Positions 1-64,000 of a stretch of DNA of 64,000 nt are shown here, one piece after another. How positions within the stretch are numbered: the stretch's first letter is position 1; every line of letters begins with the position of its first letter. A program made the translations under genes and the position numbers. This DNA is from Prolixibacteraceae bacterium (GTDB taxonomy: Bacteria; Bacteroidota; Bacteroidia; Bacteroidales; Prolixibacteraceae): positions 62,001 through 126,000 of the forward strand of contig JAUWAB010000004.1 in the NCBI GenBank assembly GCA_030602265.1, in the 5' to 3' direction. Below the pieces are notes generated by a model. That model searched no databases and was not told the origin of the DNA. It worked only from the letters and a program-made list of their open reading frames with translations.

Positions 1-515
1 AGATCCATCCATACCGAGCCATCCTCTTCCTCGAAGAGGTAGCTGATATCGGAAGAATCGAGCAATATCTGTCCACCCGGAGCAAGCAATGATTTCAGGT
101 GGTTAAGTAGCCTGTCCAGCCCGTTTAGCGTACCGGCGATTCCGGCCCCGTTCATAAGGAGCAGGATGGTATCGTAGCTGCCCGCTGTAAGCCCATACAA
201 ATCGCTGTGCAGGACATTCAGGACACCACGTGCCTTCATCACCTCGCAAGCAGCCGCCGAGTGGTCAAGGGCCACCACATCAAAATGTTTATCCTGAAGC
301 GCCAGTGCATGGCAGCCGGCGCCCGCCCCGGCATCCAGGACTCTGCCCCGGCAGAGATCCAGTGCCAGCCTCTCCAATACAGGCATTTCCTGATAATTCC
401 GGAAAAACCAGGAAGGATCTATCTCTTCATCTTCTGTGTAGTTACTGTCGACCTGAATAACTTCCCTGTCGTTATTAAAGAAACGGTTAAATATTGCTGC
501 TCCTATCGGATCCAT
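1..515 (-). CDS. Class I SAM-dependent methyltransferase (3' end outside window)
   Basis: Reading the minus strand from an ATG at 515 gives an open frame to the window edge, so the C-terminus is missing. After about 55 residues comes the SAM-binding motif I (VLDAGAGAGCHALAL), then VVALDHS (acidic residue for the ribose) and later LLMNGAGIAGTLNGLDRLLNHLKSLLAPGGQILLDSSD, the usual post-motif and motif III segment of small-molecule class I methyltransferases. The substrate cannot be told from sequence. The family call is firm; the start at 515 is the first ATG in frame and gives a sensible N-terminus (MDPIGAAIFNRFF). Confidence 0.8.
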   Translation of the reverse strand, partial: MDPIGAAIFNRFFNNDREVIQVDSNYTEDEEIDPSWFFRNYQEMPVLERLALDLCRGRVLDAGAGAGCHALALQDKHFDVVALDHSAAACEVMKARGVLNVLHSDLYGLTAGSYDTILLLMNGAGIAGTLNGLDRLLNHLKSLLAPGGQILLDSSDISYLFEEEDGSVWMD

Positions 516-631
516 AGAATTGAAATTTCAGGCCTAAATTAATGGTTTTCAGGCTTAGTAAAGCTGGTCTGCAAGAGTACAGGCCAGCAACCGGAAAGAA
601 TTAATGTTTGATAAATCATTCTCGGTCTCTT

Positions 632-657
632 AAAAAAAAGCCCGGCGCAAACCGGGC
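632..657 (-). terminator. Rho-independent terminator of the porin gene
   Basis: GCCCGG (640-645) and CCGGGC (652-657) form a 6-bp GC-rich stem. On the minus strand the hairpin is followed by a run of eight T (complement of 632-639). It lies about 30 bp after the stop of the 688-2181 gene. Confidence 0.85.
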
Positions 658-687
658 GTAAATATGGGTATGAAAAAACGTTTATTC

Positions 688-2181
688 TTAGAACCTGAAA
701 CCAAGTGTAAGCATTACCTTGTTGGTACTCCTGTCGAATTTGGCCATCGAAGGAACCGGATAATCGGCGGTTAAAGGTGCCGGGTACAAATAATTATACT
801 CACTGTTTACCGCATAACGGTATGCGAGGTCCATGAAAAATCCTCCGCTTTTGTACCCGAAGCCAGCTGAGTAAACATTATATTGATTTTCGGCATTGGG
901 TTGTGAAACGCCGAACGCATTTGCCTTGTAGGCAGAAGGATAATGTTCGAATCCGGCCCTGACCGAGAACATATCCGTCAGACGGTATTCACCGCCGAGG
1001 CGGATGTTACCGGTAGCCCTGAATAATTCGGCAATATCATTGTTCTGATTAATAAATTCATCACCATAGCTGTCGTCTTTGAGACGAGCCTTGCCATAAT
1101 TCAGGTATTCGTAATCCAGGCTTACAAGGCCTTTTTTAGCCAGGATGACTGCACCGCTGACAACCGCCTTGAACGGTGTTTCCAGATTGTATTCATAATC
1201 CAGGAATGGTGAATTCTGGCGATAGTTTTCCGTTCCGTCGTTATAGGTAATGGAAGACTCCATCCAGGTTTCAAAATTGTCCCTCAGGCTATAAAAAGTA
1301 GGGGTATGCACTGCGACACCCAGCCGGACCACATCCACGGGCCTGAAAATGGCTCCCAGTTTGAAGTTGTATCCGGTTCCTGAAGTTCTCAGTGAAGTAC
1401 CGAAACTAAAATCGTTGAAGTACGGAATATTATTCTGTGCGTCCCATTCCCGGAGAACGGTATATTCTTTAAAGTAGAGATCAGTAATACCGAGGGTTGC
1501 GCCAAGGTAGAAACGGTGACCGAAGTTCAGACCGACGCCAAAGGTATACTCATCGAGAGCCCCGTTATAGCTGTAGCTTTTTCGCTGGCTCTGACCATAA
1601 CCGGCATCCATAATATCATGATAATACTCATCGTTTTGCTGGTCCAGCAACAACATATCGGTTTTCCAGGCAAGTTCCTCGTAAAACTCGCTCCAGTCGT
1701 TCCAGTTGGCATTCTCGGCAATGTAGTCCATGAAGGAAGAGTTTGCACGTGCTCCCTGCACCATCATTTTCGCATTAAAATCGTTCAACCGGTTAACCCC
1801 GACACCGAAATTAATGCCAACCAGTCCGGATTCACCCTGATTTCCTGTCCGGATGGTTCCGACATAATTAAGGTTGCTGAACCGGAGGTTGTACTTGTAA
1901 TCGTTCATTTGCGATCCCAGATAAGTTGCATCGGCATCGGTCCTGCCGAAATAGGGAGTCAGTGCAAATTCTCCTGACCGGTATATACCCAGTCCAGCCG
2001 GATTGATCGACACAGAAGTGAAATCACCTCCAAGGGCACCGAATGCGTTACCCATACCTCCGGCACGGGCGGAACCTTCGATGCGGGTATTGGAAATGCG
2101 CAGTGCATCTGTAAAGTCCTGTGCGAATCCGAAGTAAGGCAACAGGAACATTAATCCTATGATTGCTAAGTTCTTATTCAT
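688..2181 (-). CDS. OmpP1/FadL-family outer-membrane transport protein
   Basis: 497 residues with a cleavable signal peptide (MNKNLAIIGLMFLLPYFGFAQ). The mature N-terminus (DALRISNTRIEGSARAGGMGNAFGALGGDFTSVSINPAGLGIYRSGEFALTPYF) is the conserved opening of OmpP1/FadL/TodX-type beta-barrels in Bacteroidota: a glycine-rich segment followed by NPAGL. The rest alternates short hydrophobic and polar stretches and ends in an aromatic residue after a beta-strand (MLTLGFRF), as outer-membrane barrels do. Members of the family move hydrophobic compounds across the outer membrane; the substrate here is unknown. It stands alone, with a terminator right after it. Confidence 0.8.
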   Translation of the reverse strand: MNKNLAIIGLMFLLPYFGFAQDFTDALRISNTRIEGSARAGGMGNAFGALGGDFTSVSINPAGLGIYRSGEFALTPYFGRTDADATYLGSQMNDYKYNLRFSNLNYVGTIRTGNQGESGLVGINFGVGVNRLNDFNAKMMVQGARANSSFMDYIAENANWNDWSEFYEELAWKTDMLLLDQQNDEYYHDIMDAGYGQSQRKSYSYNGALDEYTFGVGLNFGHRFYLGATLGITDLYFKEYTVLREWDAQNNIPYFNDFSFGTSLRTSGTGYNFKLGAIFRPVDVVRLGVAVHTPTFYSLRDNFETWMESSITYNDGTENYRQNSPFLDYEYNLETPFKAVVSGAVILAKKGLVSLDYEYLNYGKARLKDDSYGDEFINQNNDIAELFRATGNIRLGGEYRLTDMFSVRAGFEHYPSAYKANAFGVSQPNAENQYNVYSAGFGYKSGGFFMDLAYRYAVNSEYNYLYPAPLTADYPVPSMAKFDRSTNKVMLTLGFRF

Positions 2182-2230
2182 ATCTCTTAGTATTATTCAA
2201 TGAATAGCTGAAAACTATATTATGGCCATA

Positions 2231-3886
2231 TTATCTTCTTCCGCTGCTGCTGGAAGAGCTGCGTCCGGAAGACCCGGAAGATCCGGAAGATCCGGAAGAC
2301 GAACCGGAGGAAGAGCTGCCGCTGTTGAAACTACCTGATGAACTGCTTCTGGATGGTGATGAGTATGAACTTCCTGAAGAAGCAGGGGCAGAATAGCTGC
2401 GGGAAGGGGTACTGTACGATGATCCCTGGTTTCCTGATGACGGCACAACTGTCCTGCTGGTTCCGGAGGAATTTCCAGAACTGCTGCGGTTATAGGTGGA
2501 AGTAGACTGGTAAGTCCTGGTAGTATTGGTGGTACTGCTGGCCGGCCTTGAATAGGTGGTCGAAGGAACCGTTGCACTTTTGGTTACCGATTCCTGCGAT
2601 CCTGAGGCAGCAGGCCGGGAAGTACCCTGAACATTATAGGTAGACCGGGTTACTGACCTCTGCTGGTTATAACTCGGGGTGTATGCGTTACCGGTACGGC
2701 TCTGGGATCCGGCTGTTGAAACCGGACGGGTATAGGTTCCCTGGGTTCCGCGGTTGTAATCCCTGGATGTGCCGGTCTGCTGGACGTTACCTGCTGAGTT
2801 GTTGACCGGTCTGGTTTCCCTGGAAATTACACCTGATTCGCTCTGGGTCCTCGTCACGGAAGATGCTGAGTAGCGACTTCTGGTATTGGTGGTTTCTGAC
2901 GGGTCTCTGCGCAATTCAGTGCGCACCCGGCTGTCCTGGGTTCCGGAAGAAACAGCTCCTTCCCTGGCCGGACGGCCTCCGCCTGCAACTCCCGATACAG
3001 AACCATATCTTCTGCTGTCGCCATCGGAGGTGACGTTTCCGGGCGTGGCGCTTTTCAATGGAGAGTCACCTGCAACGGCAGAAGTAACTGTCCGCCGCCC
3101 ACCGCTGCTGCCATAAACGGCAGAGGTGTTGTAATCCCTGCGCTGGCCATAACGGTAATCTTCACGGTCAATATATCTTACATTACCATAGTATCCCCCG
3201 TAGTAACCACCATAGTATCCGCCCCAGTAGCCACCGTAATGCCAGGGATGACCGTAGCCCCAATAGCTGTAATAAGGTGAATACCAGCTGGAATAGGGAT
3301 AACCCCATCCATAATAAGGACTGTTCCAATACCAGGATGATCCCCAACCGTAGTATGGATAGCCCCATCCCCAGGCAGAAGACCAGCCAAAGCTGGAATA
3401 AGGATAATACCATGAATCCCATCCGTAATAGTCGTAATAGTAGGGATCATGAAAAAATGGACGATGGAAGCGGCGGATACGGTAGCTGAAGTCCATGTCG
3501 TCTCCTTCAAAATAGTTGTTGATAACATATTTAACTTCACTTTCATCGTAATAAACCGTGGTATCGCTGCCGGCCAGCTGCATACGGTCGAGGTTGTACA
3601 ACTGGGCATCGGCATATGATCCAGCATCCTGTCCGTCGAAAATGTAATTGTTCATGGTTTTTGAACCTTGGTCATTATCCCTGATCTCGCTGATGATGAC
3701 CCTATCAGCAGATTTGGTCCTGAGATCAGCCTGCTGATCTGATTTTTTGCTTACAGTGACCGGAGGCGGAACATCACCAGGACTGAAGTATATGTCGTCG
3801 ACCCACGAAGAGGTAACATATGACCCGGTGCTGCAAGCGCTGAGTATCAGCGCCAAAGCTGAAAATATGATTATTTTAGATTTCAT
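2231..3886 (-). CDS. Low-complexity lipoprotein rich in Tyr/Trp/Gly, then Ser/Thr
   Basis: 551 residues. A lipoprotein signal peptide (MKSKIIIFSALALILSAC, lipobox LSAC) is followed by a short ordered segment (about 20-125), an aromatic block of YYGW, YPYYGWG and GGYYGGYYG motifs (about 140-240), and a long Ser/Thr/Arg/Gln-rich tail that ends in SSGSSG repeats and GRR. Exported to a membrane surface by its lipobox. No enzymatic motif is visible. Similar tripartite proteins occur in Bacteroidota without known function. The open frame between 2215 and 2577 in another phase is a product of the repeats. Confidence 0.7.
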   Translation of the reverse strand: MKSKIIIFSALALILSACSTGSYVTSSWVDDIYFSPGDVPPPVTVSKKSDQQADLRTKSADRVIISEIRDNDQGSKTMNNYIFDGQDAGSYADAQLYNLDRMQLAGSDTTVYYDESEVKYVINNYFEGDDMDFSYRIRRFHRPFFHDPYYYDYYGWDSWYYPYSSFGWSSAWGWGYPYYGWGSSWYWNSPYYGWGYPYSSWYSPYYSYWGYGHPWHYGGYWGGYYGGYYGGYYGNVRYIDREDYRYGQRRDYNTSAVYGSSGGRRTVTSAVAGDSPLKSATPGNVTSDGDSRRYGSVSGVAGGGRPAREGAVSSGTQDSRVRTELRRDPSETTNTRSRYSASSVTRTQSESGVISRETRPVNNSAGNVQQTGTSRDYNRGTQGTYTRPVSTAGSQSRTGNAYTPSYNQQRSVTRSTYNVQGTSRPAASGSQESVTKSATVPSTTYSRPASSTTNTTRTYQSTSTYNRSSSGNSSGTSRTVVPSSGNQGSSYSTPSRSYSAPASSGSSYSSPSRSSSSGSFNSGSSSSGSSSGSSGSSGSSGRSSSSSSGRR

Positions 3887-3985
3887 AACAGGTCCTCCTA
3901 TAATATTTTTTACAATTAAATTTACTTAATTTGCATGCGTAAAAATCAGTTAAATAAAAGCAAAATTTATACCAAAGACAAGGAA

Positions 3986-5461
3986 ATGGCTAAAGAATTA
4001 ACATCAAGAAGTGAAAATTACTCGCAATGGTATCTCGATCTGGTACTTAAGGCAGATCTTGCTGAAAACTCAGCCGTACGCGGATGCATGGTTATCAAAC
4101 CATACGGCTATGCCATATGGGAAAAAATGCAGGCCCAGTTAGACAAAATGTTTAAGGATACGGGCCACGTTAATGCGTACTTCCCGCTCTTTATCCCCAA
4201 ATCATTCTTTAGCCGTGAAGCTGCCCATGTTGAAGGATTTGCCAAAGAGTGTGCCGTGGTTACCCATTACCGGCTGAAAAATGATCCCGATGGCAAGGGG
4301 GTGGTTATTGATCCTGATGCCCGGCTTGAAGAGGAACTGGTTATCCGGCCCACTTCAGAAACGATCATCTGGAATACATACCGCAACTGGATCCAGTCAC
4401 ACCGTGACCTGCCGCTGCTCATCAACCAGTGGGCCAACGTGGTGCGCTGGGAAATGCGTACCCGTCTGTTCCTCCGTACGGCTGAATTCCTCTGGCAGGA
4501 AGGCCATACTGCCCATTCTACCCGTGAAGAAGCCATTGAGGAAACGGTTAAGATCATCAACCTTTACGCCGAATTTGCCGAAAAATGGATGGCCATGCCG
4601 GTTGTCAAAGGGGTGAAATCGGAAAATGAACGTTTCGCCGGGGCAGTCGACACCTATACCATCGAAGCGCTTATGCAGGACGGCAAGGCGCTCCAGAGCG
4701 GTACCTCACACTTCCTCGGACAGAACTTTGCGAAAGCCTTTGATGTGCTCTTCACCAACAAGGAGGGTGTTCAGGAGTATGTATGGGCCACTTCATGGGG
4801 AGTTTCCACGAGGCTGATGGGCGCCCTGATCATGGCCCACTCCGATGATAACGGACTGGTACTTCCTCCGAAACTGGCCCCGATTCAGGTGGTCATTGTA
4901 CCTATATATAAAAAGATGGAGGAGCTGGCTGCGATTTCAGCAAAAGTAGATGAAATCATCCCGAAACTGAAAGCCCGCGGCATTACCGTGAAATACGACG
5001 ACAACGATAACCGCAAACCCGGCTGGAAATTTGCCGAATATGAGCTGAAGGGAGTACCGGTGCGCCTGGCCATGGGGCCACGCGACCTGGCCAACGGCAC
5101 CGTTGAGGTGGCACGCAGGGATACCCTTGAAAAACAGAACCTTCCCGTCGAAAACATCGATGAATATGTAGAAATACTTTTAGGGGAGATACAGGAAAAC
5201 ATCTTCCGGAAAGCCCTGTCTTTCAGAGATGAAAACATCAGAAAAGCAGATACCTGGGAGGAATTTAAACAACTTATCAACGAAAAAGGTGGTTTTGTTT
5301 CGGCCCACTGGGATGGATCTGCCGAGACTGAACAGCGCATCAAGGAGGAAACTAAGGCTACCATCCGTTGCATCCCCCTGGATGGCGAAGAAGAGGCAGG
5401 TCAATGTATTTTCAGTGGCAATCCATCTTCGCGCAGGGTGCTCTTTGCTGTTGCCTATTGA
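3986..5461 (+). CDS. proS: Prolyl-tRNA synthetase, archaeal/eukaryal type
   Basis: Charges tRNA-Pro with proline. About 491 residues from ATG 3986 ([19 protein letters not shown]). A start at 3935 is possible but adds 17 Lys-rich residues without family support. Class II synthetase motifs are clear: motif 2 region with [57 protein letters not shown], and the anticodon-binding domain ([15 protein letters not shown]). The extra C-terminal domain ending in a tyrosine (VLFAVAY) is typical of the archaeal/eukaryal form, which Bacteroidota often use in place of the longer bacterial form with an editing insert. No editing domain is present. Confidence 0.95.
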
Positions 5462-5480
5462 TAACCCGCAGCCTGAAATA

Positions 5481-5564
5481 CCGGCAATATTGCCGGCGTG
5501 GCCAATAAAAAGAGGCTGTCTCAAAAATCCGGGACAGCCTCATTTCATTCACCGGCTTAGCCGG
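5481..5564. repeat. Cluster of three hairpins after proS
   Basis: Three inverted repeats follow each other: a perfect 16-bp palindrome CCGGCAATATTGCCGG (5481-5496), a 9-bp stem GAGGCTGTC/GACAGCCTC (5512-5520 and 5533-5541), and CCGGC/GCCGG (5552-5556 and 5560-5564). The middle one can serve as the proS terminator, though its T-tract is weak. Its sequence resembles hairpins common downstream of genes in Bacteroidota. Confidence 0.6.
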
Positions 5565-5685
5565 GACTGTCACATGAGCCTCCTGACCGACCGGGAATGA
5601 CCTACATTTTCAGAAACGGATGACATGAAATAGGGTAAAATGCTTACTTTAGTAGTTTAAATCACCGGTATAATCGTTTACAGAT

Positions 5686-6372
5686 ATGAACACCAAAGAA
5701 TACAGGGCATCCCTGCTTGAGGCATATGTTATAAAATCCACGGTCAAGCAGCAGGTCTTCAACAATACGGCCGAATCTTTCCTGATCCTGAAAAAAGTAC
5801 TTAAACAATTGGAGAAGGACTATATCAAGGTACTCAAGGGTCAGATCCCCGATACCAACCTTCCTCAATACCAGGAACGCGGACCATTTGAGATGGAATT
5901 CAGGATCGGCGGGGACCTCTTGCTGTTCAGCATGCATTCCAACGTATTTGAATTTGACAACCGGCATCCGGTAAATAAAATTCCCTATGTACTCGACGAC
6001 CCACTGAGAAGTTATTGCGGCATGATCATGATTTACAACTTCCTGGCCGATTCTTTCCGTTATAACCGGATGAATGACCTGGGATACCTGGTTGCCCGGA
6101 TTTTTATCAATAAAGACAAACACTTCTTTGTCGAGGGAAAGCGGCAATCGGGTGAACTGGTGAAGGATTTTGCCGTGGATACCATTTCCCCCGGAATTTT
6201 GCGTGAAATCGTGGAAACCGCCATCGAGTATTCCATCTCCTTTGACCTGTTGGTACCGCCATATGAACAGATCAAGATTGCAACCGTCGACCAGATGCAG
6301 GAAAAAATCAGCCATTCCAAAATCGCCACCGGCAAAAGGATCGGATTTACCTTCCGTACCGATGATGTTTAA
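5686..6372 (+). CDS. Conserved hypothetical protein of Bacteroidota
   Basis: 228 residues, no signal peptide and no membrane segment, so probably cytoplasmic. The N-terminus is helical (RASLLEAYVIKSTVKQQVFNNTAESFLILKKVLKQLEKDY); the middle is mixed alpha/beta (FEMEFRIGGDLLLFSMHSNVFEFD). I recognise no catalytic motif and no named domain. Codon use and base composition match the neighbours, so it looks native. It sits 30 bp upstream of pepT on the same strand and may be cotranscribed with pepT-tilS. Confidence 0.65.
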   Translation: MNTKEYRASLLEAYVIKSTVKQQVFNNTAESFLILKKVLKQLEKDYIKVLKGQIPDTNLPQYQERGPFEMEFRIGGDLLLFSMHSNVFEFDNRHPVNKIPYVLDDPLRSYCGMIMIYNFLADSFRYNRMNDLGYLVARIFINKDKHFFVEGKRQSGELVKDFAVDTISPGILREIVETAIEYSISFDLLVPPYEQIKIATVDQMQEKISHSKIATGKRIGFTFRTDDV

Positions 6373-6402
6373 TTAACGATTTATCCATTAATTATTTACG
6401 AT

Positions 6403-7641
6403 ATGAATCACCTGGTAAACAGATTTCTTAAATATGCCCGAATACATACTACGTCCGACCCGGCATCAGCCACATTTCCCAGTACTGCCCGACAGACAGA
6501 TTTTGCCAACCTGCTGTCGGACGAACTGAAAGAACTGGGGTTTAGCGAGGTGGAAGTGGACGGTAATGGCTATGTGACCGCCACGGTTCCCGCCACCACG
6601 GAAAAGGATGTACCGGTAATCGGCTTTATTGCCCATATGGATACCAGTCCCGATTTCAACGGGGAAAATGTGCGGCCTGTTATTCACCGTAACTACAACG
6701 GCCAACCCCTTGTTCTGAATGAAGAAAAAGGAATTACGCTGGATCCCGCTGAATTTCCCGAGCTGAATAATTGTATCGGGATGGACCTCATCACCACCGA
6801 CGGGACCACCTTATTAGGGGCCGACGATAAAGCCGGAATTGCCGAAATCATCACGGCTATGGAGATCCTGATGAAATCTCCGGAAATCAGGCACGGTAAA
6901 ATCAGGATTTGCTTTACCCCGGATGAAGAGATTGGCCGTGGGGCAGACCATTTCGATGTGGAAAAGTTTGGGGCCGGCTTTGCCTATACCCTCGACGGCA
7001 GTGAATTGGGAGAACTGGAGTTTGAAAATTTCAACGCTGCCCATGCGAAAATCTCTATCCGCGGAAAAAGTGTGCACCCGGGTACCGCCAAGAACAAAAT
7101 GATCAATGCCCTGATTGTGGCACACAGGCTTACCGGCATGCTTCCTTCTCAGCAGCGGCCTGAGCATACAGAAGGGTATGAAGGTTTCTTCCACCTGATC
7201 TCCCTGAAGGGCAATGTTGACCAGGCTGAGCTGGAATTTATCATCCGGGATCATGACATGGACAAGTTTCTTCAGAAAAAGGAAATGCTGACCGGCATAA
7301 CCACGATGCTGAACCTTGAATATGGTCAGGGTACGATAAAACTGGAGATGAAAGACCAGTACTACAATATGCGCATAAAAATTGAACCGGTCATGCAAGT
7401 GGTCGACCTGGCCCGCAAGGCAATGCTTGCCGCCGGTGTGGAACCGAAGATCAAGGCGATCAGGGGAGGTACCGACGGGGCCAGGCTGTCGTATATGGGA
7501 CTCCCCTGCCCCAACCTGTTCGCCGGGGGTATGAATTTCCACGGTCCCTATGAATTTGTACCGGTACAATACATGGAAAAGGCCGTGGAGGTTATTGTCA
7601 ACATCTGCCGTCTGGCAGCCCATAAGGAGTCCGGCAGATGA
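6403..7641 (+). CDS. pepT: Peptidase T (tripeptide aminopeptidase)
   Basis: 412 residues, the usual length for PepT. M20-family metal and catalytic motifs are all visible: IAHMDTSPD (metal-binding His and catalytic Asp), GADDKAGIAEI (bridging Asp), TPDEEIGRGADHFD (catalytic Glu plus metal Glu), TLDGSELGELEFENFNAAHAKISIRGKSVHPGTAKNKM (dimerisation domain start) and a C-terminal NLFAGGMNFHGPYEF (last His ligand). It removes the N-terminal residue from tripeptides in the cytoplasm. Its stop overlaps the tilS start by 4 bp (ATGA), so the two are translationally coupled. Confidence 0.95.
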   Translation: MNHLVNRFLKYARIHTTSDPASATFPSTARQTDFANLLSDELKELGFSEVEVDGNGYVTATVPATTEKDVPVIGFIAHMDTSPDFNGENVRPVIHRNYNGQPLVLNEEKGITLDPAEFPELNNCIGMDLITTDGTTLLGADDKAGIAEIITAMEILMKSPEIRHGKIRICFTPDEEIGRGADHFDVEKFGAGFAYTLDGSELGELEFENFNAAHAKISIRGKSVHPGTAKNKMINALIVAHRLTGMLPSQQRPEHTEGYEGFFHLISLKGNVDQAELEFIIRDHDMDKFLQKKEMLTGITTMLNLEYGQGTIKLEMKDQYYNMRIKIEPVMQVVDLARKAMLAAGVEPKIKAIRGGTDGARLSYMGLPCPNLFAGGMNFHGPYEFVPVQYMEKAVEVIVNICRLAAHKESGR

Positions 7642-8960
7642 TCAGCGATTTTACCCGGCATATCCAGGAGAACCTTCTGTTCGGTCCGGCCGACAAAGTG
7701 CTGACGGCCGTAAGCGGCGGGGTCGATTCGATGGTGATGTGGCAGCTCTTTGAATCGGCAGGCTATAACTATGCCGTGGCACACTGCAATTTCCAGCTGA
7801 GGGGAGCAGAATCCGACGCAGATGAAGCGCTGGTCAGGAAAAAAGCGGAAGAGCGGGGCATAAGGCTGTTTGTCAAACGTTTCGACACCCGGGAATATGC
7901 TGCCATTGCCGGAATCTCCATTGAAATGGCCGCCAGGGAACTGCGATACGAATGGTTTGGGGAGCTCATGCAACAGGAACATTTTCAGGTGTTAGCCACG
8001 GCGCATCACCGCGACGACCTGCTGGAAACTTTCTTTATCAACCTGTTGCGCAAGACGGGTATCAGGGGACTGACCGGCTTCAGGCCCAAAACCGGCCATC
8101 TGGTCAGGCCCATGCTGTTTACCGGCAGGGAAGCCATTGAGCAATGGGCCAACGAACAGGGTGTGGAATATCGCACTGACCATACCAACAACGAAGTCGT
8201 TTACCAGAGAAACTTCATACGCCACAGGATCATTCCCGCCCTTGAAGAACTAAATCCGGCCTTCCGGCGAAACCTTGCGGAAACCATGGGCAACCTCACA
8301 GAGGTGGAACGCTTCTATGAAACCGAAATAAATCGTCAGATCAAAAGAATAACCAACGCCGAAGGGCAATATCCGGAAATTTCGGTATCCGGATTGATGA
8401 AATTGCCTCATCCACGCCAGGTTCTTTTTGAATGGATGAACAGGTACGGATTTAATGCTGCGGTAAGCGAACAGGTCTTTCAACAACTGGAAGGCGAATC
8501 GGGGCGCCGGTACTTCTCTACGGGGCATCGGCTGGTGGCCGACCGCAACAGACTGATCATCACGCCCCTGCCGGAAACATCGGAGCATTTGTTTTACCTG
8601 GATAGTGGAGTACCGGAAATATTCGAACCGGTTCATCTCACCATGAGCCTTATGGAGGTCGACAAGACTGAAATTGACCCCGATCCCCGGGTGGCATACC
8701 TGGATGCCGGTAAACTGCGGTTCCCCCTGATCATCAGAAAATGGAAAACCGGAGAATATTTCCAGCCATTGGGTATGCAGGGATTCAAAAAGATCAGCGA
8801 TTTTTTCGTGGACCAGAAGTTGTCTATCCCCGAAAAAGAGCAGACATGGATTCTTTACAGCGGCGACAAGGTAGCCTGGATTATAGGGCAGCGTATCGAC
8901 AACCGCTTCAGGATCACGGGTGAGACCACTGAAGTTATGGTGGTCAGGCTACATCTGTAG
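7638..8960 (+). CDS. tilS: tRNA(Ile)-lysidine synthase
   Basis: 440 residues. Near the N-terminus is the PP-loop ATP-pyrophosphatase motif SGGVDSM. NFQLRGAESDADEALVRKKAEERG and TAHHRDDLLETFFINLLRKTGIRGLTG are the conserved TilS segments, and the C-terminal substrate-recognition domain is present (RKWKTGEYFQPLGMQGFKKISDFFVDQKL). The enzyme adds lysine to C34 of tRNA-Ile(CAU), so that it reads AUA rather than AUG; it is essential in nearly all bacteria. It is coupled to pepT by a 4-bp overlap, and its last 12 bp overlap the end of the convergent hydrolase gene. Confidence 0.95.
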   Translation: MISDFTRHIQENLLFGPADKVLTAVSGGVDSMVMWQLFESAGYNYAVAHCNFQLRGAESDADEALVRKKAEERGIRLFVKRFDTREYAAIAGISIEMAARELRYEWFGELMQQEHFQVLATAHHRDDLLETFFINLLRKTGIRGLTGFRPKTGHLVRPMLFTGREAIEQWANEQGVEYRTDHTNNEVVYQRNFIRHRIIPALEELNPAFRRNLAETMGNLTEVERFYETEINRQIKRITNAEGQYPEISVSGLMKLPHPRQVLFEWMNRYGFNAAVSEQVFQQLEGESGRRYFSTGHRLVADRNRLIITPLPETSEHLFYLDSGVPEIFEPVHLTMSLMEVDKTEIDPDPRVAYLDAGKLRFPLIIRKWKTGEYFQPLGMQGFKKISDFFVDQKLSIPEKEQTWILYSGDKVAWIIGQRIDNRFRITGETTEVMVVRLHL

Positions 8961-9770
8961 GGCCACAGGGCTCCGGTGCCATTGTTTTTTCTCGGTAATC
9001 CTTTTGATATAATGGATGGCGATGGCATTGAAATCATCGGGCTGGTCAAGATTACAGCAGTGACCACTGTTACGTATAATCCTGAGGGTGGAATTAAAAT
9101 GTCTGCGGACCACGTCCATCACCATCGGGAGGAACATATGGTCACGGTCGCCCATCAGGTAAAGCACCGGAGCCGAGGCCTCACGGTGGATAAATTCATT
9201 GAGCTGTGATTTGATTTCGCGCGACATACTCAGCCACTTGCCAAATTCTGCTTTGCCAAGCTTGATGGCCTCCTGAATAAACAGCTTCCTGGCCTGGGCA
9301 CTGCGCCGCGAGGGCATCAGGATCATGGCATTCAGTTTATACAACCACATGTAGGGCAGGATGGAATTAAGCAACTGAGCCATATTTACCAGCACGTTGA
9401 TTTTTTTGTTGAACTGGATTACCGCACCGCCCAGAATAATGGATTCAGCCCTTCCGGGGGCAAGTTTGTCGATGGCGCGGATTACGATACACCCCAGCGA
9501 GAGCCCTACAAAATGGGCCTTTTCAATGTGCAGATGGTCCATAATTTCGATAACATCCGCAGCAATTTCGTCGAAACGGTATTGCTCGGCAGCAGTCAGG
9601 TGGTTCATTTTCGACCGTCCATGGCCACGCAGGTCTATCAGCAGGACGTTAAAATGTTTCTTAAAATCACGCAACTGCCTGAACCAAACCACATTACTAC
9701 CACCCGCCCCATGCACAAAAACTACCCATGTTGCGGATTCAGGATGTATAAACTGTTTGTGATATATCAT
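8949..9770 (-). CDS. Alpha/beta hydrolase
   Basis: 273 residues. The fold is read from VVFVHGAGGSNVVWF (oxyanion-hole HG), LLIDLRGHGRSK, the nucleophile elbow VGLSLGC (GxSxG with Ser), VLYLMGDRDHMF (Asp region) and RNSGHCCNLDQPDDF (catalytic His). That is a complete Ser-Asp-His triad, so an active esterase or lipase-like enzyme is likely; the substrate is not evident. No signal peptide. Convergent with tilS (12-bp overlap of the 3' ends). Confidence 0.85.
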   Translation of the reverse strand: MIYHKQFIHPESATWVVFVHGAGGSNVVWFRQLRDFKKHFNVLLIDLRGHGRSKMNHLTAAEQYRFDEIAADVIEIMDHLHIEKAHFVGLSLGCIVIRAIDKLAPGRAESIILGGAVIQFNKKINVLVNMAQLLNSILPYMWLYKLNAMILMPSRRSAQARKLFIQEAIKLGKAEFGKWLSMSREIKSQLNEFIHREASAPVLYLMGDRDHMFLPMVMDVVRRHFNSTLRIIRNSGHCCNLDQPDDFNAIAIHYIKRITEKKQWHRSPVALQM

Positions 9771-9865
9771 AAAACCTAATTGCTATTCAAATCAATTTTC
9801 CAAAGAAAATGTTTTTTTCCTGAACCAACTGTATTTACTTTGAAAAAAAAACATCTGAAACCGTT

Positions 9866-11212
9866 ATGGACGAAAACATCCGGCTGATCATTATCCTTGG
9901 GGTATCTGTACTTTTCATCATTTGGGGCACTGCAAGGCTGAAACTGCATCCTTTTATTACGCTTCTCCTGGCCGCCTGGTTTGCCGCGCTTGGGGCAGGA
10001 ATGCCCATGGCCGGTATAGCTCCTGCCATTACCTCTGGATTCGGCGGATTGATGTCGGGCATCGGTTTGATCATCGTATTAGGCACATTGTTGGGTGTGG
10101 TGCTTGAAAAGTCGGGGGCTGCCATAAAGCTGGCGGAGATTATCCTGCGACTGGTTGGCAGGAAATATCCTGCACTGGCCATGTCACTAACCGGCTATAT
10201 GGTTTCCATTCCGGTTTTCTGTGATTCTGCCTTCATTATTTTATCGTCTGTCAGGAAATCGCTGGCAGAGCGTACGGGCAGGCCGGCTGCAGGACTCGCC
10301 ATTGCTTTAGCGACCGGGCTTTATGCCACCCATACCCTGGTTCCGCCAACGCCCGGACCGGTGGCCGCTGCCGGGAACCTGGGACTGGAAAACCAGTTAG
10401 GTATGGTCATTGCGGCAGGATTGCCGGTGGCTTTTATGGCCATGTTGGCTGGTTATTTCATGTCGCTGCGCATTAAACCGGGACCAGCGGCCGTTGACCC
10501 GTTGCATGCAACAGGCGGGAAAGATCCGGAAGCACGGCCACTGCCTGCCGGCTGGAAAGCACTGATGCCTTTACTTTTGCCTATCGTGCTGATCGGGATC
10601 CGGTCGTTTGTCGTCCTTTCAGGCGGTAAGCCTCAGGATGGTTTTCTTTATAACCTGATGGATTTTTCGGGCCAGCCGGTCAATGCCCTGGCCATCGGAC
10701 TGGTCAGCTCACTTACCCTTTTTCCGCGGTTTAACAGGGAGACACTCTCCGGATGGGTTAGCGAGGGGATCATTGCCGCAGCGCCGGTATTGCTGATCAC
10801 GGGTGCTGGAGGATCGTTCGGGCATATCCTGAAAGAAGCCCAGATTGCAGATGCATTGGGGCAATTGCTCACACCATACCGGCTGGGCATTTTTCTGCCC
10901 TTTGTGGTAGCCGTCGTATTCAAAACGGCGCAGGGGTCGAGCACTGTTGCCCTGGTGGCAGGATCAGCACTTACCGCACCACTCCTGGAATCGCTTGGAT
11001 TAGGCTCCGCGTGGGGTGCCACATTGGCCGTCCTGGCAACCGGCGCAGGTGCCATGGTCGTTTCCCATGCCAACGACAGTTACTTCTGGGTAGTGACCCA
11101 GTTCAGCGGCATAGATCCGGCAAAGGGCTACCGTACCCTCACCCTGGCCACCCTGGTACAGGGGATAAGCGCGATGGGGGTTGTCTGGATGCTCTCCCTT
11201 TTCTTTTTGTAA
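9866..11212 (+). CDS. GntP-family permease (gluconate-type H+ symporter)
   Basis: 448 residues, almost entirely hydrophobic with about 12 membrane helices. GntP-family signatures include MSLTGYMVSIPVFCDSAFIILSSVRKSLAERTG, ATGLYATHTLVPPTPGPVAAAGNLG and the C-terminal GAGAMVVSHANDSYFWVVTQFSG. Family members import gluconate, related sugar acids or glycerate with protons. It is followed 41 bp later by a HAD phosphatase gene. The exact substrate is inferred only from the family; uronate degradation genes nearby fit a sugar-acid role. Confidence 0.88.
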   Translation: MDENIRLIIILGVSVLFIIWGTARLKLHPFITLLLAAWFAALGAGMPMAGIAPAITSGFGGLMSGIGLIIVLGTLLGVVLEKSGAAIKLAEIILRLVGRKYPALAMSLTGYMVSIPVFCDSAFIILSSVRKSLAERTGRPAAGLAIALATGLYATHTLVPPTPGPVAAAGNLGLENQLGMVIAAGLPVAFMAMLAGYFMSLRIKPGPAAVDPLHATGGKDPEARPLPAGWKALMPLLLPIVLIGIRSFVVLSGGKPQDGFLYNLMDFSGQPVNALAIGLVSSLTLFPRFNRETLSGWVSEGIIAAAPVLLITGAGGSFGHILKEAQIADALGQLLTPYRLGIFLPFVVAVVFKTAQGSSTVALVAGSALTAPLLESLGLGSAWGATLAVLATGAGAMVVSHANDSYFWVVTQFSGIDPAKGYRTLTLATLVQGISAMGVVWMLSLFFL

Positions 11213-11235
11213 ACCGGAAATACTGGTTATGTTTG
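11206..11235 (+). promoter_or_regulatory. Candidate Bacteroidota promoter for the HAD gene
   Basis: TTTG at 11206-11209 and TATGTTTG at 11228-11235, 18 bp apart, fit the -33/-7 pattern. Transcription would start about 10 bp before the ATG at 11254, which supports that start rather than the long upstream extension of the frame into the permease gene. Confidence 0.45.
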
Positions 11236-11253
11236 CATAAAACAGAGAATATC

Positions 11254-11910
11254 ATGATAAAGTTACCTGAATTTGATGCCTTTATATTCGACATGGATGG
11301 TGTCCTGATCGACAGTGAAAATTTCTATTCTGAGATGGAACGCGAAAATTTCAGAAAGCTTGGCCTGAATATTCCCCATGAAGAACACATCACCTATCAG
11401 GGAACCGCTACCGATGAAATGTGGAAGAAGATCAAGGAGAGGCATCCTCTTCCCTATTCCGTGGAAGAACTCGTGGAAATGACCAACGACCTGACCATAC
11501 CCGTATTCAGAAATATGGATCGAATCGACCCAATGCCGGGAGTTGAGGAACTAATAATCCGGCTGTCAGAGAAAAATATTCCCCTTGCGGTGGCCTCCAG
11601 TTCTTTCCCTGAAGCCATCCGGATTATACTTGAGAAAACCGGATTGGAAAAATACTTCGGTGTAGTGGTCAACAGCAGGATGACAGGCAAAAGTAAGCCG
11701 GCGCCGGATATCTTCCTGCTTGCGGCCAGCAAACTGGGTGTTGCCCCTGAAAGATGTATTGTGATAGAGGATTCGACCAATGGGATTACCGCTGCCAAAA
11801 GGGCCGGAATGTTCTGTATTGCCTACAATGGTCCCGGATCGGAACACCAGGACCAGTCGGGAGCCGACCTGATCATTGATAATTATGGTGATCTGGCCGG
11901 AATATTATAA
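11254..11910 (+). CDS. HAD-superfamily phosphatase, beta-phosphoglucomutase-like subfamily
   Basis: 218 residues from ATG 11254 (MIKLPEFDAFIFDMDGVLIDSENFYSEME). Motif I FDMDGVLIDS, motif II VASSS, motif III KSKPAPDIFLLAASKLG and motif IV CIVIEDSTNGITAAKRAG are all intact, with a helical cap between motifs I and II. Such enzymes dephosphorylate sugar phosphates or isomerise them; the presence of DMDGVLIDSE and KPAPD is shared by both activities, so phosphatase versus mutase is open. The frame extends to 11011 upstream, but that part overlaps the permease and is not conserved-looking. Confidence 0.85.
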   Translation: MIKLPEFDAFIFDMDGVLIDSENFYSEMERENFRKLGLNIPHEEHITYQGTATDEMWKKIKERHPLPYSVEELVEMTNDLTIPVFRNMDRIDPMPGVEELIIRLSEKNIPLAVASSSFPEAIRIILEKTGLEKYFGVVVNSRMTGKSKPAPDIFLLAASKLGVAPERCIVIEDSTNGITAAKRAGMFCIAYNGPGSEHQDQSGADLIIDNYGDLAGIL

Positions 11911-11914
11911 ATCC

Positions 11915-12418
11915 TTATAAGGCTGACAAACCGGAGAAAATACCCTGTTTTCCCACACCACCGGCAGCCATCCTGCCAATTACTTCGGGCCGTATGTTTC
12001 CCTTCAGGAAAATCAGTGCATTTTCATCTCCGCCCACGAGTATAACCATCTCCCTGAGGGTGTGGTCAGTATCCATGATGCCCATAATGGTCACTTCCGT
12101 TCCCTTATCCGAAATGCGCATCAGCTCCTCATATTTACCGGTATTCAACCGGGCATGGAACTCTTCGTGGAAATTGACCTTACGGTTCATTTCCGGTTGG
12201 TCAATGGTAAGGATCTTCACTTTGGAAATCCCTTCCAGCAGCTCCTTATCCTCCGGAGGAGCCAATTTCGAAGCCAGGGAGATCACAAAGCCCGGGACAG
12301 TAATGGAGGTAACTCCGTCGTGGCGGGAATATTTGGTAAAAGCTGAAGCTACCGGGTCATTCCTGTGGCAGGAAACCAGGGTTATGGCGATAATCAGGAC
12401 CAGAGATAATTTCTTCAT
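11915..12418 (-). CDS. DUF4252-type lipoprotein
   Basis: 167 residues from ATG 12418; a longer frame reaching 12529 lacks a sensible N-terminus. The signal peptide MKKLSLVLIIAITLVSC has a lipobox (LVSC). The mature protein (VTSITVPGFVISLASKL, ISKVKILTIDQ, YEELMRISDKGTEVTIMGIMD, REMVILVGGDENALIFLKGNI) has the pattern of DUF4252, a small family of Bacteroidota lipoproteins of unknown function often controlled by ECF sigma factors. Convergent with the HAD gene, 5 bp apart. Confidence 0.75.
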   Translation of the reverse strand: MKKLSLVLIIAITLVSCHRNDPVASAFTKYSRHDGVTSITVPGFVISLASKLAPPEDKELLEGISKVKILTIDQPEMNRKVNFHEEFHARLNTGKYEELMRISDKGTEVTIMGIMDTDHTLREMVILVGGDENALIFLKGNIRPEVIGRMAAGGVGKQGIFSGLSAL

Positions 12419-12585
12419 AAGGATAATTTTTCCCTTATGACGGATAATGTGCCATTTCGTTACACCACCAATAGGAAAAACCGGATTTTCTGGTGACACA
12501 AAAAAATTACGGTACTTTCGGCAACCCAATTGTTTCTTGCCGGAAAGTACCGTAATCTGATTGTATGTACTTTGCGGTAACCGGA

Positions 12586-14049
12586 TCAGAATCCGAAACT
12601 ACGTGGCAACCAGAGGCTGATTTGCGGCAGGTAAGTCACCAGCAGCAACACCACCACCATAGCTACAAACATGGGGATCAGCGGTTTGATAACCTTGTCG
12701 ATGCTTAGTCCGGATACGCTGCACCCGATAAAAAGTACCGATCCGACGGGCGGAGTACAGAGTCCCACACTCAGGTTCAGCACCATGATGATCCCGAAAT
12801 GAACCGGGTCGACACCTAAGGCGGTAACGATAGGCAGGAAAATCGGGGTAAAGATGAGAACAGCCGGGGTCATATCCATGAAGATACCGACAAAAAGCAG
12901 GATCAGGTTAATGATCAGCAGGATCATAATGGGATTGTTGGATATGCCTAACAGTCCTTCGCTCACGTTCTGCGGAATATTCTCATAAGCCATGATCCAG
13001 GAGAGTCCGATACTGGTGGCCACCAGAAGGAGGACAATCGCAGTGGTACGGACAGACCTCAGGATGATTACGGGAAGGTCTTTAACGGTAATTTCACGGT
13101 ACAGAAATGCCAGCACGAGTGAATATAGGACGGCAATGGCAGAGGCCTCTGTAGCGGTGAAGAAACCGGCGACGATACCACCAATAACAATGATCAGCAG
13201 GAACAGACTTGGAATGGCATCCAGCAGCTTCTTGAGTCCAAACCTGGCTTTTTCCTTATTCCTTACCGTCTTGAGGTATCCCCAAACGGCGAATGCTCCG
13301 GCACCCAGGGCGAGGAGTACCCAGTTGACCACCGGGTTAAAACTGCCGCGGGCAAAAGCTACTCCCATGTATAACAGGAAAAGTGCGGCAATCACTGCGG
13401 TTACCACCAGCAGGGTCTTTGTCATGGCCTGAAGGCCCCTCTTTTTGTAAATCAGCATGGCCATAGCGGTAATCATAATCCCGATACCGGTAAGGATTCC
13501 AGGGATATAACCGGCAAGGAACAGGGCGGTTATGGAGACGCCACCGCTGGCTAATGAGTAGACAATAAGGATATTGCTGGGCGGAATGGATAGCCCTGTT
13601 GTGGCTGAGGAGACGTTGACTGCCGTGCTGAAGTTATCCGGATAGCCCTCCTTTTTCATTTCCGGCCCCATAATACTGCCGATGGCGGAAGCCGATGCAG
13701 CGGCAGAGCCAGAGATGGCACCAAACAACATATTGGCAATCACGTTGACCATTGCGAGTCCACCGGTAAGGCCACCAACCAGCACCCTGGCCAGGTCGAT
13801 CAGCCGGATGGCGATCCCCCCGCTGTTCATAATGTTTCCGGCTAAAACAAAGAAGGGAATGGCCAGCAGGGCAAAACTGTCGAGTCCTGTGGCCATACGG
13901 TGGCTAAAGGTTGTCACGGCAGCAACGGGATCAATACTGACCAGCATGGTAATAATTCCGGAGATACCAATACTGAAAGCGATGGGCACCCCGATAACCA
14001 GGAGCACTATAAAGCTGACTACCAGCACAATAATTTCAAAAAATTCCAT
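12586..14049 (-). CDS. dctM: TRAP transporter large permease, DctM type
   Basis: 487 residues, about 12 or more membrane helices. The N-terminus (VLLVIGVPIAFSIGISGIITML) and conserved AIPFFVLAGNIMNSGGIA, GAISGSAAASASAIGSIMGPEM, NVSSATTGLSIPPSNILIVYSL and FFTATEASAIAVLYSL mark DctM. It is about 60 residues longer than a typical DctM: residues about 205-265 add extra hydrophobic segments around VTAVIAALFLLYMGVAF and VNWVLLALGAGAFAVWGYL. It forms the Na+-driven channel of the uptake system with DctQ and DctP, and the gene starts 5 bp after dctQ ends. Confidence 0.92.
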   Translation of the reverse strand: MEFFEIIVLVVSFIVLLVIGVPIAFSIGISGIITMLVSIDPVAAVTTFSHRMATGLDSFALLAIPFFVLAGNIMNSGGIAIRLIDLARVLVGGLTGGLAMVNVIANMLFGAISGSAAASASAIGSIMGPEMKKEGYPDNFSTAVNVSSATTGLSIPPSNILIVYSLASGGVSITALFLAGYIPGILTGIGIMITAMAMLIYKKRGLQAMTKTLLVVTAVIAALFLLYMGVAFARGSFNPVVNWVLLALGAGAFAVWGYLKTVRNKEKARFGLKKLLDAIPSLFLLIIVIGGIVAGFFTATEASAIAVLYSLVLAFLYREITVKDLPVIILRSVRTTAIVLLLVATSIGLSWIMAYENIPQNVSEGLLGISNNPIMILLIINLILLFVGIFMDMTPAVLIFTPIFLPIVTALGVDPVHFGIIMVLNLSVGLCTPPVGSVLFIGCSVSGLSIDKVIKPLIPMFVAMVVVLLLVTYLPQISLWLPRSFGF

Positions 14050-14054
14050 AAATA

Positions 14055-14534
14055 TCAGTTTTTCCGGTTTTGTCTGATCATATTGATCATGTTGTCGATA
14101 TCAAAATAAGCGATTAGAATCCCGCTGATGGGCAGGACCAGGTAAACAAAGCCCAGGGGCAGTCCTAAAGCGGCCGATTTAACCGACAGGTAGAAACGGG
14201 TGTACGAGAGCCAGGCACCGCCAATAATCAATACGGTGATGGCAAAAATGATGATGAGGACACTGATGATAAGTTCCAGTTTGTAACGTCTCTCGGGCGA
14301 ACTGCGCTGCAGGAGGATATCGATCGCCAGGTGCTCCCTGCGGCCCGCCACATAGGCAGCTCCGAGGAGGCCCACCCAGATCAGCAGATAACCGGCAAGC
14401 TCATCGGTAAAGCTGCTGGGCGATTTCATCAGGTAACGGCTGGCTACCTGCCAGAGGACGTCGATTACCAGAACACTCATGAAAAGTATCAGGGTCCATT
14501 CCAGTCCTTTATCAATCTTTTTTCTTATAGTCAT
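14055..14534 (-). CDS. dctQ: TRAP transporter small permease, DctQ type
   Basis: 159 residues with four membrane helices (WTLILFMSVLVIDVLWQVASRY, LAGYLLIWVGLLGAAYVAG, LIISVLIIIFAITVLIIGGAWL, GFVYLVLPISGILIAYFDI). The loop GRREHLAIDILLQRSSPE between helices 2 and 3 is the DctQ hallmark. Between dctP and dctM in the expected order. It is needed for the integrity of the membrane part of the transporter. Confidence 0.92.
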   Translation of the reverse strand: MTIRKKIDKGLEWTLILFMSVLVIDVLWQVASRYLMKSPSSFTDELAGYLLIWVGLLGAAYVAGRREHLAIDILLQRSSPERRYKLELIISVLIIIFAITVLIIGGAWLSYTRFYLSVKSAALGLPLGFVYLVLPISGILIAYFDIDNMINMIRQNRKN

Positions 14535-14547
14535 GGTTCAAATGGTT

Positions 14548-15528
14548 TTATTCAACTGCCTGTATTCTTTTTATATAGGAATAGATCACGGGATTCGACT
14601 TATAGCTTTCCAGGAGGGGTTGTACTTTATCGATAAAGGGCTGCTTGTCGGGATAGTTGATGATCACCCCGGCCTTCTGCACTTCAGCCAGGGAAAGTTC
14701 TTCAGACTCGGCCCAGAGTTTTCGTTGCAGGACCACCGATTCATCGGCCGCCTGCTGGATCCACTGTTGTTCCTGCGGGCTAAGCTTATCCCAGATTTTC
14801 TGACTGATTATCAGGATATCCGGGATGGTGGTATGCTCATCTAACGAGAAATATTTACAAACCTCATAGTGGCGGGAGGTATAGAGGCTGGGAGGATTGT
14901 TCTCAGCGCCATCGACCACCCCACTCTGGAGGGCGGTATACAGTTCGCCCCAGGTAATTGGGGTGGCTGATCCCCCAAGGGCCCGCATCATTTCCACGGC
15001 GGTAATACTCTGCATTACCCTGATTTTCAATCCGGAAAGATCGTCGGGATGGTTAATCGGCCGGTCTTTGGTGTAGAAACTGCGGGAACCTGCATCATAA
15101 TAACAGAGCCCGTGTATCCATTTATCCTCGGTACTTACGAGTAATTCCTGACCAATTTCGCCATCCAGAACATTGAAAGTATGCTCTTTTGAGCGGAAAA
15201 CATAGGGGAGACCGAAAACTTTGTAAGCCTCTGCGAAACTCTCCATGGCTGCGGCTGAAACCTTGGTGATGGCCAGACTGCCGATCTGGAGAAGTTCCAC
15301 GCACTGCTGCTCAGACCCTAACTGGCCTGCCGGGTAAACCTCTACGGTCAGCTTGCCTCCGGAAAGCTCAGCAGTCCTTTGTGCCATAAATTCCATGGCC
15401 AGGTGGACCGGATGGTCGGTGGGCAATCCATGGGCAAGTTTTAGTTCTTTGGTTTCCTTGAGAGCGCAGGAGCCAATAAAAAGAAAGCCTGTCAGGAGGA
15501 CCAATAATTTTGAAAAACAATACTTCAT
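14548..15528 (-). CDS. dctP: TRAP transporter solute-binding lipoprotein, DctP type
   Basis: 326 residues with a lipobox signal (MKYCFSKLLVLLTGFLFIGSC). DctP-family features follow: KLAHGLPTDHPVHLAMEFMAQRTAELSGGKLTVEVYPAGQLGSEQQCVELLQIG, the substrate-contacting Arg in GLKIRVMQSITAVEMMRALGGSATPITWGELYTALQSGVVDGAENNPPSLYTSRHYEV. That Arg usually binds the carboxylate of an organic acid, consistent with a uronate or related sugar acid as ligand given the neighbouring UxaC/UxaE/KdgK/KdgA genes. Being a lipoprotein rather than a free periplasmic protein is common in this phylum. Confidence 0.92.
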   Translation of the reverse strand: MKYCFSKLLVLLTGFLFIGSCALKETKELKLAHGLPTDHPVHLAMEFMAQRTAELSGGKLTVEVYPAGQLGSEQQCVELLQIGSLAITKVSAAAMESFAEAYKVFGLPYVFRSKEHTFNVLDGEIGQELLVSTEDKWIHGLCYYDAGSRSFYTKDRPINHPDDLSGLKIRVMQSITAVEMMRALGGSATPITWGELYTALQSGVVDGAENNPPSLYTSRHYEVCKYFSLDEHTTIPDILIISQKIWDKLSPQEQQWIQQAADESVVLQRKLWAESEELSLAEVQKAGVIINYPDKQPFIDKVQPLLESYKSNPVIYSYIKRIQAVE

Positions 15529-15600
15529 TTGTATATATTTTATCTTATTTATTCATAACAGTTTGTGTTTCTGCAATCATGAAAATTTCATCAGCACATG

Positions 15601-16275
15601 TTATTGGTTTCTGATTTTTCGGACAACCGACAAGGCTGTCCGGCATTTTTCTGCAATATACCCAAAATCACCTTTCTTCAGCACTTCATCCGGAAAAAGT
15701 TGTGATCCCATACCCACGCAATGTACACCGGCTTTCAGCCATTTGGAGAGGTTCTCCTCATCGGGCGACACGCCACCGGTAGGCATTATGCTGGTCCAGG
15801 GCATCGGTCCCAATACGGCCTTAACAAACTCGGGACCTCCGACCTGCTGACCGGGGAATATTTTCACCACCTCGGCACCCAATTCATGGGCACGGCCGAT
15901 TTCGGTTACCGATCCGCAACCGGGGCTCCAGGCAACCTTACGCTTGTTGCAGACGCTCGCCATGCCCTCGTCGATCAGTGGAGATACGATAAAGTTTGCG
16001 CCCAGGGCGATGAACATGGAGGCCGTTCCTGCGTCGATAATTGAACCGACTCCCATGATCATTTCCGGGCACTCGGCAATCGCCCATTTATTTACTTCCG
16101 CGAATACCAGGGAGGCAAAATCCCCGCGGTTGGTGAATTCAAAAACGCGGATTCCTCCGTCATAACAGGCCTTAATAACCTTTTTGCACAAATCCGGATC
16201 GCCGTTATAGAATACCGGCACGATACCGGTTTCCTTCATCTTCAGGGCAACTTCAATTCTGGTGAAACGAGCCAT
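15601..16275 (-). CDS. kdgA: 2-keto-3-deoxy-6-phosphogluconate (KDPG) aldolase
   Basis: 224 residues, class I aldolase of the KDPG/KHG family. The Schiff-base lysine is in GAEVVKIFPGQQVGG, the catalytic Glu region in IRVFEFTNRGDFA, and PTGGVSPDEENLSKWLKAGVHCVGMGSQL provides the phosphate-binding end. It splits KDPG to pyruvate and glyceraldehyde 3-phosphate, the last step of uronate breakdown. Same strand as kdgK upstream (280 bp gap filled with 7-bp repeats) and dctP downstream (72 bp). Confidence 0.93.
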   Translation of the reverse strand: MARFTRIEVALKMKETGIVPVFYNGDPDLCKKVIKACYDGGIRVFEFTNRGDFASLVFAEVNKWAIAECPEMIMGVGSIIDAGTASMFIALGANFIVSPLIDEGMASVCNKRKVAWSPGCGSVTEIGRAHELGAEVVKIFPGQQVGGPEFVKAVLGPMPWTSIMPTGGVSPDEENLSKWLKAGVHCVGMGSQLFPDEVLKKGDFGYIAEKCRTALSVVRKIRNQ

Positions 16276-16288
16276 TTTATTTTTATTT

Positions 16289-16470
16289 TGACATTAGACA
16301 TCAGACAACAGACAACAGACCGGAGGTGAGAACGGTAAACGGTGAACGGTATACAGTAAACGGTAAACAGTGAACGGTAACTCCGGGGTAGCTCCTCATA
16401 TGTAAAAAGGAGGCTCCCAACCCTCTCCAATATATTCGCTTTACTCTTCGCTCTTTGCTCTTTGCTCTTC
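16289..16470. repeat. Three short arrays of 7-bp repeats between kdgK and kdgA
   Basis: Three unrelated 7-bp motifs follow one another: AGACAAC-type (16289-16323), GTAAACG/GTGAACG-type (16328-16383, eight units) and GCTCTTT-type (16436-16470). Every array keeps exact 7-bp phasing although the bases vary. No gene lies in the gap. It sits inside what would otherwise be an operon, so it is transcribed if kdgK reads into kdgA. Confidence 0.85.
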
Positions 16471-16554
16471 CGTCTCCGATCACCTGACACATTAGGCGGG
16501 TGACCACGCAGGGTTACCCCTGCGCCGTTTTTCATAGCCAGGTCCGGTCTCCGG

Positions 16555-17589
16555 TTACCGGGCTACCCTTCCGGAGGCATCGCCACCCATCAGCTTCTCC
16601 ACCTCACCTACGGTCACCCGGTTAAAGTCGCCGTAGATGGTATGTTTCAGACAGGAAGCAGCCACGGCAAAATCAAGGGCCTTCTGGTCATTGTCCGGCC
16701 AGGTCATCAACCCGTAAATCAGTCCGCCCATAAACGAATCACCGCCACCTACCCGGTCGACGATATGGGTGATCTGATAAGTCGGCGCTTCCAACAGGGT
16801 ATTCCCGTTCCAGAGCACGCCCGACCAGCTGTTGTGGTTGGCGTTAACTGATCCGCGGAGGGTGGTGATCACCTTTTTACAGCGTGGAAAGCGGGCCATG
16901 ATCTGTTCCGACACCGATTTATACGCTGCAGCCTCCACATGACCTGAGGTTACATCAACCCCTTCAGGATGAATATCCAGAACCATGGCGGCATCTTCTT
17001 CGTTGCCAAGTACAATGTCGGTCCCAGCAACCAGTTCAGGCATTACTTCCGAGGCTTCCCTGCCATATTTCCAGAGATTCTTCCTGAAATTCAGGTCACA
17101 GGAAACGGTGATACCTTTCCGGTTGGCCGTCTGTATTGCCTCGAGGCATACATCGGCTGCCGACTGTGAGATGGCCGGGGTAATACCAGTCCAATGGAAC
17201 CATCCGGCCCCATCCAGAACTTTGTCCCAGTCGACCATCCCCGGTTGAATTTCAGAAACGGAAGAATGAGCCCGGTCGTAGATCACCTTGCTGCCCCGGC
17301 TGACAGCTCCGGTTTCCAGAAAATAGATGCCTATCCGTTCGCCGCCATAGACAATATGGCTGACGCCAACTCCAAACTTTCGCAATTCCATCATACAGGC
17401 AAGGCCCAGATCATTCTTTGGCAGCCGGGTGACATAATCGACCGGAATACCAAAATTGGCAAGCGATACAGCGACATTGGCCTCCCCTCCGCCGAAAGTG
17501 GCAGTCAACGTTTCAGATTGTCCGAAACGAAGAAATCCGGGGGTAGCCAGCCGAAGCATGATCTCACCAAAAGTTACAACCGTTTTCAT
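16555..17589 (-). CDS. kdgK: 2-keto-3-deoxygluconate (KDG) kinase, PfkB family
   Basis: 344 residues. Ribokinase-fold signatures: N-terminal FGGGEANVAVSLANFGIPVDYVTRLPKNDLG, and the C-terminal PfkB motif with catalytic Asp in DRVGGGDSFMGGLIYGLM. The segment GVSHIVYGGERIGIYFLETGAVSRGSKVIYDRAHSS matches KDG kinases rather than fructokinases or ribokinases. It phosphorylates KDG to KDPG, the substrate of the adjacent aldolase. Transcribed toward kdgA; 836 bp separate its start from the end of uxaC. Confidence 0.9.
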   Translation of the reverse strand: MKTVVTFGEIMLRLATPGFLRFGQSETLTATFGGGEANVAVSLANFGIPVDYVTRLPKNDLGLACMMELRKFGVGVSHIVYGGERIGIYFLETGAVSRGSKVIYDRAHSSVSEIQPGMVDWDKVLDGAGWFHWTGITPAISQSAADVCLEAIQTANRKGITVSCDLNFRKNLWKYGREASEVMPELVAGTDIVLGNEEDAAMVLDIHPEGVDVTSGHVEAAAYKSVSEQIMARFPRCKKVITTLRGSVNANHNSWSGVLWNGNTLLEAPTYQITHIVDRVGGGDSFMGGLIYGLMTWPDNDQKALDFAVAASCLKHTIYGDFNRVTVGEVEKLMGGDASGRVAR

Positions 17590-17645
17590 TGATTAATTAT
17601 TATTGATTATTTATTATTTTTCGCTTTGAGGTACTGTAAGGTAAA

Positions 17646-17680
17646 AGACAGCAGACAACAGATTCCAGACGTCAGACATC
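17646..17680. repeat. Short array of AGACAAC-type 7-bp repeats
   Basis: Five heptads beginning with AGA (AGACAGC, AGACAAC, AGATTCC, AGACGTC, AGACATC) in exact 7-bp register, 57 bp upstream of the kdgK start. The same family as the array at 16289-16323 on the other side of kdgK. Confidence 0.75.
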
Positions 17681-17768
17681 TGATACAAACCGATTACTGG
17701 TTACCGGTTGGGGATCTGCCTCAGCGGAAGGATCCCTTAACAGACCTCCTCACCAACCTAATCGATTC

Positions 17769-18364
17769 GCCCTTTGCGCTCTGCTCTTTGCACTACACCC
17801 TTCGTTCTTTGTACTACACCCTTCGCTCTTTGTACTTTACACTTTGCCCTTTGTACTACATCCTTCGTTCTTTGCACTTCACCCTTCGCTCTTTGTAATA
17901 CACCCTTCGCTCTTTGCACTACACCCTCCGCTCATTGCACTACACCCTTCGCTCATTGTACTTCACCCTTCGTTCTTTGTACTTCACCCTTCGCTCTTTG
18001 TATTAGACCCTTCACTCTTTGTACTACACCCTTCACTCTTTGTACTTTACGCTTTGCTCTTCGCGCATTGCTCTTTGCTCTTCGCCCTTAGCTCTTTACG
18101 CTTTGCTCTTTGCGCATTGCTCTTTGCTCTTCGCCCTTAGCTCTTTACGCTTTGCTCTATGCGCATTGCTCTTTGCTCTTCGCCCTTTGCTCTTTACGCT
18201 TTGCTCTTTACGCTTTGCTCTTTGCTCTTCGCCCTTAGCTCTTTACGCTTAGCTCTTTACGCTTAGCTCTTTACGCTTTGCTCTTTGCTCTTCGCCCTTA
18301 GCTCTTTAAGCTTTGCTCTTTGCTCTTCGCCCTTAGCTCTTTGCTCTTCGCCCTTTGCGCTATG
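17769..18364. repeat. 596-bp heptad repeat array (GCTCTTT type) upstream of kdgK
   Basis: About 85 consecutive 7-bp units with consensus GCTCTTT (AAAGAGC on the other strand). In the first half three heptads make a 21-bp higher-order unit (for example ACCCTTC-GCTCTTT-GTACTAC), repeated about 12 times; the second half has longer mixed units with GCCCTTA, ACGCTTT and GCGCATT. Because 21 is divisible by 3, open reading frames run across it on the plus strand; their repetitive Cys/Leu/Phe products are not genes. The 836-bp gap holds this array, a shorter array and a palindrome, and no gene. Confidence 0.9.
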
Positions 18365-18376
18365 CAATCGATTGCA
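18363..18376. promoter_or_regulatory. LacI-type operator-like palindrome
   Basis: A perfect 14-bp palindrome, TGCAATCGATTGCA, with a central CG, which is the layout of LacI/GalR-family operators. It lies at the end of the heptad array, between the uxaC stop and the kdgK gene. The core AATCGATT also occurs at 17760-17767, on the other edge of the array. No LacI-family gene is next to it. Confidence 0.4.
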
Positions 18377-18425
18377 AAGATAGAATTTATGTGATAATGA
18401 CCAAGTAAATTATGCGAAAACCGGC

Positions 18426-19838
18426 CTAAAGGCTGGGAAAATTAAAATAATCCCTGGCGTTGTTAAAACAGATATTTTCCACCATATTGCCAAGCAGATC
18501 CATGTCGGCAGGAATTTCGCCGTTCACTACATCGTTGCCTAACAAATTACAGAGGGTTCTCCTGAAATATTCATGGCGTACATACGACAGGAAACTGCGG
18601 GAATCGGTCAGCATACCGATAAAACGGCTCAGGAGTCCGAGGTTAGAGAGGGCCTGCATCTGTTTTTCCATGCCATCCTTTTGGTCGAGGAACCACCAAC
18701 CCGAACCAAACTGAATCTTACCCGGAACAGATCCATCCTGAAAATTACCGATCATTGTGGCAATCAACTCATTATCCCGAGGATTCAGGTTATAGAGAAT
18801 GGTTTTGGAAAGCTGGTTTTTCTGGTCGAGCTTGTCGAGCAGTCTTGAGAGCGGCCGGGCTATTTCAAAATCGCCAATGGAGTCAAAACCGGTATCCGGA
18901 CCGAGAGAATTAAAGAGTCTGGTATTGTTGTTTCTCAGCGCTCCCAGGTGGAATTGCTGTGCCCAGCCTTTCCGGTGGTCCATTACGCCGAACTCATAGA
19001 GCATGCACGATTTGAATTTCAGGATTTCCTCTTCAGAAAGGTGGTCGCCTCCCCTGATCAGGGTGAAGATGGTCTGAATCTCCCCTTCTCCGTAAGCAGT
19101 GGCGTAGGCTGTTTCCAGGCCATGATCAGACAACCGGCATCCGTTATCATGGAAAAACTGGTGTCGTTTTTCGAGAGCCTCCATAAAGTCGTGAAATGTT
19201 CTGATCTCCATACCAGCGGCAGCTTCCAGCTGATCAACATATTGATTAAAGAAACCCGGATCCTCTACCATCATGGCCTTATCGGGCCTCCAGGCGGGCA
19301 GGACATTCACCTCAAAGCCACTTTCCCGGATACGCTGGTGGTGTTCGAGCGTATCGACCGGATCGTCGGTGGTACAAATGGTATGTACATTAGCCATCCG
19401 GATGATGTTTCTGACAGAATATTCCGGGGTGTTCAGCTTTGCGTTGCATTCTTCCCAGATTTCCCGGGCGGTTGCAGGGCTCAGAAGTTTATCTATTCCG
19501 AAGAACCGTTTCAGTTCCAGGTGTGTCCAATGGTAAAGTGGATTTCTGAGGGTATGGGGAACGGTTTCGGCCCATTTCTCAAATTTCTCCCAGTCACTGG
19601 CATTTCCTGTGCAGAATTTTTCATCCACTCCGTTGGTACGCATGGCCCGCCACTTGTAATGATCGCCTGCTAACCAGATCTGGGTCAGGTTATTGTATTG
19701 CCGGTCGTTGGCGATATCCTGTGGTGGAATATGGCAGTGGTAGTCGAATATGGGCATCCTGGCGGCATGCCGGTGATAAAGCTGCCGGGCAGTATCGCTC
19801 TGCAGCAGGAAATCGTCGTGAATAAATGGTTGCATCAA
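18426..19838 (-). CDS. uxaC: Uronate isomerase (glucuronate/galacturonate isomerase)
   Basis: 470 residues, typical for UxaC. Amidohydrolase-superfamily N-terminus IFDYHCHIPPQDIANDRQYNNLTQIWLAGDHYKWRAMRTNGVDEKFCTGNASDWEKFEKWAETVPHTLRNPLYHWTHLELKRFFGI is highly characteristic, as are TTDDPVDTLEHH, LGALRNNNTRLFNSLGPDTGFDSIGD and GWWFLDQKDGMEKQMQALSNLGLLSRFIGMLTDSRSFLSYVRHEYFRRTLCNLLG. It converts D-glucuronate to D-fructuronate and D-galacturonate to D-tagaturonate. The next gene upstream is uxaE, 55 bp away on the same strand. Confidence 0.96.
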   Translation of the reverse strand: MMQPFIHDDFLLQSDTARQLYHRHAARMPIFDYHCHIPPQDIANDRQYNNLTQIWLAGDHYKWRAMRTNGVDEKFCTGNASDWEKFEKWAETVPHTLRNPLYHWTHLELKRFFGIDKLLSPATAREIWEECNAKLNTPEYSVRNIIRMANVHTICTTDDPVDTLEHHQRIRESGFEVNVLPAWRPDKAMMVEDPGFFNQYVDQLEAAAGMEIRTFHDFMEALEKRHQFFHDNGCRLSDHGLETAYATAYGEGEIQTIFTLIRGGDHLSEEEILKFKSCMLYEFGVMDHRKGWAQQFHLGALRNNNTRLFNSLGPDTGFDSIGDFEIARPLSRLLDKLDQKNQLSKTILYNLNPRDNELIATMIGNFQDGSVPGKIQFGSGWWFLDQKDGMEKQMQALSNLGLLSRFIGMLTDSRSFLSYVRHEYFRRTLCNLLGNDVVNGEIPADMDLLGNMVENICFNNARDYFNFPSL

Positions 19839-19893
19839 TAATACGGTTTTATTTGGTTTCTCCGGGATCGGTATGCTAATGGGTTGAAATTGA

Positions 19894-21144
19894 TCAGAGG
19901 TTAAACAGCCTTTTCAGGTGCCGGTCATAGATATTTTCTTCCACGCAGGCTCCAACGATATCCCGGTGTTGTTTAATGAGTCCGGTATAACGGGCACCCA
20001 TTTCGGAGGCCACTTTGTAGCCTACATGGATCAGCTGCCTGAAATTCGGGTTATAATCGGGATGGCCCGGAATGTGGCGCAGGGTGTTTGCAAACTTTTC
20101 GCTGTCCCATCCTGAAACTTCCTCCGCGGAGGGCAGTCTGGCCTCGTCGATATCAATTACATCGGCGTATGGGCCGCAGAGTTCTTCCTTTCTGGCAAGC
20201 GCCCTGGTATAGATCTCCTTCGCGGTTTTCAGTGCTTCACCTCCTGCCAGGGCCAGGCCGATCACCTCCTCAAGCCAGGTAGTTCCTGCAGTCTTGACAT
20301 GAAGGCCCTTGTCGTACCTGCGGATGATGTCAGCCATTACCGGATAGATGGTGAATTTATCACTTCCCGAATGCACACTGAGTTTCAGGTTTTCAGGCAG
20401 TCCAAAGTTTTTCACTGCATAGTCGATCACCAGGATGTCCTGTTCAAACTCACGGGCAAACTGGTCAACATCACCCACATAATCAACCCCTTTATTGAAG
20501 CGCCCGGTAAATTTCGGGGCGATGGTCTGCGCGGGAATGCCCAGATCGGCAATCATTTTCAGTATAAAAAGCATGTCGACCGGAGTTTGCGGGGAATCAA
20601 CCTCATCCATGGAAACCTCGGTTATGAAGTTGCCTGTACCTTTAACGGATTCAATCCTCCGGTATATTTTTCCTGCCTCCTGAACAGCAGCAAGGAACCT
20701 TGCAGCAACACCATCCAGCAAATCTTCAGTAATGACCACCGGTTCATTAATACCGGGCACGGTAATGCTGCCGCCAAATGGAGCGCAGGATTGCTTAAAA
20801 GCAGTTACCGATTCGGGAGAGGCCGGTTTGTTGATACAGGATGCCACATCCAGGGTAAAAAAGTTGGAAGAGGCAATAAACCGGTCCACATTCGAAAGGT
20901 TTATATGATCGGCATCGACCAGGTATTGACCCGGCCACCCCAGGGCAGCCACGGCAGCATCTGCCTCTTTGCGGGTTCCGGCTGGCTCTGAATGTACAAT
21001 ATTATGCTCACGGTTGCTTTTATTCCACACCGGGGTAATTTCAACCCCATTTCCGGCAGCCTTTTTCATGGCCCTAAGCTGCGCTTCACCCTGATGTTCA
21101 AAGCGGTCACCTATTCCGAAACTATATTTTCCAATCTTCATCAT
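19894..21144 (-). CDS. uxaE: Tagaturonate/fructuronate epimerase
   Basis: 416 residues, matching the UxaE family (KIGKYSFGIGDRFEHQGEAQLRAMKKAAGNGVEITPVWNKSNREH, YLVDADHINLSNVDRFIASSNFFTLDVA, TPVDMLFILKMIADLGIPAQTIAPKFTGRFNKGVDYVGD, LSVHSGSDKFTIYPVMADIIRRY). UxaE interconverts D-tagaturonate and D-fructuronate, letting the galacturonate branch join the glucuronate route without the altronate enzymes. Metal-binding His and Asp residues are plausible in the DADHINL and HSGSDKF segments. It is the first gene of the uronate run. ATG at 21144 or 21141 are both possible. Confidence 0.85.
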   Translation of the reverse strand: MMKIGKYSFGIGDRFEHQGEAQLRAMKKAAGNGVEITPVWNKSNREHNIVHSEPAGTRKEADAAVAALGWPGQYLVDADHINLSNVDRFIASSNFFTLDVASCINKPASPESVTAFKQSCAPFGGSITVPGINEPVVITEDLLDGVAARFLAAVQEAGKIYRRIESVKGTGNFITEVSMDEVDSPQTPVDMLFILKMIADLGIPAQTIAPKFTGRFNKGVDYVGDVDQFAREFEQDILVIDYAVKNFGLPENLKLSVHSGSDKFTIYPVMADIIRRYDKGLHVKTAGTTWLEEVIGLALAGGEALKTAKEIYTRALARKEELCGPYADVIDIDEARLPSAEEVSGWDSEKFANTLRHIPGHPDYNPNFRQLIHVGYKVASEMGARYTGLIKQHRDIVGACVEENIYDRHLKRLFNL

Positions 21145-21337
21145 GCTAATAAAATGGTTTAAATATCAACAGAAATATTTTTCCGTGTACGAACACGAAA
21201 TTAGGTATAGTTTTCAAATTGTCCAAAATAATTAAGCAGAATTAACAATCGGGAGGGATAAACTTCAGAAACCGGGGATCCGGTGCATGTCATACAGGGG
21301 CAATTGTTAAGAAATTGACGGATTGCAGGGTCATTTA

Positions 21338-21368
21338 TTTGATAAATAACATTTTATTTATACTTTTG
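21338..21368 (+). promoter_or_regulatory. Consensus Bacteroidota promoter of the rpsF operon
   Basis: TTTG at 21338-21341, 19 bp, then TACTTTTG at 21361-21368: an exact match to the -33 TTTG / -7 TAnnTTTG pattern of the phylum's main sigma factor. Transcription would start near 21374, about 37 bp before rpsF. Confidence 0.85.
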
Positions 21369-21410
21369 CGCCACCAAAAAAATGAGTGTTTAATTTAAAA
21401 TTGATGTCAA

Positions 21411-21764
21411 ATGATGAATCAGTATGAAGCCGTTTTCATTATTACACCCGTTTTATCTGAGCCACAGGTAAAGGAAACGGTAAAAAAATTCAGGGACATC
21501 ATCACCGACAATGGAGGAGAGATGATCCATGAAGAGGATTGGGGCATGAAAAAGCTGGCTTACCCGATCCAGAAAAAATCCACAGGTTTTTACCACCTCT
21601 TTGAATTCAAGGTCAATCCCTTGTTTATCGACAGATTCGAAACCGAATTTCGCCGTGATGAGAAAGTGATCCGGTTTATGACTGTAAGGCTTGACAAATA
21701 CGCAGCCGAGTACAGCCAGAAGAGAAGGAATTTACAGAAGGAAAAAACAGAAAAGGAGGCTTAA
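21411..21764 (+). CDS. rpsF: 30S ribosomal protein S6
   Basis: 117 residues: [96 protein letters not shown] is the S6 fold and sequence from end to end, with a charged tail. S6 binds the central domain of 16S rRNA together with S18, which is encoded next. The start may be the ATG at 21411 or the next at 21414. Confidence 0.97.
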
Positions 21765-21767
21765 ACG

Positions 21768-22037
21768 ATGACAGCAAATTCAAGTGAAATCAGATACCTG
21801 ACCCCACCGTCGGTAGAGATTAAAAAGAAAAAGTATTGCCGTTTCAAGAAGAACGGGATCAAGTATGTAGACTACAAAGACCCTGAGTTTCTGAAGAAAT
21901 TCCTGAATGAGCAGGGGAAAATCCTTCCCCGCCGCCTTACCGGAACTTCACTGAAATTTCAGCGCAAAGTATCCCGTTCGATCAAGCGTGCCCGCCATCT
22001 GGCTTTACTGCCTTATGTTGCCGATATGTTGAAATAA
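21768..22037 (+). CDS. rpsR: 30S ribosomal protein S18
   Basis: 89 residues. The conserved core [64 protein letters not shown] is unmistakable. S18 pairs with S6 on the 30S platform. The gene begins 4 bp after rpsF ends and is followed 20 bp later by rplI, the standard order. Confidence 0.97.
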
Positions 22038-22057
22038 TTAATTGAGGAGAATCTAGA

Positions 22058-22504
22058 ATGGAAATCATATTAATACAAGACGTAGAGAAACTGGGGCAGA
22101 AAGATGAGATCGTAACCGTGAAAGACGGTTATGCCCGTAACTACCTGATCCCGCAGAAAATGGCAGTGATTGCCACTTCATCGGCAAAGAAGGTACTTGC
22201 TGAGAATAAGCGGCAGCGTGCCCACAAGGAAGCCAAGATCAAGCAGGATGCCGAGAAGCTTGCCGGCCGCATGACCAATCTGAAGATCACTATTGGTGCA
22301 AAAGCAAGCCAGACCGGAAAAATCTTCGGTTCTGTCACCCCGCTGATGATTGCCGAAGCCATCCAGAAGAGTGGTTATGACGTTGAGCGCAAACAGATTG
22401 TTGTTGCCGACGACCACATCAAGGAAGTGGGCAGCTACTCCGTGAAAGTCAAACTTCACAAAGATGTCTTTGTAGATGTTGACCTGGATGTGGTAGCAGA
22501 ATAA
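22058..22504 (+). CDS. rplI: 50S ribosomal protein L9
   Basis: 148 residues. The N-terminal globular domain is MEIILIQDVEKLGQKDEIVTVKDGYARNYLIPQKMAVIAT, then a long connecting helix (KKVLAENKRQRAHKEAKIKQDAEKLAGRM) and the C-terminal domain (GKIFGSVTPLMIAEAIQKSGYDVERKQI). It sits at the base of the L1 stalk in the large subunit. A Shine-Dalgarno-like GAGGAG at 22043-22049 precedes the ATG, which is unusual enough in this phylum to note. Confidence 0.97.
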   Translation: MEIILIQDVEKLGQKDEIVTVKDGYARNYLIPQKMAVIATSSAKKVLAENKRQRAHKEAKIKQDAEKLAGRMTNLKITIGAKASQTGKIFGSVTPLMIAEAIQKSGYDVERKQIVVADDHIKEVGSYSVKVKLHKDVFVDVDLDVVAE

Positions 22505-22534
22505 GACTTACAAGAATTACGCATTTCAAACGAT

Positions 22535-22565
22535 AAAAAGGCGCTTTACGGGCGCCTTTTTTTAT
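22535..22565. terminator. Bidirectional terminator between rplI and the RidA gene
   Basis: A hairpin built from AAAAAGGCGC (22535-22544) and GGCGCCTTTTT (22551 onward), with an A-run on the left and a T-run on the right, serves the ribosomal operon rightward and can serve the convergent RidA gene, whose stop lies inside it. Confidence 0.85.
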
Positions 22566-22939
22566 TTGGCAGCGATCAGTTCGATTTCAACAAGAGCGTT
22601 CAACGGCAGCTCCTTAACGGCAAATGTCACCCTGGCAGGCGGGTCTGTTTCGAAATAGCGGGCATATACCGCGTTCATGGCCTGAAAATCGGCCATGGTA
22701 CTCAGCAGGCAGGTAGTTTTGACCACATCGCCAAAACGATAACCGGCTGCATCCAGGATAGCGCCGATATTGTCCAGCACCCTTGCGGTCTGCTCCTCTA
22801 TGCCCCCTTCCGCCATTTTTCCGGTAATCGGATCTAACGGCACCTGTCCGGCAACAAATAACATCCCTCCTGCCTCGATGGCCTGGCTGTAAGGCCCTCT
22901 CGGAAATGGGGCCGATTCGGTGTAGATAACCTTCTTCAT
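22562..22939 (-). CDS. ridA: RidA-family reactive intermediate deaminase
   Basis: 125 residues, the standard RidA length. Conserved features: PFPRGPYSQAIEAGGMLFVAGQVPLDP, AEGGIEEQTARVLDNIGAILDAAGYRFGDVVKTTCLLSTMADFQAMNAVYARYF and the catalytic Arg in DPPARVTFAVKELPLNALVEIELIA. RidA hydrolyses enamine/imine intermediates formed by PLP enzymes such as threonine dehydratase. The stop codon overlaps the shared terminator; LptD lies 24 bp upstream. Confidence 0.95.
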   Translation of the reverse strand: MKKVIYTESAPFPRGPYSQAIEAGGMLFVAGQVPLDPITGKMAEGGIEEQTARVLDNIGAILDAAGYRFGDVVKTTCLLSTMADFQAMNAVYARYFETDPPARVTFAVKELPLNALVEIELIAAK

Positions 22940-22963
22940 GATGGTAATTATAAGGATTCAGTT

Positions 22964-25624
22964 TCAGAAATTATCGTAGAAACTCCGCTGCTTGGAAACC
23001 TTGAGGTCTCGCAGCATGGATGTCCGGGCATTCAGAGTAAAACTGTAGCTCTTCATATAACCGAAAGGAACAAAATTCAGGGACATTTCCCAGCAGTGCA
23101 GGTCGCGGTAAACGCTGAAATTGGTAAATGAAAACGCCCTGGCGGTTATATCGTAGTTGGTGTTCATATTGATACTCCATTTTTCAGTAAGGGTAACCCT
23201 ACCCCGGAGGTTGATGGTCTGGGTAATCCGGGCCTTCTCGTTTGGATTTGGCCTGATATAATTAAACGAATAGTCAAATCCGAAATTCCATGGAATGTTA
23301 AAATCGACATAATCCCGCATATCGCCGGGCAGAAGGTTGTCTCCCTCGATCGCCTCCCTGGCCTCAGCGGATTCAGCCTGTCCCTTTTTAGAGTCGAACT
23401 GCATGCCAAAAGAAAGGTTGGCATTGGTAAAACGCCCGAGTTTGGCCAGGCCTTTGTTATGGTTCCAGGCATACTCACTGATACGCTGCCCCCTGCTGTT
23501 GACAACATAGGGATCCAGCATAGTACCGAAATTAACCCCTACCCCCTGAATGGTGGTGCGGCCCCTTATACTTACCGGACTCAGGTTAAAAGAGTCGGCC
23601 ACCAGGTTATAGGAGGTATTCAGGCTCAGGTTGTCAATCAGCTTTATTTTCTTGAATTTATTGGTTGCGGTGGTGTCTTTGGTTTCCAGCACTTTCATTT
23701 CCAAGTTATTCGACAGGGAGAAGGATACCATTCCTGCAGCTCCCCTTCCGGTTGCGCCGTAAATACCTCCCTCAAAAATCGAATAGGGCTCAATTCTTCC
23801 GGTTGAATCCACCTGCACCTCCCTCCAGAAACCAAATTTCGGATCCCCGAAGTCGGGATTATAACTAAAGCTCAGCTGCGGCGTAACCTTATGCCGTATA
23901 CCCTGCACCCTGGAGTTCGGGTTCCGGGGCATGTACATTCCGTAAATATTGGTGGTAGCACTGAGACTGTAGGCATACTGGTAGTTTCTTTTCAGCCCGG
24001 TTATGGTATCTGTTTTCACATGGGAGACCCGGCCCCGCTCGTCCCTGAATGTCTGGTCGGCATGATAAGTCTTCTCGATGCTTTTAAAATACCACCGTTC
24101 GCTGTAACTCACACTGGGGCTCATGTTGATATACCTGAACAGGTTGAAATTGGGCAGTGAAATGGGCAGGTTATGCTGGATACCATTTTTCCAGTCGGTC
24201 GCAAACGATTTCTCCAATATTTCATATTCCTTGGCCGTGATGGTATTCCTCATATTGGCTGAATAACTGAACCCGAATTTTTCGTACCACTTTGCCGTCC
24301 CGACCCTGTTTTTAAACTTCAGCGGGTAAATCTTGGCCATGTTGAAGGTCAACTCCGGCAGGGAAAGTGTCAGGGTGGTATCGGTTGAGTTCTGGGAATG
24401 CCTGAAGTTGGCCGACATATTGAACGGGGTATTTTCCCATCTTTTGGAGTAGGAAATACTGGATGATTTCTGGGTCCTCAGGTAATTGTCGGCAGACAGG
24501 GCATTCTGCTTATCGTAACCGCTTGTGGAGAAATTCACATTGGCGCTGAAGTTACGGCTGGGATTGGCCTTGGCATCCTGGCTGTGCGACCACATGACCT
24601 GAAACTGGGGTGATCGGGTATAGGTATCCAGTCCGCGTTCGCCATAAACATTGACGGCATAACGGAAATCAAATCCCCCGCTGAAACGGTACCTGACCCG
24701 GTAGTTGGTGTGCAGTTTGGCCCCCCAGGATCCCTTTGAATAGATATCGCCCCTTGCCGAGAGATCGAAATAATCGTTGGCGGCCCAGTAATAGCCTCCC
24801 TCCCGGAGGAAGAAACCACGGTTTGCCTCTTCGCCATAGGTAGGAATCAGAATACCCGATGAGTAACGGGGCGAACTGGGGAAGTACCCAAAAGGGATTA
24901 CCGGAAAATAGAGCGGAAAATCTTCCAGGACCATATAGGCAGGTCCTGTTATGATCTTATTGTTGGAGACCACTTTGGCCCTTGAGAGGTTCAGGTAAAA
25001 GTGCGGGTGATCGGCATCGCAGGTGGTATATTTTCCCTGCTGGAGAATAAATGCATCCCTGCTGATTTTTTTGGCCCGGGATGAATGGACAAATCCGTCA
25101 CCCTGTTCGGTGACTACATCAGTAATAATCCCTTTCTGGGTTTGAAAATTATATCTGAGCGTTTTCGACTCAAATTTTTCCGAACCATCCTGAAATATGG
25201 GCTTTCCCTGGAGTACACCCAGGGAATCGGGGACACCCTCGGCATAAACCTCCTTGGTCTCCAGGTCTAAAATAACGTGGGCTGCCGTAAGCTCAATGGT
25301 CATATATTTGACCCTGGAGTCACCGTACATATAAACCCTCTGGCCATCCAGTGAAAAAATAATGGAATCCTTTGCCGTATATTCAATCGGAGCCTCAATA
25401 ACCACATCTTCTGCAGTCCGGGCACTCAGGGAGTCGGCTGCAACGGGTTCGCCTGTATAGGAAGTATCCCTGAGCATCAGGTAAAAACCGGTAGTGTCAT
25501 CCAGCTGATAGGCACGCCTTGTAAGGGTGTCGGGAACCTCCTGCCCGGCAGCATATAATCCGGTCAGGAACAATATAATATATGTGACAAGTTTTCTGTA
25601 CAATTCACCAAACAATAATACCAC
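22964..25624 (-). CDS. lptD: LptD-like LPS-assembly outer-membrane protein
   Basis: 886 residues. Signal region (YIILFLTGLYAAGQ), then an OstA/LptA-like jellyroll domain (SLDGQRVYMYGDSRVKYMTIELTAAHVILDLETKEVYAEGVPD, SKTLRYNFQTQKGIITDVVTEQGDGFVHSSRAKKISRDAFILQQGKYTTCDADHPHFYL) and a very large beta-barrel (GPAYMVLEDFPLYFPVIPFGYFPSSPRYSSGILIPTYGEEANRGFFLREGGYYWAANDYFDLSARGDIYSKG). This is the Bacteroidota version of LptD, which inserts lipopolysaccharide into the outer leaflet. Divergent from the amidase gene. Confidence 0.88.
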   Translation of the reverse strand: MVLLFGELYRKLVTYIILFLTGLYAAGQEVPDTLTRRAYQLDDTTGFYLMLRDTSYTGEPVAADSLSARTAEDVVIEAPIEYTAKDSIIFSLDGQRVYMYGDSRVKYMTIELTAAHVILDLETKEVYAEGVPDSLGVLQGKPIFQDGSEKFESKTLRYNFQTQKGIITDVVTEQGDGFVHSSRAKKISRDAFILQQGKYTTCDADHPHFYLNLSRAKVVSNNKIITGPAYMVLEDFPLYFPVIPFGYFPSSPRYSSGILIPTYGEEANRGFFLREGGYYWAANDYFDLSARGDIYSKGSWGAKLHTNYRVRYRFSGGFDFRYAVNVYGERGLDTYTRSPQFQVMWSHSQDAKANPSRNFSANVNFSTSGYDKQNALSADNYLRTQKSSSISYSKRWENTPFNMSANFRHSQNSTDTTLTLSLPELTFNMAKIYPLKFKNRVGTAKWYEKFGFSYSANMRNTITAKEYEILEKSFATDWKNGIQHNLPISLPNFNLFRYINMSPSVSYSERWYFKSIEKTYHADQTFRDERGRVSHVKTDTITGLKRNYQYAYSLSATTNIYGMYMPRNPNSRVQGIRHKVTPQLSFSYNPDFGDPKFGFWREVQVDSTGRIEPYSIFEGGIYGATGRGAAGMVSFSLSNNLEMKVLETKDTTATNKFKKIKLIDNLSLNTSYNLVADSFNLSPVSIRGRTTIQGVGVNFGTMLDPYVVNSRGQRISEYAWNHNKGLAKLGRFTNANLSFGMQFDSKKGQAESAEAREAIEGDNLLPGDMRDYVDFNIPWNFGFDYSFNYIRPNPNEKARITQTINLRGRVTLTEKWSINMNTNYDITARAFSFTNFSVYRDLHCWEMSLNFVPFGYMKSYSFTLNARTSMLRDLKVSKQRSFYDNF

Positions 25625-25704
25625 GAACGTGGCTCACGGTGTGCAAAAATATAAATAAGGGGTGGACTTCAATCCAGGTAAATGCAAAATTATCCTAATA
25701 TTTC

Positions 25705-25712
25705 TAATTTTG
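25705..25712 (+). promoter_or_regulatory. -7 promoter element of the amidase gene
   Basis: TAATTTTG matches TAnnTTTG and lies 24 bp before the ATG at 25737. A frame that begins at 25662 would start upstream of the promoter, so the shorter start is preferred. A clear -33 element was not seen. Confidence 0.5.
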
Positions 25713-25736
25713 CTGAATAAAGCAAAGTTGAGAAAA

Positions 25737-27038
25737 ATGATTGAACCTTTCAGAAAATTGCTCATCCTCACGTGGCTTATCCCTGGACTGGTATGTATAT
25801 CAGGGATATCAGCCCATGCCGACGAAGTCCGTTCGCTCCGTACGGTAGTTATCGACCCCGGTCACGGCGGCCATGATCCGGGCGCGGTAGCGGGAGGTGT
25901 ACGTGAAAAGGACATCGTATTAGACCTCGCTTTACGGTTGGGAAAAAAGATCAACGGCGCCTATCCGGATGTTAAGGTCATTTATACCCGCAGCAAGGAT
26001 GTATTTATTCCGCTTTTCGAGCGGGCCGATATAGCCAACCGTAACAAGGCCGACCTTTTTATTTCACTTCATGCCAATTACGTGTCATCTCCTTCGGCCA
26101 GCGGGACCGAAACCTTTACCCTTGGTCTTCACCGGAGCCAGGAAAACCTGGAGGTTGCCAAAAAAGAGAACTCCGTGATCCTGCTGGAAGAGGATTACAG
26201 TGCCAATTACGAAGGGTTTGACCCCAGGGAAGCCGAGTCGTATATCATGTTTGAAAACATGCAGTCGGAATATCAGGGACAAAGCATCGACTTTGCCGCC
26301 CAGATACAGCAGTATTTCGGGAGGAACCTCAAACTGATTGACAGGGGAGTCAAGCAGGCAGGCTTTCTGGTGTTGCGCAGGGCAAGCATGCCAAGTGTCC
26401 TGGTGGAAGTTGGGTTTATCAGCAATCCGGATGAAAGAAAATTCCTGGTTTCTGAAGCGGGTAAAGAAAAAGTCGCTGAATCCGTTTTCCAGGCCTTCAG
26501 CAATTATAAAAAATCTATCGACGACAAAAGCCGTTTCACCATGGCCCAGTCGGGCGGCCATACAACCGCTGCCGGGGCAAGTTCAGGTACAGGCAATTCA
26601 ACCGGTTCTGTGGCTGTTCCGGCAGTCCGGGACACAGCCCCCCCCTCCGGCACTCGGGAAACTCCCCCTGCCGGTTTATCTTCAGGGAACAATCAGGCTA
26701 AACCTTCTGGAACTCCGGCAGCAGCGGCAACCGGCAGCAGCGCGACGACGGCTGCCAATACTTCCCGGAACAGTGGGTCGACGGCTGCCCAGTTGCAGGG
26801 AACATGGTTTGGCGTCCAGGTTTCTGCCGCTGGAAGGGCGATAGAAACGACTCCGGCCAATTTTAAAAGTGAAAAAAACGTTACCCGCTTCCAAGTAGGC
26901 AATCTTTACAAATACGTTATCGGCCGGTTTAATACCTTTGAGGAGGCCCGAAAAGAGAGGGACAGGCTGAAAAGTAAATTTCCGGACGCTTTCATAGTGG
27001 TGGTCGATAAAGGGGTTCCCACTGCCGCAAAAAAATAA
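25737..27038 (+). CDS. N-acetylmuramoyl-L-alanine amidase (Amidase_3) with C-terminal SPOR domain
   Basis: 433 residues from ATG 25737. Signal peptide MIEPFRKLLILTWLIPGLVCISGISAHA, then the zinc amidase domain: VVIDPGHGGHDPGAV (first His), REKDIVLDLALRLGK (Glu ligand), FISLHANY (second His), VLVEVGFISNPDE (catalytic Glu). A low-complexity Ser/Thr/Ala/Gly linker follows (about 260-355), then a SPOR domain (WFGVQVSAAGRAIETTPANF...NLYKYVIGRFNTFEEARKERDRLKSKFPDAFIVVV), which binds denuded glycan strands at the septum. It cuts the amide bond linking peptide stems to glycan during cell separation. Divergent from lptD; 51 bp upstream of the MCE gene. Confidence 0.93.
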   Translation: MIEPFRKLLILTWLIPGLVCISGISAHADEVRSLRTVVIDPGHGGHDPGAVAGGVREKDIVLDLALRLGKKINGAYPDVKVIYTRSKDVFIPLFERADIANRNKADLFISLHANYVSSPSASGTETFTLGLHRSQENLEVAKKENSVILLEEDYSANYEGFDPREAESYIMFENMQSEYQGQSIDFAAQIQQYFGRNLKLIDRGVKQAGFLVLRRASMPSVLVEVGFISNPDERKFLVSEAGKEKVAESVFQAFSNYKKSIDDKSRFTMAQSGGHTTAAGASSGTGNSTGSVAVPAVRDTAPPSGTRETPPAGLSSGNNQAKPSGTPAAAATGSSATTAANTSRNSGSTAAQLQGTWFGVQVSAAGRAIETTPANFKSEKNVTRFQVGNLYKYVIGRFNTFEEARKERDRLKSKFPDAFIVVVDKGVPTAAKK

Positions 27039-27049
27039 ACACCGGAAAA

Positions 27050-27057
27050 TAGCTTTG
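27050..27057 (+). promoter_or_regulatory. -7 promoter element upstream of the MCE gene
   Basis: TAGCTTTG matches TAnnTTTG, 33 bp before the ATG at 27090 and just after the amidase stop. No convincing -33 element. The MCE gene may therefore be expressed separately as well as by read-through. Confidence 0.35.
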
Positions 27058-27089
27058 ATTTTGGTAACTTTACAAAAAAATACATAGTA

Positions 27090-28349
27090 ATGAAGATCAA
27101 TAAATACATCAGGCTTGGGATGCTGATGGCCTTCTCCATCTTTGTGCTTGTCTGGGGGCTGAGTTATCTCAAGGGGCATGATTTTTTCAAGCCGGTAAAC
27201 TACTATTATGCACGTTACGACCGTGTCGACGGGCTGGTAGAGTCGAGCCTGATCACCGTTAACGGGTACCAGGTCGGCAGTGTGAGATCGGTAAAATTTG
27301 CCCCCGACCGGAGCGGTGACCTTATCGTTACGCTGATGGTCGACAGTGACTTCAGGATACCCCGCAATTCTGTGGCTCAGATCGTCAGCAGCGATATCAT
27401 GGGTACCCGTGCCATTAAACTGATCTATTCTGGTGATGCGGCCTATTATCAATCGGGAGACACCCTGAAAAGTGATATTGAAAGTGACCTTAAGGAACAG
27501 GTCAGCCTTCAGGTACTGCCCCTCAAAACCAAAGCCGAAGAACTGCTGGGAACACTTGATTCGGCAATTACCGTACTGACGGTAATATTCAATGAAGATG
27601 CAAGAAAAAACCTTTCGGAGAGCTTTGAAAATATCAACCAGACCATTGCCAACATTGAGAAGGCATCCGGAGACCTGGCCATTCTGGTTTCCGAGGAAAG
27701 AAACACCATCAGCAGGCTGGTTCGCAATATGGAATCCTTCAGCGGAACCCTGAAAGACAACTCAGGAGAGTTTCACTCCATTTTGGCCAACCTGTCGGCA
27801 TTCTCCGACACCCTTGCCTCTATCCCGCTTACCCCTGTACTGAATGATATTAGCGCAAGCGTAGAAGGACTGAACCAGCTTATCGGAAAGGCCAACTCGG
27901 AAGAGACCACCCTTGGGCTGCTTTTTAATGACCAGAAATTGTACAACAACATCAACGACATGACCGCCGGCCTGACACACCTGCTGACCGATGTCAGGGT
28001 AAATCCCAAAAGGTATGTCCATTTTTCGGCACTCGACCTGGGCAGGGAGGTATATATCAATACCGGGAGTTCCGATGTCGGCAACAAAAAAAATATAGTT
28101 TTCAAGGTACACCTGATTTCTACTCCGGATCAACTGCCGCTCAATTCACCGATTTTCGACGGGATGGGACATGTACAGGAATTTGCCGTCAGTGGTGCTT
28201 TTACCTATCTGGCAGGAAATTTTCCGGGTTATAACGAAGCAGAAGTGCTCCTTCTGAAGGCTTACCGGAACTTTCCCGACGCTACCATTGTCGCTTTCAG
28301 GGATGGAAAAAACATACGATTGGAACGGGCCCTGAGGCAATTGAGGTAG
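27090..28349 (+). CDS. MlaD/MCE-domain protein with a C-terminal SPOR-like domain
   Basis: 419 residues. One N-terminal membrane helix (LGMLMAFSIFVLVWGLSYL), an MCE domain (about 35-115: NYYYARYDRVDGLVESSLITVNGYQVGSVRSVKFAPDRSGDLIVTLMVDSDFRIPRNSVAQIVSSDIMGTRAIKLIY), a long helical stretch (about 130-300) and the usual MCE ending NPKRYVHFSAL. Beyond it is an unexpected extra domain (about 335-417: NIVFKVHLISTPDQLPLNSPIFDGMGHVQEF...GAFTYLAGNFPGYNEAEVLLLKAYRNFPDATIVAFRDGKNIRLERAL) with the pattern of Bacteroidota SPOR-like repeats. MCE proteins move phospholipids between membranes; the extra domain may tether this one to peptidoglycan. Confidence 0.85.
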   Translation: MKINKYIRLGMLMAFSIFVLVWGLSYLKGHDFFKPVNYYYARYDRVDGLVESSLITVNGYQVGSVRSVKFAPDRSGDLIVTLMVDSDFRIPRNSVAQIVSSDIMGTRAIKLIYSGDAAYYQSGDTLKSDIESDLKEQVSLQVLPLKTKAEELLGTLDSAITVLTVIFNEDARKNLSESFENINQTIANIEKASGDLAILVSEERNTISRLVRNMESFSGTLKDNSGEFHSILANLSAFSDTLASIPLTPVLNDISASVEGLNQLIGKANSEETTLGLLFNDQKLYNNINDMTAGLTHLLTDVRVNPKRYVHFSALDLGREVYINTGSSDVGNKKNIVFKVHLISTPDQLPLNSPIFDGMGHVQEFAVSGAFTYLAGNFPGYNEAEVLLLKAYRNFPDATIVAFRDGKNIRLERALRQLR

Positions 28350-28641
28350 TTACAAACAGCAAACTATTATCAACACTGGGTGTTGAGACAAGTATTCCCA
28401 ACACCACCCACTTGCTATATAACTTTAAGTCAACATTTTATTTACAATTAATTGATTTTCAGTACTTTGATTTTAAATAAAAATAATCATCCCTTAACCT
28501 TCTGATTAAGAAAACAATATACATTTTTTGGAATTGTCAATAGAATTTTAATTTTTTTATATAGTTTTTTTTCACAAATTTTGCTCAAGCATTTACAGCA
28601 AGGAATTTTTTTGTTTAACATTTTTATCCAGCTATCCATAT
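28350..28641 (+). promoter_or_regulatory. AT-rich upstream region of dnaA
   Basis: 292 bp without a gene. It contains a 6-bp hairpin CAACAC/GTGTTG (28371-28376 and 28380-28385), one near-match to a DnaA box (TTATCAACA, 28367-28375, one mismatch to TTATCCACA) and long A/T runs. One imperfect box does not make an origin; it may allow DnaA autoregulation. No clear -33/-7 pair was found. Confidence 0.35.
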
Positions 28642-30069
28642 ATGAGTAAAGAGCACTGGACTGCCTGGGAGAGTTGTTTGCGTATTATCCGCGACAATGT
28701 ACCTGCCGGTAGTTTTAAAACATGGTTTGAGCCTATCGTACCGGTAAAACTGGACGACAAGGTTTTGACTATTCAGGTCCCGAGTGCTTTCTTCTATGAA
28801 TATTTAGAGGAGCAGTTTATCGATATTCTGAGAAAAACCCTCAGGATGGTGCTCGGCACCGGGGCAAAGCTTGAATACAACGTTGTAATGGGCACGAATC
28901 ACAACGACATGCCCTACACCATTAAATATCCTACAAACAACAATTTCAAAATCCAGAATAAACCCCTGACCATCCCGATGAGTCCTGAAGATAAGGCGCC
29001 CATCAAAAATCCTTTTGTAATTCCCGGCATTCAGAAGTTACAGATTGATCCTCAGCTTAAACAGGAGAATACATTTGAGAACTTTGTCGAAGGGGAGTGC
29101 AACCGTCTTGCCCGGAGCGCCGGCTATGCGGTATCCCAGAATCCGGGAGGTACTGCCTTTAATCCCCTTATGATCTATGGCAATTCCGGGTTGGGCAAGA
29201 CCCATCTGGCACAGGCCATCGGCATCGAGGTCAAGGAGAAATACCCCGACAAGGTGGTTCTTTACGTGAATGCCAATAAGTTCCAGACCCAGTTCACTGA
29301 AGCCACCCGCAACAACAACCGCAACGATTTCCTGAATTTTTACCAGATGATCGATGTACTAATCCTCGACGATGTACATGAGTTTGCAGGTAAAGAAAAA
29401 ACACAGGAAACTTTTTTCCACATATTTAACCACCTGCACCAGACAGGCAGACAGCTCATCCTGACCTCCGACAAACCACCGATCGAACTGAAAGGGATGG
29501 AGCAAAGACTGTTATCGCGCTTCAAATGGGGTTTAACAGCCGACCTGACCGTTCCGGATTTCGAAACCAGGATGGAAATCCTGAAAAGGAAGGTCTACAA
29601 AGACGGCATCGAACTCTCCGAAGAAGTACTTGAGTATATCGCTTCCCACATTACCAACAATATCAGAGAGCTGGAAGGTGCGCTGGTTTCCCTCCTTGCA
29701 CAGTCGATGCTCAACAAAAAAGAGATCACCCTGGATCTGGCCAGTAAACTGATTAACAAGCTGGTTAAAAACTCACGCCGCGAGTTATCGATCGAGTATA
29801 TTTCAAAGGTAGTCTGCGACTATTTCAGCATGCCGGTAGAATCCCTGCAGGCCAAGACGCGCAAGCGGGAGGTGGTACAGGCCCGGCAGCTGACCATGTA
29901 TTTTTCGAAGACCATGACCAAGTATTCTCTGGCCAGCATTGGGGCCCAGATCGGTAACAAGGACCATGCAACCGTGCTCCACGCCTGCAAGACCGTAAAC
30001 AACCTGAAGGAGACGGACAAAAACTTCAGGCATTATGTGGATGAAATCGAAAAGAAGCTTAAAATGTAA
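28642..30069 (+). CDS. dnaA: Chromosomal replication initiator DnaA
   Basis: 475 residues with all four domains: N-terminal domain I (WESCLRIIRDNVPAGSFKTWFEPIVPVKL), a linker, the AAA+ core with Walker A GNSGLGKTH, Walker B VLILDDVHEF and sensor ILTSDKPP, and the C-terminal DNA-binding helix-turn-helix (ARQLTMYFSKTMTKYSLASIGAQIGNKDHATVLHACKTV). It melts oriC and loads the helicase. A strong terminator follows directly. Confidence 0.97.
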   Translation: MSKEHWTAWESCLRIIRDNVPAGSFKTWFEPIVPVKLDDKVLTIQVPSAFFYEYLEEQFIDILRKTLRMVLGTGAKLEYNVVMGTNHNDMPYTIKYPTNNNFKIQNKPLTIPMSPEDKAPIKNPFVIPGIQKLQIDPQLKQENTFENFVEGECNRLARSAGYAVSQNPGGTAFNPLMIYGNSGLGKTHLAQAIGIEVKEKYPDKVVLYVNANKFQTQFTEATRNNNRNDFLNFYQMIDVLILDDVHEFAGKEKTQETFFHIFNHLHQTGRQLILTSDKPPIELKGMEQRLLSRFKWGLTADLTVPDFETRMEILKRKVYKDGIELSEEVLEYIASHITNNIRELEGALVSLLAQSMLNKKEITLDLASKLINKLVKNSRRELSIEYISKVVCDYFSMPVESLQAKTRKREVVQARQLTMYFSKTMTKYSLASIGAQIGNKDHATVLHACKTVNNLKETDKNFRHYVDEIEKKLKM

Positions 30070-30073
30070 TATA

Positions 30074-30098
30074 AGCAGGCCCACAGCCTGCTTTTTTT
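30074..30098 (+). terminator. Rho-independent terminator of dnaA
   Basis: AGCAGGC (30074-30080), loop CCACA, GCCTGCT (30086-30092) and a run of seven T. Confidence 0.9.
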
Positions 30099-30121
30099 AT
30101 TTAAAAAGGATATTCGGCAGA

Positions 30122-30748
30122 ATGATCAACATGGAGAATGAGATAAGAGACACTTATAATACCATCCCCCACCCTTCCGAAGGCTATTTCAAGGATAAGG
30201 GAAGCAAGTTCTATGCATACCTGTATCCGGTATCCGACGAGGAAGAGATCAGGGAAATTCTGCAGAAGATAAAGAAGGAGCACTACAGCGCCCGGCACCA
30301 CTGCTATGCCTGGAGATTAGGCCAGGAGGAGCCCAGGTTCAGGGCCAACGACGACGGGGAACCCTCTTCCACAGCAGGAAAGCCGATATTAGGGCAGCTG
30401 GTCAGCCACGACCTTACCAACGTCTTATGTGTGGTAGTCCGCTATTTCGGCGGGACATTGTTAGGGGTCAGCGGACTGATCAATGCCTACCGGCAGTCGG
30501 CGGCAGAGGCCATATCTGCCGCAACCATCGAAACACGGCTGATCGAGTCAACCTTCGAGCTTCGATTTTCCTATAATGAACTGAACACCGTGATGCAGAT
30601 CATCAAAAATGAAAACCTCAACCAGACCAAAACCGAAATGATGGAATCATGCATGATCAGGTTTACCGTCAGAAAATCTGAAGCCGCACGCGTCAGTAAA
30701 TTGTTTGATGACATTTATGGGATCACCGTAAAAGAGTGCGGATGTTGA
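30122..30748 (+). CDS. IMPACT/YigZ-family protein
   Basis: 208 residues from ATG 30122 (30131 also possible; AAGGA at 30106-30110 lies upstream). Frame extension to 30035 would run through the dnaA terminator and is rejected. The UPF0029/Impact N-terminal domain is clear: FKDKGSKFYAYLYPVSDEEEIREILQKIKKEHYSARHHCYAWRLG, FRANDDGEPSSTAGKPILGQL and VVVRYFGGTLLGVSGLINAYRQSAAEAI. The C-terminal part is the EF-G-like YigZ domain. In eukaryotes IMPACT modulates Gcn2; the bacterial role is not established. Confidence 0.9.
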   Translation: MINMENEIRDTYNTIPHPSEGYFKDKGSKFYAYLYPVSDEEEIREILQKIKKEHYSARHHCYAWRLGQEEPRFRANDDGEPSSTAGKPILGQLVSHDLTNVLCVVVRYFGGTLLGVSGLINAYRQSAAEAISAATIETRLIESTFELRFSYNELNTVMQIIKNENLNQTKTEMMESCMIRFTVRKSEAARVSKLFDDIYGITVKECGC

Positions 30749-30801
30749 TAACTCAGTGAAAACTCGGGTTAGGCGAAAGCACGGTTAAAAGTCACCTTTT
30801 T

Positions 30802-31002
30802 TAATTTTGTGGTATGGAAATTTGTTTACGAACGGAACACTTTACTAAATCAGGTGGTATCCACCGCCGGACAAAAAAAAATTCCTTCCTGCTGTATTCT
30901 TTGTTCCGCAAACTAATGTATCCATTTCTGATAAAATATTCTGAATTCAGAAATTATCATTCAGAAAACCAACTGTCCGGATCAGGTAGTTGGTTTTTTT
31001 TT
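30802..31002 (+). promoter_or_regulatory. pyrBI leader with promoter, long palindrome and attenuator-type terminator
   Basis: TAATTTTG (30802-30809) fits a -7 element. About 115 bp downstream is a long imperfect palindrome: TTTCTGA (30925-30931) pairs with TCAGAAA (30961-30967) around the 14-bp palindrome TTCTGAATTCAGAA (30939-30952). It is followed at once by a terminator: AAAACCAACT (30965-30974) and AGTTGGTTTT (30988-30997) plus T-run to 31002. The terminator lies 32 bp before pyrB. The right arm of the first hairpin shares 3 bp with the left arm of the terminator, so the two compete slightly. No PyrR-binding motif was seen. Confidence 0.6.
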
Positions 31003-31034
31003 GTTTCCACCTCTGACCAACCAAAAAGATAAAT

Positions 31035-31952
31035 ATGTATATGAAGAAAAGAGACCTGATTTCGATCACAGATTATTCCAGGGAGGAGTATCTGAGGATT
31101 ATGGAACTGGCTGCTGAATTTGAAAAGAATCCGAACCAGGACCTCCTGAAGGGCAAAGTGGTTGCATCCCTCTTTTTTGAACCCTCGACCCGAACGCGAC
31201 TTAGCTTTGAAACGGCCATCTCCCGTCTGGGGGGAAGGATCATAGGGATCGCGGATCCGGGCAGTTCCAGTGTTACCAAGGGTGAAACCCTGCACGACAC
31301 CATCAAGATGGTTACCAACTACGCCGACCTGATTGTCATGCGCCACCCGCTGGAAGGTGCAGCCAGGTATGCCGCAGAAGTCGCCACTGTTCCGGTGATC
31401 AATGCCGGCGACGGGGCCAACCAGCACCCTACCCAGACCCTTTTGGATATGTATTCCATCCTGAAGACCCAGGGGCGCCTCGACAACCTCAATATCTTCA
31501 TGGTGGGCGACCTGAAATATGGCCGGACCGTCCATTCCCTGCTCATGGCCATGTCGGAATTTGAGAACCAGATTTTCAACTTTATCGCCCCAGAGGAATT
31601 GCTGATGCCCGAAGAATACAAAATTCACCTGCGGGAAAGGGGGATCCGGTATTTTGAGCATCTGGAGTTCACCGACATTATCAGCGCCGCCGACATCATC
31701 TACATGACCAGGGTACAGAAAGAACGTTTCTCTGATCCGATCGAGTATGAAAAAGTGAAGAATGTCTATATCCTGAGGGAAAAAATGCTCAGGAATACGA
31801 AATCCAATGTAAGGGTACTACACCCGCTGCCCAGGGTAAATGAGATCCATACCGATGTCGACAGCAGTGAAAAAGCCTACTACTTTGAACAGGCCCTCAA
31901 CGGGGTATTTACGAGAGAAGCGATCATTGCACACATTCTGGGGTTAAAATAG
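31035..31952 (+). CDS. pyrB: Aspartate carbamoyltransferase, catalytic subunit
   Basis: 305 residues. Carbamoyl-phosphate site [25 protein letters not shown], the 80s loop [18 protein letters not shown] and aspartate-binding [14 protein letters not shown] are all intact. It condenses carbamoyl phosphate and aspartate, the committed step of pyrimidine synthesis. pyrI follows 86 bp later, so this is the regulated class B holoenzyme. Start at 31035 or the second ATG at 31041. Confidence 0.96.
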
Positions 31953-32038
31953 GAATGGATGCCGGAGAATTCCGTTTCTGGCCGCCATCTGTGACCCAAT
32001 GAAAATGATGGCAGCTTTTAATCAAAAAATATACGAAG

Positions 32039-32509
32039 ATGAAAGATAGTACGAAGAAGAAACTGAAACTTAAGGTCAGTGCCATCAAAGACGGCACCGT
32101 GATCGACCACATACCTGCCCAGAACCTGTTCAATGTCATTACCATCCTGGGACTGAACAAGATTGACAACCAGATTACCTTCGGCACCAACCTGGAGAGC
32201 GACAAACTGGGCAGCAAGGCGATAATCAAGGTTTCCGACAAGTTTTTCGCAGACGATGAAATCAACAAGATAGCCCTGATTGCCCCGCATGCCAAGCTGA
32301 ACATCATCAGGGACTATATGGTAACCGAAAAAAGGGTGGTTGAAGTACCCGATAATGTTACAGGCATTGTCAAATGCTTCAATCCCAAATGCATTACCAA
32401 CAACGAAGTAATTGTAACCAGGTTCAGGGTAATCAGCAAGGAGCCCCTGGCCCTGAAATGCTGTTACTGTGAGAAGATTACCGACGAAGCGCACCTGAAG
32501 GTCATCTGA
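32039..32509 (+). CDS. pyrI: Aspartate carbamoyltransferase, regulatory subunit
   Basis: 156 residues. The nucleotide-binding allosteric domain comes first (LKVSAIKDGTVIDHIPAQNLFNVITILGL, TFGTNLESDKLGSKAIIKVSDKFF), then the zinc domain with four cysteines (VKCFNPKCITNN and LKCCYCEKI). It mediates feedback inhibition by CTP and activation by ATP. Transcribed with pyrB. Confidence 0.95.
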   Translation: MKDSTKKKLKLKVSAIKDGTVIDHIPAQNLFNVITILGLNKIDNQITFGTNLESDKLGSKAIIKVSDKFFADDEINKIALIAPHAKLNIIRDYMVTEKRVVEVPDNVTGIVKCFNPKCITNNEVIVTRFRVISKEPLALKCCYCEKITDEAHLKVI

Positions 32510-32520
32510 ACCCAAAAGAA

Positions 32521-32557
32521 GAACATCCGGACCTTCACTGAGAAGATCCGGATGTTC
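32521..32557. terminator. Inverted repeat after pyrI, shared with the convergent symporter gene
   Basis: Perfect 11-bp arms GAACATCCGGA (32521-32531) and TCCGGATGTTC (32547-32557) lie between the convergent pyrI and symporter genes. There is no long T-run rightward, so its strength as an intrinsic terminator is uncertain. Confidence 0.55.
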
Positions 32558-32587
32558 CTTAAAGCGCCGATGCTCCAAAGCGCAGGA

Positions 32588-33919
32588 TCAGGCTTTAGCG
32601 CTATGCCTGATCAGGTGGTTGTTGTCATCCGGAAAGAGATAGCTTCTGAATCCGTATGCGCAGATTACCACAAAGCAGATAAAAGGAAGAATAAAGGAGA
32701 AGTTAACGGCAGGCAGACCGGCTACGGTGCCAAGGTCAATGATCCGTCCCTGCAGCGGAGGCATCAGTGCACCGCCCACAATGGCCATGACCAGTCCGGC
32801 CGCACCAAGGGTCGAATCTTCCTTCAGTCCGTGCAGTGCAATACCGTAGATGGTCGGGAACATCAGGGACATGAAGGCCGAAGTGGCGACCAGGAAATAG
32901 AGCCCTGTCATCCCGCCGATAAAGATCACCCCGAGTGTGGTCAGCATTCCGCCAACGGCAAATAACCCAAGCATCAGACTGGCTTTCAGATATTTCATAA
33001 AATAGGTGCTGATAAAACGGCTCGAAAGGAAAATGACCATGGCCACAATATTGTAGTTCTGTCCCTGTGCCTTGGTCAGTCCGATATTTTCGGCATAATG
33101 GATGATGAAGGTCCAGCACATAATCTGCACGCCCACATAAAAAACCTGGGCGATAACCCCGAACATATATTTCTTATTGCGGAACAACCTTTTTGCCGAA
33201 TCGGAAACCTTCACATCGCGGCTATGCAGACTCTGGGTAACAGGCATTTTTGAGAAAGCGATGACAACCAGCATCACAATGACCACAAAACCCAGGATGA
33301 CGTAGGGATTGCGGATAATTCCGAGATCATGGGTTCGGATTACCGCCTTTTCCGCTTCACTTAAGGTATTGAAAATGATTTCCCCGGAAGCATCCCTCCG
33401 GTCGGAATGAAGCGAAGAAAGGATAAAATTGGTGGCCACGAACATACCGGTCAGCGATCCCACCGGATTAAACGACTGTGCAAAATTGAGCCGGCGGGTG
33501 GCGGTCTGCTCGTCGCCCATGGAAAGGATGTATGGATTGGCAGTGGTTTCCAGAAAAGCGAGCCCGAAAGTCAGGATATAGAGAGAGAGCAGAAAAAATC
33601 CGAACATTTCGAACTGGGCAGCCGGAAAAAAGAGGAGTGCCCCGACCGCATAAAGGGCTAATCCCATGATGATACCGCTTTTATAGCTGAAGCGGCGGAT
33701 AAAAAGGGCAGCCGGAATGGCCATGGTCCCGTACCCCCCGTAAAAAGCCAGCTGAACCCAGGCTGCCTCAAAATTGGAAATTTCCATGATGGTACGAAAG
33801 GCCGCCACCAGGGGATTGGTGATATCGTTGGCAAATCCCCACATGGCGAAGAGGCTGGTGATCAGGACAAAAGGCACCAGATATTTCCGGGGCACCACAG
33901 GTATTTTTTTGGTTTCCAT
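32588..33919 (-). CDS. fucP: FucP-type sugar:H+ symporter (MFS)
   Basis: 443 residues, 12 membrane helices. The start METKKIPVVPRKYLVPFVLITSLFAMWGFANDITNPLVAAF matches the L-fucose:H+ symporter family, including the helix-1 Asn-Asp motif, and LAFLETTANPYILSMGDEQTATRRLNFAQSFNPVGSLTG is diagnostic. The family imports L-fucose and related sugars (glucose/galactose in some). L-fucose isomerase is encoded 25 kb away in this window, consistent with fucose use, although the substrate cannot be fixed from sequence. Confidence 0.85.
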   Translation of the reverse strand: METKKIPVVPRKYLVPFVLITSLFAMWGFANDITNPLVAAFRTIMEISNFEAAWVQLAFYGGYGTMAIPAALFIRRFSYKSGIIMGLALYAVGALLFFPAAQFEMFGFFLLSLYILTFGLAFLETTANPYILSMGDEQTATRRLNFAQSFNPVGSLTGMFVATNFILSSLHSDRRDASGEIIFNTLSEAEKAVIRTHDLGIIRNPYVILGFVVIVMLVVIAFSKMPVTQSLHSRDVKVSDSAKRLFRNKKYMFGVIAQVFYVGVQIMCWTFIIHYAENIGLTKAQGQNYNIVAMVIFLSSRFISTYFMKYLKASLMLGLFAVGGMLTTLGVIFIGGMTGLYFLVATSAFMSLMFPTIYGIALHGLKEDSTLGAAGLVMAIVGGALMPPLQGRIIDLGTVAGLPAVNFSFILPFICFVVICAYGFRSYLFPDDNNHLIRHSAKA

Positions 33920-33970
33920 AGAACGATTAGATATAATTTTATAATTTAGAAATGATTGATGCCCAAAATT

Positions 33971-33990
33971 GCCAATATTTTTTGATTGGC
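33971..33990. promoter_or_regulatory. Inverted repeat upstream of the symporter gene
   Basis: GCCAAT (33971-33976) and ATTGGC (33985-33990), separated by 8 bp, 52 bp upstream of the symporter start. Placement and symmetry suit an operator, but no regulator is encoded next to it. Confidence 0.3.
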
Positions 33991-34063
33991 CACCCTGTTC
34001 TGTCCGGTTTCTTTGAATTTTTGAAAAATATTATGTGTTGCGGTTGTAGTTTCAGATTTTTTT

Positions 34064-34071
34064 TATCTTTG
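34064..34071 (+). promoter_or_regulatory. -7 promoter element of the tRNA-Leu gene
   Basis: TATCTTTG matches TAnnTTTG and lies 38 bp before the mature tRNA. A TTG at 34044-34046 is 17 bp upstream, a little closer than the ideal. Confidence 0.5.
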
Positions 34072-34109
34072 CAACGCCTTAGCAAAAAGGTGAATGTTCT
34101 GAAAGTATT

Positions 34110-34193
34110 GCCCAGATGGCGGAATTGGTAGACGCGCTAGTTTCAGGGACTAGTATTCGCAAGGATGTGCAGGTTCGAGTCCTGTTCTGGGCA
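34110..34193 (+). tRNA. tRNA-Leu (anticodon CAG)
   Basis: 84 nt cloverleaf with a long variable arm as in class II tRNAs. Acceptor stem GCCCAGA pairs with TCTGGGC; the D arm contains GGAATTGGTAGACG; the anticodon arm CTAGT-TTCAGGG-ACTAG gives anticodon CAG; the T arm contains GGTTCGAGTCC. Discriminator A; the CCA end is not encoded. The accessory island begins immediately downstream, although no duplicated tRNA 3' end was found. Confidence 0.95.
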
Positions 34194-34202
34194 CAAAAAC
34201 AT

Positions 34203-34240
34203 AAATCCAAATAGCTGAAATCAGATGTTTGGATTTTTTT
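34203..34240 (+). terminator. Terminator of the tRNA-Leu transcript
   Basis: AAATCCAAA (34203-34211) pairs with TTTGGATTT (34228-34236), followed by T to 34240. Confidence 0.8.
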
Positions 34241-34281
34241 GTTTCGTTGCTTTTTATTCCTTGTTCTCAACCAATTCTTTT

Positions 34282-34691
34282 GTAAGCATTCGGCCAAGTA
34301 CATATTGCTAAAGGAATCCTGACACATTAGGTTTACGGCAAAAATTATCTGTTCTGTGGCAATCATGATTCTGCTGAAAATGCTGCCATCATGTATTCTC
34401 TGATTGAAACCTGCAAGGCCCTGGATGTAGATCCGCGTGAATGGATGACCGATGTTTTAAAGAGAATAACCAGATACAATAATGACTATAGCCTTGATCT
34501 GGCTGACCTGCTTCCTCACAAGTGGAAAAATGCACGGCAGTGTCAACCTGTGTCCGACTGATTCCAAAAAAAGTTGGAATTGTTTGGACAAAATACACTA
34601 CTTCTCCAAAATTTCAATAAAAATCCAACCCGTGTCTGAAATACTCCAAAACTTATTTGACATTATTGGACGAGGTTAGCCGAATGCTTAC
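34282..34691 (+). mobile_element. Internally deleted IS66-family element (410 bp)
   Basis: Both ends remain: GTAAGCATTCGGC at 34282-34294 and its exact reverse complement at 34679-34691, and GTAAGC is the typical start of IS66 ends. The symmetry extends four bases outside (TTTT/AAAA). Between them only about 35 bp of left end, the last 77 codons of the transposase and about 118 bp of right end survive. No 8-bp target duplication is visible, so the flanks have changed or the element was rearranged. Confidence 0.75.
34331..34561 (+). pseudogene. IS66 transposase TnpC, C-terminal remnant
   Basis: The frame from 34331 to the stop at 34559-34561 translates to GKNYLFCGNHDSAENAAIMYSLIETCKALDVDPREWMTDVLKRI and ends with LADLLPHKWKNARQ, the conserved C-terminal domain of IS66 TnpC. 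The rest of the protein (over 400 residues with the catalytic residues) is deleted and there is no start codon in place, so it is inactive. Confidence 0.8.
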
Positions 34692-34698
34692 AAAAAAA

Positions 34699-34732
34699 CA
34701 ACAGGTTGAATTCGTGCAAATTCAACCTGTTG
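34699..34732 (-). terminator. Strong hairpin at the left edge of the IS21 element
   Basis: Perfect 14-bp arms CAACAGGTTGAATT (34699-34712) and AATTCAACCTGTTG (34719-34732). On the minus strand it is followed by a T-rich run (complement of the A-run at 34692-34698), so it would stop transcripts leaving the transposase genes. Confidence 0.7.
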
Positions 34733-34874
34733 AAGCAAAACATGTAATGTAACCGGGAATGACGAATGCAGTAAAAATGGGAACGGGAGTGCAGTGAAAA
34801 TGGCATCAAACCTTACAGCGATTTTGGCATCAATAATACAGTGTTGTGTGAACAATAGTACGGATTTTTCATAT

Positions 34875-35636
34875 TCATTCCTCCAAGTCATTAAAAATTG
34901 TTTTACGGTTTTGCATTCGGTAACTTTTCCCTTGCAGCTGGATCAGCTGGCATTTGTATAATAGCCGGTCCAACAATGCTGTGGCAAGGGTTTCATCATT
35001 CAGTGATTTGGCCCACTCTGCAGGTGATTTATTGGTCGTGATAACCAGCGAGGTAGTTTCAAAGTTCTGGTTAATAAACACAAAGAACCTTTCACCATCC
35101 TCTTTATTAACCGATAAGGACATGACATCATCAATGATCATCAGCTGAGCCTCGGTTAACCGTTTGTACTCCTTTGCTGCAGAAGGCGTGAGCTCTCTGA
35201 GCCGAAGTGTGGCCAGTATATCATTGATATTGCGGAAGTATACTTTGTAACCACGGCGTATGGCATCAAAGCCCAGTCCGGCAGCTATAAAAGTCTTTCC
35301 GGTGCCCGAAGGACCGCTGAACATCAGGTTGTAGCATTGATCCAACCAGTTAAGTTCCCTGAGTTGGTTCAGCTGTGTGGGACCAAGCCCGGACGAGAAC
35401 GCAAAATCGTATTGATCCAGATCATGATTCAAAGGCAACCTGGCCAGTTTCATCCGGAGGATTTCCTGTTTGACATCACGTTCCCGTACTTCATAAGAAA
35501 ACAGATGGAACAGAAACTCGTCATAACTGGGACTACTCCTGGCGATCTCCTCCAGCAGGTAGGGCAGATTGCCGGCAATACCCGACAAGCGCAGCCGGGA
35601 TGCCTGTCGTCTAATTTGTGGTATATACTGGCTCAT
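34875..35636 (-). CDS. istB: IS21-family ATP-binding helper IstB
   Basis: 253 residues. Walker A FSGPSGTGKTFIAAGLG, Walker B QLMIIDDVMSL and sensor SLVITTNKSPAEWAKSLNDETLATALLDRLLYKCQLIQLQGKSYR are the AAA+ signature of IstB, related to DnaC. It regulates target choice and stimulates the IstA transposase. It overlaps the end of istA by 26 bp, the usual translational coupling. Confidence 0.95.
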   Translation of the reverse strand: MSQYIPQIRRQASRLRLSGIAGNLPYLLEEIARSSPSYDEFLFHLFSYEVRERDVKQEILRMKLARLPLNHDLDQYDFAFSSGLGPTQLNQLRELNWLDQCYNLMFSGPSGTGKTFIAAGLGFDAIRRGYKVYFRNINDILATLRLRELTPSAAKEYKRLTEAQLMIIDDVMSLSVNKEDGERFFVFINQNFETTSLVITTNKSPAEWAKSLNDETLATALLDRLLYKCQLIQLQGKSYRMQNRKTIFNDLEE

Positions 35637-37206
35637 AGTCCGTGGGTTTTTGGGTGAAAATGGATTCGTACTCCCGGATATCTGATTTCTGTGGCTCTAT
35701 ATGGGCCATCATTTGTGTTTTTGTTCCACCAAGTGGTTTTATACTCAGTGACTTTTGCCTGGTCGTTTTATCGGGAGCCTGACTTTCTACTACCGACTTA
35801 AAGTCATTGGCACTATAAATTTTGTTCCTTATACAAAACTCCAGGGCGACCTCCGAGTTCTGCCTGCCATGTTTCTCGCAGCATATCAGCAATGCTGACA
35901 ACTGGTCCCTGACATAGCGGGGATACAGCCGTTCAATATTTGTAAGGAACGTTTCAACATCGGTGCTGTAGGAGAAGAACTCCCTGGCCTGGTCGCGCAA
36001 CTGACTAACCTTAACCGAGGGATTACGGCGATGGCTGGTATTGATTACCGTGCGGCCTTTCCCTGCCGGAATCAGATGCGTGGCTATGACCTTACCTTTA
36101 GAGTCACTGATGGTTAACTGGTTGTCGGATTCAGTCACATAGACCCTGGTCTCATCATCCTTGTAGGTTCCAAAAGGTAAGGAGTAAATATTCCCGCGAT
36201 ATTTGATAACATTGGTTTTTAGCACCTTGCGCCCGCTTCTGCCGTCTGTCGAAAAAATGGGGTGATACGCAAGAAGATACTTTTGTTCATTGCACCACTC
36301 AGTATAGGGAACCCTGCACGTGGTATTGTGCTTCATCATATTCCCGGTACGGTTTAACCAGGCAATGGCCTCCGTGTTGATCGTTTCATTATCGGTAAAA
36401 ATGCGATTGTATAAAAAGTTCTGCTTGATATACTTGACCACATTCTCAACCTTGCCTTTGCTTTCAGGATCCGCTGCATGACAAAAGACTGCTTTAAAAG
36501 GCCGGCTTGCCAGATAGCTCCCAAAAACATCAGTGAGCTTATAGTCACCTTTATTCTCGCTATGGATAAAAACCACATCCTGGTCGTAAATAATCTCCCT
36601 GGGGATACCCTGAAAAAACTCAAATGCCTTTTCGTGGGCCTCCACTGCACTCTGGCTCGTAAAGGGTTCATCCCGGAAAAGAACATATTTTTGCCGGCTA
36701 TGACACAGCAGCATCGCAAAGAAGTAAACGGTTTGCCATCCCCCCTTGCTTGTGCGCAACCGTTTCATGCCAAAGTCAACCTGAGCCTGCTGGCCCATCG
36801 GAAGATCCGGTACTGCTGTGTACTGGCGATCACTGCGGGTCACTTTCGGAATATTAAACTCACCTCTGATTTTAACAACATAGTTATAAACCGTCTTGGG
36901 GTCAAGCTGTGGAAAATCGCTAAAACATTCCTTCAGCTTGTCATGAACAACAGAGGCCGGCGTATTCGGGTACTCTCCAAGGTAGTTGACAACAAAGGTT
37001 TTATACTGATCCATGGCAAAGGGGCGTGAGCCCTGGGTGGCAAGATAGGCCTCAAACTCCTGGTCTGTCATCGAAAGATACTTCCGGACGGTACGAAAGT
37101 TTAACCCCAGGTAATCGGCAATACGTTGGATGGAAAACTTCTCCACCTCTCGAAATCGTTTAATCTCATAGTACATAATGATAAGATCCTTTTGTTTTTT
37201 GTCCAT
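35611..37206 (-). CDS. istA: IS21-family transposase IstA
   Basis: 531 residues. N-terminal helix-turn-helix (FSIQRIADYLGLNFRTVRKYLSM), then the RNase H-like DDE core: AQVDFGMKR (first Asp), EIIYDQD (second Asp) and the acidic segment near ADPESKGKVENVVKYIKQNFL (Glu), followed by the IstA beta-domain. All catalytic positions look intact, so the element may be active. Confidence 0.95.
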   Translation of the reverse strand: MDKKQKDLIIMYYEIKRFREVEKFSIQRIADYLGLNFRTVRKYLSMTDQEFEAYLATQGSRPFAMDQYKTFVVNYLGEYPNTPASVVHDKLKECFSDFPQLDPKTVYNYVVKIRGEFNIPKVTRSDRQYTAVPDLPMGQQAQVDFGMKRLRTSKGGWQTVYFFAMLLCHSRQKYVLFRDEPFTSQSAVEAHEKAFEFFQGIPREIIYDQDVVFIHSENKGDYKLTDVFGSYLASRPFKAVFCHAADPESKGKVENVVKYIKQNFLYNRIFTDNETINTEAIAWLNRTGNMMKHNTTCRVPYTEWCNEQKYLLAYHPIFSTDGRSGRKVLKTNVIKYRGNIYSLPFGTYKDDETRVYVTESDNQLTISDSKGKVIATHLIPAGKGRTVINTSHRRNPSVKVSQLRDQAREFFSYSTDVETFLTNIERLYPRYVRDQLSALLICCEKHGRQNSEVALEFCIRNKIYSANDFKSVVESQAPDKTTRQKSLSIKPLGGTKTQMMAHIEPQKSDIREYESIFTQKPTDYEPVYTTN

Positions 37207-37371
37207 TGCAGTCAGGTTATTCGTTCTGACTGCAAAGAAACTGGTTAATAATCATGTTATCTTATCACTGCACTCTTGATGCCATTTTTACTGTATGCTT
37301 GATGCCATTTTCACTGCACTCCCGTTCCCATTTTTACTGCATTCGTCGTTCCCGGTTACATTTAAGCCCGG

Positions 37372-37812
37372 TTATTCCGAAGCAAACACAATTTTGTATG
37401 TTTTAACAATGCCGTTGTAATCAAATTGTACAGCGGCTGCTCCTGTTTTAGATTCTGCCTGCGTTACAGCTACTTTAACCGTCGGATCGCTTGCAGAGGC
37501 TGAAACGATTGGTGTTGCTGCCGTGCCTGATGGCAGGTTGTATGTAGCTTCATAAAGATTATAACCGGCAATGCCGTTGGCGTTGGTTGACCTGACAGGA
37601 GTTGCCGGCAGTTCAACTGCATTGCCGTTGACTTTTATACTTACTGTGGGCGCAACCTGACGAACAATTTTCTTTTGGTCCGAGCTGAATCCAAGTCCGG
37701 ATAAATCGAAAAGACCCTCCGGATCAGTGCCTTCTGCCACCAGAAAAATGGCATGTTTTTTATTCAGATGGTCAACAAAAGCTGAAACGTCAACCGTGAA
37801 TTTTGTAATTTA
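37372..37812 (-). pseudogene. C-terminal fragment of a secreted glycosidase-like protein
   Basis: The minus-strand frame reads FTVDVSAFVDHLNKKHAIFLVAEGTDPEGLFDLSGLGFSS...VRSTNANGIAGYNLYEATYNLPSG...KVAVTQAESKTGAAAVQFDYNGIVKTYKIVFASE to a natural stop at 37372. The first part has the ending of a carbohydrate-binding module (KHAIFLVAEG) and the rest resembles the tail of large secreted Bacteroidota glycoside hydrolases. There is no signal peptide or catalytic domain: everything upstream is lost at a breakpoint near 37800, where KilA-N sequence begins in another frame. The family call is from pattern memory only. Confidence 0.5.
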
Positions 37813-38003
37813 AAATTCGGATTATTCAAGGTCTCCCATAATCCAATGAATTCGACAGTATTGCGATTTCTCATCCAATAGTTAATATGGTCAGTACAGT
37901 CTTCATCTCTTACCATATCTATCAGACAGATATAGTCTTGATCATCTTTTTTAACTATTGAAATAAGCTTATTTTCAACTTCTTTCTTAGTACTATTTGT
38001 CAT
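37764..38003 (-). pseudogene. KilA-N domain protein, truncated N-terminal fragment
   Basis: From ATG 38003 (or 38051) the frame reads DDQDYICLIDMVRDEDCTDHINYWMRNRNTVEFIGLWETLNNPNFK, the conserved start of phage/plasmid-type KilA-N DNA-binding proteins. Those normally continue with a segment like EFD...SGLNSFTLTPKKW. Here homology stops at about 37800 and the frame runs 11 unrelated codons to a stop at 37764, inside the glycosidase fragment. Clearly truncated by a rearrangement. Confidence 0.6.
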
Positions 38004-38083
38004 ACTATCAAATCGAATTACAATTTCCACAAATATACTATTCAAATCCAAGTTATCATATTGGCACTACCGCTCTTACAATG

Positions 38084-38225
38084 AACGGCAACTGTCGGCG
38101 GTATAAAACGTTGGGGATTGCGGGCTACGTCCCTGTCTGCCGTTACAAACGTTGATGCGGGGCAGAACGCTCCAAGCAACCACTTAAACCCCAATGTTTT
38201 ATACATGATGTTGGCAGCTGCCGTT
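38084..38225. repeat. attC-like 142-bp imperfect palindrome, site A
   Basis: Nested inverted repeats: outer arms AACGGCAACTGTC (38084-38096) and GGCAGCTGCCGTT (38213-38225), 11 of 13 paired, and inner arms GTATAAAACGTTGGGG (38101-38116) and CCCCAATGTTTTATAC (38189-38204), 15 of 16 paired. Length and layout match site B at 42162-42301, and both carry GGATTGCG near the left arm and CACTTAAACC before the right arm in the same orientation. It lies just after the 3' end of the protease gene, where an integron cassette carries its attC. Confidence 0.55.
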
Positions 38226-38278
38226 TCTGTTTTTCCTGTAATTTCATCTTTGTTGTCTATGCCTATCTTTGTCATTTT

Positions 38279-39085
38279 TTAATCTTCCCAAATTATGCTC
38301 AAAATAGTTTTGTGTTTTCTTGTCGGTATGCAATACTCATAGAAGTCTGTATCTTCATCGTTGTCTCCAACTTTAAACCACGTTGATTTACTAATTGTCT
38401 GTGCCTTTTCTTCAAGTTTATACACAAAGTCGTAGTTTTTTTCAATATATTCAGCGGCAACAGAATCTGAAGGCGGTGCTAAACGTGTGTAATCGCCTAA
38501 CCAAACTTTTAAGTCGTCTGATTTTTTCCAATATTTTACTTTTCCGTTTTCAATAAAGATAAGACAGAGAGGGTGTAGCTGGTCAAATTGCAAATATCGA
38601 AATATTGTTGCTGTTAAACTTGTTTTAAATCGCTCTGAAAGCTGTTTTACTAATAACGGTGTAAACTTCTTTCCTCTCGCTTCTTTCAGAAATAATCTTT
38701 CGGGCATTAAAAGTTCACTGGCAAATTCGTTGGCTTCTAATTCTTGTCTGCCATTTTTTAGTGCCTTTTCCATTCCGGCAATGATGTTGAAATTAGCGAA
38801 AGTATCATCTGGAAGTTGCATATTTCTGTGCATCATTAAATGTCCGATTTCGTGAGCCGTAACAAATCGTTTTCGTTCTGAAAATTGAATTTTTGAATTT
38901 ACTTTGATTACGACTTTGCTATTTCCGAAAATTATTTTTCCGTCACAATTCGTCAATTCTTCTTCAATCAACATTGCATCTAACCCTGAAACAAATAAGT
39001 CCATTTCCAAGTAAGTAATTTCATCAAGTCCGCAATTTTCTAATAATTGCTGTGCTTGAATATGTGCATTAGTGGCTCTTGTCAT
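38279..39085 (-). CDS. ImmA/IrrE-family metallopeptidase
   Basis: 268 residues. The zinc motif HEIGH (residues about 78-82, in RFVTAHEIGHLMMHRN) and the downstream ELEANEFASELLMPERLF, with the third-ligand Glu, define the ImmA/IrrE family. These proteases act on specific regulators: ImmA degrades the ICEBs1 repressor and IrrE cleaves DdrO. The C-terminal half (residues about 150-268) has no recognised domain. Last gene of a three-gene operon with the sigma-like gene and the helical protein; it overlaps the preceding gene by 17 bp. AT-rich compared with the chromosome around it. Confidence 0.85.
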   Translation of the reverse strand: MTRATNAHIQAQQLLENCGLDEITYLEMDLFVSGLDAMLIEEELTNCDGKIIFGNSKVVIKVNSKIQFSERKRFVTAHEIGHLMMHRNMQLPDDTFANFNIIAGMEKALKNGRQELEANEFASELLMPERLFLKEARGKKFTPLLVKQLSERFKTSLTATIFRYLQFDQLHPLCLIFIENGKVKYWKKSDDLKVWLGDYTRLAPPSDSVAAEYIEKNYDFVYKLEEKAQTISKSTWFKVGDNDEDTDFYEYCIPTRKHKTILSIIWED

Positions 39086-39464
39086 TTTCTGCTATTTGTT
39101 CAAGTAATTCGATAAGGTTTTTGTCTTTGATAATTTCAATAATATCGTCATTTGATAACTTGTCAAGATTGCGATATAAAGCAAAAGAAGGATTTCCTTG
39201 AATAAGTTGTTTTAAAACAGCAACTGGCTTTTCAATGTTTTCATTTATTGCTTCTTTAAATTTATCTACCAACTCTTTCAGATAATCATTCTGTTGTTGT
39301 TTTGCTTTCGCTTTCGCCAAAAAGATGATTTGCTTTTTCTTCTTGTTGTATTCATCAAGATTTGGAATATCATTCTTTAGCGAATCATTGATTACGCTCT
39401 CATCAGCTTCTAAATAGAAGTTGTACAGGGCTTCATTGATTCTATTTTTGATTTCGTTTTTCAT
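39069..39464 (-). CDS. Small charged helical protein between sigma-like and protease genes
   Basis: 131 residues, rich in Lys, Glu, Asn and Ile, predicted mostly helical (for example KKKKQIIFLAKAKAKQQQNDYLKELVDKFKEAINENIEKPVAVLKQLI and DDIIEIIKDKNLIELLEQIAE). No signal peptide, no membrane helix, no known domain. Its ATG overlaps the stop of the sigma-like gene by 4 bp and its end overlaps the protease gene by 17 bp, so the three proteins are made together. The position suggests an anti-sigma factor or adaptor that the protease might cut; that is inference from arrangement. Confidence 0.65.
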   Translation of the reverse strand: MKNEIKNRINEALYNFYLEADESVINDSLKNDIPNLDEYNKKKKQIIFLAKAKAKQQQNDYLKELVDKFKEAINENIEKPVAVLKQLIQGNPSFALYRNLDKLSNDDIIEIIKDKNLIELLEQIAENDKSH

Positions 39465-39988
39465 ATGATATTTGCTACTTGTGTTTGAATTTTTTGAAGT
39501 CGTCTTTCAAGTCGTTTGGTAATGTTGTAAACTTCTTTGACTTCTATTCCTAAATCTTTTGCAATATCTTTGGGTTTAGTTATTCCGTCAACCCAATATT
39601 CCAAAATCAAAAGCTCCTTATCGTCAGCTCCTTCTTGTTTTAAGAGTTCAAAAACTTGGTTTATTTTATCTTCATCGATTGAGGAATGTCCACTTGAAGG
39701 AATGTCGAGTAATTCGTTGTCGTAAATATTTTTGTTTGTTTTGAAAAAATTACTGATTTCACTTTTCAAGCAACCAAAAAGAAATTCTTTAAATGAACAT
39801 TGGGCTTTAGTCCAATCACGTTTTCCTTCCATTACTTTTAGAATCACTTCCCCAACGAAGTCAATAGGCTCTTTCCCGTTGAAGTTTTTAGCTCCAACAG
39901 ATTTTAAAAGGCTAATAGCATAGGCATTCATACTATTTATAACCTTGTCCATATCAACTGATTGTATTGCTTCTGTTAAATTCATCAT
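39461..39988 (-). CDS. Sigma-70-like transcription factor
   Basis: 175 residues. The first half resembles sigma region 2 of small sigma factors (DFVGEVILKVMEGKRDWTKAQCSFKEFLFGCLKSEISNFFKTNKN); the second half resembles region 4 with a helix-turn-helix (QVFELLKQEGADDKELLILEYWVDGITKPKDIAKDLGIEVKEVYNITKRLERRLQKIQ). Divergent from the ubiquitin-like operon, with which it shares a 128-bp intergenic region containing a large palindrome. Likely the dedicated regulator of one or both operons. Start at 39988 or the next ATG at 39985. Confidence 0.7.
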   Translation of the reverse strand: MMNLTEAIQSVDMDKVINSMNAYAISLLKSVGAKNFNGKEPIDFVGEVILKVMEGKRDWTKAQCSFKEFLFGCLKSEISNFFKTNKNIYDNELLDIPSSGHSSIDEDKINQVFELLKQEGADDKELLILEYWVDGITKPKDIAKDLGIEVKEVYNITKRLERRLQKIQTQVANII

Positions 39989-40000
39989 CCTTTCTAAAAC

Positions 40001-40064
40001 AGTATGCTAAGGTCGGAAAAAAAATTGCCACTCGTGGCAAAAAAAATAAAATCCTTAGCATACT
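40001..40064. promoter_or_regulatory. Double concentric palindrome in the divergent promoter region
   Basis: Outer arms AGTATGCTAAGG (40001-40012) and CCTTAGCATACT (40053-40064) are perfectly complementary. Exactly centred between them is an inner palindrome TTGCCAC-TC-GTGGCAA (40025-40040). Both share the centre at 40032.5. Between arms lie A-rich runs. It occupies half of the 128 bp between the two divergent operons, so it is well placed as an operator for both. Confidence 0.7.
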
Positions 40065-40116
40065 TATTTGAAACGGGGGGCAGCCCCTCATAATTAATTG
40101 AAAAATTTTGAATCTT

Positions 40117-40605
40117 ATGAAAGACGAAAAAGAAAAAAATCCGCAAGGTGAACACGGCAAACGTGTTTTGGAACTTACCATAAATGGTAAACAGTATGAA
40201 TGGAATCAGCAATACATTACTGGTGCTGAAATCCGAAGATTGGGGAACATTCCTCACGATGATGAAATTTTTCTTGCGGTTAAAAAACCGTGGGAAGATG
40301 AACCTATTCCCAATGATAAGCAAGTAAACCTTGCTCGCCCTGAAATTGAACACTTCTATTCAAAAGCGAAAGAAGTAATCATTATAATAAATGGCACACC
40401 ACACAAATGGACAAAAGAAAAAATCAGCTTCAAAGAAGTGATTGTTCTTGCGTTTGGGCAGTACATAGATAAACCAACAATGGTTTACACCGTAGCTTAC
40501 GAAGATGGTCCAAAACAAAATCCTGAAGGGTCAATGTTTGCGGGTCAGGAAGTTTTTACTAAACATAAAATGATATTCAATGCAACAGCAACTGATAAAT
40601 CTTAA
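40117..40605 (+). CDS. Multiubiquitin protein (two fused ubiquitin-like domains)
   Basis: 162 residues from ATG 40117; an upstream TTG at 40108 is less likely. Two tandem beta-grasp-type segments: residues about 15-80 (KRVLELTINGKQYEWNQQYITGAEIRRLGNIPHDDEIFLAVKKPWEDEPIPNDKQVNLARPEIEHF) and about 86-160 (EVIIIINGTPHKWTKEKISFKEVIVLAF...MVYTVAYEDGPKQNPEGSMFAGQEVFTKHKMIFNATATDKS). This is the Multiubiquitin family, predicted to be the modifier in bacterial ubiquitin-like systems. The C-terminus is ATDKS, without the double glycine of ubiquitin. First gene of a four-gene operon; its end overlaps the next gene by 26 bp. Confidence 0.85.
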   Translation: MKDEKEKNPQGEHGKRVLELTINGKQYEWNQQYITGAEIRRLGNIPHDDEIFLAVKKPWEDEPIPNDKQVNLARPEIEHFYSKAKEVIIIINGTPHKWTKEKISFKEVIVLAFGQYIDKPTMVYTVAYEDGPKQNPEGSMFAGQEVFTKHKMIFNATATDKS

Positions 40606-41023
40606 TCCTGACTTAAATCGTCTGCAAGAAGAAGGCTACGACATAGAGGTAAATGGTGGACACTTGGTTGTCCGCCAAATTCCCTATGCTACTCCTTCAA
40701 AAAGTGTAGCGTTAGGAATGTTGATTTGTGTATTAAACTATGCAAGTCCAACGAAAATTTCAACGCCACCAGACCACACGATTTTCTTTAACGGTGTAAC
40801 TCCTTGCAACGCCAATGGACAAGCACTTGATGCAATAATCAATAATTCCAATAGACAACAACTAACAAATGAACTATTGGCTACACATTATTTTTCAAGC
40901 AAACCATTGTCTGGTAATTATCCAAACTATTATGAAAAAATCAGGACTTATGCGGAAATACTAAGTATTCACGCCAAAGCTATTGATAGTACAGTGACAA
41001 CAAAACCTTTTAAAAAGTCTTAA
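40580..41023 (+). CDS. DUF6791-like / E2-position protein of the ubiquitin-like operon
   Basis: 147 residues (QQLINLNPDLNRLQEEGYDIEVNGGHLVVRQIPYATPSKSVALGMLICVLNYA...HTIFFNGVTPCNANGQALDAIINNSNRQQLTNELLATHYFSSKPLSGNYPNYYEKIRTYAEILSIHAKAIDSTVTTKPF). In related proteins, as I recall them, this region is the N-terminal half of one longer protein with a C-terminal ThiF domain. Here it ends at TAA 41021-41023 and the ThiF gene follows in the same frame. Cysteines in GVTPCNANG and LICVLNY are candidates for a thioester carrier, unproven. Confidence 0.65.
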   Translation: MQQQLINLNPDLNRLQEEGYDIEVNGGHLVVRQIPYATPSKSVALGMLICVLNYASPTKISTPPDHTIFFNGVTPCNANGQALDAIINNSNRQQLTNELLATHYFSSKPLSGNYPNYYEKIRTYAEILSIHAKAIDSTVTTKPFKKS

Positions 41024-41038
41024 ATAAAAATGTAAGTG

Positions 41039-41776
41039 ATGAGTGCTACAAATGTTTTTAAATACCCTGATACTAATTCTTCTCGTGCAGGAATAGAGTT
41101 TTTGAATCGCAAGTTTGAAAACCAAAAAATCGCAATTATCGGATTAGGCGGAACTGGGTCGTATATTCTTGACCAAGTTGCAAAAACTCCTGTCAAAGAG
41201 ATACACATTTTTGATGCTGATGTTTTTCAACTACACAACGCTTTTCGTTCGCCCGGTGCTGTTTCAAGTGAAAAACTGGAAACAGAAATCGGAATTACTA
41301 AAGTAGATTATTACTACGGAATTTATTCCAATATGCACGCAGGAATAAAAGCACATACGAAGTATGTAACACTTAAAAATGTAAATGAACTTAAGGATTT
41401 CAGTTACGTTTTTATTAGCCTTGACAAAAACGAAGTTCGTTATAATCTTACAAAAGCGTTTTTGAAAATGGGCGTTACATTTATTGATGTCGGCATTGGT
41501 GTGAACAAAGCTGATGATTGTCTGAATGGTGCTGTTCGTGTTACTGTTGGTTCATCTGAAAAAAGCGACCATTTGGATTCACGAATAGGTGCGTTTGAGT
41601 CGGACGAAAATGAATATAACAACATTCAGATTGCGGAATTAAATTGTCTTAATGCAATGTTTGCTGTCGTAAAGTGGAAAAAGCTAAGTGGTTTTTATCA
41701 AGATATAAAACACGAACACAATAGCTTATTTTTAATCAACACAAATAAATTGCTCAATGAAGACAATCCAGCATAA
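41039..41776 (+). CDS. E1-like ThiF-family adenylyltransferase
   Basis: 245 residues from ATG 41039 (GTG 41036 precedes it). Nucleotide-binding motif IAIIGLGGTGSYILDQVAKTPVKEIHIFDADVFQLHNAFRSPGA: GxGGTGS at residues about 35-41, the ribose-binding Asp at the end of strand 2, and the Asn/Arg pair that positions ATP. Also FVFISLDKNEVRY-like strand 4 and IDVGIGVNKADDCLNGAVRVTV. E1-like enzymes adenylate the C-terminus of ubiquitin-like proteins. There is no CxxC zinc pair as in ThiF/MoeB. Overlaps the next gene by 20 bp. Confidence 0.85.
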   Translation: MSATNVFKYPDTNSSRAGIEFLNRKFENQKIAIIGLGGTGSYILDQVAKTPVKEIHIFDADVFQLHNAFRSPGAVSSEKLETEIGITKVDYYYGIYSNMHAGIKAHTKYVTLKNVNELKDFSYVFISLDKNEVRYNLTKAFLKMGVTFIDVGIGVNKADDCLNGAVRVTVGSSEKSDHLDSRIGAFESDENEYNNIQIAELNCLNAMFAVVKWKKLSGFYQDIKHEHNSLFLINTNKLLNEDNPA

Positions 41777-42119
41777 ATTCATTGAGTTCATTCCGAATAG
41801 TCCTGAACAAGACGTTCTTTACATCTCTGTTGAATATAGAACGGCTGTCCACTTGTGTGTCTGCGGTTGCGGAAACAAAGTTATTACACCGCTTTCTCCA
41901 ACAGATTGGGAACTTCGATTTGACGGAAAAACCGTTTCGCTTTCTCCGTCTATTGGAAATTGGAATTTTGAGTGCAAGTCGCATTATTTTATTACACGAA
42001 ATAAAATCCGTCACGCAAGACGCTGGGATGATTGGGAAATTGAGGCAGGTCGTAATGATGATGCTGAAAACAAAAAGAGTTTCTTCAGAAAGTCAAAGAG
42101 GAAGAAAAAGAAGAACTGA
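41757..42119 (+). CDS. DUF6527-like zinc-binding protein
   Basis: 120 residues. FIPNSPEQDVLYISVEYRTAVHLCVCGCGNKVITPLSPTDWELRFDGKTVSLSPSIGNWNFECKSHYFITRNKI is the DUF6527 pattern. Cysteines 34, 36 and 38 with C73 and H76 look like a zinc site. This family accompanies multiubiquitin and ThiF genes; its job in the system is unknown, and no JAB-type deubiquitinase is encoded here. The C-terminus is a basic tail (SFFRKSKRKKKKN), which could bind nucleic acid or receive the modifier. Last gene of the operon, 42 bp before site B. Confidence 0.75.
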   Translation: MKTIQHKFIEFIPNSPEQDVLYISVEYRTAVHLCVCGCGNKVITPLSPTDWELRFDGKTVSLSPSIGNWNFECKSHYFITRNKIRHARRWDDWEIEAGRNDDAENKKSFFRKSKRKKKKN

Positions 42120-42161
42120 TTTTTCATCTGTGATGTCGCTTGGATTATGGGTCGTCCTATG

Positions 42162-42301
42162 GTTGCTGCCAACGTTCCGCGTATATGATTAGGTGCGGAT
42201 TGCGTGGCACTTTCCTGTCGAAAAGCACCGAGGTTTAAGCGGGTGATAATACTGATTATCAGCACTTAAACCGCACTTAATTATATACGCTGTTATGCAA
42301 C
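42162..42301. repeat. attC-like 140-bp imperfect palindrome, site B
   Basis: Main arms at 42179-42198 and 42271-42290 are 20 bp each with 18 paired positions (GCGTATAT...GTGCGG). Short outer arms GTTGC/GCAAC at 42162-42166 and 42297-42301, and an inner pair GGTTTAAG (42232-42239) / CTTAAACC (42265-42272). It matches site A in length, in the shared GGATTGCG and CACTTAAACC boxes, in the TATAC...TGTT ending and in orientation. It fills the gap between the DUF6527 gene and the end of the nuclease-like gene. Confidence 0.55.
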
Positions 42302-42310
42302 GGCTTGCTT

Positions 42311-43300
42311 TCATTCGTCCGTTTCCAAAATTTCTTTTACTAAGTCTTTATATTCAGGTCTTATACTAAAATTGTCCTTTTCCCAATGATACTTTGGATA
42401 TTCATAATGAATGATTTGTCGTAAAAAATCTTTTTTTGTCTGTCCGAGTTGGTTTGACATTAAAGCAATAAAATATCCTGCTTTGTTTTCATCTGTGGCT
42501 TCTCCAGCTTTTACAAACTCTTTCTTAAGTTGTTCTCTTGTTATTTTCTCTTTTTTGAGCAGAACTGGTAATAATATGGTTTTTAGTCTTTTAGACGACC
42601 ACTGTTTATTGTTGAAATAAATTTTAAGCAATTCTTTTAGTCTTTCGGGTTCATACGTGCCAGGTTCGTCCGACATTGGAATTGTGAATTTTTTCTTATT
42701 TGTTTTTTCTTTTTCAATTTCCTCGGGAATGATAACAGTCCGTGAAAGTAATTCGTTACCAGAAGAAGTCTTGACGTAATTTAAAATAATAGCGTTTATC
42801 CCAACGTCATATTTTGAAGACAGCCATTCAATCATTCTGCTAAGCGCTTCGTCAATTGAAAAGCCAACTAATAAAAGTCTTTGTGCTTTATTTATTACTA
42901 AATCGTCAAGTTCAACATTTTCAAAATGGTCAGTGATATAGTCTTCAAGTGAGTTTCCAGAAAAAGTCAAACATATTTCATTTAACTTCTCAATATCCCA
43001 ATTTGCCACATCTGAGGCGTAATCAATTGCTTGAGCTAAAACATCCCGTGCTAATTTGTCACGTTTAAGTTCAACAATTACTAGGTTTCCGTTATTGTCA
43101 ATACCCAAATAGTCAAGTGGGCCAGATTTTGTCCAAACTTGCTCTCCAAACACCAAAATATTGTCACCAAGTATTTTAGGATTTGTTTTTAGCCACTTTT
43201 CCAAATCATCCTTTTCTTTTCGTCCATTTTGGGCAAGAGTCGTATTGATTTCAGTCAATTCACCGTCAATTATTTCCCAAGTTTTTATCTCTGTTGCCAT
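42311..43300 (-). CDS. PD-(D/E)XK nuclease-like protein
   Basis: 329 residues. EKWLKTNPKILGDNILVFGEQVWTKSGPLDYLGIDNNGNLVIVELKRDKLARDVLAQAIDYASDVANW contains the nuclease core: Asp in PLDYLGID (about residue 63) and ExK in VELKRDK (Glu 77, Lys 79), with an upstream Glu. This resembles the DUF91/NucS-type restriction-endonuclease fold, found in repair and defence enzymes. The C-terminal third (residues about 220-329) is helical and of unknown function. It is AT-rich like the island, and site B lies right after its stop codon. Confidence 0.7.
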   Translation of the reverse strand: MATEIKTWEIIDGELTEINTTLAQNGRKEKDDLEKWLKTNPKILGDNILVFGEQVWTKSGPLDYLGIDNNGNLVIVELKRDKLARDVLAQAIDYASDVANWDIEKLNEICLTFSGNSLEDYITDHFENVELDDLVINKAQRLLLVGFSIDEALSRMIEWLSSKYDVGINAIILNYVKTSSGNELLSRTVIIPEEIEKEKTNKKKFTIPMSDEPGTYEPERLKELLKIYFNNKQWSSKRLKTILLPVLLKKEKITREQLKKEFVKAGEATDENKAGYFIALMSNQLGQTKKDFLRQIIHYEYPKYHWEKDNFSIRPEYKDLVKEILETDE

Positions 43301-43662
43301 AGTAGTCTGTCTTTTTTAAGCTGTTGCACATTGTGTGGCTAAAAACAACGAAAATCATACTATGCCTCCTGGCTCAAATAGTATAAGTATGACTATATCA
43401 TTGCTATTCAGCATTTCAAAAATACAAAAACATTATGATACTTTGAAAAAAAATGGCTGATGAATTGCTCTCAGGTCACCAATGGTCATATTGGATAAAG
43501 TAAGTCTGTTTACAGTATGATCCAGTCAGATATAATTGTGTTAATATATATTGAACGATGCTTATCAGTCAAGAATTTCAGTAATATTGCTCACGGGATT
43601 TTACACCCTTCCCAATAGTGGTTAAGAAACAAAAATTACAAACTTTAAGTGGAGGTTAATTT
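43301..43662. other. Intergenic region at the right edge of the island
   Basis: 362 bp, AT-rich, no gene. GCTGTTGCAC near 43320 weakly resembles the right end of sites A and B and may be a degenerate remnant. No hairpin of note and no copy of the tRNA-Leu 3' end. Chromosome-like base composition resumes with the next gene. Confidence 0.4.
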
Positions 43663-44379
43663 ATGAATACCAGCAGCATCCTTGATTTTTTACTTCAATC
43701 AGGCCAGGCATCCGGCCAGTCAGGCAGTGGGCAATCTAAAAATGAAAGTTCACCGGCGGGCGGACTTGGAGACCTGCTTTCGGGCAGTGGTCTGGGAGGC
43801 CTGCTTTCCGGTTTCGGCGGAGGAGTGGTTACAGGTGGTGCGCTTGGTTTGTTACTTGGCAATAAAAAAGCCCGTAAAGTGGGCGGGAAAGTGGCCATGT
43901 ATGGTGGTTTGGCTGCGCTGGGTGTAATGGCCTATAAAGCCTATAACAACTGGCAGGCACAAAAAGCACAAACCCCTTACAACGAGCCGCAAACCATCGA
44001 TCGTTTGCCTGCCCCTCAGGCAGAGGAACACAGCCTGGCCATCCTGAAAGCCCTGATTGCGGCCTCGAAGGCAGATGGACATGTCGATTTAAAGGAGCGT
44101 CAATTGTTGGACCAGGAGTTAGGTAAATTTTCAAATGATATGGAACTGAGGCGCTGGTTCGATGCTGAACTAAATAAACCGCTCGATCCTGCAGATGTTG
44201 CCAGAGCAGCAAAAACTCCCGAAATGGCCGCTGAGATGTATGTCGCGAGTGTATTGATTGTAGATGATGAAAATTTCATGGAGCGTTCATATCTGGAAGA
44301 ATTGGCACGTCAGCTGAAAATTGACCCATCCCTGAAAAGTGAATTGGAAGCCCAGGTCCGGCAGGCACTTGGCCGCTGA
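43663..44379 (+). CDS. DUF533/YebE-like protein with TerB-type domain
   Basis: 238 residues. A Gly/Ser-rich N-terminus (GGLGDLLSGSGLGGLLSGFGGGVVTGGALGLLLGNKKARKVGGKVAMYGGLAALGVMAYKAY) contains one or two hydrophobic segments, followed by an all-helical domain (LAILKALIAASKADGHVDLKERQLLDQELGKF...VASVLIVDDENFMERSYLEELARQLKIDPSLKSELEAQVRQAL) typical of DUF533, related to TerB. Probably membrane-associated. Function unknown; TerB-like domains occur in stress and envelope proteins. Confidence 0.8.
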   Translation: MNTSSILDFLLQSGQASGQSGSGQSKNESSPAGGLGDLLSGSGLGGLLSGFGGGVVTGGALGLLLGNKKARKVGGKVAMYGGLAALGVMAYKAYNNWQAQKAQTPYNEPQTIDRLPAPQAEEHSLAILKALIAASKADGHVDLKERQLLDQELGKFSNDMELRRWFDAELNKPLDPADVARAAKTPEMAAEMYVASVLIVDDENFMERSYLEELARQLKIDPSLKSELEAQVRQALGR

Positions 44380-44473
44380 TGGTAAAATCTCATGTACTGA
44401 TTGATAAATCAGGGAAAATCATTCATTATCGATCCTGTTCTGAAAGGTTGGTTTAATCTTCGTATTTACCTGT

Positions 44474-44501
44474 AATGCTGTCACCAAAGGCAGCATTTTT
44501 T
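44474..44501 (+). terminator. Terminator after the DUF533 gene
   Basis: AATGCTG (44474-44480) and CAGCATT (44491-44497) with T to 44501. Confidence 0.7.
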
Positions 44502-44610
44502 ATATCTGAATATCTGAAAATTTGCGTAACTTGTATCATGTAAATCCCGGCAGAAGTTATCCAGTGTACGGCTCTTTTTTAAGATTACCAACAGATAAAG
44601 GCCACCTGTC

Positions 44611-45237
44611 ATGATTCAGAATGTACTCATCCCTCCGGAACTCAGGACCCTCATCGGAACAGAACCCCGTGATTTTGTCATTAAAGCCCGCCGGGCACAA
44701 CCCCTGAAAGGCCCAATAATCCTGATCATATTCGGGATAGTCTGGCTGTTGTTCACCAGTGTCTTCTTCGTTGCCTTCCTGGGGCCCCTGTTTATGGGGG
44801 AAGATGTTTCGATGCTGGTCAACGACCAGCCAGTGGTTGCCGGCCCCGAAAATCCAGGACCTCTGATCATGCCGGCCATCATCATCGGAATATTTACCCT
44901 CGTGGGAATCGGCCTGCTTTGGTTCGGGATACACCTGGTTACTAAAGAAGGTGGCTATTTCGCAGCCACTCCCACCCGGCTTATCAGCTACCGGAAAGGT
45001 TCAGCGACCTCCATCGACTGGGAACAGTTTTCAGGCCATATTGAAATACACGGAACTGCAGGAAAGGGCGACATCACCCTTCAGTTGCGGACCGGCCGGA
45101 TGGTGAGCAGCAAGAACGGCCCCGACCGGTATGTCCCCGATGCCGTTTATATAGCCGGAATTCAGGATGTGTATGAAGTGGAAAAGATCTGCCGGCAGCG
45201 GATCAAGGAAAACGACCCGACACCGGCCCTGGCTTAA
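44611..45237 (+). CDS. Two-helix membrane protein with PH-like C-terminal region
   Basis: 208 residues. Two membrane helices (GPIILIIFGIVWLLFTSVFFVAFLGPLF and GPLIMPAIIIGIFTLVGIGLLWFGIHLV) around a short external loop, then a cytoplasmic beta-rich part (YFAATPTRLISYRKGSATSIDWEQFSGHIEIHGTAGKGDITLQLRTG) like bacterial PH domains. No named family recognised. Followed 42 bp later by another membrane protein on the same strand. Confidence 0.65.
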   Translation: MIQNVLIPPELRTLIGTEPRDFVIKARRAQPLKGPIILIIFGIVWLLFTSVFFVAFLGPLFMGEDVSMLVNDQPVVAGPENPGPLIMPAIIIGIFTLVGIGLLWFGIHLVTKEGGYFAATPTRLISYRKGSATSIDWEQFSGHIEIHGTAGKGDITLQLRTGRMVSSKNGPDRYVPDAVYIAGIQDVYEVEKICRQRIKENDPTPALA

Positions 45238-45279
45238 TCCCTGCGGTTTCAACGGCATGTCAACTTCAGAGAGATTAAA

Positions 45280-45846
45280 ATGAAAAAACCGGAAACCATG
45301 CAAATAATTCTGCTCATTATCCTTGCCTCAGGAGTATTCCTGTTGGTCAAAGCCATCCCTTTTCTCCGGAAATCGTTCTTAGGGGAAGTGGTTGCCGAAT
45401 TTCCCTTTCTGCAGAAGACTGCTGATTTCAGCATTAGCCGGGAGGGTATGTATGCGATCTGGCAAAAAGGCCCCTATCTCCGCAAGATGCCCCTCGACCA
45501 GTTTTACCCGATGGTAAGGGAAAGGTCATCCGGAAAGGAAGTCCGCCTGTCGGCCCCGCTGTTCAGGCCCAACTCAAAAAACCTGAAAACCGTTAAGATG
45601 GAGATTTTCCGGTTTAAAGCCTCACCCGGACAATACACCATCGAGCTGGCTCCGGGCAACAGCGTGGAATGGCTCGAAAAGGCCATCACCGACCTGGTCC
45701 CTGCGAAAAAGGCTGACCCCGGACAATATTTCCTGATAATCAGGGCCACGCAGCCCATGTGGAGGACGATAGCCGGGATATTTTTACTGGTCATATCCGC
45801 CATTATGGTCCTGGGAGGTATAGTGGGCTCATTTCTTTCATTTTGA
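45280..45846 (+). CDS. Hypothetical two-helix membrane protein
   Basis: 188 residues, with hydrophobic helices at both ends (MQIILLIILASGVFLLVKAIPFL and IAGIFLLVISAIMVLGGIVGSFLSF) and a beta-rich middle (FSISREGMYAIWQKGPYLRKMPLDQFYPMV...FRFKASPGQYTIELAPGNS). Layout resembles the preceding protein turned inside out. No known domain; probably co-transcribed with the 44611 gene. Confidence 0.6.
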   Translation: MKKPETMQIILLIILASGVFLLVKAIPFLRKSFLGEVVAEFPFLQKTADFSISREGMYAIWQKGPYLRKMPLDQFYPMVRERSSGKEVRLSAPLFRPNSKNLKTVKMEIFRFKASPGQYTIELAPGNSVEWLEKAITDLVPAKKADPGQYFLIIRATQPMWRTIAGIFLLVISAIMVLGGIVGSFLSF

Positions 45847-45935
45847 ACCAGACCAAACCAAACGCAAACTTCCTTTACAGGCAGAAAAAAAACATTGAAG
45901 AGGACCAGGATATCTCTCCCGATCCAAAAAAGTCC

Positions 45936-45943
45936 TATTTTTG
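45936..45943 (+). promoter_or_regulatory. -7 promoter element upstream of the 66-residue gene
   Basis: TATTTTTG fits TAnnTTTG, 59 bp before the ATG at 46002. No clear -33 element. Confidence 0.35.
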
Positions 45944-46001
45944 AAACCAGACTGATAACCATAATGAAGATCAGTATTAAAACGATCAAATATCAAACAA
46001 A

Positions 46002-46202
46002 ATGATAAACTACGAAAATGTATCCAGGCTCAGGGAGATTATTGAGAAAGCGATAGAAGACCATGTCATCACACACGAAGAATATGATTACATCATCAGT
46101 GCGGCCACAGAGGATGGTATTATCGACGCACACGAGCAGGCACTTTTATCTGAATTGCAGGACATGCTGCAGGATGGGTCGGTAAAATTCAGAAAAAAAT
46201 AA
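46002..46202 (+). CDS. Small TerB-like acidic protein
   Basis: 66 residues (MINYENVSRLREIIEKAIEDHVITHEEYDYIISAATEDGIIDAHEQALLSELQDMLQDGSVKFRKK). The DGIIDAHEQALLSELQDML stretch echoes DGHVDLKERQLLDQELGKF of the DUF533 protein 2 kb upstream: an acidic loop followed by an amphipathic helix, as in half a TerB domain. A terminator follows at once, which supports a real gene. Function unknown. Confidence 0.65.
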   Translation: MINYENVSRLREIIEKAIEDHVITHEEYDYIISAATEDGIIDAHEQALLSELQDMLQDGSVKFRKK

Positions 46203-46231
46203 AAGTGACCCGCTTTCCCGGATCACTTTAA
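46202..46231 (+). terminator. Terminator after the small TerB-like gene
   Basis: AAAGTGA and TCACTTT arms with additional CCG/CGG pairs, between the convergent small gene and rhaA; an A-run precedes it, so it may also work leftward. Confidence 0.65.
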
Positions 46232-46258
46232 TAATGACAACATAATTCCGTCAGGCAA

Positions 46259-47506
46259 TCAGTATCTGGTTGCCAGTATTTCTTTTTCGTATTGCATCAC
46301 ACCGGCAATCCATTTATCTGCCGGTGGTACGTTTTGCATTTCACAGTATTGGTCCCAGACATCGCCGAAAGGCATGGTTTTCATTTCTTCCAGCAGGGCA
46401 AGCCTTTCGAACAGCCTGCCTTCCTGCTCCAGTTGCCTGAGCATGCCGGTTGGTTCCAGCAGGGCATAGAGAAGGGCTTTCTGTGCAGCACGGGTACCCG
46501 TAACGTAAGCTCCTATGCGGTTAATGCTGGCATCAAAAAAATCGAGGGCAAGCGCCGATTTGCCCAGAGCGCCCGACCTGACCAGCTCCAGTGCCAGATC
46601 CTTCAGCGGATCATTGAAAGTCAACACATGATCGCTGTCCCAGCGTATTCCACGGCTGAAATGGAAAAGCAGCCTGTCCAGGTAGAGCAACACCGCCGAA
46701 ACCTTATCCGCCACCGATTCAGTAGGATGAAAATGGCCCATGTCGAGGCAGAGCATTTTCTTCCGGGTAATGGCATATCCGAGGTAGAATTCGAAAGAAC
46801 CCACCACAAAACTTTCGCTGCCGATACCGAACAATTTACTCTCCACTGCGTCGGTCATTGTTCCTGCCGGCATTTCCTTTTCAAAGATCCGGTCAAGCGA
46901 TTCTTCGAGCAGCTGCCTGTGGAGCAACCGGTTCACCGTTTCATCCTTTGATCCGTCGGGGATCCACACATTATGCACACAGGTGTTACCCTGCCGGGCA
47001 CCCAAAAAGGCCGAAATTTCGCGGCACCTTTTGCTGTGTTCCACCCAGAAATCCCGGATCCCGCGGTCAGTGTTTGAAAGCGTAAAACCTGAATCGGCCC
47101 TGGGATGGGCAAAGAAGGTACTGTTAAAATCCAGGGAAATGGCCTGTTGTCCGGCCCACTCAACCCATGAGGCAAAATGAGCAGGTTCAACCTGGTCGCG
47201 ATCAACACGTTTTCCTTCAAAATCGCCATAGTTTGCGTGCAGGTTCACCCGCAGTTTCCCGGGGATGAGCGACATGGCTTTTTCGAGGTCCTGCCTGACT
47301 TCACCGAGGCTTCTCGCTTTTCCGGGGAAATTGCCGGTAACGGCAAGGCCGCCGCCGGGATCACCGTGGCTGGTTTCGAAACCTCCGACATCGTCGGTTT
47401 GCCAGCAATGCAGCGATATGGGAATCTCTGCCAGTTTTTTCATGGCTGCCGAGGTATCCACACCCAGTGCGGCATACCTTTCACTTGCACTTTTATAGTT
47501 ACTCAT
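46259..47506 (-). CDS. rhaA: L-rhamnose isomerase
   Basis: 415 residues from ATG 47506. The start MSNYKSASERYAALGVDTSAAMKKLAEIPISLHCWQTDDVGGFE is the family pattern, and metal-binding segments are SLDFNSTFFAHPRADSGFTLSN, GSFEFYLGYAITRKKMLCLDMGHFHPTESVADKVSAVLLY and RGIRWDSDHVLTFNDP. It converts L-rhamnose to L-rhamnulose. A longer frame reaches 47530 but would lie within rhaB. The ATG sits inside the end of rhaB (8-bp overlap ATGAGTAA), so the two are coupled. Confidence 0.96.
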   Translation of the reverse strand: MSNYKSASERYAALGVDTSAAMKKLAEIPISLHCWQTDDVGGFETSHGDPGGGLAVTGNFPGKARSLGEVRQDLEKAMSLIPGKLRVNLHANYGDFEGKRVDRDQVEPAHFASWVEWAGQQAISLDFNSTFFAHPRADSGFTLSNTDRGIRDFWVEHSKRCREISAFLGARQGNTCVHNVWIPDGSKDETVNRLLHRQLLEESLDRIFEKEMPAGTMTDAVESKLFGIGSESFVVGSFEFYLGYAITRKKMLCLDMGHFHPTESVADKVSAVLLYLDRLLFHFSRGIRWDSDHVLTFNDPLKDLALELVRSGALGKSALALDFFDASINRIGAYVTGTRAAQKALLYALLEPTGMLRQLEQEGRLFERLALLEEMKTMPFGDVWDQYCEMQNVPPADKWIAGVMQYEKEILATRY

Positions 47507-48995
47507 AATTGGGTATATTTTTACCGTCATTCATGATTTCCCTGAATTTCAGGAATGCATTTTCCCAGTCGAGGCCGTGCCCGGGTTGGTAGCCAACTGA
47601 TTCAAAGGACGCAGCTACCACATCCCTCATTTCCTGCAGAGAACCTAAGTATCCGAGTGCCCGGGCCTGCATCAGGATATTTCCGGCCGCGGTAGCTTCT
47701 ACAGGTCCTGCCAGCACAGGAAGCCCGGTAGCATCGGCGGTCAGCTGGCAAAGAAACTGGTTATTCGCCCCGCCCCCGATTACATGAAGCTTTTCGATGG
47801 AATACCCTACAACCTCCTCAATCTGCTGAAGGGTATACCTGTATTTCAGGGCGAGGCTGTCGTAAACACACCTGGCAATCTGCGCCTCGGTAACCGGAAC
47901 CAGTTGCCCGGTTGACCTGCAAAACTCGCGGATAGCTTCCGGCATGCTTGCCGGGTTCAGAAACCCGGGGTAGTCCGGATCAATGAGAAAGGCAAAAGGT
48001 TCGCTTTGAAGGCACATCTGAACGATCTCGTCCCAGGAGTAGCAATTTCTGGTATCCCATACCACCTTACACTGCTGGATCAGCCACATGCCCATGATGT
48101 TCTTCAGGAAGCGTGTGGTTCCATCGACCCCGCCTTCATTGGTAAAATTGAGTTTCCGGGTAGTCTCTGAAACCAGCGGCACCTGACTTTCTATGCCCAT
48201 GAGCGACCAGGTTCCGGAGCTGATATAAGCCCATTTTTCACCTGACGCAGGCACGGCAGCCACCGCTGAGGCCGTATCGTGGGAGGCAACAGCCACACAG
48301 GGAATTTCACAGCAACCGGTTTCCGCGCAGTGCTCCGGAAGTATAGGACCTAAAACCGTCCCGGGTTTTACGACCGTTTCCATCAGCTCAACCGGTATTC
48401 CTGCAGCCCTGAACATTTCAGGTTCCCACTCTGCTTTTCCGGGTTTCAGGAGGGCAGAGGTGCTGGCAATGGTATATTCATTTTTCCGGATGCCCGTAAA
48501 CATAAAATTCAGCAAGTCGGGAGTAAACAGAAGGCTGTCGGCAATTTTATGGATGGAAAGCCCGGCTTGCGCCGATGCAAAAAGCTGAAATACCGTATTG
48601 AATTGCATAAACTGCAGCCCAGACAACCGGTAAGTAGTCTCCTCGTCCATAACCCTGAAAAAATCAGGCATCACATGGTCTGTACGGTGATCGCGGTAAG
48701 CAAAAGGCAAACCGGCTATTAAACCATCGGAGGTAACCAGTCCGTAATCCACCCCCCAGGTATCAATGGCCAGGGACAGGGGCTGAACCCCAAACTCCCG
48801 GATGCATTTAGCGAGTCCGGTCTTGAGTTCAGAAAAAAGCGAATAGATATTCCAGTGATAATGACCGTGCAGTTGCATCATGCTGTTGGAAAAACGGTGG
48901 ACTTCTGTTAGCCTGAGCCGGTTTTCCGACAGGGTACCAAGAATGGCCCTGCCGCTGGATGCACCGATGTCAAATGCCAGAAAAGATGGTTCCAT
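47499..48995 (-). CDS. rhaB: L-rhamnulokinase
   Basis: 498 residues of the FGGY kinase family. FLAFDIGASSGRAILG (ATP phosphate loop), SLAIDTWGVDYGLV (catalytic Asp region), GRAIL and the second-domain motifs VASHDTASAVAAVPA and KLHVIGGGANNQFLCQLTADATGLPVLAGPVEATAAGNILMQA are all present. It phosphorylates L-rhamnulose at C1. First gene of a rhaBA pair; no aldolase, transporter or regulator is next to it. Confidence 0.93.
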   Translation of the reverse strand: MEPSFLAFDIGASSGRAILGTLSENRLRLTEVHRFSNSMMQLHGHYHWNIYSLFSELKTGLAKCIREFGVQPLSLAIDTWGVDYGLVTSDGLIAGLPFAYRDHRTDHVMPDFFRVMDEETTYRLSGLQFMQFNTVFQLFASAQAGLSIHKIADSLLFTPDLLNFMFTGIRKNEYTIASTSALLKPGKAEWEPEMFRAAGIPVELMETVVKPGTVLGPILPEHCAETGCCEIPCVAVASHDTASAVAAVPASGEKWAYISSGTWSLMGIESQVPLVSETTRKLNFTNEGGVDGTTRFLKNIMGMWLIQQCKVVWDTRNCYSWDEIVQMCLQSEPFAFLIDPDYPGFLNPASMPEAIREFCRSTGQLVPVTEAQIARCVYDSLALKYRYTLQQIEEVVGYSIEKLHVIGGGANNQFLCQLTADATGLPVLAGPVEATAAGNILMQARALGYLGSLQEMRDVVAASFESVGYQPGHGLDWENAFLKFREIMNDGKNIPNYE

Positions 48996-49119
48996 AGAAT
49001 CAGTCTGTTGATTTCAGTATTGCAAAATACAATTTTTTCCACAACTACACTATCCTGTACATTCCGGTGCTTACAGACCCGATATCCGGCCAAACCCGGA
49101 ATCAGTACAAATTAGGATT

Positions 49120-49134
49120 AATGGTTAAACCATT
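49120..49134. promoter_or_regulatory. Palindrome between rhaB and the TIM-barrel gene
   Basis: AATGGTT-A-AACCATT, a perfect 7+1+7 palindrome in the 285-bp divergent region, 125 bp from rhaB and 147 bp from the isomerase gene. It has the shape of an operator. The remainder of the gap shows no gene. Confidence 0.4.
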
Positions 49135-49280
49135 CCGGATACTAAAGGTCAAAATGAATTAACCGTTTCGGAGTGTCAGACCGTTAAATTATTCCGGGGA
49201 ACAAAAAAGGCCGGCATACAGGTTATTCAGTAGCAATAAAACTATATTTAACTACATATCAAACAACTAAAAAATTTTAT

Positions 49281-50222
49281 ATGGAAACAAAAAGGGAATT
49301 TCTGAAAAAAATGGGCCTTTTGGCCATCGGAGCCGTAGCAGGCAGTCAGGGCATGACCACCCGCGCAACCAACAGTGTATGGAGTATGCCTGCAGCACAG
49401 AAAAATATCGGATTGCAGATCTATTCTTTAGGGCGTGAACTTACAGAAGATGTACCCAACGGCTTGAAAAAGATCAGGCAGATTGGGTACAACACGATAG
49501 AACTGGCCGGATACAGGGACCGGAAAATGGGTAATATTGATATCAAAGAGTACAGGAAAATGGCCGATGATGCCGGTCTGAAAATTACCGGTTCACACGT
49601 CAATCCTCCTGCAAGGAAATACACCCGGGACAATATGGCGGAGATTGCCGGATTCTGGAAAGAGGCTGTGGAAGATCATGTTCAGTTTGGCGTAAAAACC
49701 CTTGTGCAACCCAGTATGCCTTCCATTGAAAATCATGAAGACGTGGCCATTGTCTGCGAAGTTTTTAACAAAGCCGGAGAGATCGCCCGATCAGCAGGGA
49801 TAAAATGGGGATATCACAACCACCATATGGAATTTCAGCGTGTGGTTAAGGAGGAAGACAAAAATAAAAGAAGCAATCCATGGATGCCGGTAGGCGATGT
49901 AATATATGATCTGATGCTCAACGGCACCGATCCTAAACTGGTATTTTTTGAAATGGATGTCTATTGGACAGTTATGGGTCAAAACGACCCTCTGGAGTAT
50001 TTTGAGAAATATGCAGGCAGGTTCCCGGTGCTGCACATCAAGGACCGCTCCATATTAGGCAGGTCTGGTATGATGAACTTTGAAAATATTTTCAACAAAG
50101 CCTATCAGAACGGCCTTGATGAGTTTTATGTTGAACTGGAAAACATCAGGGAGGGAGTCTCTCAGTTTGAAGGGGTTAAACTCTGTTATGATTATCTCAG
50201 TCAGGCCCCTTTTGTCAAATAA
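49281..50222 (+). CDS. Sugar phosphate isomerase/epimerase-like TIM-barrel protein, exported
   Basis: 313 residues. N-terminal export-type segment (REFLKKMGLLAIGAVAGSQGMTTRA, without a twin Arg) and an AP-endonuclease/xylose-isomerase-like barrel: IGLQIYSLGRELTEDVPNGLKKIRQIGYNTIELAG, KITGSHVN, VKTLVQPSMPS, IKWGYHNHHMEF (metal-type His-Asn-His), LVFFEMDVYWTV, FPVLHIKDR and EFYVELENIREG. The residues for a metal-dependent sugar isomerase or epimerase are in place; the substrate is unknown. Such proteins in Bacteroidota often act on keto-sugars made by partner dehydrogenases. Confidence 0.82.
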   Translation: METKREFLKKMGLLAIGAVAGSQGMTTRATNSVWSMPAAQKNIGLQIYSLGRELTEDVPNGLKKIRQIGYNTIELAGYRDRKMGNIDIKEYRKMADDAGLKITGSHVNPPARKYTRDNMAEIAGFWKEAVEDHVQFGVKTLVQPSMPSIENHEDVAIVCEVFNKAGEIARSAGIKWGYHNHHMEFQRVVKEEDKNKRSNPWMPVGDVIYDLMLNGTDPKLVFFEMDVYWTVMGQNDPLEYFEKYAGRFPVLHIKDRSILGRSGMMNFENIFNKAYQNGLDEFYVELENIREGVSQFEGVKLCYDYLSQAPFVK

Positions 50223-50289
50223 CGGCTAACAAAGGAATCCATCAAGGAAACCACCCTATATCAGGGTATATAAATAACTGATATACTAC

Positions 50290-50324
50290 AGGATACGCAG
50301 AAGGTGCCTGCGTATCCTTTTTTT
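50290..50324 (+). terminator. Terminator after the TIM-barrel gene
   Basis: Perfect 11-bp arms AGGATACGCAG (50290-50300) and CTGCGTATCCT (50308-50318), T-run to 50324. Confidence 0.92.
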
Positions 50325-50447
50325 ACAATAGTTGAATACCACGAATTATTATTCAAAAAAATATTCCCTAACTATTGACTTTCCGCAAAACTTACCATAA
50401 CTTGCATCTGTAAACATAAAGTAAAACCAATTCAATTATCTACCGAA

Positions 50448-51434
50448 ATGAAAGCATTTAAATTTATAGGGGTGTGTATTGTATTTAGCCTTATACTGAC
50501 AGGTACAGCCCATGCACAGCGCTTGTTAGACAAAGCCATGAACAAGGCGAAGGAGAAGCTGGAGCAGAAAGCCGAGCAAAAGGCCGAAGAAAAAATTGAC
50601 CAGAAAATTGATGAGGAGATCCAGAAGTTTGAGGAGAAAAACCAGCAGCAGCGCGAGGAAAGCGGGCAGTCAGGTACAGCCAGGGAGACCAGTGAAGAAC
50701 GCAGCCAGCGGCGGATGCAAAGTATCCTGAAAGGGATTGGGGTTTCCGGTGAGCCGGTACCGTATGACGAGAATTATTCCTTTTCGACCAAAATCCAGAT
50801 GCATTTGGAGACATTTGATGGAAAGGGCAAGAAGACCAGCGACGGGGAGTTCATCACTTACATGAACCCGAAAGATGCCAATTTTGCCTATGAGGTGATA
50901 TCAGGTGAGGTCGGAAGCAAGGGGGCCGGGATATTTATCCTCGATTTCAAAAACAAGGCTTCCATTATTTTATCGGAAGAGGAAGGCAAGAAATCAGGAC
51001 TGGTATATGGACTGAATTTCATGCTGGATGCGTCAACAACTGAAGAAGAGATCAATCAGGAAGAAACTGAAGATGTTGAATTTACTGCATGGAATCCATA
51101 TATATCCAAGACAGGCAGGAGCAAAAAGATTCAGGGCTATAACTGCGATGAATACCACTATAATAATCCTGAAGAAAACCAGGAAGCCTGGTATTGGATT
51201 ACCAGGGACCTGAGCATCAAAACCAAAGATTACTTCGGAGCCATTTTCAATGCGGCAGCATTTTCATCGGGTATGGGCTGGGGATATCTGATGTTGTCGG
51301 AGACCCTCGACAAGGAATCGGGTGAAAAAACCAGGATGGAAGTAACCGACCTGAGCACTTCAGCCGGGAAAAGCTATAACCTGAAAGAATACCAGATAAC
51401 CAACATAGGCAGCATCAACCTGCCCCAGGAATAA
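50448..51434 (+). CDS. Exported protein with coiled-coil N-terminus and DUF4412-like domain
   Basis: 328 residues. Signal peptide (MKAFKFIGVCIVFSLILTGTAHAQ), then a highly charged helix with KAEQKAEEKIDQKIDEEIQKFEEKNQQQ repeats (about 25-70), and a beta-rich domain (about 100-325: FSTKIQMHLETFDGKGKKTSDGEFITYMNPKDANFAYEVISGE, KKIQGYNCDEYHYNNPEENQEAWYWITRDLSI) with the layout of DUF4412. Likely periplasmic. Function unknown. Confidence 0.7.
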   Translation: MKAFKFIGVCIVFSLILTGTAHAQRLLDKAMNKAKEKLEQKAEQKAEEKIDQKIDEEIQKFEEKNQQQREESGQSGTARETSEERSQRRMQSILKGIGVSGEPVPYDENYSFSTKIQMHLETFDGKGKKTSDGEFITYMNPKDANFAYEVISGEVGSKGAGIFILDFKNKASIILSEEEGKKSGLVYGLNFMLDASTTEEEINQEETEDVEFTAWNPYISKTGRSKKIQGYNCDEYHYNNPEENQEAWYWITRDLSIKTKDYFGAIFNAAAFSSGMGWGYLMLSETLDKESGEKTRMEVTDLSTSAGKSYNLKEYQITNIGSINLPQE

Positions 51435-51458
51435 ACCAACTCCATAAAGGTTCAAAAA

Positions 51459-51504
51459 AATAATAACTGCCCGGATCTGGTTAACGATACGGGCAGTTAT
51501 TATT
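51459..51504. terminator. Bidirectional terminator between convergent genes
   Basis: Perfect 15-bp arms AATAATAACTGCCCG (51459-51473) and CGGGCAGTTATTATT (51490-51504), A-run before, T-rich after. Confidence 0.88.
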
Positions 51505-51525
51505 TCTGAATACCTGTAAAGTCGG

Positions 51526-52800
51526 TTACTTATTGAAAAAATGCTTGTCGGCAAACCGGATGAACTGTATCCAGTCGTACTCTGTCACATCATGCTTTCC
51601 AGCCCTTATGTGGTATCCGACATGGTTCATCACCGGCTGGTGAATGCCGGGCATATCCGGTGAGGTCAACCCTTTCCTGCCATACAATTCGTATACAGGA
51701 GAAGCATAAAAGCCCCCTAAATATTCACCCTTTGGATCGGCCCACAGGTCTTCTTCAGCACTGGCAATATAGACTGGTCGCGGGGCCACCAGGGCGATCA
51801 GCTGGTGCTGGTCGACCGGCAGGCTGTTCTCATTGTCGCTGTATGCATTGAAGTTATCACAAAACCAGTGTGGAAAATTGGTATTGATCCGCTTAACGGT
51901 TTCCCCGAATTTTCGTCTGGACAGCGCAGCACCTCCACACCCGGAGTTGTTGGAGATGACGATGGCAAAGCGCTGATCGTGCGCACCGGCCCAAAGGGCT
52001 GCCTTTCCCAGCCGGGAGTGACCCATAACGGCAACCTTAGCGGCGTCTATATCGGGATCGGTTTCGAAGTAATCCATGGCACGGCTCAATCCCCAGGCCC
52101 AGGCTGAAATGGCGCCCCATTCGCCTGGCGCGGGTGCTGTCTGCCCATTCCGGTAGCTGAAGGGATGTACTCCGTCTGAGAATTCATTCCGGTCGGGATC
52201 TACATCCCCGTAATAAATGGTGGCCAGTCCATATCCGTTCTTCAGGATTTCCCCGATCGACCAGCGGTTGGTCCTGACGCCCCGGCTTTGTTCGGTGAGC
52301 TGGTTGTGCACGATGCCGAACGAAGGGTTGTTGGCCACCCATGACTCACTGATAACAACCTGTACATCCTCCGTCACGGTATGGTTTCCGTAGAAATTGT
52401 AACCCAGGAAAAGGGGAAACGGCCCCTTGCCCTCCGGCAGGTATATCAGCATGCCTACCCTGAGTTCCTGACCATCCTTTTCCAGCAGCATCTCCACCTG
52501 TTTTCTTCTTGAATCAGGCCAGGGGGTATCAGTACCTTCCTCAATTACCCTGAAAGAGGTCATTTTCAGGTCAGCCGGAATCTTTCCGTATACCTGTTCC
52601 TCGAAAAGCCTCAGTGTTTCAGGCCTTTTCTTCTGTTCCCAGGTCTTGACCGTTTTGACCTTTTTTCCACCTCTTAAGGTAAGCGGATCAGGCAATTTAT
52701 AGACGGGCACCTTTGATTCGTCGTAGTTGAAACCTTCAGGCTGGGCCCAAACCGGCAGAATTAACATAAACACAAAAGCGGAAATTAAAAAGTTCCTCAT
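51526..52800 (-). CDS. Glucuronoyl esterase-like alpha/beta hydrolase (CE15 type)
   Basis: 424 residues with signal peptide (MRNFLISAFVFMLILPVWA). Catalytic Ser in VAVMGHSRLGKAALWAGAHDQRFAIVISNNSGCGGAALSRRKFGETV (Ser about 262), the acid/Trp region HWFCDNFNAYSDNENSLPVDQHQLIALVAPRPVYIASAEEDLWADPKGEY, and the His in NHVGYHIRAGKHDVTEYDW. This is the pattern of CE15, which cleaves the ester between glucuronoyl groups of xylan and lignin alcohols. Periplasmic or secreted. It fits a plant-polymer diet and feeds glucuronate to the uronate genes. Confidence 0.85.
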   Translation of the reverse strand: MRNFLISAFVFMLILPVWAQPEGFNYDESKVPVYKLPDPLTLRGGKKVKTVKTWEQKKRPETLRLFEEQVYGKIPADLKMTSFRVIEEGTDTPWPDSRRKQVEMLLEKDGQELRVGMLIYLPEGKGPFPLFLGYNFYGNHTVTEDVQVVISESWVANNPSFGIVHNQLTEQSRGVRTNRWSIGEILKNGYGLATIYYGDVDPDRNEFSDGVHPFSYRNGQTAPAPGEWGAISAWAWGLSRAMDYFETDPDIDAAKVAVMGHSRLGKAALWAGAHDQRFAIVISNNSGCGGAALSRRKFGETVKRINTNFPHWFCDNFNAYSDNENSLPVDQHQLIALVAPRPVYIASAEEDLWADPKGEYLGGFYASPVYELYGRKGLTSPDMPGIHQPVMNHVGYHIRAGKHDVTEYDWIQFIRFADKHFFNK

Positions 52801-52833
52801 GGGTTTGATTTTTTTGAATAATGATTTGAATTA

Positions 52834-54099
52834 TTATGGATTGTCGATTCGATACAAGTGGGTTTCCGATCTCAGAAGAATACTGCCGTCCACATAGGCA
52901 GGGGTTGCCTTGATGGTACCGTCCATTTTATTTTCGGATATCAGCCGGAAAGAATCACCGGGTTCAATCACATATACGGTACCCCTTACCTCCGGAATAT
53001 AGATATGACCTCCAGCATAAACCGGTGAGGCATTGAACTGGCTGCGGAGTTTTTCCCTCCAGACCACCTCACCCGAAAGGGCGTCGACGCAGGTAAGCGT
53101 TCCCCGTTCGTGCACCATATATATCCTGCCATCGACAATAACCGGAGTAGTAATCTGAGGGACTTCATCCGAGGTCTGCCACTTCACGTGTGTCTCCGAA
53201 ACATCACCTTTCCCGGAAGGGTCCACAGCAAAGAACTTCACATAATTCGGGGTATTCTCCTCAAATATCCAGCCGGAGTTAAAGAATACCAGTCCGCCAT
53301 ACTCCAGTGGCATGCCTACCGTTGAGTCATAACCATACCATACCGACCATATCTCCTCTCCCGTGTTCACATCGTATGCAAAACACATCTGGGCACCGTT
53401 TGAGATCAGCTGTTCCCGGCCATTGACCCGGACTACTATCGGGGTTGTATAGGCTTTCCGGTAAACCGGGGCAATATCCTCATAAAACTGTCTGGGCCTG
53501 TCGGTTCGCCATATGGTATTTCCGGAAAATTTATCAAGTGCTGCAATATACTGCACGTCAGTTCCTTCGATATGCACAATCAGCATATCTCCATGGATCA
53601 GGAGGGAAGAAGCTGCACCCTGCATATGCTCACAGTTCATGTCGGTCCGTGTCCAGATCACCGAAAAATCGGCTGTGCTGATGCAGGCGGTACCGTAAGT
53701 ACCGTAATGTACATAAACCCGCCCGTCCTCAATCGCCGGGGTTGGGGTGGCATACGAATTGGTCGCATGGATATTCTGGATTTTTGAAGGCTGAAAAACC
53801 ACCATTTCCTTAAGCAGCTTACCACTGTTGAAATCGATACAGACCACAGATAGCTGATCCCCGTTTCGGGTCGCGGTAGTCAGCCAGACCTGATTACCAT
53901 ATACTACCGGGGAAGACCACGCTACTCCGGAGATTTCAGTTTTCCAGGAAATGTTCCGGTTTTCGCCAAACTCCAGGGGATAATTGTCACCGGAAGCATG
54001 GCCATCCAGATGGTTTCCGCGCAGGTGTGTCCAGGAGGACTGGCCAAAGGCATTGCAGATCAATCCGGTTAAGGCGATTAAAAGCAAGAATTTTCTCAT
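52834..54099 (-). CDS. Exported PQQ-like beta-propeller protein
   Basis: 421 residues with signal peptide (MRKFLLLIALTGLICNAFGQ). Repeated PQQ-type strands: ISWKTEISGVAWSSPVVYGNQVWLTTATRNGDQLSVVCIDFNSGKLLKEM, ALDKFSGNTIWRTDRPR, YDVNTGEEIWSVWYG, TCVDALSGEVVWREKLRSQFNASPVYAGGHIYIPEVRGTVYVIEPGD. About 7-8 blades. No dehydrogenase cofactor ligands recognised, so probably a scaffold or binding protein rather than an enzyme. Neighbour of the esterase on the same strand. Confidence 0.85.
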   Translation of the reverse strand: MRKFLLLIALTGLICNAFGQSSWTHLRGNHLDGHASGDNYPLEFGENRNISWKTEISGVAWSSPVVYGNQVWLTTATRNGDQLSVVCIDFNSGKLLKEMVVFQPSKIQNIHATNSYATPTPAIEDGRVYVHYGTYGTACISTADFSVIWTRTDMNCEHMQGAASSLLIHGDMLIVHIEGTDVQYIAALDKFSGNTIWRTDRPRQFYEDIAPVYRKAYTTPIVVRVNGREQLISNGAQMCFAYDVNTGEEIWSVWYGYDSTVGMPLEYGGLVFFNSGWIFEENTPNYVKFFAVDPSGKGDVSETHVKWQTSDEVPQITTPVIVDGRIYMVHERGTLTCVDALSGEVVWREKLRSQFNASPVYAGGHIYIPEVRGTVYVIEPGDSFRLISENKMDGTIKATPAYVDGSILLRSETHLYRIDNP

Positions 54100-54210
54100 A
54101 TCAGAAATTGTATTGACCCCGAATATAGTAAAAATATACCTCCAGTGTTAAAACATTGGTTAAGTTATGATTCTGAGGGGCAAAAACAATCAGACAAAAA
54201 AATCGTTTTT

Positions 54211-54218
54211 TAATTTTG
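54211..54218 (+). promoter_or_regulatory. -7 promoter element of typA
   Basis: TAATTTTG, 20 bp before the ATG at 54239. It shows that the longer frame from 54167 would begin upstream of the transcript. Confidence 0.5.
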
Positions 54219-54238
54219 CAGCCCAATTCAGAAAACAG

Positions 54239-56038
54239 ATGGAAGAAATCAGAAACGTAGCCGTAATTGCCCATGTCGACCATGGCAAAACTACCCTTGT
54301 AGACCGTATCCTGCATCAGGTTAAGCTTTTCAGGGACAATCAGGAGATCCAGGATCTTATACTGGACAACAATGATCTGGAACGTGAACGGGGGATCACC
54401 ATCCTGGCCAAAAACGTGTCTGTTCATTATAAAAATGTAAAGATCAATGTAATAGACACTCCCGGCCACTCCGACTTTGGTGGAGAGGTAGAACGGGTGC
54501 TGAACATGGCCGACGGGGTACTGCTTATCGTGGATGCTTTTGAGGGGCCCATGCCACAGACCCGGTTTGTGCTTCAGAAAGCCCTTGAACTGGGATTGAA
54601 ACCTGTGGTGGTAATTAACAAGGTCGACAAACCCAACTGTAACCCGGAAGAAACCCATGAAAAGGTATTCGACCTGATGTTCAGTCTGGATGCCACCGAA
54701 GACCAGCTGAATTTCCCGACCGTTTACGGATCTTCGAAGGTAGGCTGGATGGGACCCGACTGGAAAACCCCGGAAGAAGATGTCAGTTTCCTTTTAGATA
54801 CCATAATTGAACATATTCCCCCGTCCAAACATGTTGAGGGGACCCTTCAGATGCGGATTACCTCATTGGATTATTCCAGTTATATGGGCAGGATTGCAGT
54901 AGGCAGAATCAGCCGCGGCACATTGGTTCCGGGCAGTCAGGTTATGCTGGTAAAAAGAGATGGGACCACGGTGAGGAACACCATCAAGGAAGTCTATTTA
55001 TTTGAAGGACTGGGCAAGGAAAAGACCAAGAAACCGGTACATTCAGGAGAGATATGCGCGGTTTTCGGGCTGGAAGATTTTGAAATCGGGGATACGGTTG
55101 CAGACCTGAACGAGCCAGAAGGGCTTTCACCCATACAGGTGGATGAGCCTACCATGAGCATGATCTTTACCTCCAACAACTCGCCGTTCTTCGGCAGGGA
55201 AGGCACTTTTGTCACCTCACGGCAACTTAGGGAAAGACTTTACAAGGAAACCGAGAAAAACCTGGCCCTCCGGGTAGAGGATACCGCATCCGCGGATACT
55301 TTTATCGTTTATGGCCGGGGAATACTCCACCTTTCGATCCTGATAGAGACCATGCGCCGGGAGGGCTATGAGCTTCAGGTAGGTCAGCCCAAGGTCCTGA
55401 TCAAGGAGTTTGACGGGGAAAAACACGAGCCGGTTGAATCGATGACCGTCCAGGTACCTGAGGAGTTTGCCGGTAAAGTTATCGAACTGGCCACCTCGAG
55501 GAAAGCTGAAATAGCGAACATTGAGATTAAAGCAGAACGTGCCCATCTGGAGTTTTTTATTCCGGCCCGGGGAATCATCGGTTTAAGGAACCAGATGCTC
55601 ACGGCGACCGAAGGAGAGGCTGTCATGGCACACCGGTTCAAGGGGTATGAGCCCTGGAAAGGCGAAATCCAGAACAAGCGGAACGGATCGCTGATCGCTT
55701 TGGAGACGGGGACCGCGATAGCCTATTCGATCAACAAGTTGCAGGACAGGGGTAAGTTTTTCATTTTCCCTGGGGAAGATGTATATTCCGGACAGGTTAT
55801 TGGTGAAAACACCCGGATGGATGACCTTACCGTGAATGTAACCGTCACCAAGAAACTGACCAACATGCGGGCATCGGGTTCAGACGACAAGGTGGCACTC
55901 AGTCCGCCGATCCGTTTCTCCCTTGAAGAAGCCATGGAATATGTAGCCAGCGACGAATACATTGAGATTACGCCCAAATCGATGCGGCTCCGGAAAATTC
56001 TGTTAGACGAAAACGACCGTAAGCGCGCGAAGAAATAG
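54239..56038 (+). CDS. typA: Ribosome-associated GTPase TypA/BipA
   Basis: 599 residues from ATG 54239, the normal length. G1 [15 protein letters not shown], switch [13 protein letters not shown]3 [17 protein letters not shown]4 NKVDK, then domains II, III and V and the C-terminal TypA-specific domain ([60 protein letters not shown]). It assists ribosome assembly and translation at low temperature or stress. Divergent from the PQQ-like gene. Confidence 0.97.
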
Positions 56039-56064
56039 TCAGATTCAGCAGTAAATCAGCCGAA

Positions 56065-57567
56065 TCAATAAGTATACGACACAAAGGCCACCTTTTTCGA
56101 ATCGGGGCTCCAGGAGGGAACATTCAGGGTACCCTGACCGCCGTACAGGTAGGCAACCGTTTTTATTTCCGCGCCATTTACCGGCATCAGCCTGAGCATT
56201 ACCCTTTTGTTCCGCGGGTGCGAAGCCGCGGGCACATCGGGCATATAGGAGACAAATACCAGCCACTTGCCATCGGGCGACGGATGCGCAAACCAGTCGT
56301 TATAAACATCGAAGGTAACCTGTTCCTGGTTGCTGCCATCGGGAGCCATTCGCCAGATCTGCATGGTACCGGTCCTTACCGAGTTAAAATATACATATTT
56401 TCCGCAGGGAGAATATTCTGGTCCGTCATCCAGACCGGGGGAAGTGGTCAGCCTGATCTCCTCCCCTCCCGCTGCCGGGATCTTGTAGACATCATACTCC
56501 CCGTTTCGTTCGGCACAGTAAACATGCCACTGGTCATCAGGCGACCAGCCATGCCAGTAAGAAGGCCCCAGCGCAGTCACACGCTTTGGCGTTCCGCCTT
56601 TCACCGGTACGGTATATATAATGGAATGCCGGCTCCCGTTTTCTGCGGTATGATGACTGATGGCCAAAGTTTTGCCATCAAAGGAGATACCATGGTCATT
56701 GTTGTTCGCATTGGCAAAGCCGGTATCGATAAGCCTGATTTTGTTTGTTTTAAGATCAAACCGGTACAATTTCCCCTCCTGATTGAAAATCAGGAACTTT
56801 CCATTTCTGCTCCAGTTGGGTGCTTCAAAATGCTTTTCTGAAGAATAGACCACTTTCCTGAGGCCTGTTTCCATATCAAGAATTTCGAGTCTTGACGATG
56901 ATGGAGGTGCCTGGTCTCCTCCCCGGGTATCGGCAGTAATATCGAGTCTGACATTGGAGAACCTGGCTTCCTCCATTACTTCCGGGTTATGGGAACAGAT
57001 GAACATCCCCGCATGAAAACTACTGCCCAGATCCAATTCAACAGAAGCCACCTCATCCAGGGGCGTTTGGTTTCTTGAGAGGCGCAGTATATAAATATTT
57101 CCGGTCTTCTCTAACTGGACGAAGTCAGGAAACTTCACATTAGTCGCTGTTTCGCGGGTTTCACCGCCTTTGACTGCCCTGTATTGAAGGGATGTCAGTC
57201 CGTCGCCATGTATGGCTACATCCACATAAGGGGCATCTTCCTCCAGGGAAGCCCTGAACATCAGGCCGGCCTTACGGTGCGGATCGACGCCCGTACCGGT
57301 GAACTCAATCCGGGCAGAAAAGAGATAATCACCTGATACTGGTTTTGAAAGAAAGAAAAACTCATCCCGCTCGTTCCAGATATTGTAGCCGGAGCCCTTC
57401 AGTAAATAAGTCTGAGCTCCCGGATCATATATGAAACTTCCTTTCAGTGCAGGATTACCGATCTGGCTCCCTTTTGAGGTGAAGAAATCATCGTTGGTAA
57501 TCTGTGCATTCAATGCAGAAACCGTCAGGTAGGACAGGAAAATTCCGGCAGACAAAATTTTTCTCAT
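56065..57567 (-). CDS. Exported DUF1349-like / WD40-like (PD40) beta-propeller protein
   Basis: 500 residues with a signal peptide (MRKILSAGIFLSYLTVSALNAQ). The first half (about 25-215) has the concanavalin-like layout FSARIEFTGTGVDPHRKAGLMFRASLEEDAPYVDVAIHGDGLTSLQYRAVKGGET...FHAGMFICSHNPEV of DUF1349. The second half carries TolB-type PD40 blades (APNWSRNGKFLIFNQEGKLYRFDLKT, GISFDGKTLAISHHTAENG, GWSPDDQWHVYCAERNGEYDVYKIPAAGGEEIRLTTSPGLDDGPEYSPCGKYVYFNS, PSWSPDSKKVAFVSYTY). Likely a carbohydrate-related surface or periplasmic protein; not identifiable further. Confidence 0.75.
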   Translation of the reverse strand: MRKILSAGIFLSYLTVSALNAQITNDDFFTSKGSQIGNPALKGSFIYDPGAQTYLLKGSGYNIWNERDEFFFLSKPVSGDYLFSARIEFTGTGVDPHRKAGLMFRASLEEDAPYVDVAIHGDGLTSLQYRAVKGGETRETATNVKFPDFVQLEKTGNIYILRLSRNQTPLDEVASVELDLGSSFHAGMFICSHNPEVMEEARFSNVRLDITADTRGGDQAPPSSSRLEILDMETGLRKVVYSSEKHFEAPNWSRNGKFLIFNQEGKLYRFDLKTNKIRLIDTGFANANNNDHGISFDGKTLAISHHTAENGSRHSIIYTVPVKGGTPKRVTALGPSYWHGWSPDDQWHVYCAERNGEYDVYKIPAAGGEEIRLTTSPGLDDGPEYSPCGKYVYFNSVRTGTMQIWRMAPDGSNQEQVTFDVYNDWFAHPSPDGKWLVFVSYMPDVPAASHPRNKRVMLRLMPVNGAEIKTVAYLYGGQGTLNVPSWSPDSKKVAFVSYTY

Positions 57568-57702
57568 ATGTTCAACAGTTTAGTGTAATAACCGTCGCCA
57601 ACCGGAAAAGCCATCGTGGTGGTCCATGCCGGCACAGGCAACTAAGCCACCAAATTACAAAAAAAAGTAACTTACCGGATGAATTTGGAGGATAATCCCG
57701 TA

Positions 57703-58701
57703 TTAAAGGGAAGACCTGATAATCAACCGCGTAGGCAACAGCTCCCTGACCGGCTGTTTATTGGTTATAAAAGCGGCCGCCTTCCGGCCCATCTCGCTGA
57801 AATCGGCGGTAACCACGGTAATTCCGTTTCCTGCGATCTCCTTCATGGGGGTATCGTTATAAGCCAGCACGCCGACATCCGATCCCAGGCTCAGTCCGGA
57901 CTGCCGACAACCTTTGAGGACCTCTACCAGGTCGCTGTCGGTTATCACAAAGTAAACCTGACCGGGTACCATGCACTCCGGATGGGCTTCGGTAATTACT
58001 TCAAACGCCAGTCCGTGCATCATGCAGAATGCCCGCAGGGCATTTTCCGTATCGGGCGGATGCGGAGTTTTCTCTTCCGAATAGATCAGGATGAAATACT
58101 TATACTTCTTCAATAATTCCAATCCTTCTTCGAGGCAGCTGACTACGGCTGACTCAAAATTCTGGAGCAGGAAACTGCCCTGTTCGACCGATTCGTCACC
58201 CATATCGAGAACCAGCAGCCTGTTGGGATCTATCTTCGAAAGGGCCGGATGCAGTTTCCGGTTAGAAATATTCATGACGACATACATGCTGTACCTGCCG
58301 GCAGCCTGAGTGACCAGCTGTTCAAATACCTGAGGGTTATAATGGTGAAAGAGCAGGTCTACGGAGACACTTTCGGGCAGATTTTCGCGGAAAGATCGGT
58401 AGAGTTGCTCCTTGAAGGCACTGAAATCGTCCAGGAGCATAAAAACCTTAGAAGAATTTCCTGAAACGAAAAAACCTTTTGCAGGTGTAGATTCGATAAC
58501 CGACTGTTTCTTCAACAGGTTATAGGCCTTCACGACCGTATCCCTTGAAAAGCCGCTGATCCTGCTCATTTCGTTTACCGAGGGCAGTGGATCGCCCGGC
58601 TTAAGTGATCCGGTGGCAACCGCTTCAGTGACCGAGCTGATCAGCGACTGCAGTTTGGTACTTCCCTTTTGTTCCCGGATAATAAGGACGTTTGATGCCA
58701 T
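57703..58701 (-). CDS. GntR-type regulator with LacI-like sensor domain
   Basis: 332 residues from ATG 58701. Winged-helix GntR domain (about 15-75: KLQSLISSVTEAVATGSLKPGDPLPSVNEMSRISGFSRDTVVKAYNLLKKQSVIESTPAKGFFV), followed by a periplasmic-binding-protein-like domain (about 90-330: VDLLFHHYNPQVFEQLVTQAAGRYSMYVVMNISN...LGSDVGVLAYNDTPMKEIAGNGITVVTADFSEMGRKAAAFI). This fusion is common in Bacteroidota sugar regulators; Bacteroides FucR, next to fucose genes, is of this type. Lying right after fucI, it probably senses fucose or its product. Autoregulation is possible. Confidence 0.82.
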   Translation of the reverse strand: MASNVLIIREQKGSTKLQSLISSVTEAVATGSLKPGDPLPSVNEMSRISGFSRDTVVKAYNLLKKQSVIESTPAKGFFVSGNSSKVFMLLDDFSAFKEQLYRSFRENLPESVSVDLLFHHYNPQVFEQLVTQAAGRYSMYVVMNISNRKLHPALSKIDPNRLLVLDMGDESVEQGSFLLQNFESAVVSCLEEGLELLKKYKYFILIYSEEKTPHPPDTENALRAFCMMHGLAFEVITEAHPECMVPGQVYFVITDSDLVEVLKGCRQSGLSLGSDVGVLAYNDTPMKEIAGNGITVVTADFSEMGRKAAAFITNKQPVRELLPTRLIIRSSL

Positions 58702-58717
58702 AATTAGGAAAATAAGA

Positions 58718-58751
58718 GAAGGCCGGAACACGAACTCATGCTCCGGCCTTC
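58718..58751 (-). terminator. Terminator between fucI and the regulator gene
   Basis: Perfect 10-bp arms GAAGGCCGGA (58718-58727) and TCCGGCCTTC (58742-58751), just after the fucI stop. T-richness downstream on the minus strand is modest, so it may only weaken read-through into the regulator. Confidence 0.65.
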
Positions 58752-58757
58752 GTGATT

Positions 58758-60542
58758 TTATCTGTACACAGGACCGAATGCTTCGCAGGCACGGTAATCG
58801 GCGCCTTCCTTATCAGCACCGAACGCATTCCATGCACTGGGGCGGAATATATCGGTATCGCTGACGTTATGCATGGATACCGGAATACGAAGAATAGAGG
58901 CGAGAGTGATCAGGTCGGCGCCAATATGGCCATAACTGATGGCCCCGTGGTTGGCGCCCCAGGTAGCCATAACCGAATAAACATCGCGGAACGGGCCTTC
59001 GCCGGTGAGGCGCGGCACAAACCAGGTCGTCGGCCATGTTGGGTCCGTGCGGCGGTCCAATACATTATGCACCTTGTCGTTAAGGACAACGGTATAACCT
59101 TCGGCGATCTGGAGGACTGGTCCAAGTCCTTTGACCAGGTTCAGTCTCGACATGGTAACCGGCATTTCACCTGCTGTTTTGAACTGGCTGGAGAAACCGC
59201 CGCCCCTGAAATATTCGCGGTTTGCCGGACAGAAATGGGTATTCTCCAGGCAAAGGGCCACTTCATCTGATGTAATATCCCAAAATGGTTTCATTACCGG
59301 CTCACCGGCGGCATTTCGCTGTTGGGCAGTGGCATCGAGGGCTGTCGGGCCGGAATTGATCAGGTGTATAATCCCGTCCTTGGCCAGACCGGTAAGTTCC
59401 TGTCCGGTAACTCTTTTTACTGCCTCCGGGCTCCAGTAAGTTCGTACATCACTGAATATCTGGGCAGTATTGGTAAGCAGATGTCCAAAGAGCATCGGCA
59501 CGGCGTTAAGGCTGTCGTTCTCAGTGGCAAATACAAATGCTTCGCGGATACCGTTCCAGTCGAACGAAGAACAGAGGATCGCCTCAGAGAAGTCACCGTT
59601 AGGATAATAGTCGGTCCATTGCCGCTGTCCCTGGAAACCTCCGGCTATGGCATTCCTGCCTTTCGCTTCCTCTCCGAAGCCCAGCTCTTTCAGTTTCGGG
59701 TTTCCGATCATCAGATCCCTGAAGATCAGGGTCATTTTCACCACGGTCTCCCATTCCCAATCTTTTCTGGCCCTGTCTGCGGCCACAGCGGGCTTGTTGA
59801 GGTCCTCGCCTTCGGTGCAGTTGGCTTTGGTCCAGGCCATGGCTTTTTCATACTCTGCGGGATCAAATATACCCTGATCAAGCCGGCGTTTTACTTCCAC
59901 CATATCCACAAATTCGGTACGCATTCCAAGGTAATCCTGGAAAAAATCGGGATTGACCATCGAGCCTGCGATGCCCATGGAGGTATACCCCACGGAAAGA
60001 TAGGATTTGCCCTTCATCTGGGCGACCGCCAGGGCAGCCCTGGTAAAGCGGAGCAGTTTTTCCCTTACATCGTCCGGAATCTCAGTATCTCCGGCATCCT
60101 GTACATCGCGGCCATAAATTCCGAAAGCCGGAAGTCCCTTCTGGGAGTACCCGGCAAGTGCTGCGGCCAGGTAAACTGCACCGGGTCGTTCAGTGCCGTT
60201 GAATCCCCAAACGGCCTTGGGAATCCATGGATTGGAATCCATCACTTCGGTTCCGTAACACCAGCAGGGCGTAACGGTCAGGGAAACCCCCACCCCCTCG
60301 CGTTCAAACTTGTCGGCACACATGGCAGCCTCTGCGACACCACCGATGGTAGTGTCGGCAATTACACATTCAATCGTTTCGCCTCCGGGAAAGCGGAGGT
60401 TCTCGGTGATCAGAGCAGCAGCAGCTTTCGCCATGGCCATGGTTTGCGCCTCCAGGGATTCCCTGACTCCGTGTTCCCGGCCATCGATAACCGGCCGTAT
60501 CCCCACCTTGGGCAATCTTCCTATTAATCTTTTCATAATCAA
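58758..60542 (-). CDS. fucI: L-fucose isomerase
   Basis: 594 residues, the normal length. [127 protein letters not shown] are diagnostic, as are the metal-ligand segments [19 protein letters not shown] and the C-terminal [34 protein letters not shown]. It converts L-fucose to L-fuculose (and D-arabinose to D-ribulose). Neither fuculokinase nor aldolase lies nearby. Confidence 0.97.
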
Positions 60543-60586
60543 AGTTTTATCTGATAATTAACTGGTTTATCCGAGTTTACTGTTAT

Positions 60587-60595
60587 GTACTGTAC
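60587..60595. promoter_or_regulatory. Candidate operator upstream of fucI
   Basis: GTAC-T-GTAC, a 9-bp odd palindrome 45 bp upstream of the fucI start, in a stretch with repeated TGTACTG-type words. A plausible site for the GntR-type regulator. No matching copy before the regulator gene was noticed. Confidence 0.3.
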
Positions 60596-60679
60596 TGTGC
60601 TGCAATTTAGGCAGTTTTTTTCAGATTCCATAAGAGGCTGGTTATTTTTAACTAATTTTAGGCCTTTAAATCAAAGCTT

Positions 60680-61900
60680 ATGCGGTTACTGAAATTGAAG
60701 TTGCACTGGCAGATCCTGATAGCCCTGGTCGTTGCTGTAATGCTGGGTCTCTATTTACCGGCCTCAGTGCGTTATGTTTCGTGGATGGGTGATATCTTTT
60801 TACGTGGATTGAAGATGGTGATTGTCCCACTGATCTTTGCCTCCATTGTCAGCGGCGTCACCAGTATCGGGAGTGGCCGGAGTTTAGGGCGTATCGGACT
60901 GAAAACCATTTCCTACTATATATTTACCAGTACGCTGGCCATCCTCACCGGATTGATACTCGTCAACCTGATCAGGCCGGGGGTGGATGTTCATCTTGGT
61001 TTTTCGGAAGAGATCAGCCAGCTGCCGGTCGGTTCGGGTAAAATCAATGATTTATTGATCCGCATGATCCCGGAGAATATTATTGATTCCATGGCACGGG
61101 GAGACATCCTGCCCGTTATTTTCTTTGCTGTAGTCTTCGGATTTTTTGTGTCGCAGGTAAATGATCAGTACCGGCAGCCGCTGACCAATTTTTTCGATGG
61201 TTTGTTTGAGGTTATGATGCGGGTGACCATGTTTATCATACGGTTTACTCCATTAGGCATTTTGGGTATTGTCACCAGGGAAGTGGTCAGGAACGCAGAC
61301 AAACTGGCGGACATAGCCGGCAGTATGGCCATTTATATGCTTACGGTGATCATTGGCCTGGCCATTCATGCAGCCATTACATTGCCCCTGATCCTCAGGT
61401 TTGTGGGTAAAGCCAACCCGGCCAAACATTTCAAAAACATGGCCACTCCCCTTCTGACAGCTTTTTCGACGGTTTCATCCAGTGCCACATTGCCCCTGAC
61501 GATGGAGGCGGTAGAACATAAAAGCGGTGTATCCAACAAAATCACCAGTTTTACGCTGCCTTTGGGAGCAACCATCAATATGGATGGCACTGCGCTGTAT
61601 GAATGCGTAGCGGCAATCTTCATTGCACAGGTTTATGGAATTGAGCTGACTTTTGTGCAACAGGCCATCATTGTGGTAACCGCATTGTTAGCCTCGATAG
61701 GTGCTGCCGGGATACCGATGGCCGGACTGGTTATGATTACGGTAGTACTGACAGCTGCCAACCTGCCATTGGAAGGAGTTGGACTGATCATCGCTGTCGA
61801 CCTGATCCTCGACATGATGCGCACAACGGTTAATGTCTGGAGCGACAGCTGCGGAGCGGTTACTATTGCGAAATCAGAAGGAGAAGCAACCCTGGTATGA
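60680..61900 (+). CDS. Dicarboxylate/amino-acid:cation symporter (DAACS family)
   Basis: 406 residues, about 8 helices plus two re-entrant loops. Family motifs: LKMVIVPLIFASIVSGVTSIG, the serine-rich hairpin TAFSTVSSSATLPLTMEAVEHKSGVSNKITSFTLPLGATINMDGTALYECVAAIFIAQ, AGIPMAGLVMITVVL and DLILDMMRTTVNVWSDSCGAVTIAKSEG. The Asp/Arg pattern does not let me choose between glutamate/aspartate and C4-dicarboxylate transport (Asp in DLILDMMRTTVNV is common to both). Confidence 0.92.
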   Translation: MRLLKLKLHWQILIALVVAVMLGLYLPASVRYVSWMGDIFLRGLKMVIVPLIFASIVSGVTSIGSGRSLGRIGLKTISYYIFTSTLAILTGLILVNLIRPGVDVHLGFSEEISQLPVGSGKINDLLIRMIPENIIDSMARGDILPVIFFAVVFGFFVSQVNDQYRQPLTNFFDGLFEVMMRVTMFIIRFTPLGILGIVTREVVRNADKLADIAGSMAIYMLTVIIGLAIHAAITLPLILRFVGKANPAKHFKNMATPLLTAFSTVSSSATLPLTMEAVEHKSGVSNKITSFTLPLGATINMDGTALYECVAAIFIAQVYGIELTFVQQAIIVVTALLASIGAAGIPMAGLVMITVVLTAANLPLEGVGLIIAVDLILDMMRTTVNVWSDSCGAVTIAKSEGEATLV

Positions 61901-62013
61901 ACTCAGTAAGGGTTAATTATGTGTTTGGGCAGAAGATCAAAAGAATCGAACGGATTCAGGGATGATGAAGGCATCAGGTTAAAAACCCTATGAAAGCCTG
62001 AAGTATCTGCCGG

Positions 62014-63051
62014 TCAGATCACAATCATTGCTTTGATCACATTGTCACGGTATCCCGCAACCATATCAAATGCCACAGGAGTCTTCCTCAGCTGAAAATA
62101 GTGGGTCACCATTTGCTTGAGGTTCACCTTGCCGGAAGCTACCAGCTGGATAGCCTCTTCGACGGAATGATTCTGCCTTCTGACGTTGATAACATTGATC
62201 TCTTTCCGCCTCATCAGGTCCATATTAAAAACATACTGAGCTGCCGGTGGAATTCCTACCAGAACCAGCTTTCCGCCTGGTTTAAGTATTTTCAGGGCGT
62301 TATCGACAGCCTGTTGTTCTCCACTGGCTTCAAAAACCACATCCACCAGGTCACCGGCTAGTTCGGGCACCATCTTTTCCACATTATCAGAGGTAGCATT
62401 CACCAGCCAGGCTGCACCTGTTTCACCCGCTTTTTCAAGTCGGTAATCAAGAGGTTCGACCATACCGGTTTTGTGGTTACCCGCCGAAATTAATTTCATC
62501 AGGATGCTTAAACCAATCGGGCCTGCGCCGAAAATGGCGCACCGGGTTTCAGGAGAGACTACCCCGGCCAGATTTACTGCATAAACACCGATGGTGAAGG
62601 GCTCCAACAAAGCGGCCTCTTCAGCGTCCATTAATCCGGTAACCTTGAAACAGGTAAATGCCGGCATGACAATATACTCAGTCAGGCAGCCTTCCAGTTG
62701 TCCGGGACATCCAAGAAACCGGTTATTGAGGCAGGTATGCGGGCGGCCGGAAAGGCACTGTTCACAATGGCCGCAATGCACCGAAGGATCAATGGCCACC
62801 AGGTCATCAACCTCCAGGTGGGTAACCTCAGAACCAACTGCCACGACTTTCCCGGAGCATTCATGCCCTACCATAAACGGGTACTCCACTATCTGAGTGC
62901 CGATTCTTCCCTCGGTGTAATAATGGACATCAGAACCACAAACCCCTACATACTTGATCTTTATAAGCACTTCATCAGGAGCAATAACAGATGGCCTGTC
63001 GACCTCAACAATTTCCATCTCCTCGATCCCCGTAAGTTTTACTGCCAGCAT
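62014..63051 (-). CDS. Zinc-dependent sugar/polyol dehydrogenase (MDR family)
   Basis: 345 residues. Catalytic zinc ligands Cys in YVGVCGSDVHYY and His-Glu in VGHECSGKVVAVG; structural zinc Cys4 in HCGHCEQCLSGRPHTC; Rossmann motif GAGPIGLSI. The HYYTEGRIG and HECSG context matches sorbitol/xylitol/L-iditol dehydrogenases. It oxidises a polyol or sugar acid at C2 or a neighbouring carbon, cytoplasmic. The gene ends about 115 bp after the symporter gene, convergent. Confidence 0.85.
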   Translation of the reverse strand: MLAVKLTGIEEMEIVEVDRPSVIAPDEVLIKIKYVGVCGSDVHYYTEGRIGTQIVEYPFMVGHECSGKVVAVGSEVTHLEVDDLVAIDPSVHCGHCEQCLSGRPHTCLNNRFLGCPGQLEGCLTEYIVMPAFTCFKVTGLMDAEEAALLEPFTIGVYAVNLAGVVSPETRCAIFGAGPIGLSILMKLISAGNHKTGMVEPLDYRLEKAGETGAAWLVNATSDNVEKMVPELAGDLVDVVFEASGEQQAVDNALKILKPGGKLVLVGIPPAAQYVFNMDLMRRKEINVINVRRQNHSVEEAIQLVASGKVNLKQMVTHYFQLRKTPVAFDMVAGYRDNVIKAMIVI

Positions 63052-63360
63052 AATATTGAAAATTTTAATTCAAGAGTAATGAAAATTTCACTTTTCTTTA
63101 TCAATCTGCCACCAAATAAGGGGCATTCTACAGGGAAATTTAATATTCAGGTTGTGCAGCCAGGTATTCCAATACCCTGAATTTGAATTTTCAATTAACA
63201 GATCAGCCGTGAAATTTGGGAGCAAACGGAATATGTCTGAGCATATTCCCCAGAAATATATTTTATAACATATTTGCCATATCATATAAATTATAAATCA
63301 ATAAATTAGAGGTCACCGAACCGACAAGCTTTAACAAAAATTAATAATTTTTTAATAGTT

Positions 63361-63393
63361 TTTGCTTTTGGAATTAAAATTATACTATCTTCG
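63361..63393 (+). promoter_or_regulatory. Promoter of a candidate small RNA
   Basis: TTTG (63361-63364), 21 bp, TATCTTCG (63386-63393), which fits TTTG-N21-TAnnTTTG with one mismatch. No open frame follows; a strong terminator lies 96 bp downstream. Confidence 0.55.
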
Positions 63394-63399
63394 TCAGTG

Positions 63400-63524
63400 A
63401 TTTAAAGAATTATTAATTACAGAGTTCTAATGCTACCTTTTCTCTGAAATCAATAAAACTGGTCTTACTAAACGAAACGCGAACCGAACGGAATACCACC
63501 ACCGCTGGTATTCCGTTTTTTTTT
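63400..63524 (+). ncRNA. Candidate small RNA, about 125 nt
   Basis: A predicted transcript starting near 63400 and ending in the terminator at 63489-63524, between divergently placed genes on the minus strand (dehydrogenase to the left, oxidoreductase to the right). No start codon with a useful open frame is present. I cannot match it to a known RNA family by eye; 6S RNA is usually longer. The remainder of the 482-bp gap (63052-63360) is AT-rich and holds nothing else recognisable. Confidence 0.45.
63489..63524 (+). terminator. Strong rho-independent terminator of the candidate small RNA
   Basis: Perfect 10-bp arms CGGAATACCA (63489-63498) and TGGTATTCCG (63506-63515), then nine T (63516-63524). 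On the minus strand the hairpin has no T-run, so it acts rightward. Confidence 0.92.
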
Positions 63525-63533
63525 GTCCTTTTT

Positions 63534-64000
63534 TTACAGATTGATTGTTTTTTTCAGACGGTTGCTATCGAGGCATAATTCCAGTATCCGGATTACCTGA
63601 AGGGCATCTTCAGCCGGAACGGCTGGCTTTTCACCCAGTCTCACCGCGCTGAACAGGTTTTCGTAAAAGGCGAGATAGTTACCAGCTTCGGTTTCGATTT
63701 TACCCTGCACATTAAGTCCGTTCAGATCGGTATTGATACGTCCCCACATACTTTCAGGCTCGCTTCCCCAACCAGGGGTCCCCGGCTTCTCCCCTTTTTT
63801 CAGTGACTCTTCCTGCGGATCTGCCCCCCATTTATAGAACGATCCATTGGTGCCGTGGAGTATATAGCGCGGGCCAGGTTCCCTGACCAGGTACGAACAT
63901 TTTAGTATAGCAGCGAAATGCTTGTATTGCAGGCGGATATCGTAATAGTCTGCCACCTTACCGCCGTCTCTGACCACCGAAAGGTGCGACGTGACCGATT
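63534..64000 (-). CDS. Gfo/Idh/MocA-family oxidoreductase (5' end outside window)
   Basis: C-terminal 155 codons of a gene whose start lies beyond the window. The frame is open up to the edge (TSHLSVVRDGGKVADYYDIRLQYKHFAAILKCSYLVREPGPRYILHGTNGSFYKWGADPQEESLKKGEKPGTPGWGSEPESMWG...YLAFYENLFSAVRLGEKPAVPAEDALQVIRILELCLDS), the substrate-binding domain and the C-terminal helix of this NAD(P)-dependent sugar dehydrogenase family. GTNGSFYKWG and PAVPAEDALQVIRILELC are typical. The Rossmann domain is not seen. Confidence 0.88.
   Translation of the reverse strand, partial: SVTSHLSVVRDGGKVADYYDIRLQYKHFAAILKCSYLVREPGPRYILHGTNGSFYKWGADPQEESLKKGEKPGTPGWGSEPESMWGRINTDLNGLNVQGKIETEAGNYLAFYENLFSAVRLGEKPAVPAEDALQVIRILELCLDSNRLKKTINL

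Follow-up and report, generated by a model that had tools for sequence, protein, structure and literature searches.

Two operons back to back in a Prolixibacteraceae contig

The stretch analysed here (the window) comprises 64,000 nucleotides of a contig from a Prolixibacteraceae bacterium, and contains an operon for ubiquitin-like conjugation on the plus strand, back to back with a minus-strand trio of genes encoding a sigma-like factor, a helical protein, and a CapP-like protease. All seven open reading frames of a preliminary description, made from the sequence alone, were found where it had placed them. It had described the genes as overlapping, which holds for all neighbouring pairs except DUF6791 and ThiF, where one gene ends at 41023 and the next starts at 41036.

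The first gene of the conjugation operon (40117..40605, plus strand) encodes a multiubiquitin protein matching Multi_ubiq (PF14452, 5.8e-23) in two stretches. It likely starts at the ATG at 40117, the TTG at 40108 being the start of the mechanically called reading frame. It is followed on the same strand by genes for a DUF6791 protein (40580..41023; PF20590, 1.7e-45), a ThiF/E1-like adenylating enzyme of the PRK06153 family (41036..41776; PF00899, 2.4e-12), and a DUF6527 zinc-site protein (41757..42119; PF20137, 4e-25). The DUF6791 protein is read as E2-like on account of Cys 76, which we take to belong to an E2 motif and which was kept in 27 of 28 aligned sequences; the PF14461 profile gave no match in the organism's own genome or in any control. 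In DUF6527, C34, C36, C38, C73, and H76 were each kept in 28 or more of the 29 aligned sequences. With a ubiquitin-like protein and E1-like and E2-like enzymes encoded together, the operon is of the Bub, or multiubiquitin, type. Protection against phages by Bub has had no demonstration so far, according to PMC13373217.

The protease gene (38279..39085, minus strand), which had been noted as encoding an IrrE-type HEIGH protease, indeed encodes an M78 family member (PF06114, 9.9e-14), and one that is related to CapP over its full length (PADLOC capP, 1.9e-60; protein residues 6-268 of 268, model positions 4-242 of 242). A profile built from 12 proteases of the family found the Thauera CapP 7t5t (2e-28, 7t5t residues 57-275), and the similarity to both the capP model and 7t5t includes the C-terminal part. 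The M78 zinc site consists of HEIGH at residues 78-82 and ELEAN at 115 (Glu 115/117 downstream), with H78, E79, H82, and E115 invariant in the 12 aligned proteases. Because the protease is CapP-like, single-stranded DNA is its likely signal; activation by this ligand may be expected by analogy with CapP and PprI. This likeness, and the signal it suggests, had escaped the preliminary description.

The sigma-70/ECF-like factor is encoded at 39461..39988 on the minus strand. Its TIGR02937 match (39.4 bits, 4.5e-10) lies under the curated cut-off of 42.9, as do the sigma matches in every protein scanned, and the family scan gave no sigma match for the proteins of L018 and L119. The predicted model has the two-domain fold of regions 2 and 4, with an uncertain domain arrangement (pTM 0.49). 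Nearly all of the 50 structures listed by Foldseek for this model were sigma factors (best 3.7e-4, TM about 0.3). Region 4 reached a Z of 9.9; it also resembles ordinary helix-turn-helix (HTH) proteins, for instance EsrB at a Z of 8.4.

Between these two genes lies the gene for a 131-residue protein (39069..39464, minus strand), for which we propose a role as anti-sigma factor and CapP substrate, given its place as the middle gene of compact trios, its matches to the capH model, and its weak all-helical model (AlphaFold2; pLDDT 73 for the best and 44 to 53 for the other four). No family was found above cut-off in Pfam, other family models, or PADLOC; Pfam matches to NleF and GCP6 fell below cut-off and were disregarded. 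The capH model matched 8 of 12 family members (E<=0.01); these weak matches establish no HTH in the helical protein, and CapP's neighbour had no HTH family match. Alignment to CapH with hhalign covered only a Tyr-Arg-Asn stretch (residues 97-99; 39168..39176, minus strand), a short match with a probability of 34. In the weak predicted model, this stretch, a putative CapP recognition or cleavage region, forms the end of a helix followed by a loop, and its Arg is present in only 11 of 20 helical proteins. A Foldseek search gave no match at E<=0.001. Sequence matches in the PDB were of low complexity only (best 7.6e-4, to a repeat protein named lysozyme, with 0 stretches passing alone) and were rejected. 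No membrane part was predicted, as judged by eye.

A mirrored element between the operons

The region between the operons contains two mirror-image copies of TGGCAA-N16-AGCATA, both exact, one aimed at the sigma operon (40003..40030, minus strand) and one at the conjugation operon (40035..40062, plus strand). We read these as predicted sigma promoters. In a mirrored-site test, 0 of 100 shuffles did as well, and the exact sequence occurs three times in 4.41 Mb, including the two copies here. Of 19 trio regions scanned, 9 had the mirrored element; across nine loci, the blocks were always 16 bp apart, whereas the distance separating the two copies ranged from 1 to 9 bp. In a scan of 764,237 bases, 7 pairs reached 10 of 12 or more on each strand, and every one of them was located at a trio promoter. 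A mirrored-site test that uses no consensus gave <=3/100 shuffles in 10 of 19 trio regions, and <=5/100 in one of nine HTH controls. By the element scan and the mirrored-site test, the element was missing at L047, L051, L071, L075, and L076 and doubtful at L052; L114 failed the mirrored-site test. Among six proteobacterial trios, three passed at <=4/100 (L117, L119, L121), with mirrored motifs unlike that of Bacteroidota, and the other three failed.

Recurrence and exchange of the trio

The trio was found as 26 compact copies of constant gene order, in which the genes for the helical protein and CapP overlap or adjoin; recurrence as a compact unit in the same order argues for more than chance. 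Not counted were L077 and L078 (gaps of 124-381 bases), L079 (no CapP found), L080 (contig of 3,498 bases), and weak helical matches, most within long reading frames (L005-L010, L040-L045, L069). In one trio (L072), CapP is short, at 141 residues. A tblastn search of plasmids with the 131-residue protein gave no match; searching by way of CapP did uncover trios on plasmids. Used as a genome search, the capH profile did not discriminate, matching 100 of 118 genomes and 14 of 14 controls; these matches mostly cover positions 2-67, which we read as the HTH. A phage origin of the trio was considered and dropped, as none was found on viral contigs among the best 80 of 316 CapP relatives; the viral contig L185, among these 80, had one sigma-like match, away from CapP.

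Twenty-two copies were found without a ubiquitin query. Of these, 15 are arranged divergently to an immune operon, known or predicted (ubiquitin-like, CBASS, or Qat), and 7 face no recognised immune operon. This divergent pairing is repeated across operon types and two phyla, and in the 4 plasmid loci examined, canonical HTH CapH with CapP is likewise placed divergently next to CBASS. Among readable related ubiquitin-like operons, 12 of 22 have HTH-type genes instead of the trio, and 2 of 9 related operons in relatives have neither.

A second version of the trio, which has an unrelated middle protein, is located next to further multiubiquitin operons and next to one Pycsar operon. Its mirrored-site test gave <=3/100 in 2 of 7 loci (L016, L115), with sites unlike each other, and in 4 of 11 loci (L011, L012, L013, L020), the element TAACGGTTTTNGTAG beat all but 5 of 300 shuffles on both sides; the copy on the partner side of L020 is 74 bases away from the start. 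In L227, the second-version sigma factor and middle protein occur with no CapP gene nearby, which ties the middle protein to the sigma factor. A fusion of the L227 middle protein to a known antitoxin-type domain was discarded, as Pfam found none. A conjugation operon 90% identical to the one studied here carries the second version elsewhere, the trio and promoter having been swapped. Comparison of these loci shows the trio with its predicted promoter to be an exchangeable unit, a putative control cassette used on different immune operons.

A proposed switch and its alternatives

The minus-strand operon is likely a variant of the CapH+CapP immune regulator built on a sigma factor, which would drive both operons once freed. 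In unstressed cells, the helical protein would hold the dedicated sigma factor inactive. Single-stranded DNA from phage attack or DNA damage would activate the protease, as CapP and PprI suggest, and the protease may then cleave the helical protein towards its C-terminus, close to the YRN loop. The freed sigma factor would direct RNA polymerase to the two back-to-back promoters predicted from the sequence, raising expression of its own operon and of the multiubiquitin/E2-like/E1-like/DUF6527 operon; once the signal is over, newly made helical protein would reset the switch.

A switch of this kind had been suggested in the preliminary description, and the circumstantial case for it is strong: a conserved trio, a two-way sigma-type promoter, and exchange of the trio with its promoter. 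That the module is not confined to ubiquitin-like systems had been missed there; the trio is also found at CBASS and Qat, and in its second version at Pycsar. The trio does recur beside ubiquitin-like operons; related operons lacking it, which were to count against the idea, exist as well (those with HTH-type genes), yet they fit exchangeable regulators.

The mirrored element could instead be one palindromic operator, bound by a repressor that CapP cleaves; this repressor would be the helical protein, or else the sigma-like protein if it works simply as an HTH factor. The palindromic arrangement, the weak capH matches, and the resemblance of region 4 to HTH proteins speak for this, whereas no HTH family was found in the helical protein, the sigma matches span two domains, and a fixed block spacing with a variable distance across the axis would be expected for a pair of sigma promoters and not for a single operator; we regard it as unlikely. 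A switch of different logic (shut-off, for example), with the sigma factor as the direct target of CapP or the helical protein serving CapP as adaptor or inhibitor, appears quite improbable: the helical protein is tied to the sigma factor only by co-occurrence, and its gene also adjoins that of CapP, but the CapH-like motif sits in the middle protein, and L227 pairs sigma factor and middle protein away from CapP. That the trio is independent cargo, lying beside the conjugation operon by chance, seems very improbable. The related operons with HTH-type genes or with neither would be in line with it, while the repeated divergent pairing and an element aimed at both operons stand against it.

Our preferred reading, release of a sigma factor by proteolysis, has a parallel in ECF sigma factors of the RseA and FecR type: once the inhibitor has been proteolysed, the sigma factor is released and switches on its own operon. 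Both the inhibitor and the protease that cuts it are located in the membrane there, whereas the present system would rely on an M78 protease that is soluble and on a small helical protein. CapH+CapP was reportedly described by Lau et al. in 2022. According to PMC13373217 and PMC10904395, CapP is a protease activated by single-stranded DNA that cleaves the repressor CapH and switches on CBASS and similar operons. The system shares with ours a CapP-like protease with catalytic and C-terminal parts, the divergent place beside CBASS and ubiquitin-like operons, and a short C-terminal motif common to CapH and the middle protein. It differs in that a sigma factor and helical protein here replace the HTH repressor, so that the output would be sigma activation rather than loss of repression. 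PprI/IrrE of Deinococcus is likewise an M78 protease, whose activation by single-stranded DNA leads to cleavage in the C-terminal domain of its regulator; in PMC10904395, that regulator is DdrO, an HTH protein repressing many damage genes, with no sigma factor. CapK+CapS is also a damage-responsive cassette beside Bub, CBASS, and other operons, but is presented in PMC13373217 as a kinase and STAS-wHTH repressor, with neither protease nor sigma factor. The damage-responsive immune regulators covered there (CapW, CapH+CapP, CapK+CapS) all relieve a repressor. No module like the present one was described among the matches listed in a literature search of titles and starts of abstracts, mostly without subscription papers.

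On balance, we favour the view that the trio represents a widespread, modular class, in which a CapP-type protease, activated by single-stranded DNA, would free a dedicated sigma factor from a helical anti-sigma protein sharing the short recognition motif of CapH, and which swaps with CapH+CapP as a positive-feedback switch on ubiquitin-like, CBASS, Qat, and (with the second middle protein) Pycsar operons through back-to-back promoters. If true, a sigma factor with a protease-sensitive inhibitor would provide an activating, self-amplifying route, and give the immune operon a private promoter. The regulation of many multiubiquitin operons could be explained in this way, and a testable role would be gained for neighbours of CBASS, Qat, and Pycsar that are unannotated, or "hypothetical". 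The promoter signature may be used to find further immune operons.

Gene content of the two divergent operons

An ORF reading of the window placed seven genes in two divergent operons. The plus-strand operon encodes, according to family searches, a multiubiquitin protein (two stretches), a DUF6791 protein, ThiF, and a DUF6527 protein. On the minus strand, the genes for a sigma-like protein, a 131-aa helical protein, and an M78 protease overlap by 4 and 17 bases, in agreement with the preliminary description. DUF6791 and ThiF are fused (approximately 391 aa) in most related loci scanned, and are encoded separately in the window, L011, L012, L013, and L023 (L-numbers denote related loci in other genomes, plasmids, or viral contigs). 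DUF6791 carries a conserved His-x5-Gly-x3-Cys pattern (H66 in 27/28, G72 in 28/28, and C76 in 27/28 aligned rows), which we take to be an E2 signature; in the alignment of the ThiF part, no cysteine was at least 90% conserved. None of 30 multiubiquitin proteins, including that of the window, end in Gly-Gly, and 28 of the 30 end in serine, typically as T(D/N)KS, in a segment whose coding sequence runs into the following gene. PMC13373217 states that phage protection has not been demonstrated for Bub operons. It places CapW or CapH+CapP at 219/544 of them, a tally that may include sigma trios; the Bub label may differ from the window's gene set.

Residues 6-268 of the 268-aa protease matched the PADLOC capP model (1.9e-60), and a profile from 12 trio proteases retrieved the solved Thauera CapP (7t5t, named 'CapP toxin' in its record; 2e-28) across the catalytic and C-terminal parts. 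By these comparisons, the minus-strand protease is CapP-like. The sigma-like protein matched TIGR02937 at 4.5e-10, under the family cut-off. We applied the same model to the sigma proteins of 10 other trio loci, two of which have a second version of the trio: 8 matched at E<=0.01, each scoring below the cut-off, and those of L018 and L119 gave no match. An AlphaFold2 model of the window's protein (five rows; pLDDT 77, pTM 0.49) has two helical domains. Nearly all of the 50 matches shown by Foldseek against the PDB were sigma factors (best E 3.7e-4, TM approximately 0.3), and VIA-align gave a Z of 9.9 to F. nucleatum sigma-H (rmsd 2.7, 74 aligned), listing some ordinary HTH proteins as well. 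As Z values of this size are common among helical proteins, we base the reading of a sigma fold on the consistency of the structure match list rather than on the Z value.

The trio as a recurrent unit with varied partners

Compact sets of sigma, helical, and CapP genes were found at 26 loci: the window, L014, L018, L024, L031, L046-L052, L071-L076, L113, L114, L116-L119, L121, and L123. This count includes L072, with a CapP of only 141 aa, and L114, where 164 bases separate the sigma and helical genes. A profile of 12 helical proteins had matches in 18 of 395 genomes of the phylum (E<=1e-3), some of which are not compact trios. The alignment of proteobacterial middle proteins to the helical family spans almost their full length (probability 79.5, E 1.5e-5), and in a set of six sequences the proteobacterial sigma proteins matched the sigma profile with E-values between 2.8e-9 and 1.2e-5.

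Four of the 26 loci (window, L014, L018, L031) are the window itself or were found solely via the multiubiquitin query, and were set aside; L024, the same locus as L003/L053, was also recovered by the helical query. An immune-type operon is faced by 15 of the remaining 22 trios: ubiquitin-like in 10 (L024, L047, L050, L073, L074, L113, L114, L117, L121, and L123), CBASS in 4 (L049, L071, L118, and, from annotation, L116), and QatABCD in one (L048; QatA 2.3e-136, QatC 3.2e-119). The weakest ubiquitin-like case is L050, whose E1 and JAB matches fall under the cut-off, and L121 and L113 were assigned from record annotation. For the other 7 (L046, L051, L052, L072, L075, L076, and L119), what lies opposite is a 'Beta protein' gene (L119), a Tn7-like element, a contig end, or genes without a known role. 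At L052 (4259-9732), the trio lies opposite Tn7-like genes (TnsA-like, Mu-type transposase, TniB), where the same switch might control transposition. Plasmid records with a CapP match numbered 77; the 14 examined, among 30 listed, held the first-version trio in 8 cases, the second version in one (L115, adjoining Pycsar), and an annotated HTH regulator with CapP in 5 (L120, L122, L124, L125, and L126), 4 of which adjoin CBASS.

The co-occurrence of multiubiquitin with sigma and protease genes held for part of the loci. Among named genomes, a single scan recovered 23 multiubiquitin loci, 22 of them readable (L033 ends too early). These 23, the closest to the window's, bear Bacteroidota names, and the window's genome is placed in that phylum accordingly. 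Upstream of the operon, the first-version trio was present in 4/22 (L014, L018, L024, L031) and a second trio in 6/22 (L011, L012, L013, L015, L016, L020), the latter comprising an ECF-like sigma (224-227 aa), an M78 protease, and an unrelated middle protein of 117 aa. HTH-type genes were found there in 12/22, most with an M78 domain (HTH judged by eye). Across 149 relatives of the window's genome, DUF6527 gave 13 matches in 11 genomes, the window's own included; the 12 others comprise nine conjugation-type operons and three in phage-like surroundings (partly by eye). These nine have the second sigma in 3 cases (L222, L227, L228), HTH genes in 4 (L220, L221, L224, L225), and neither in 2 (L223, L226). 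At L227 (3829-5258), the second-version sigma adjoins a middle protein with an extension that brings it to 263 aa; the extension matched no Pfam family, no CapP was found nearby, and a different release mechanism may act there. By eye, the multiubiquitin operon of L019, L023, L027, L028, L030, L224, and L225 adjoins an HTH-M78 fusion gene and a PIN-like protein, which looks like a further kind of regulator.

A shared divergent element and exchange of partners

The element TGGCAA-N16-AGCATA lies between the operons on both strands (40035-40062, plus; 40003-40030, minus). We set its consensus by visual inspection of the window together with part of the loci later scanned, which makes the consensus scan partly circular; both strands reach at least 9/12 at spacing 16 in 9/19 trio regions (window, L014, L018, L031, L046, L048, L049, L050, L073). 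Conjugation, Qat, and CBASS operons are among the partners of these nine. Mirrored variants of their own are present in L024 (TGACCA...GTTAT), and in L072 and L074 (TGGAAA...AGCTA). By scan and shuffle test, the mirrored element is absent in L047, L051, L071, L075, and L076 and doubtful in L052, and L113 shows the consensus (CTGCAA...AGCATA / CTGTAA...AACATA) but fails the shuffle test (46/100). In 764,237 bases from 56 loci, 7 back-to-back pairs have at least 10/12 on both sides, all at trio promoters. At a threshold of 9/12 the number rises to 15, with 9 at trio promoters and the other 6 at chance level (5.8 in shuffles; 7 in 710,475 bases of viral loci). Among spacings 13 to 19, 16 yields the most pairs. 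A consensus-free test for mirrored sites gave 3/100 shuffles or fewer in 10/19 helical-type regions (eight with the window, L014, and L031 taken as one), and among 9 HTH-regulated controls one stood at 4/100.

A mirrored element could be read as one operator. Since the distance between blocks is fixed within each site while that between the two sites varies from 1 to 9 bp, the pattern favors two predicted promoters instead. The exact element occurs 3 times in the 4.41-Mb genome, 2 of them at this locus, and with one mismatch 34 times, versus 20 for the reversed pattern; given this rarity, the sigma looks largely private to the window's locus.

Between 40103 and 42124, the DNA of the window is 90.0% identical to that of L011 (Chitinophaga). 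The two have no DNA match farther upstream, where the second trio is located in L011. Identity to L014 is 82.7% from 38283 to 40688, covering the trio and promoter. Judging from these alignments, the control cassette and its predicted promoter change partners together. DUF6527 was found in none of 6 congeneric genomes listed, and the island was therefore probably acquired. Long imperfect inverted repeats flank both operons (38101-38204 and 42179-42290; 19 nt at 89%, 28 nt at 82%), each adjoining GCTGCCAAC, directed outward from the island (3 copies in the window versus 0.39 expected). The repeats resemble integron attC sites, which would suit the trio and the conjugation operon being a single gene cassette or a pair. 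Just beyond the conjugation operon, a minus-strand gene (42311-43300) matches the PADLOC candidate defence family PDC-S11 (1.2e-43) and has a NucS-like nuclease stretch (6.4e-10, under the cut-off). Beside the island, two minus-strand ORFs (34875-37206) resemble by eye an IS21-type transposase and ATPase pair.

A candidate protease-controlled sigma switch

The capH model matched 8/12 helical proteins weakly (best 7.3e-6). Using hhalign, six HTH CapH proteins aligned with the helical family at a single place (18 columns, probability 34, E 4e-4), Phe/Tyr-Arg-Asn...Leu ahead of an acidic stretch; against proteobacterial middle proteins, the same place appeared without significance (probability 0.3). 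The motif arginine is invariant in the six CapH and six proteobacterial proteins, and present in 11/20 helical proteins. In a weak structure model of the helical protein, YRN (97-99) lies at a helix end and loop start. For PprI-DdrO, PMC10904395 describes a cleavage loop in the C-terminal domain and a requirement for its Arg118. We infer that CapH and the helical protein share a CapP recognition site, which is the least secure step.

No description of a sigma/helical/CapP module was found in the titles and abstract openings of the literature searched. Because the defining HTH protein CapH is missing, the trio is a variant rather than a member of CapH+CapP, although it would work in a similar way. 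Gene content, CapP similarity, recurrence, the divergent element, and partner exchange are established from sequence. We consider it fairly likely that the trio forms a protease-controlled sigma switch, in which a DNA-damage signal would start the response, CapP would cleave the helical protein acting as anti-sigma, and feedback would operate.
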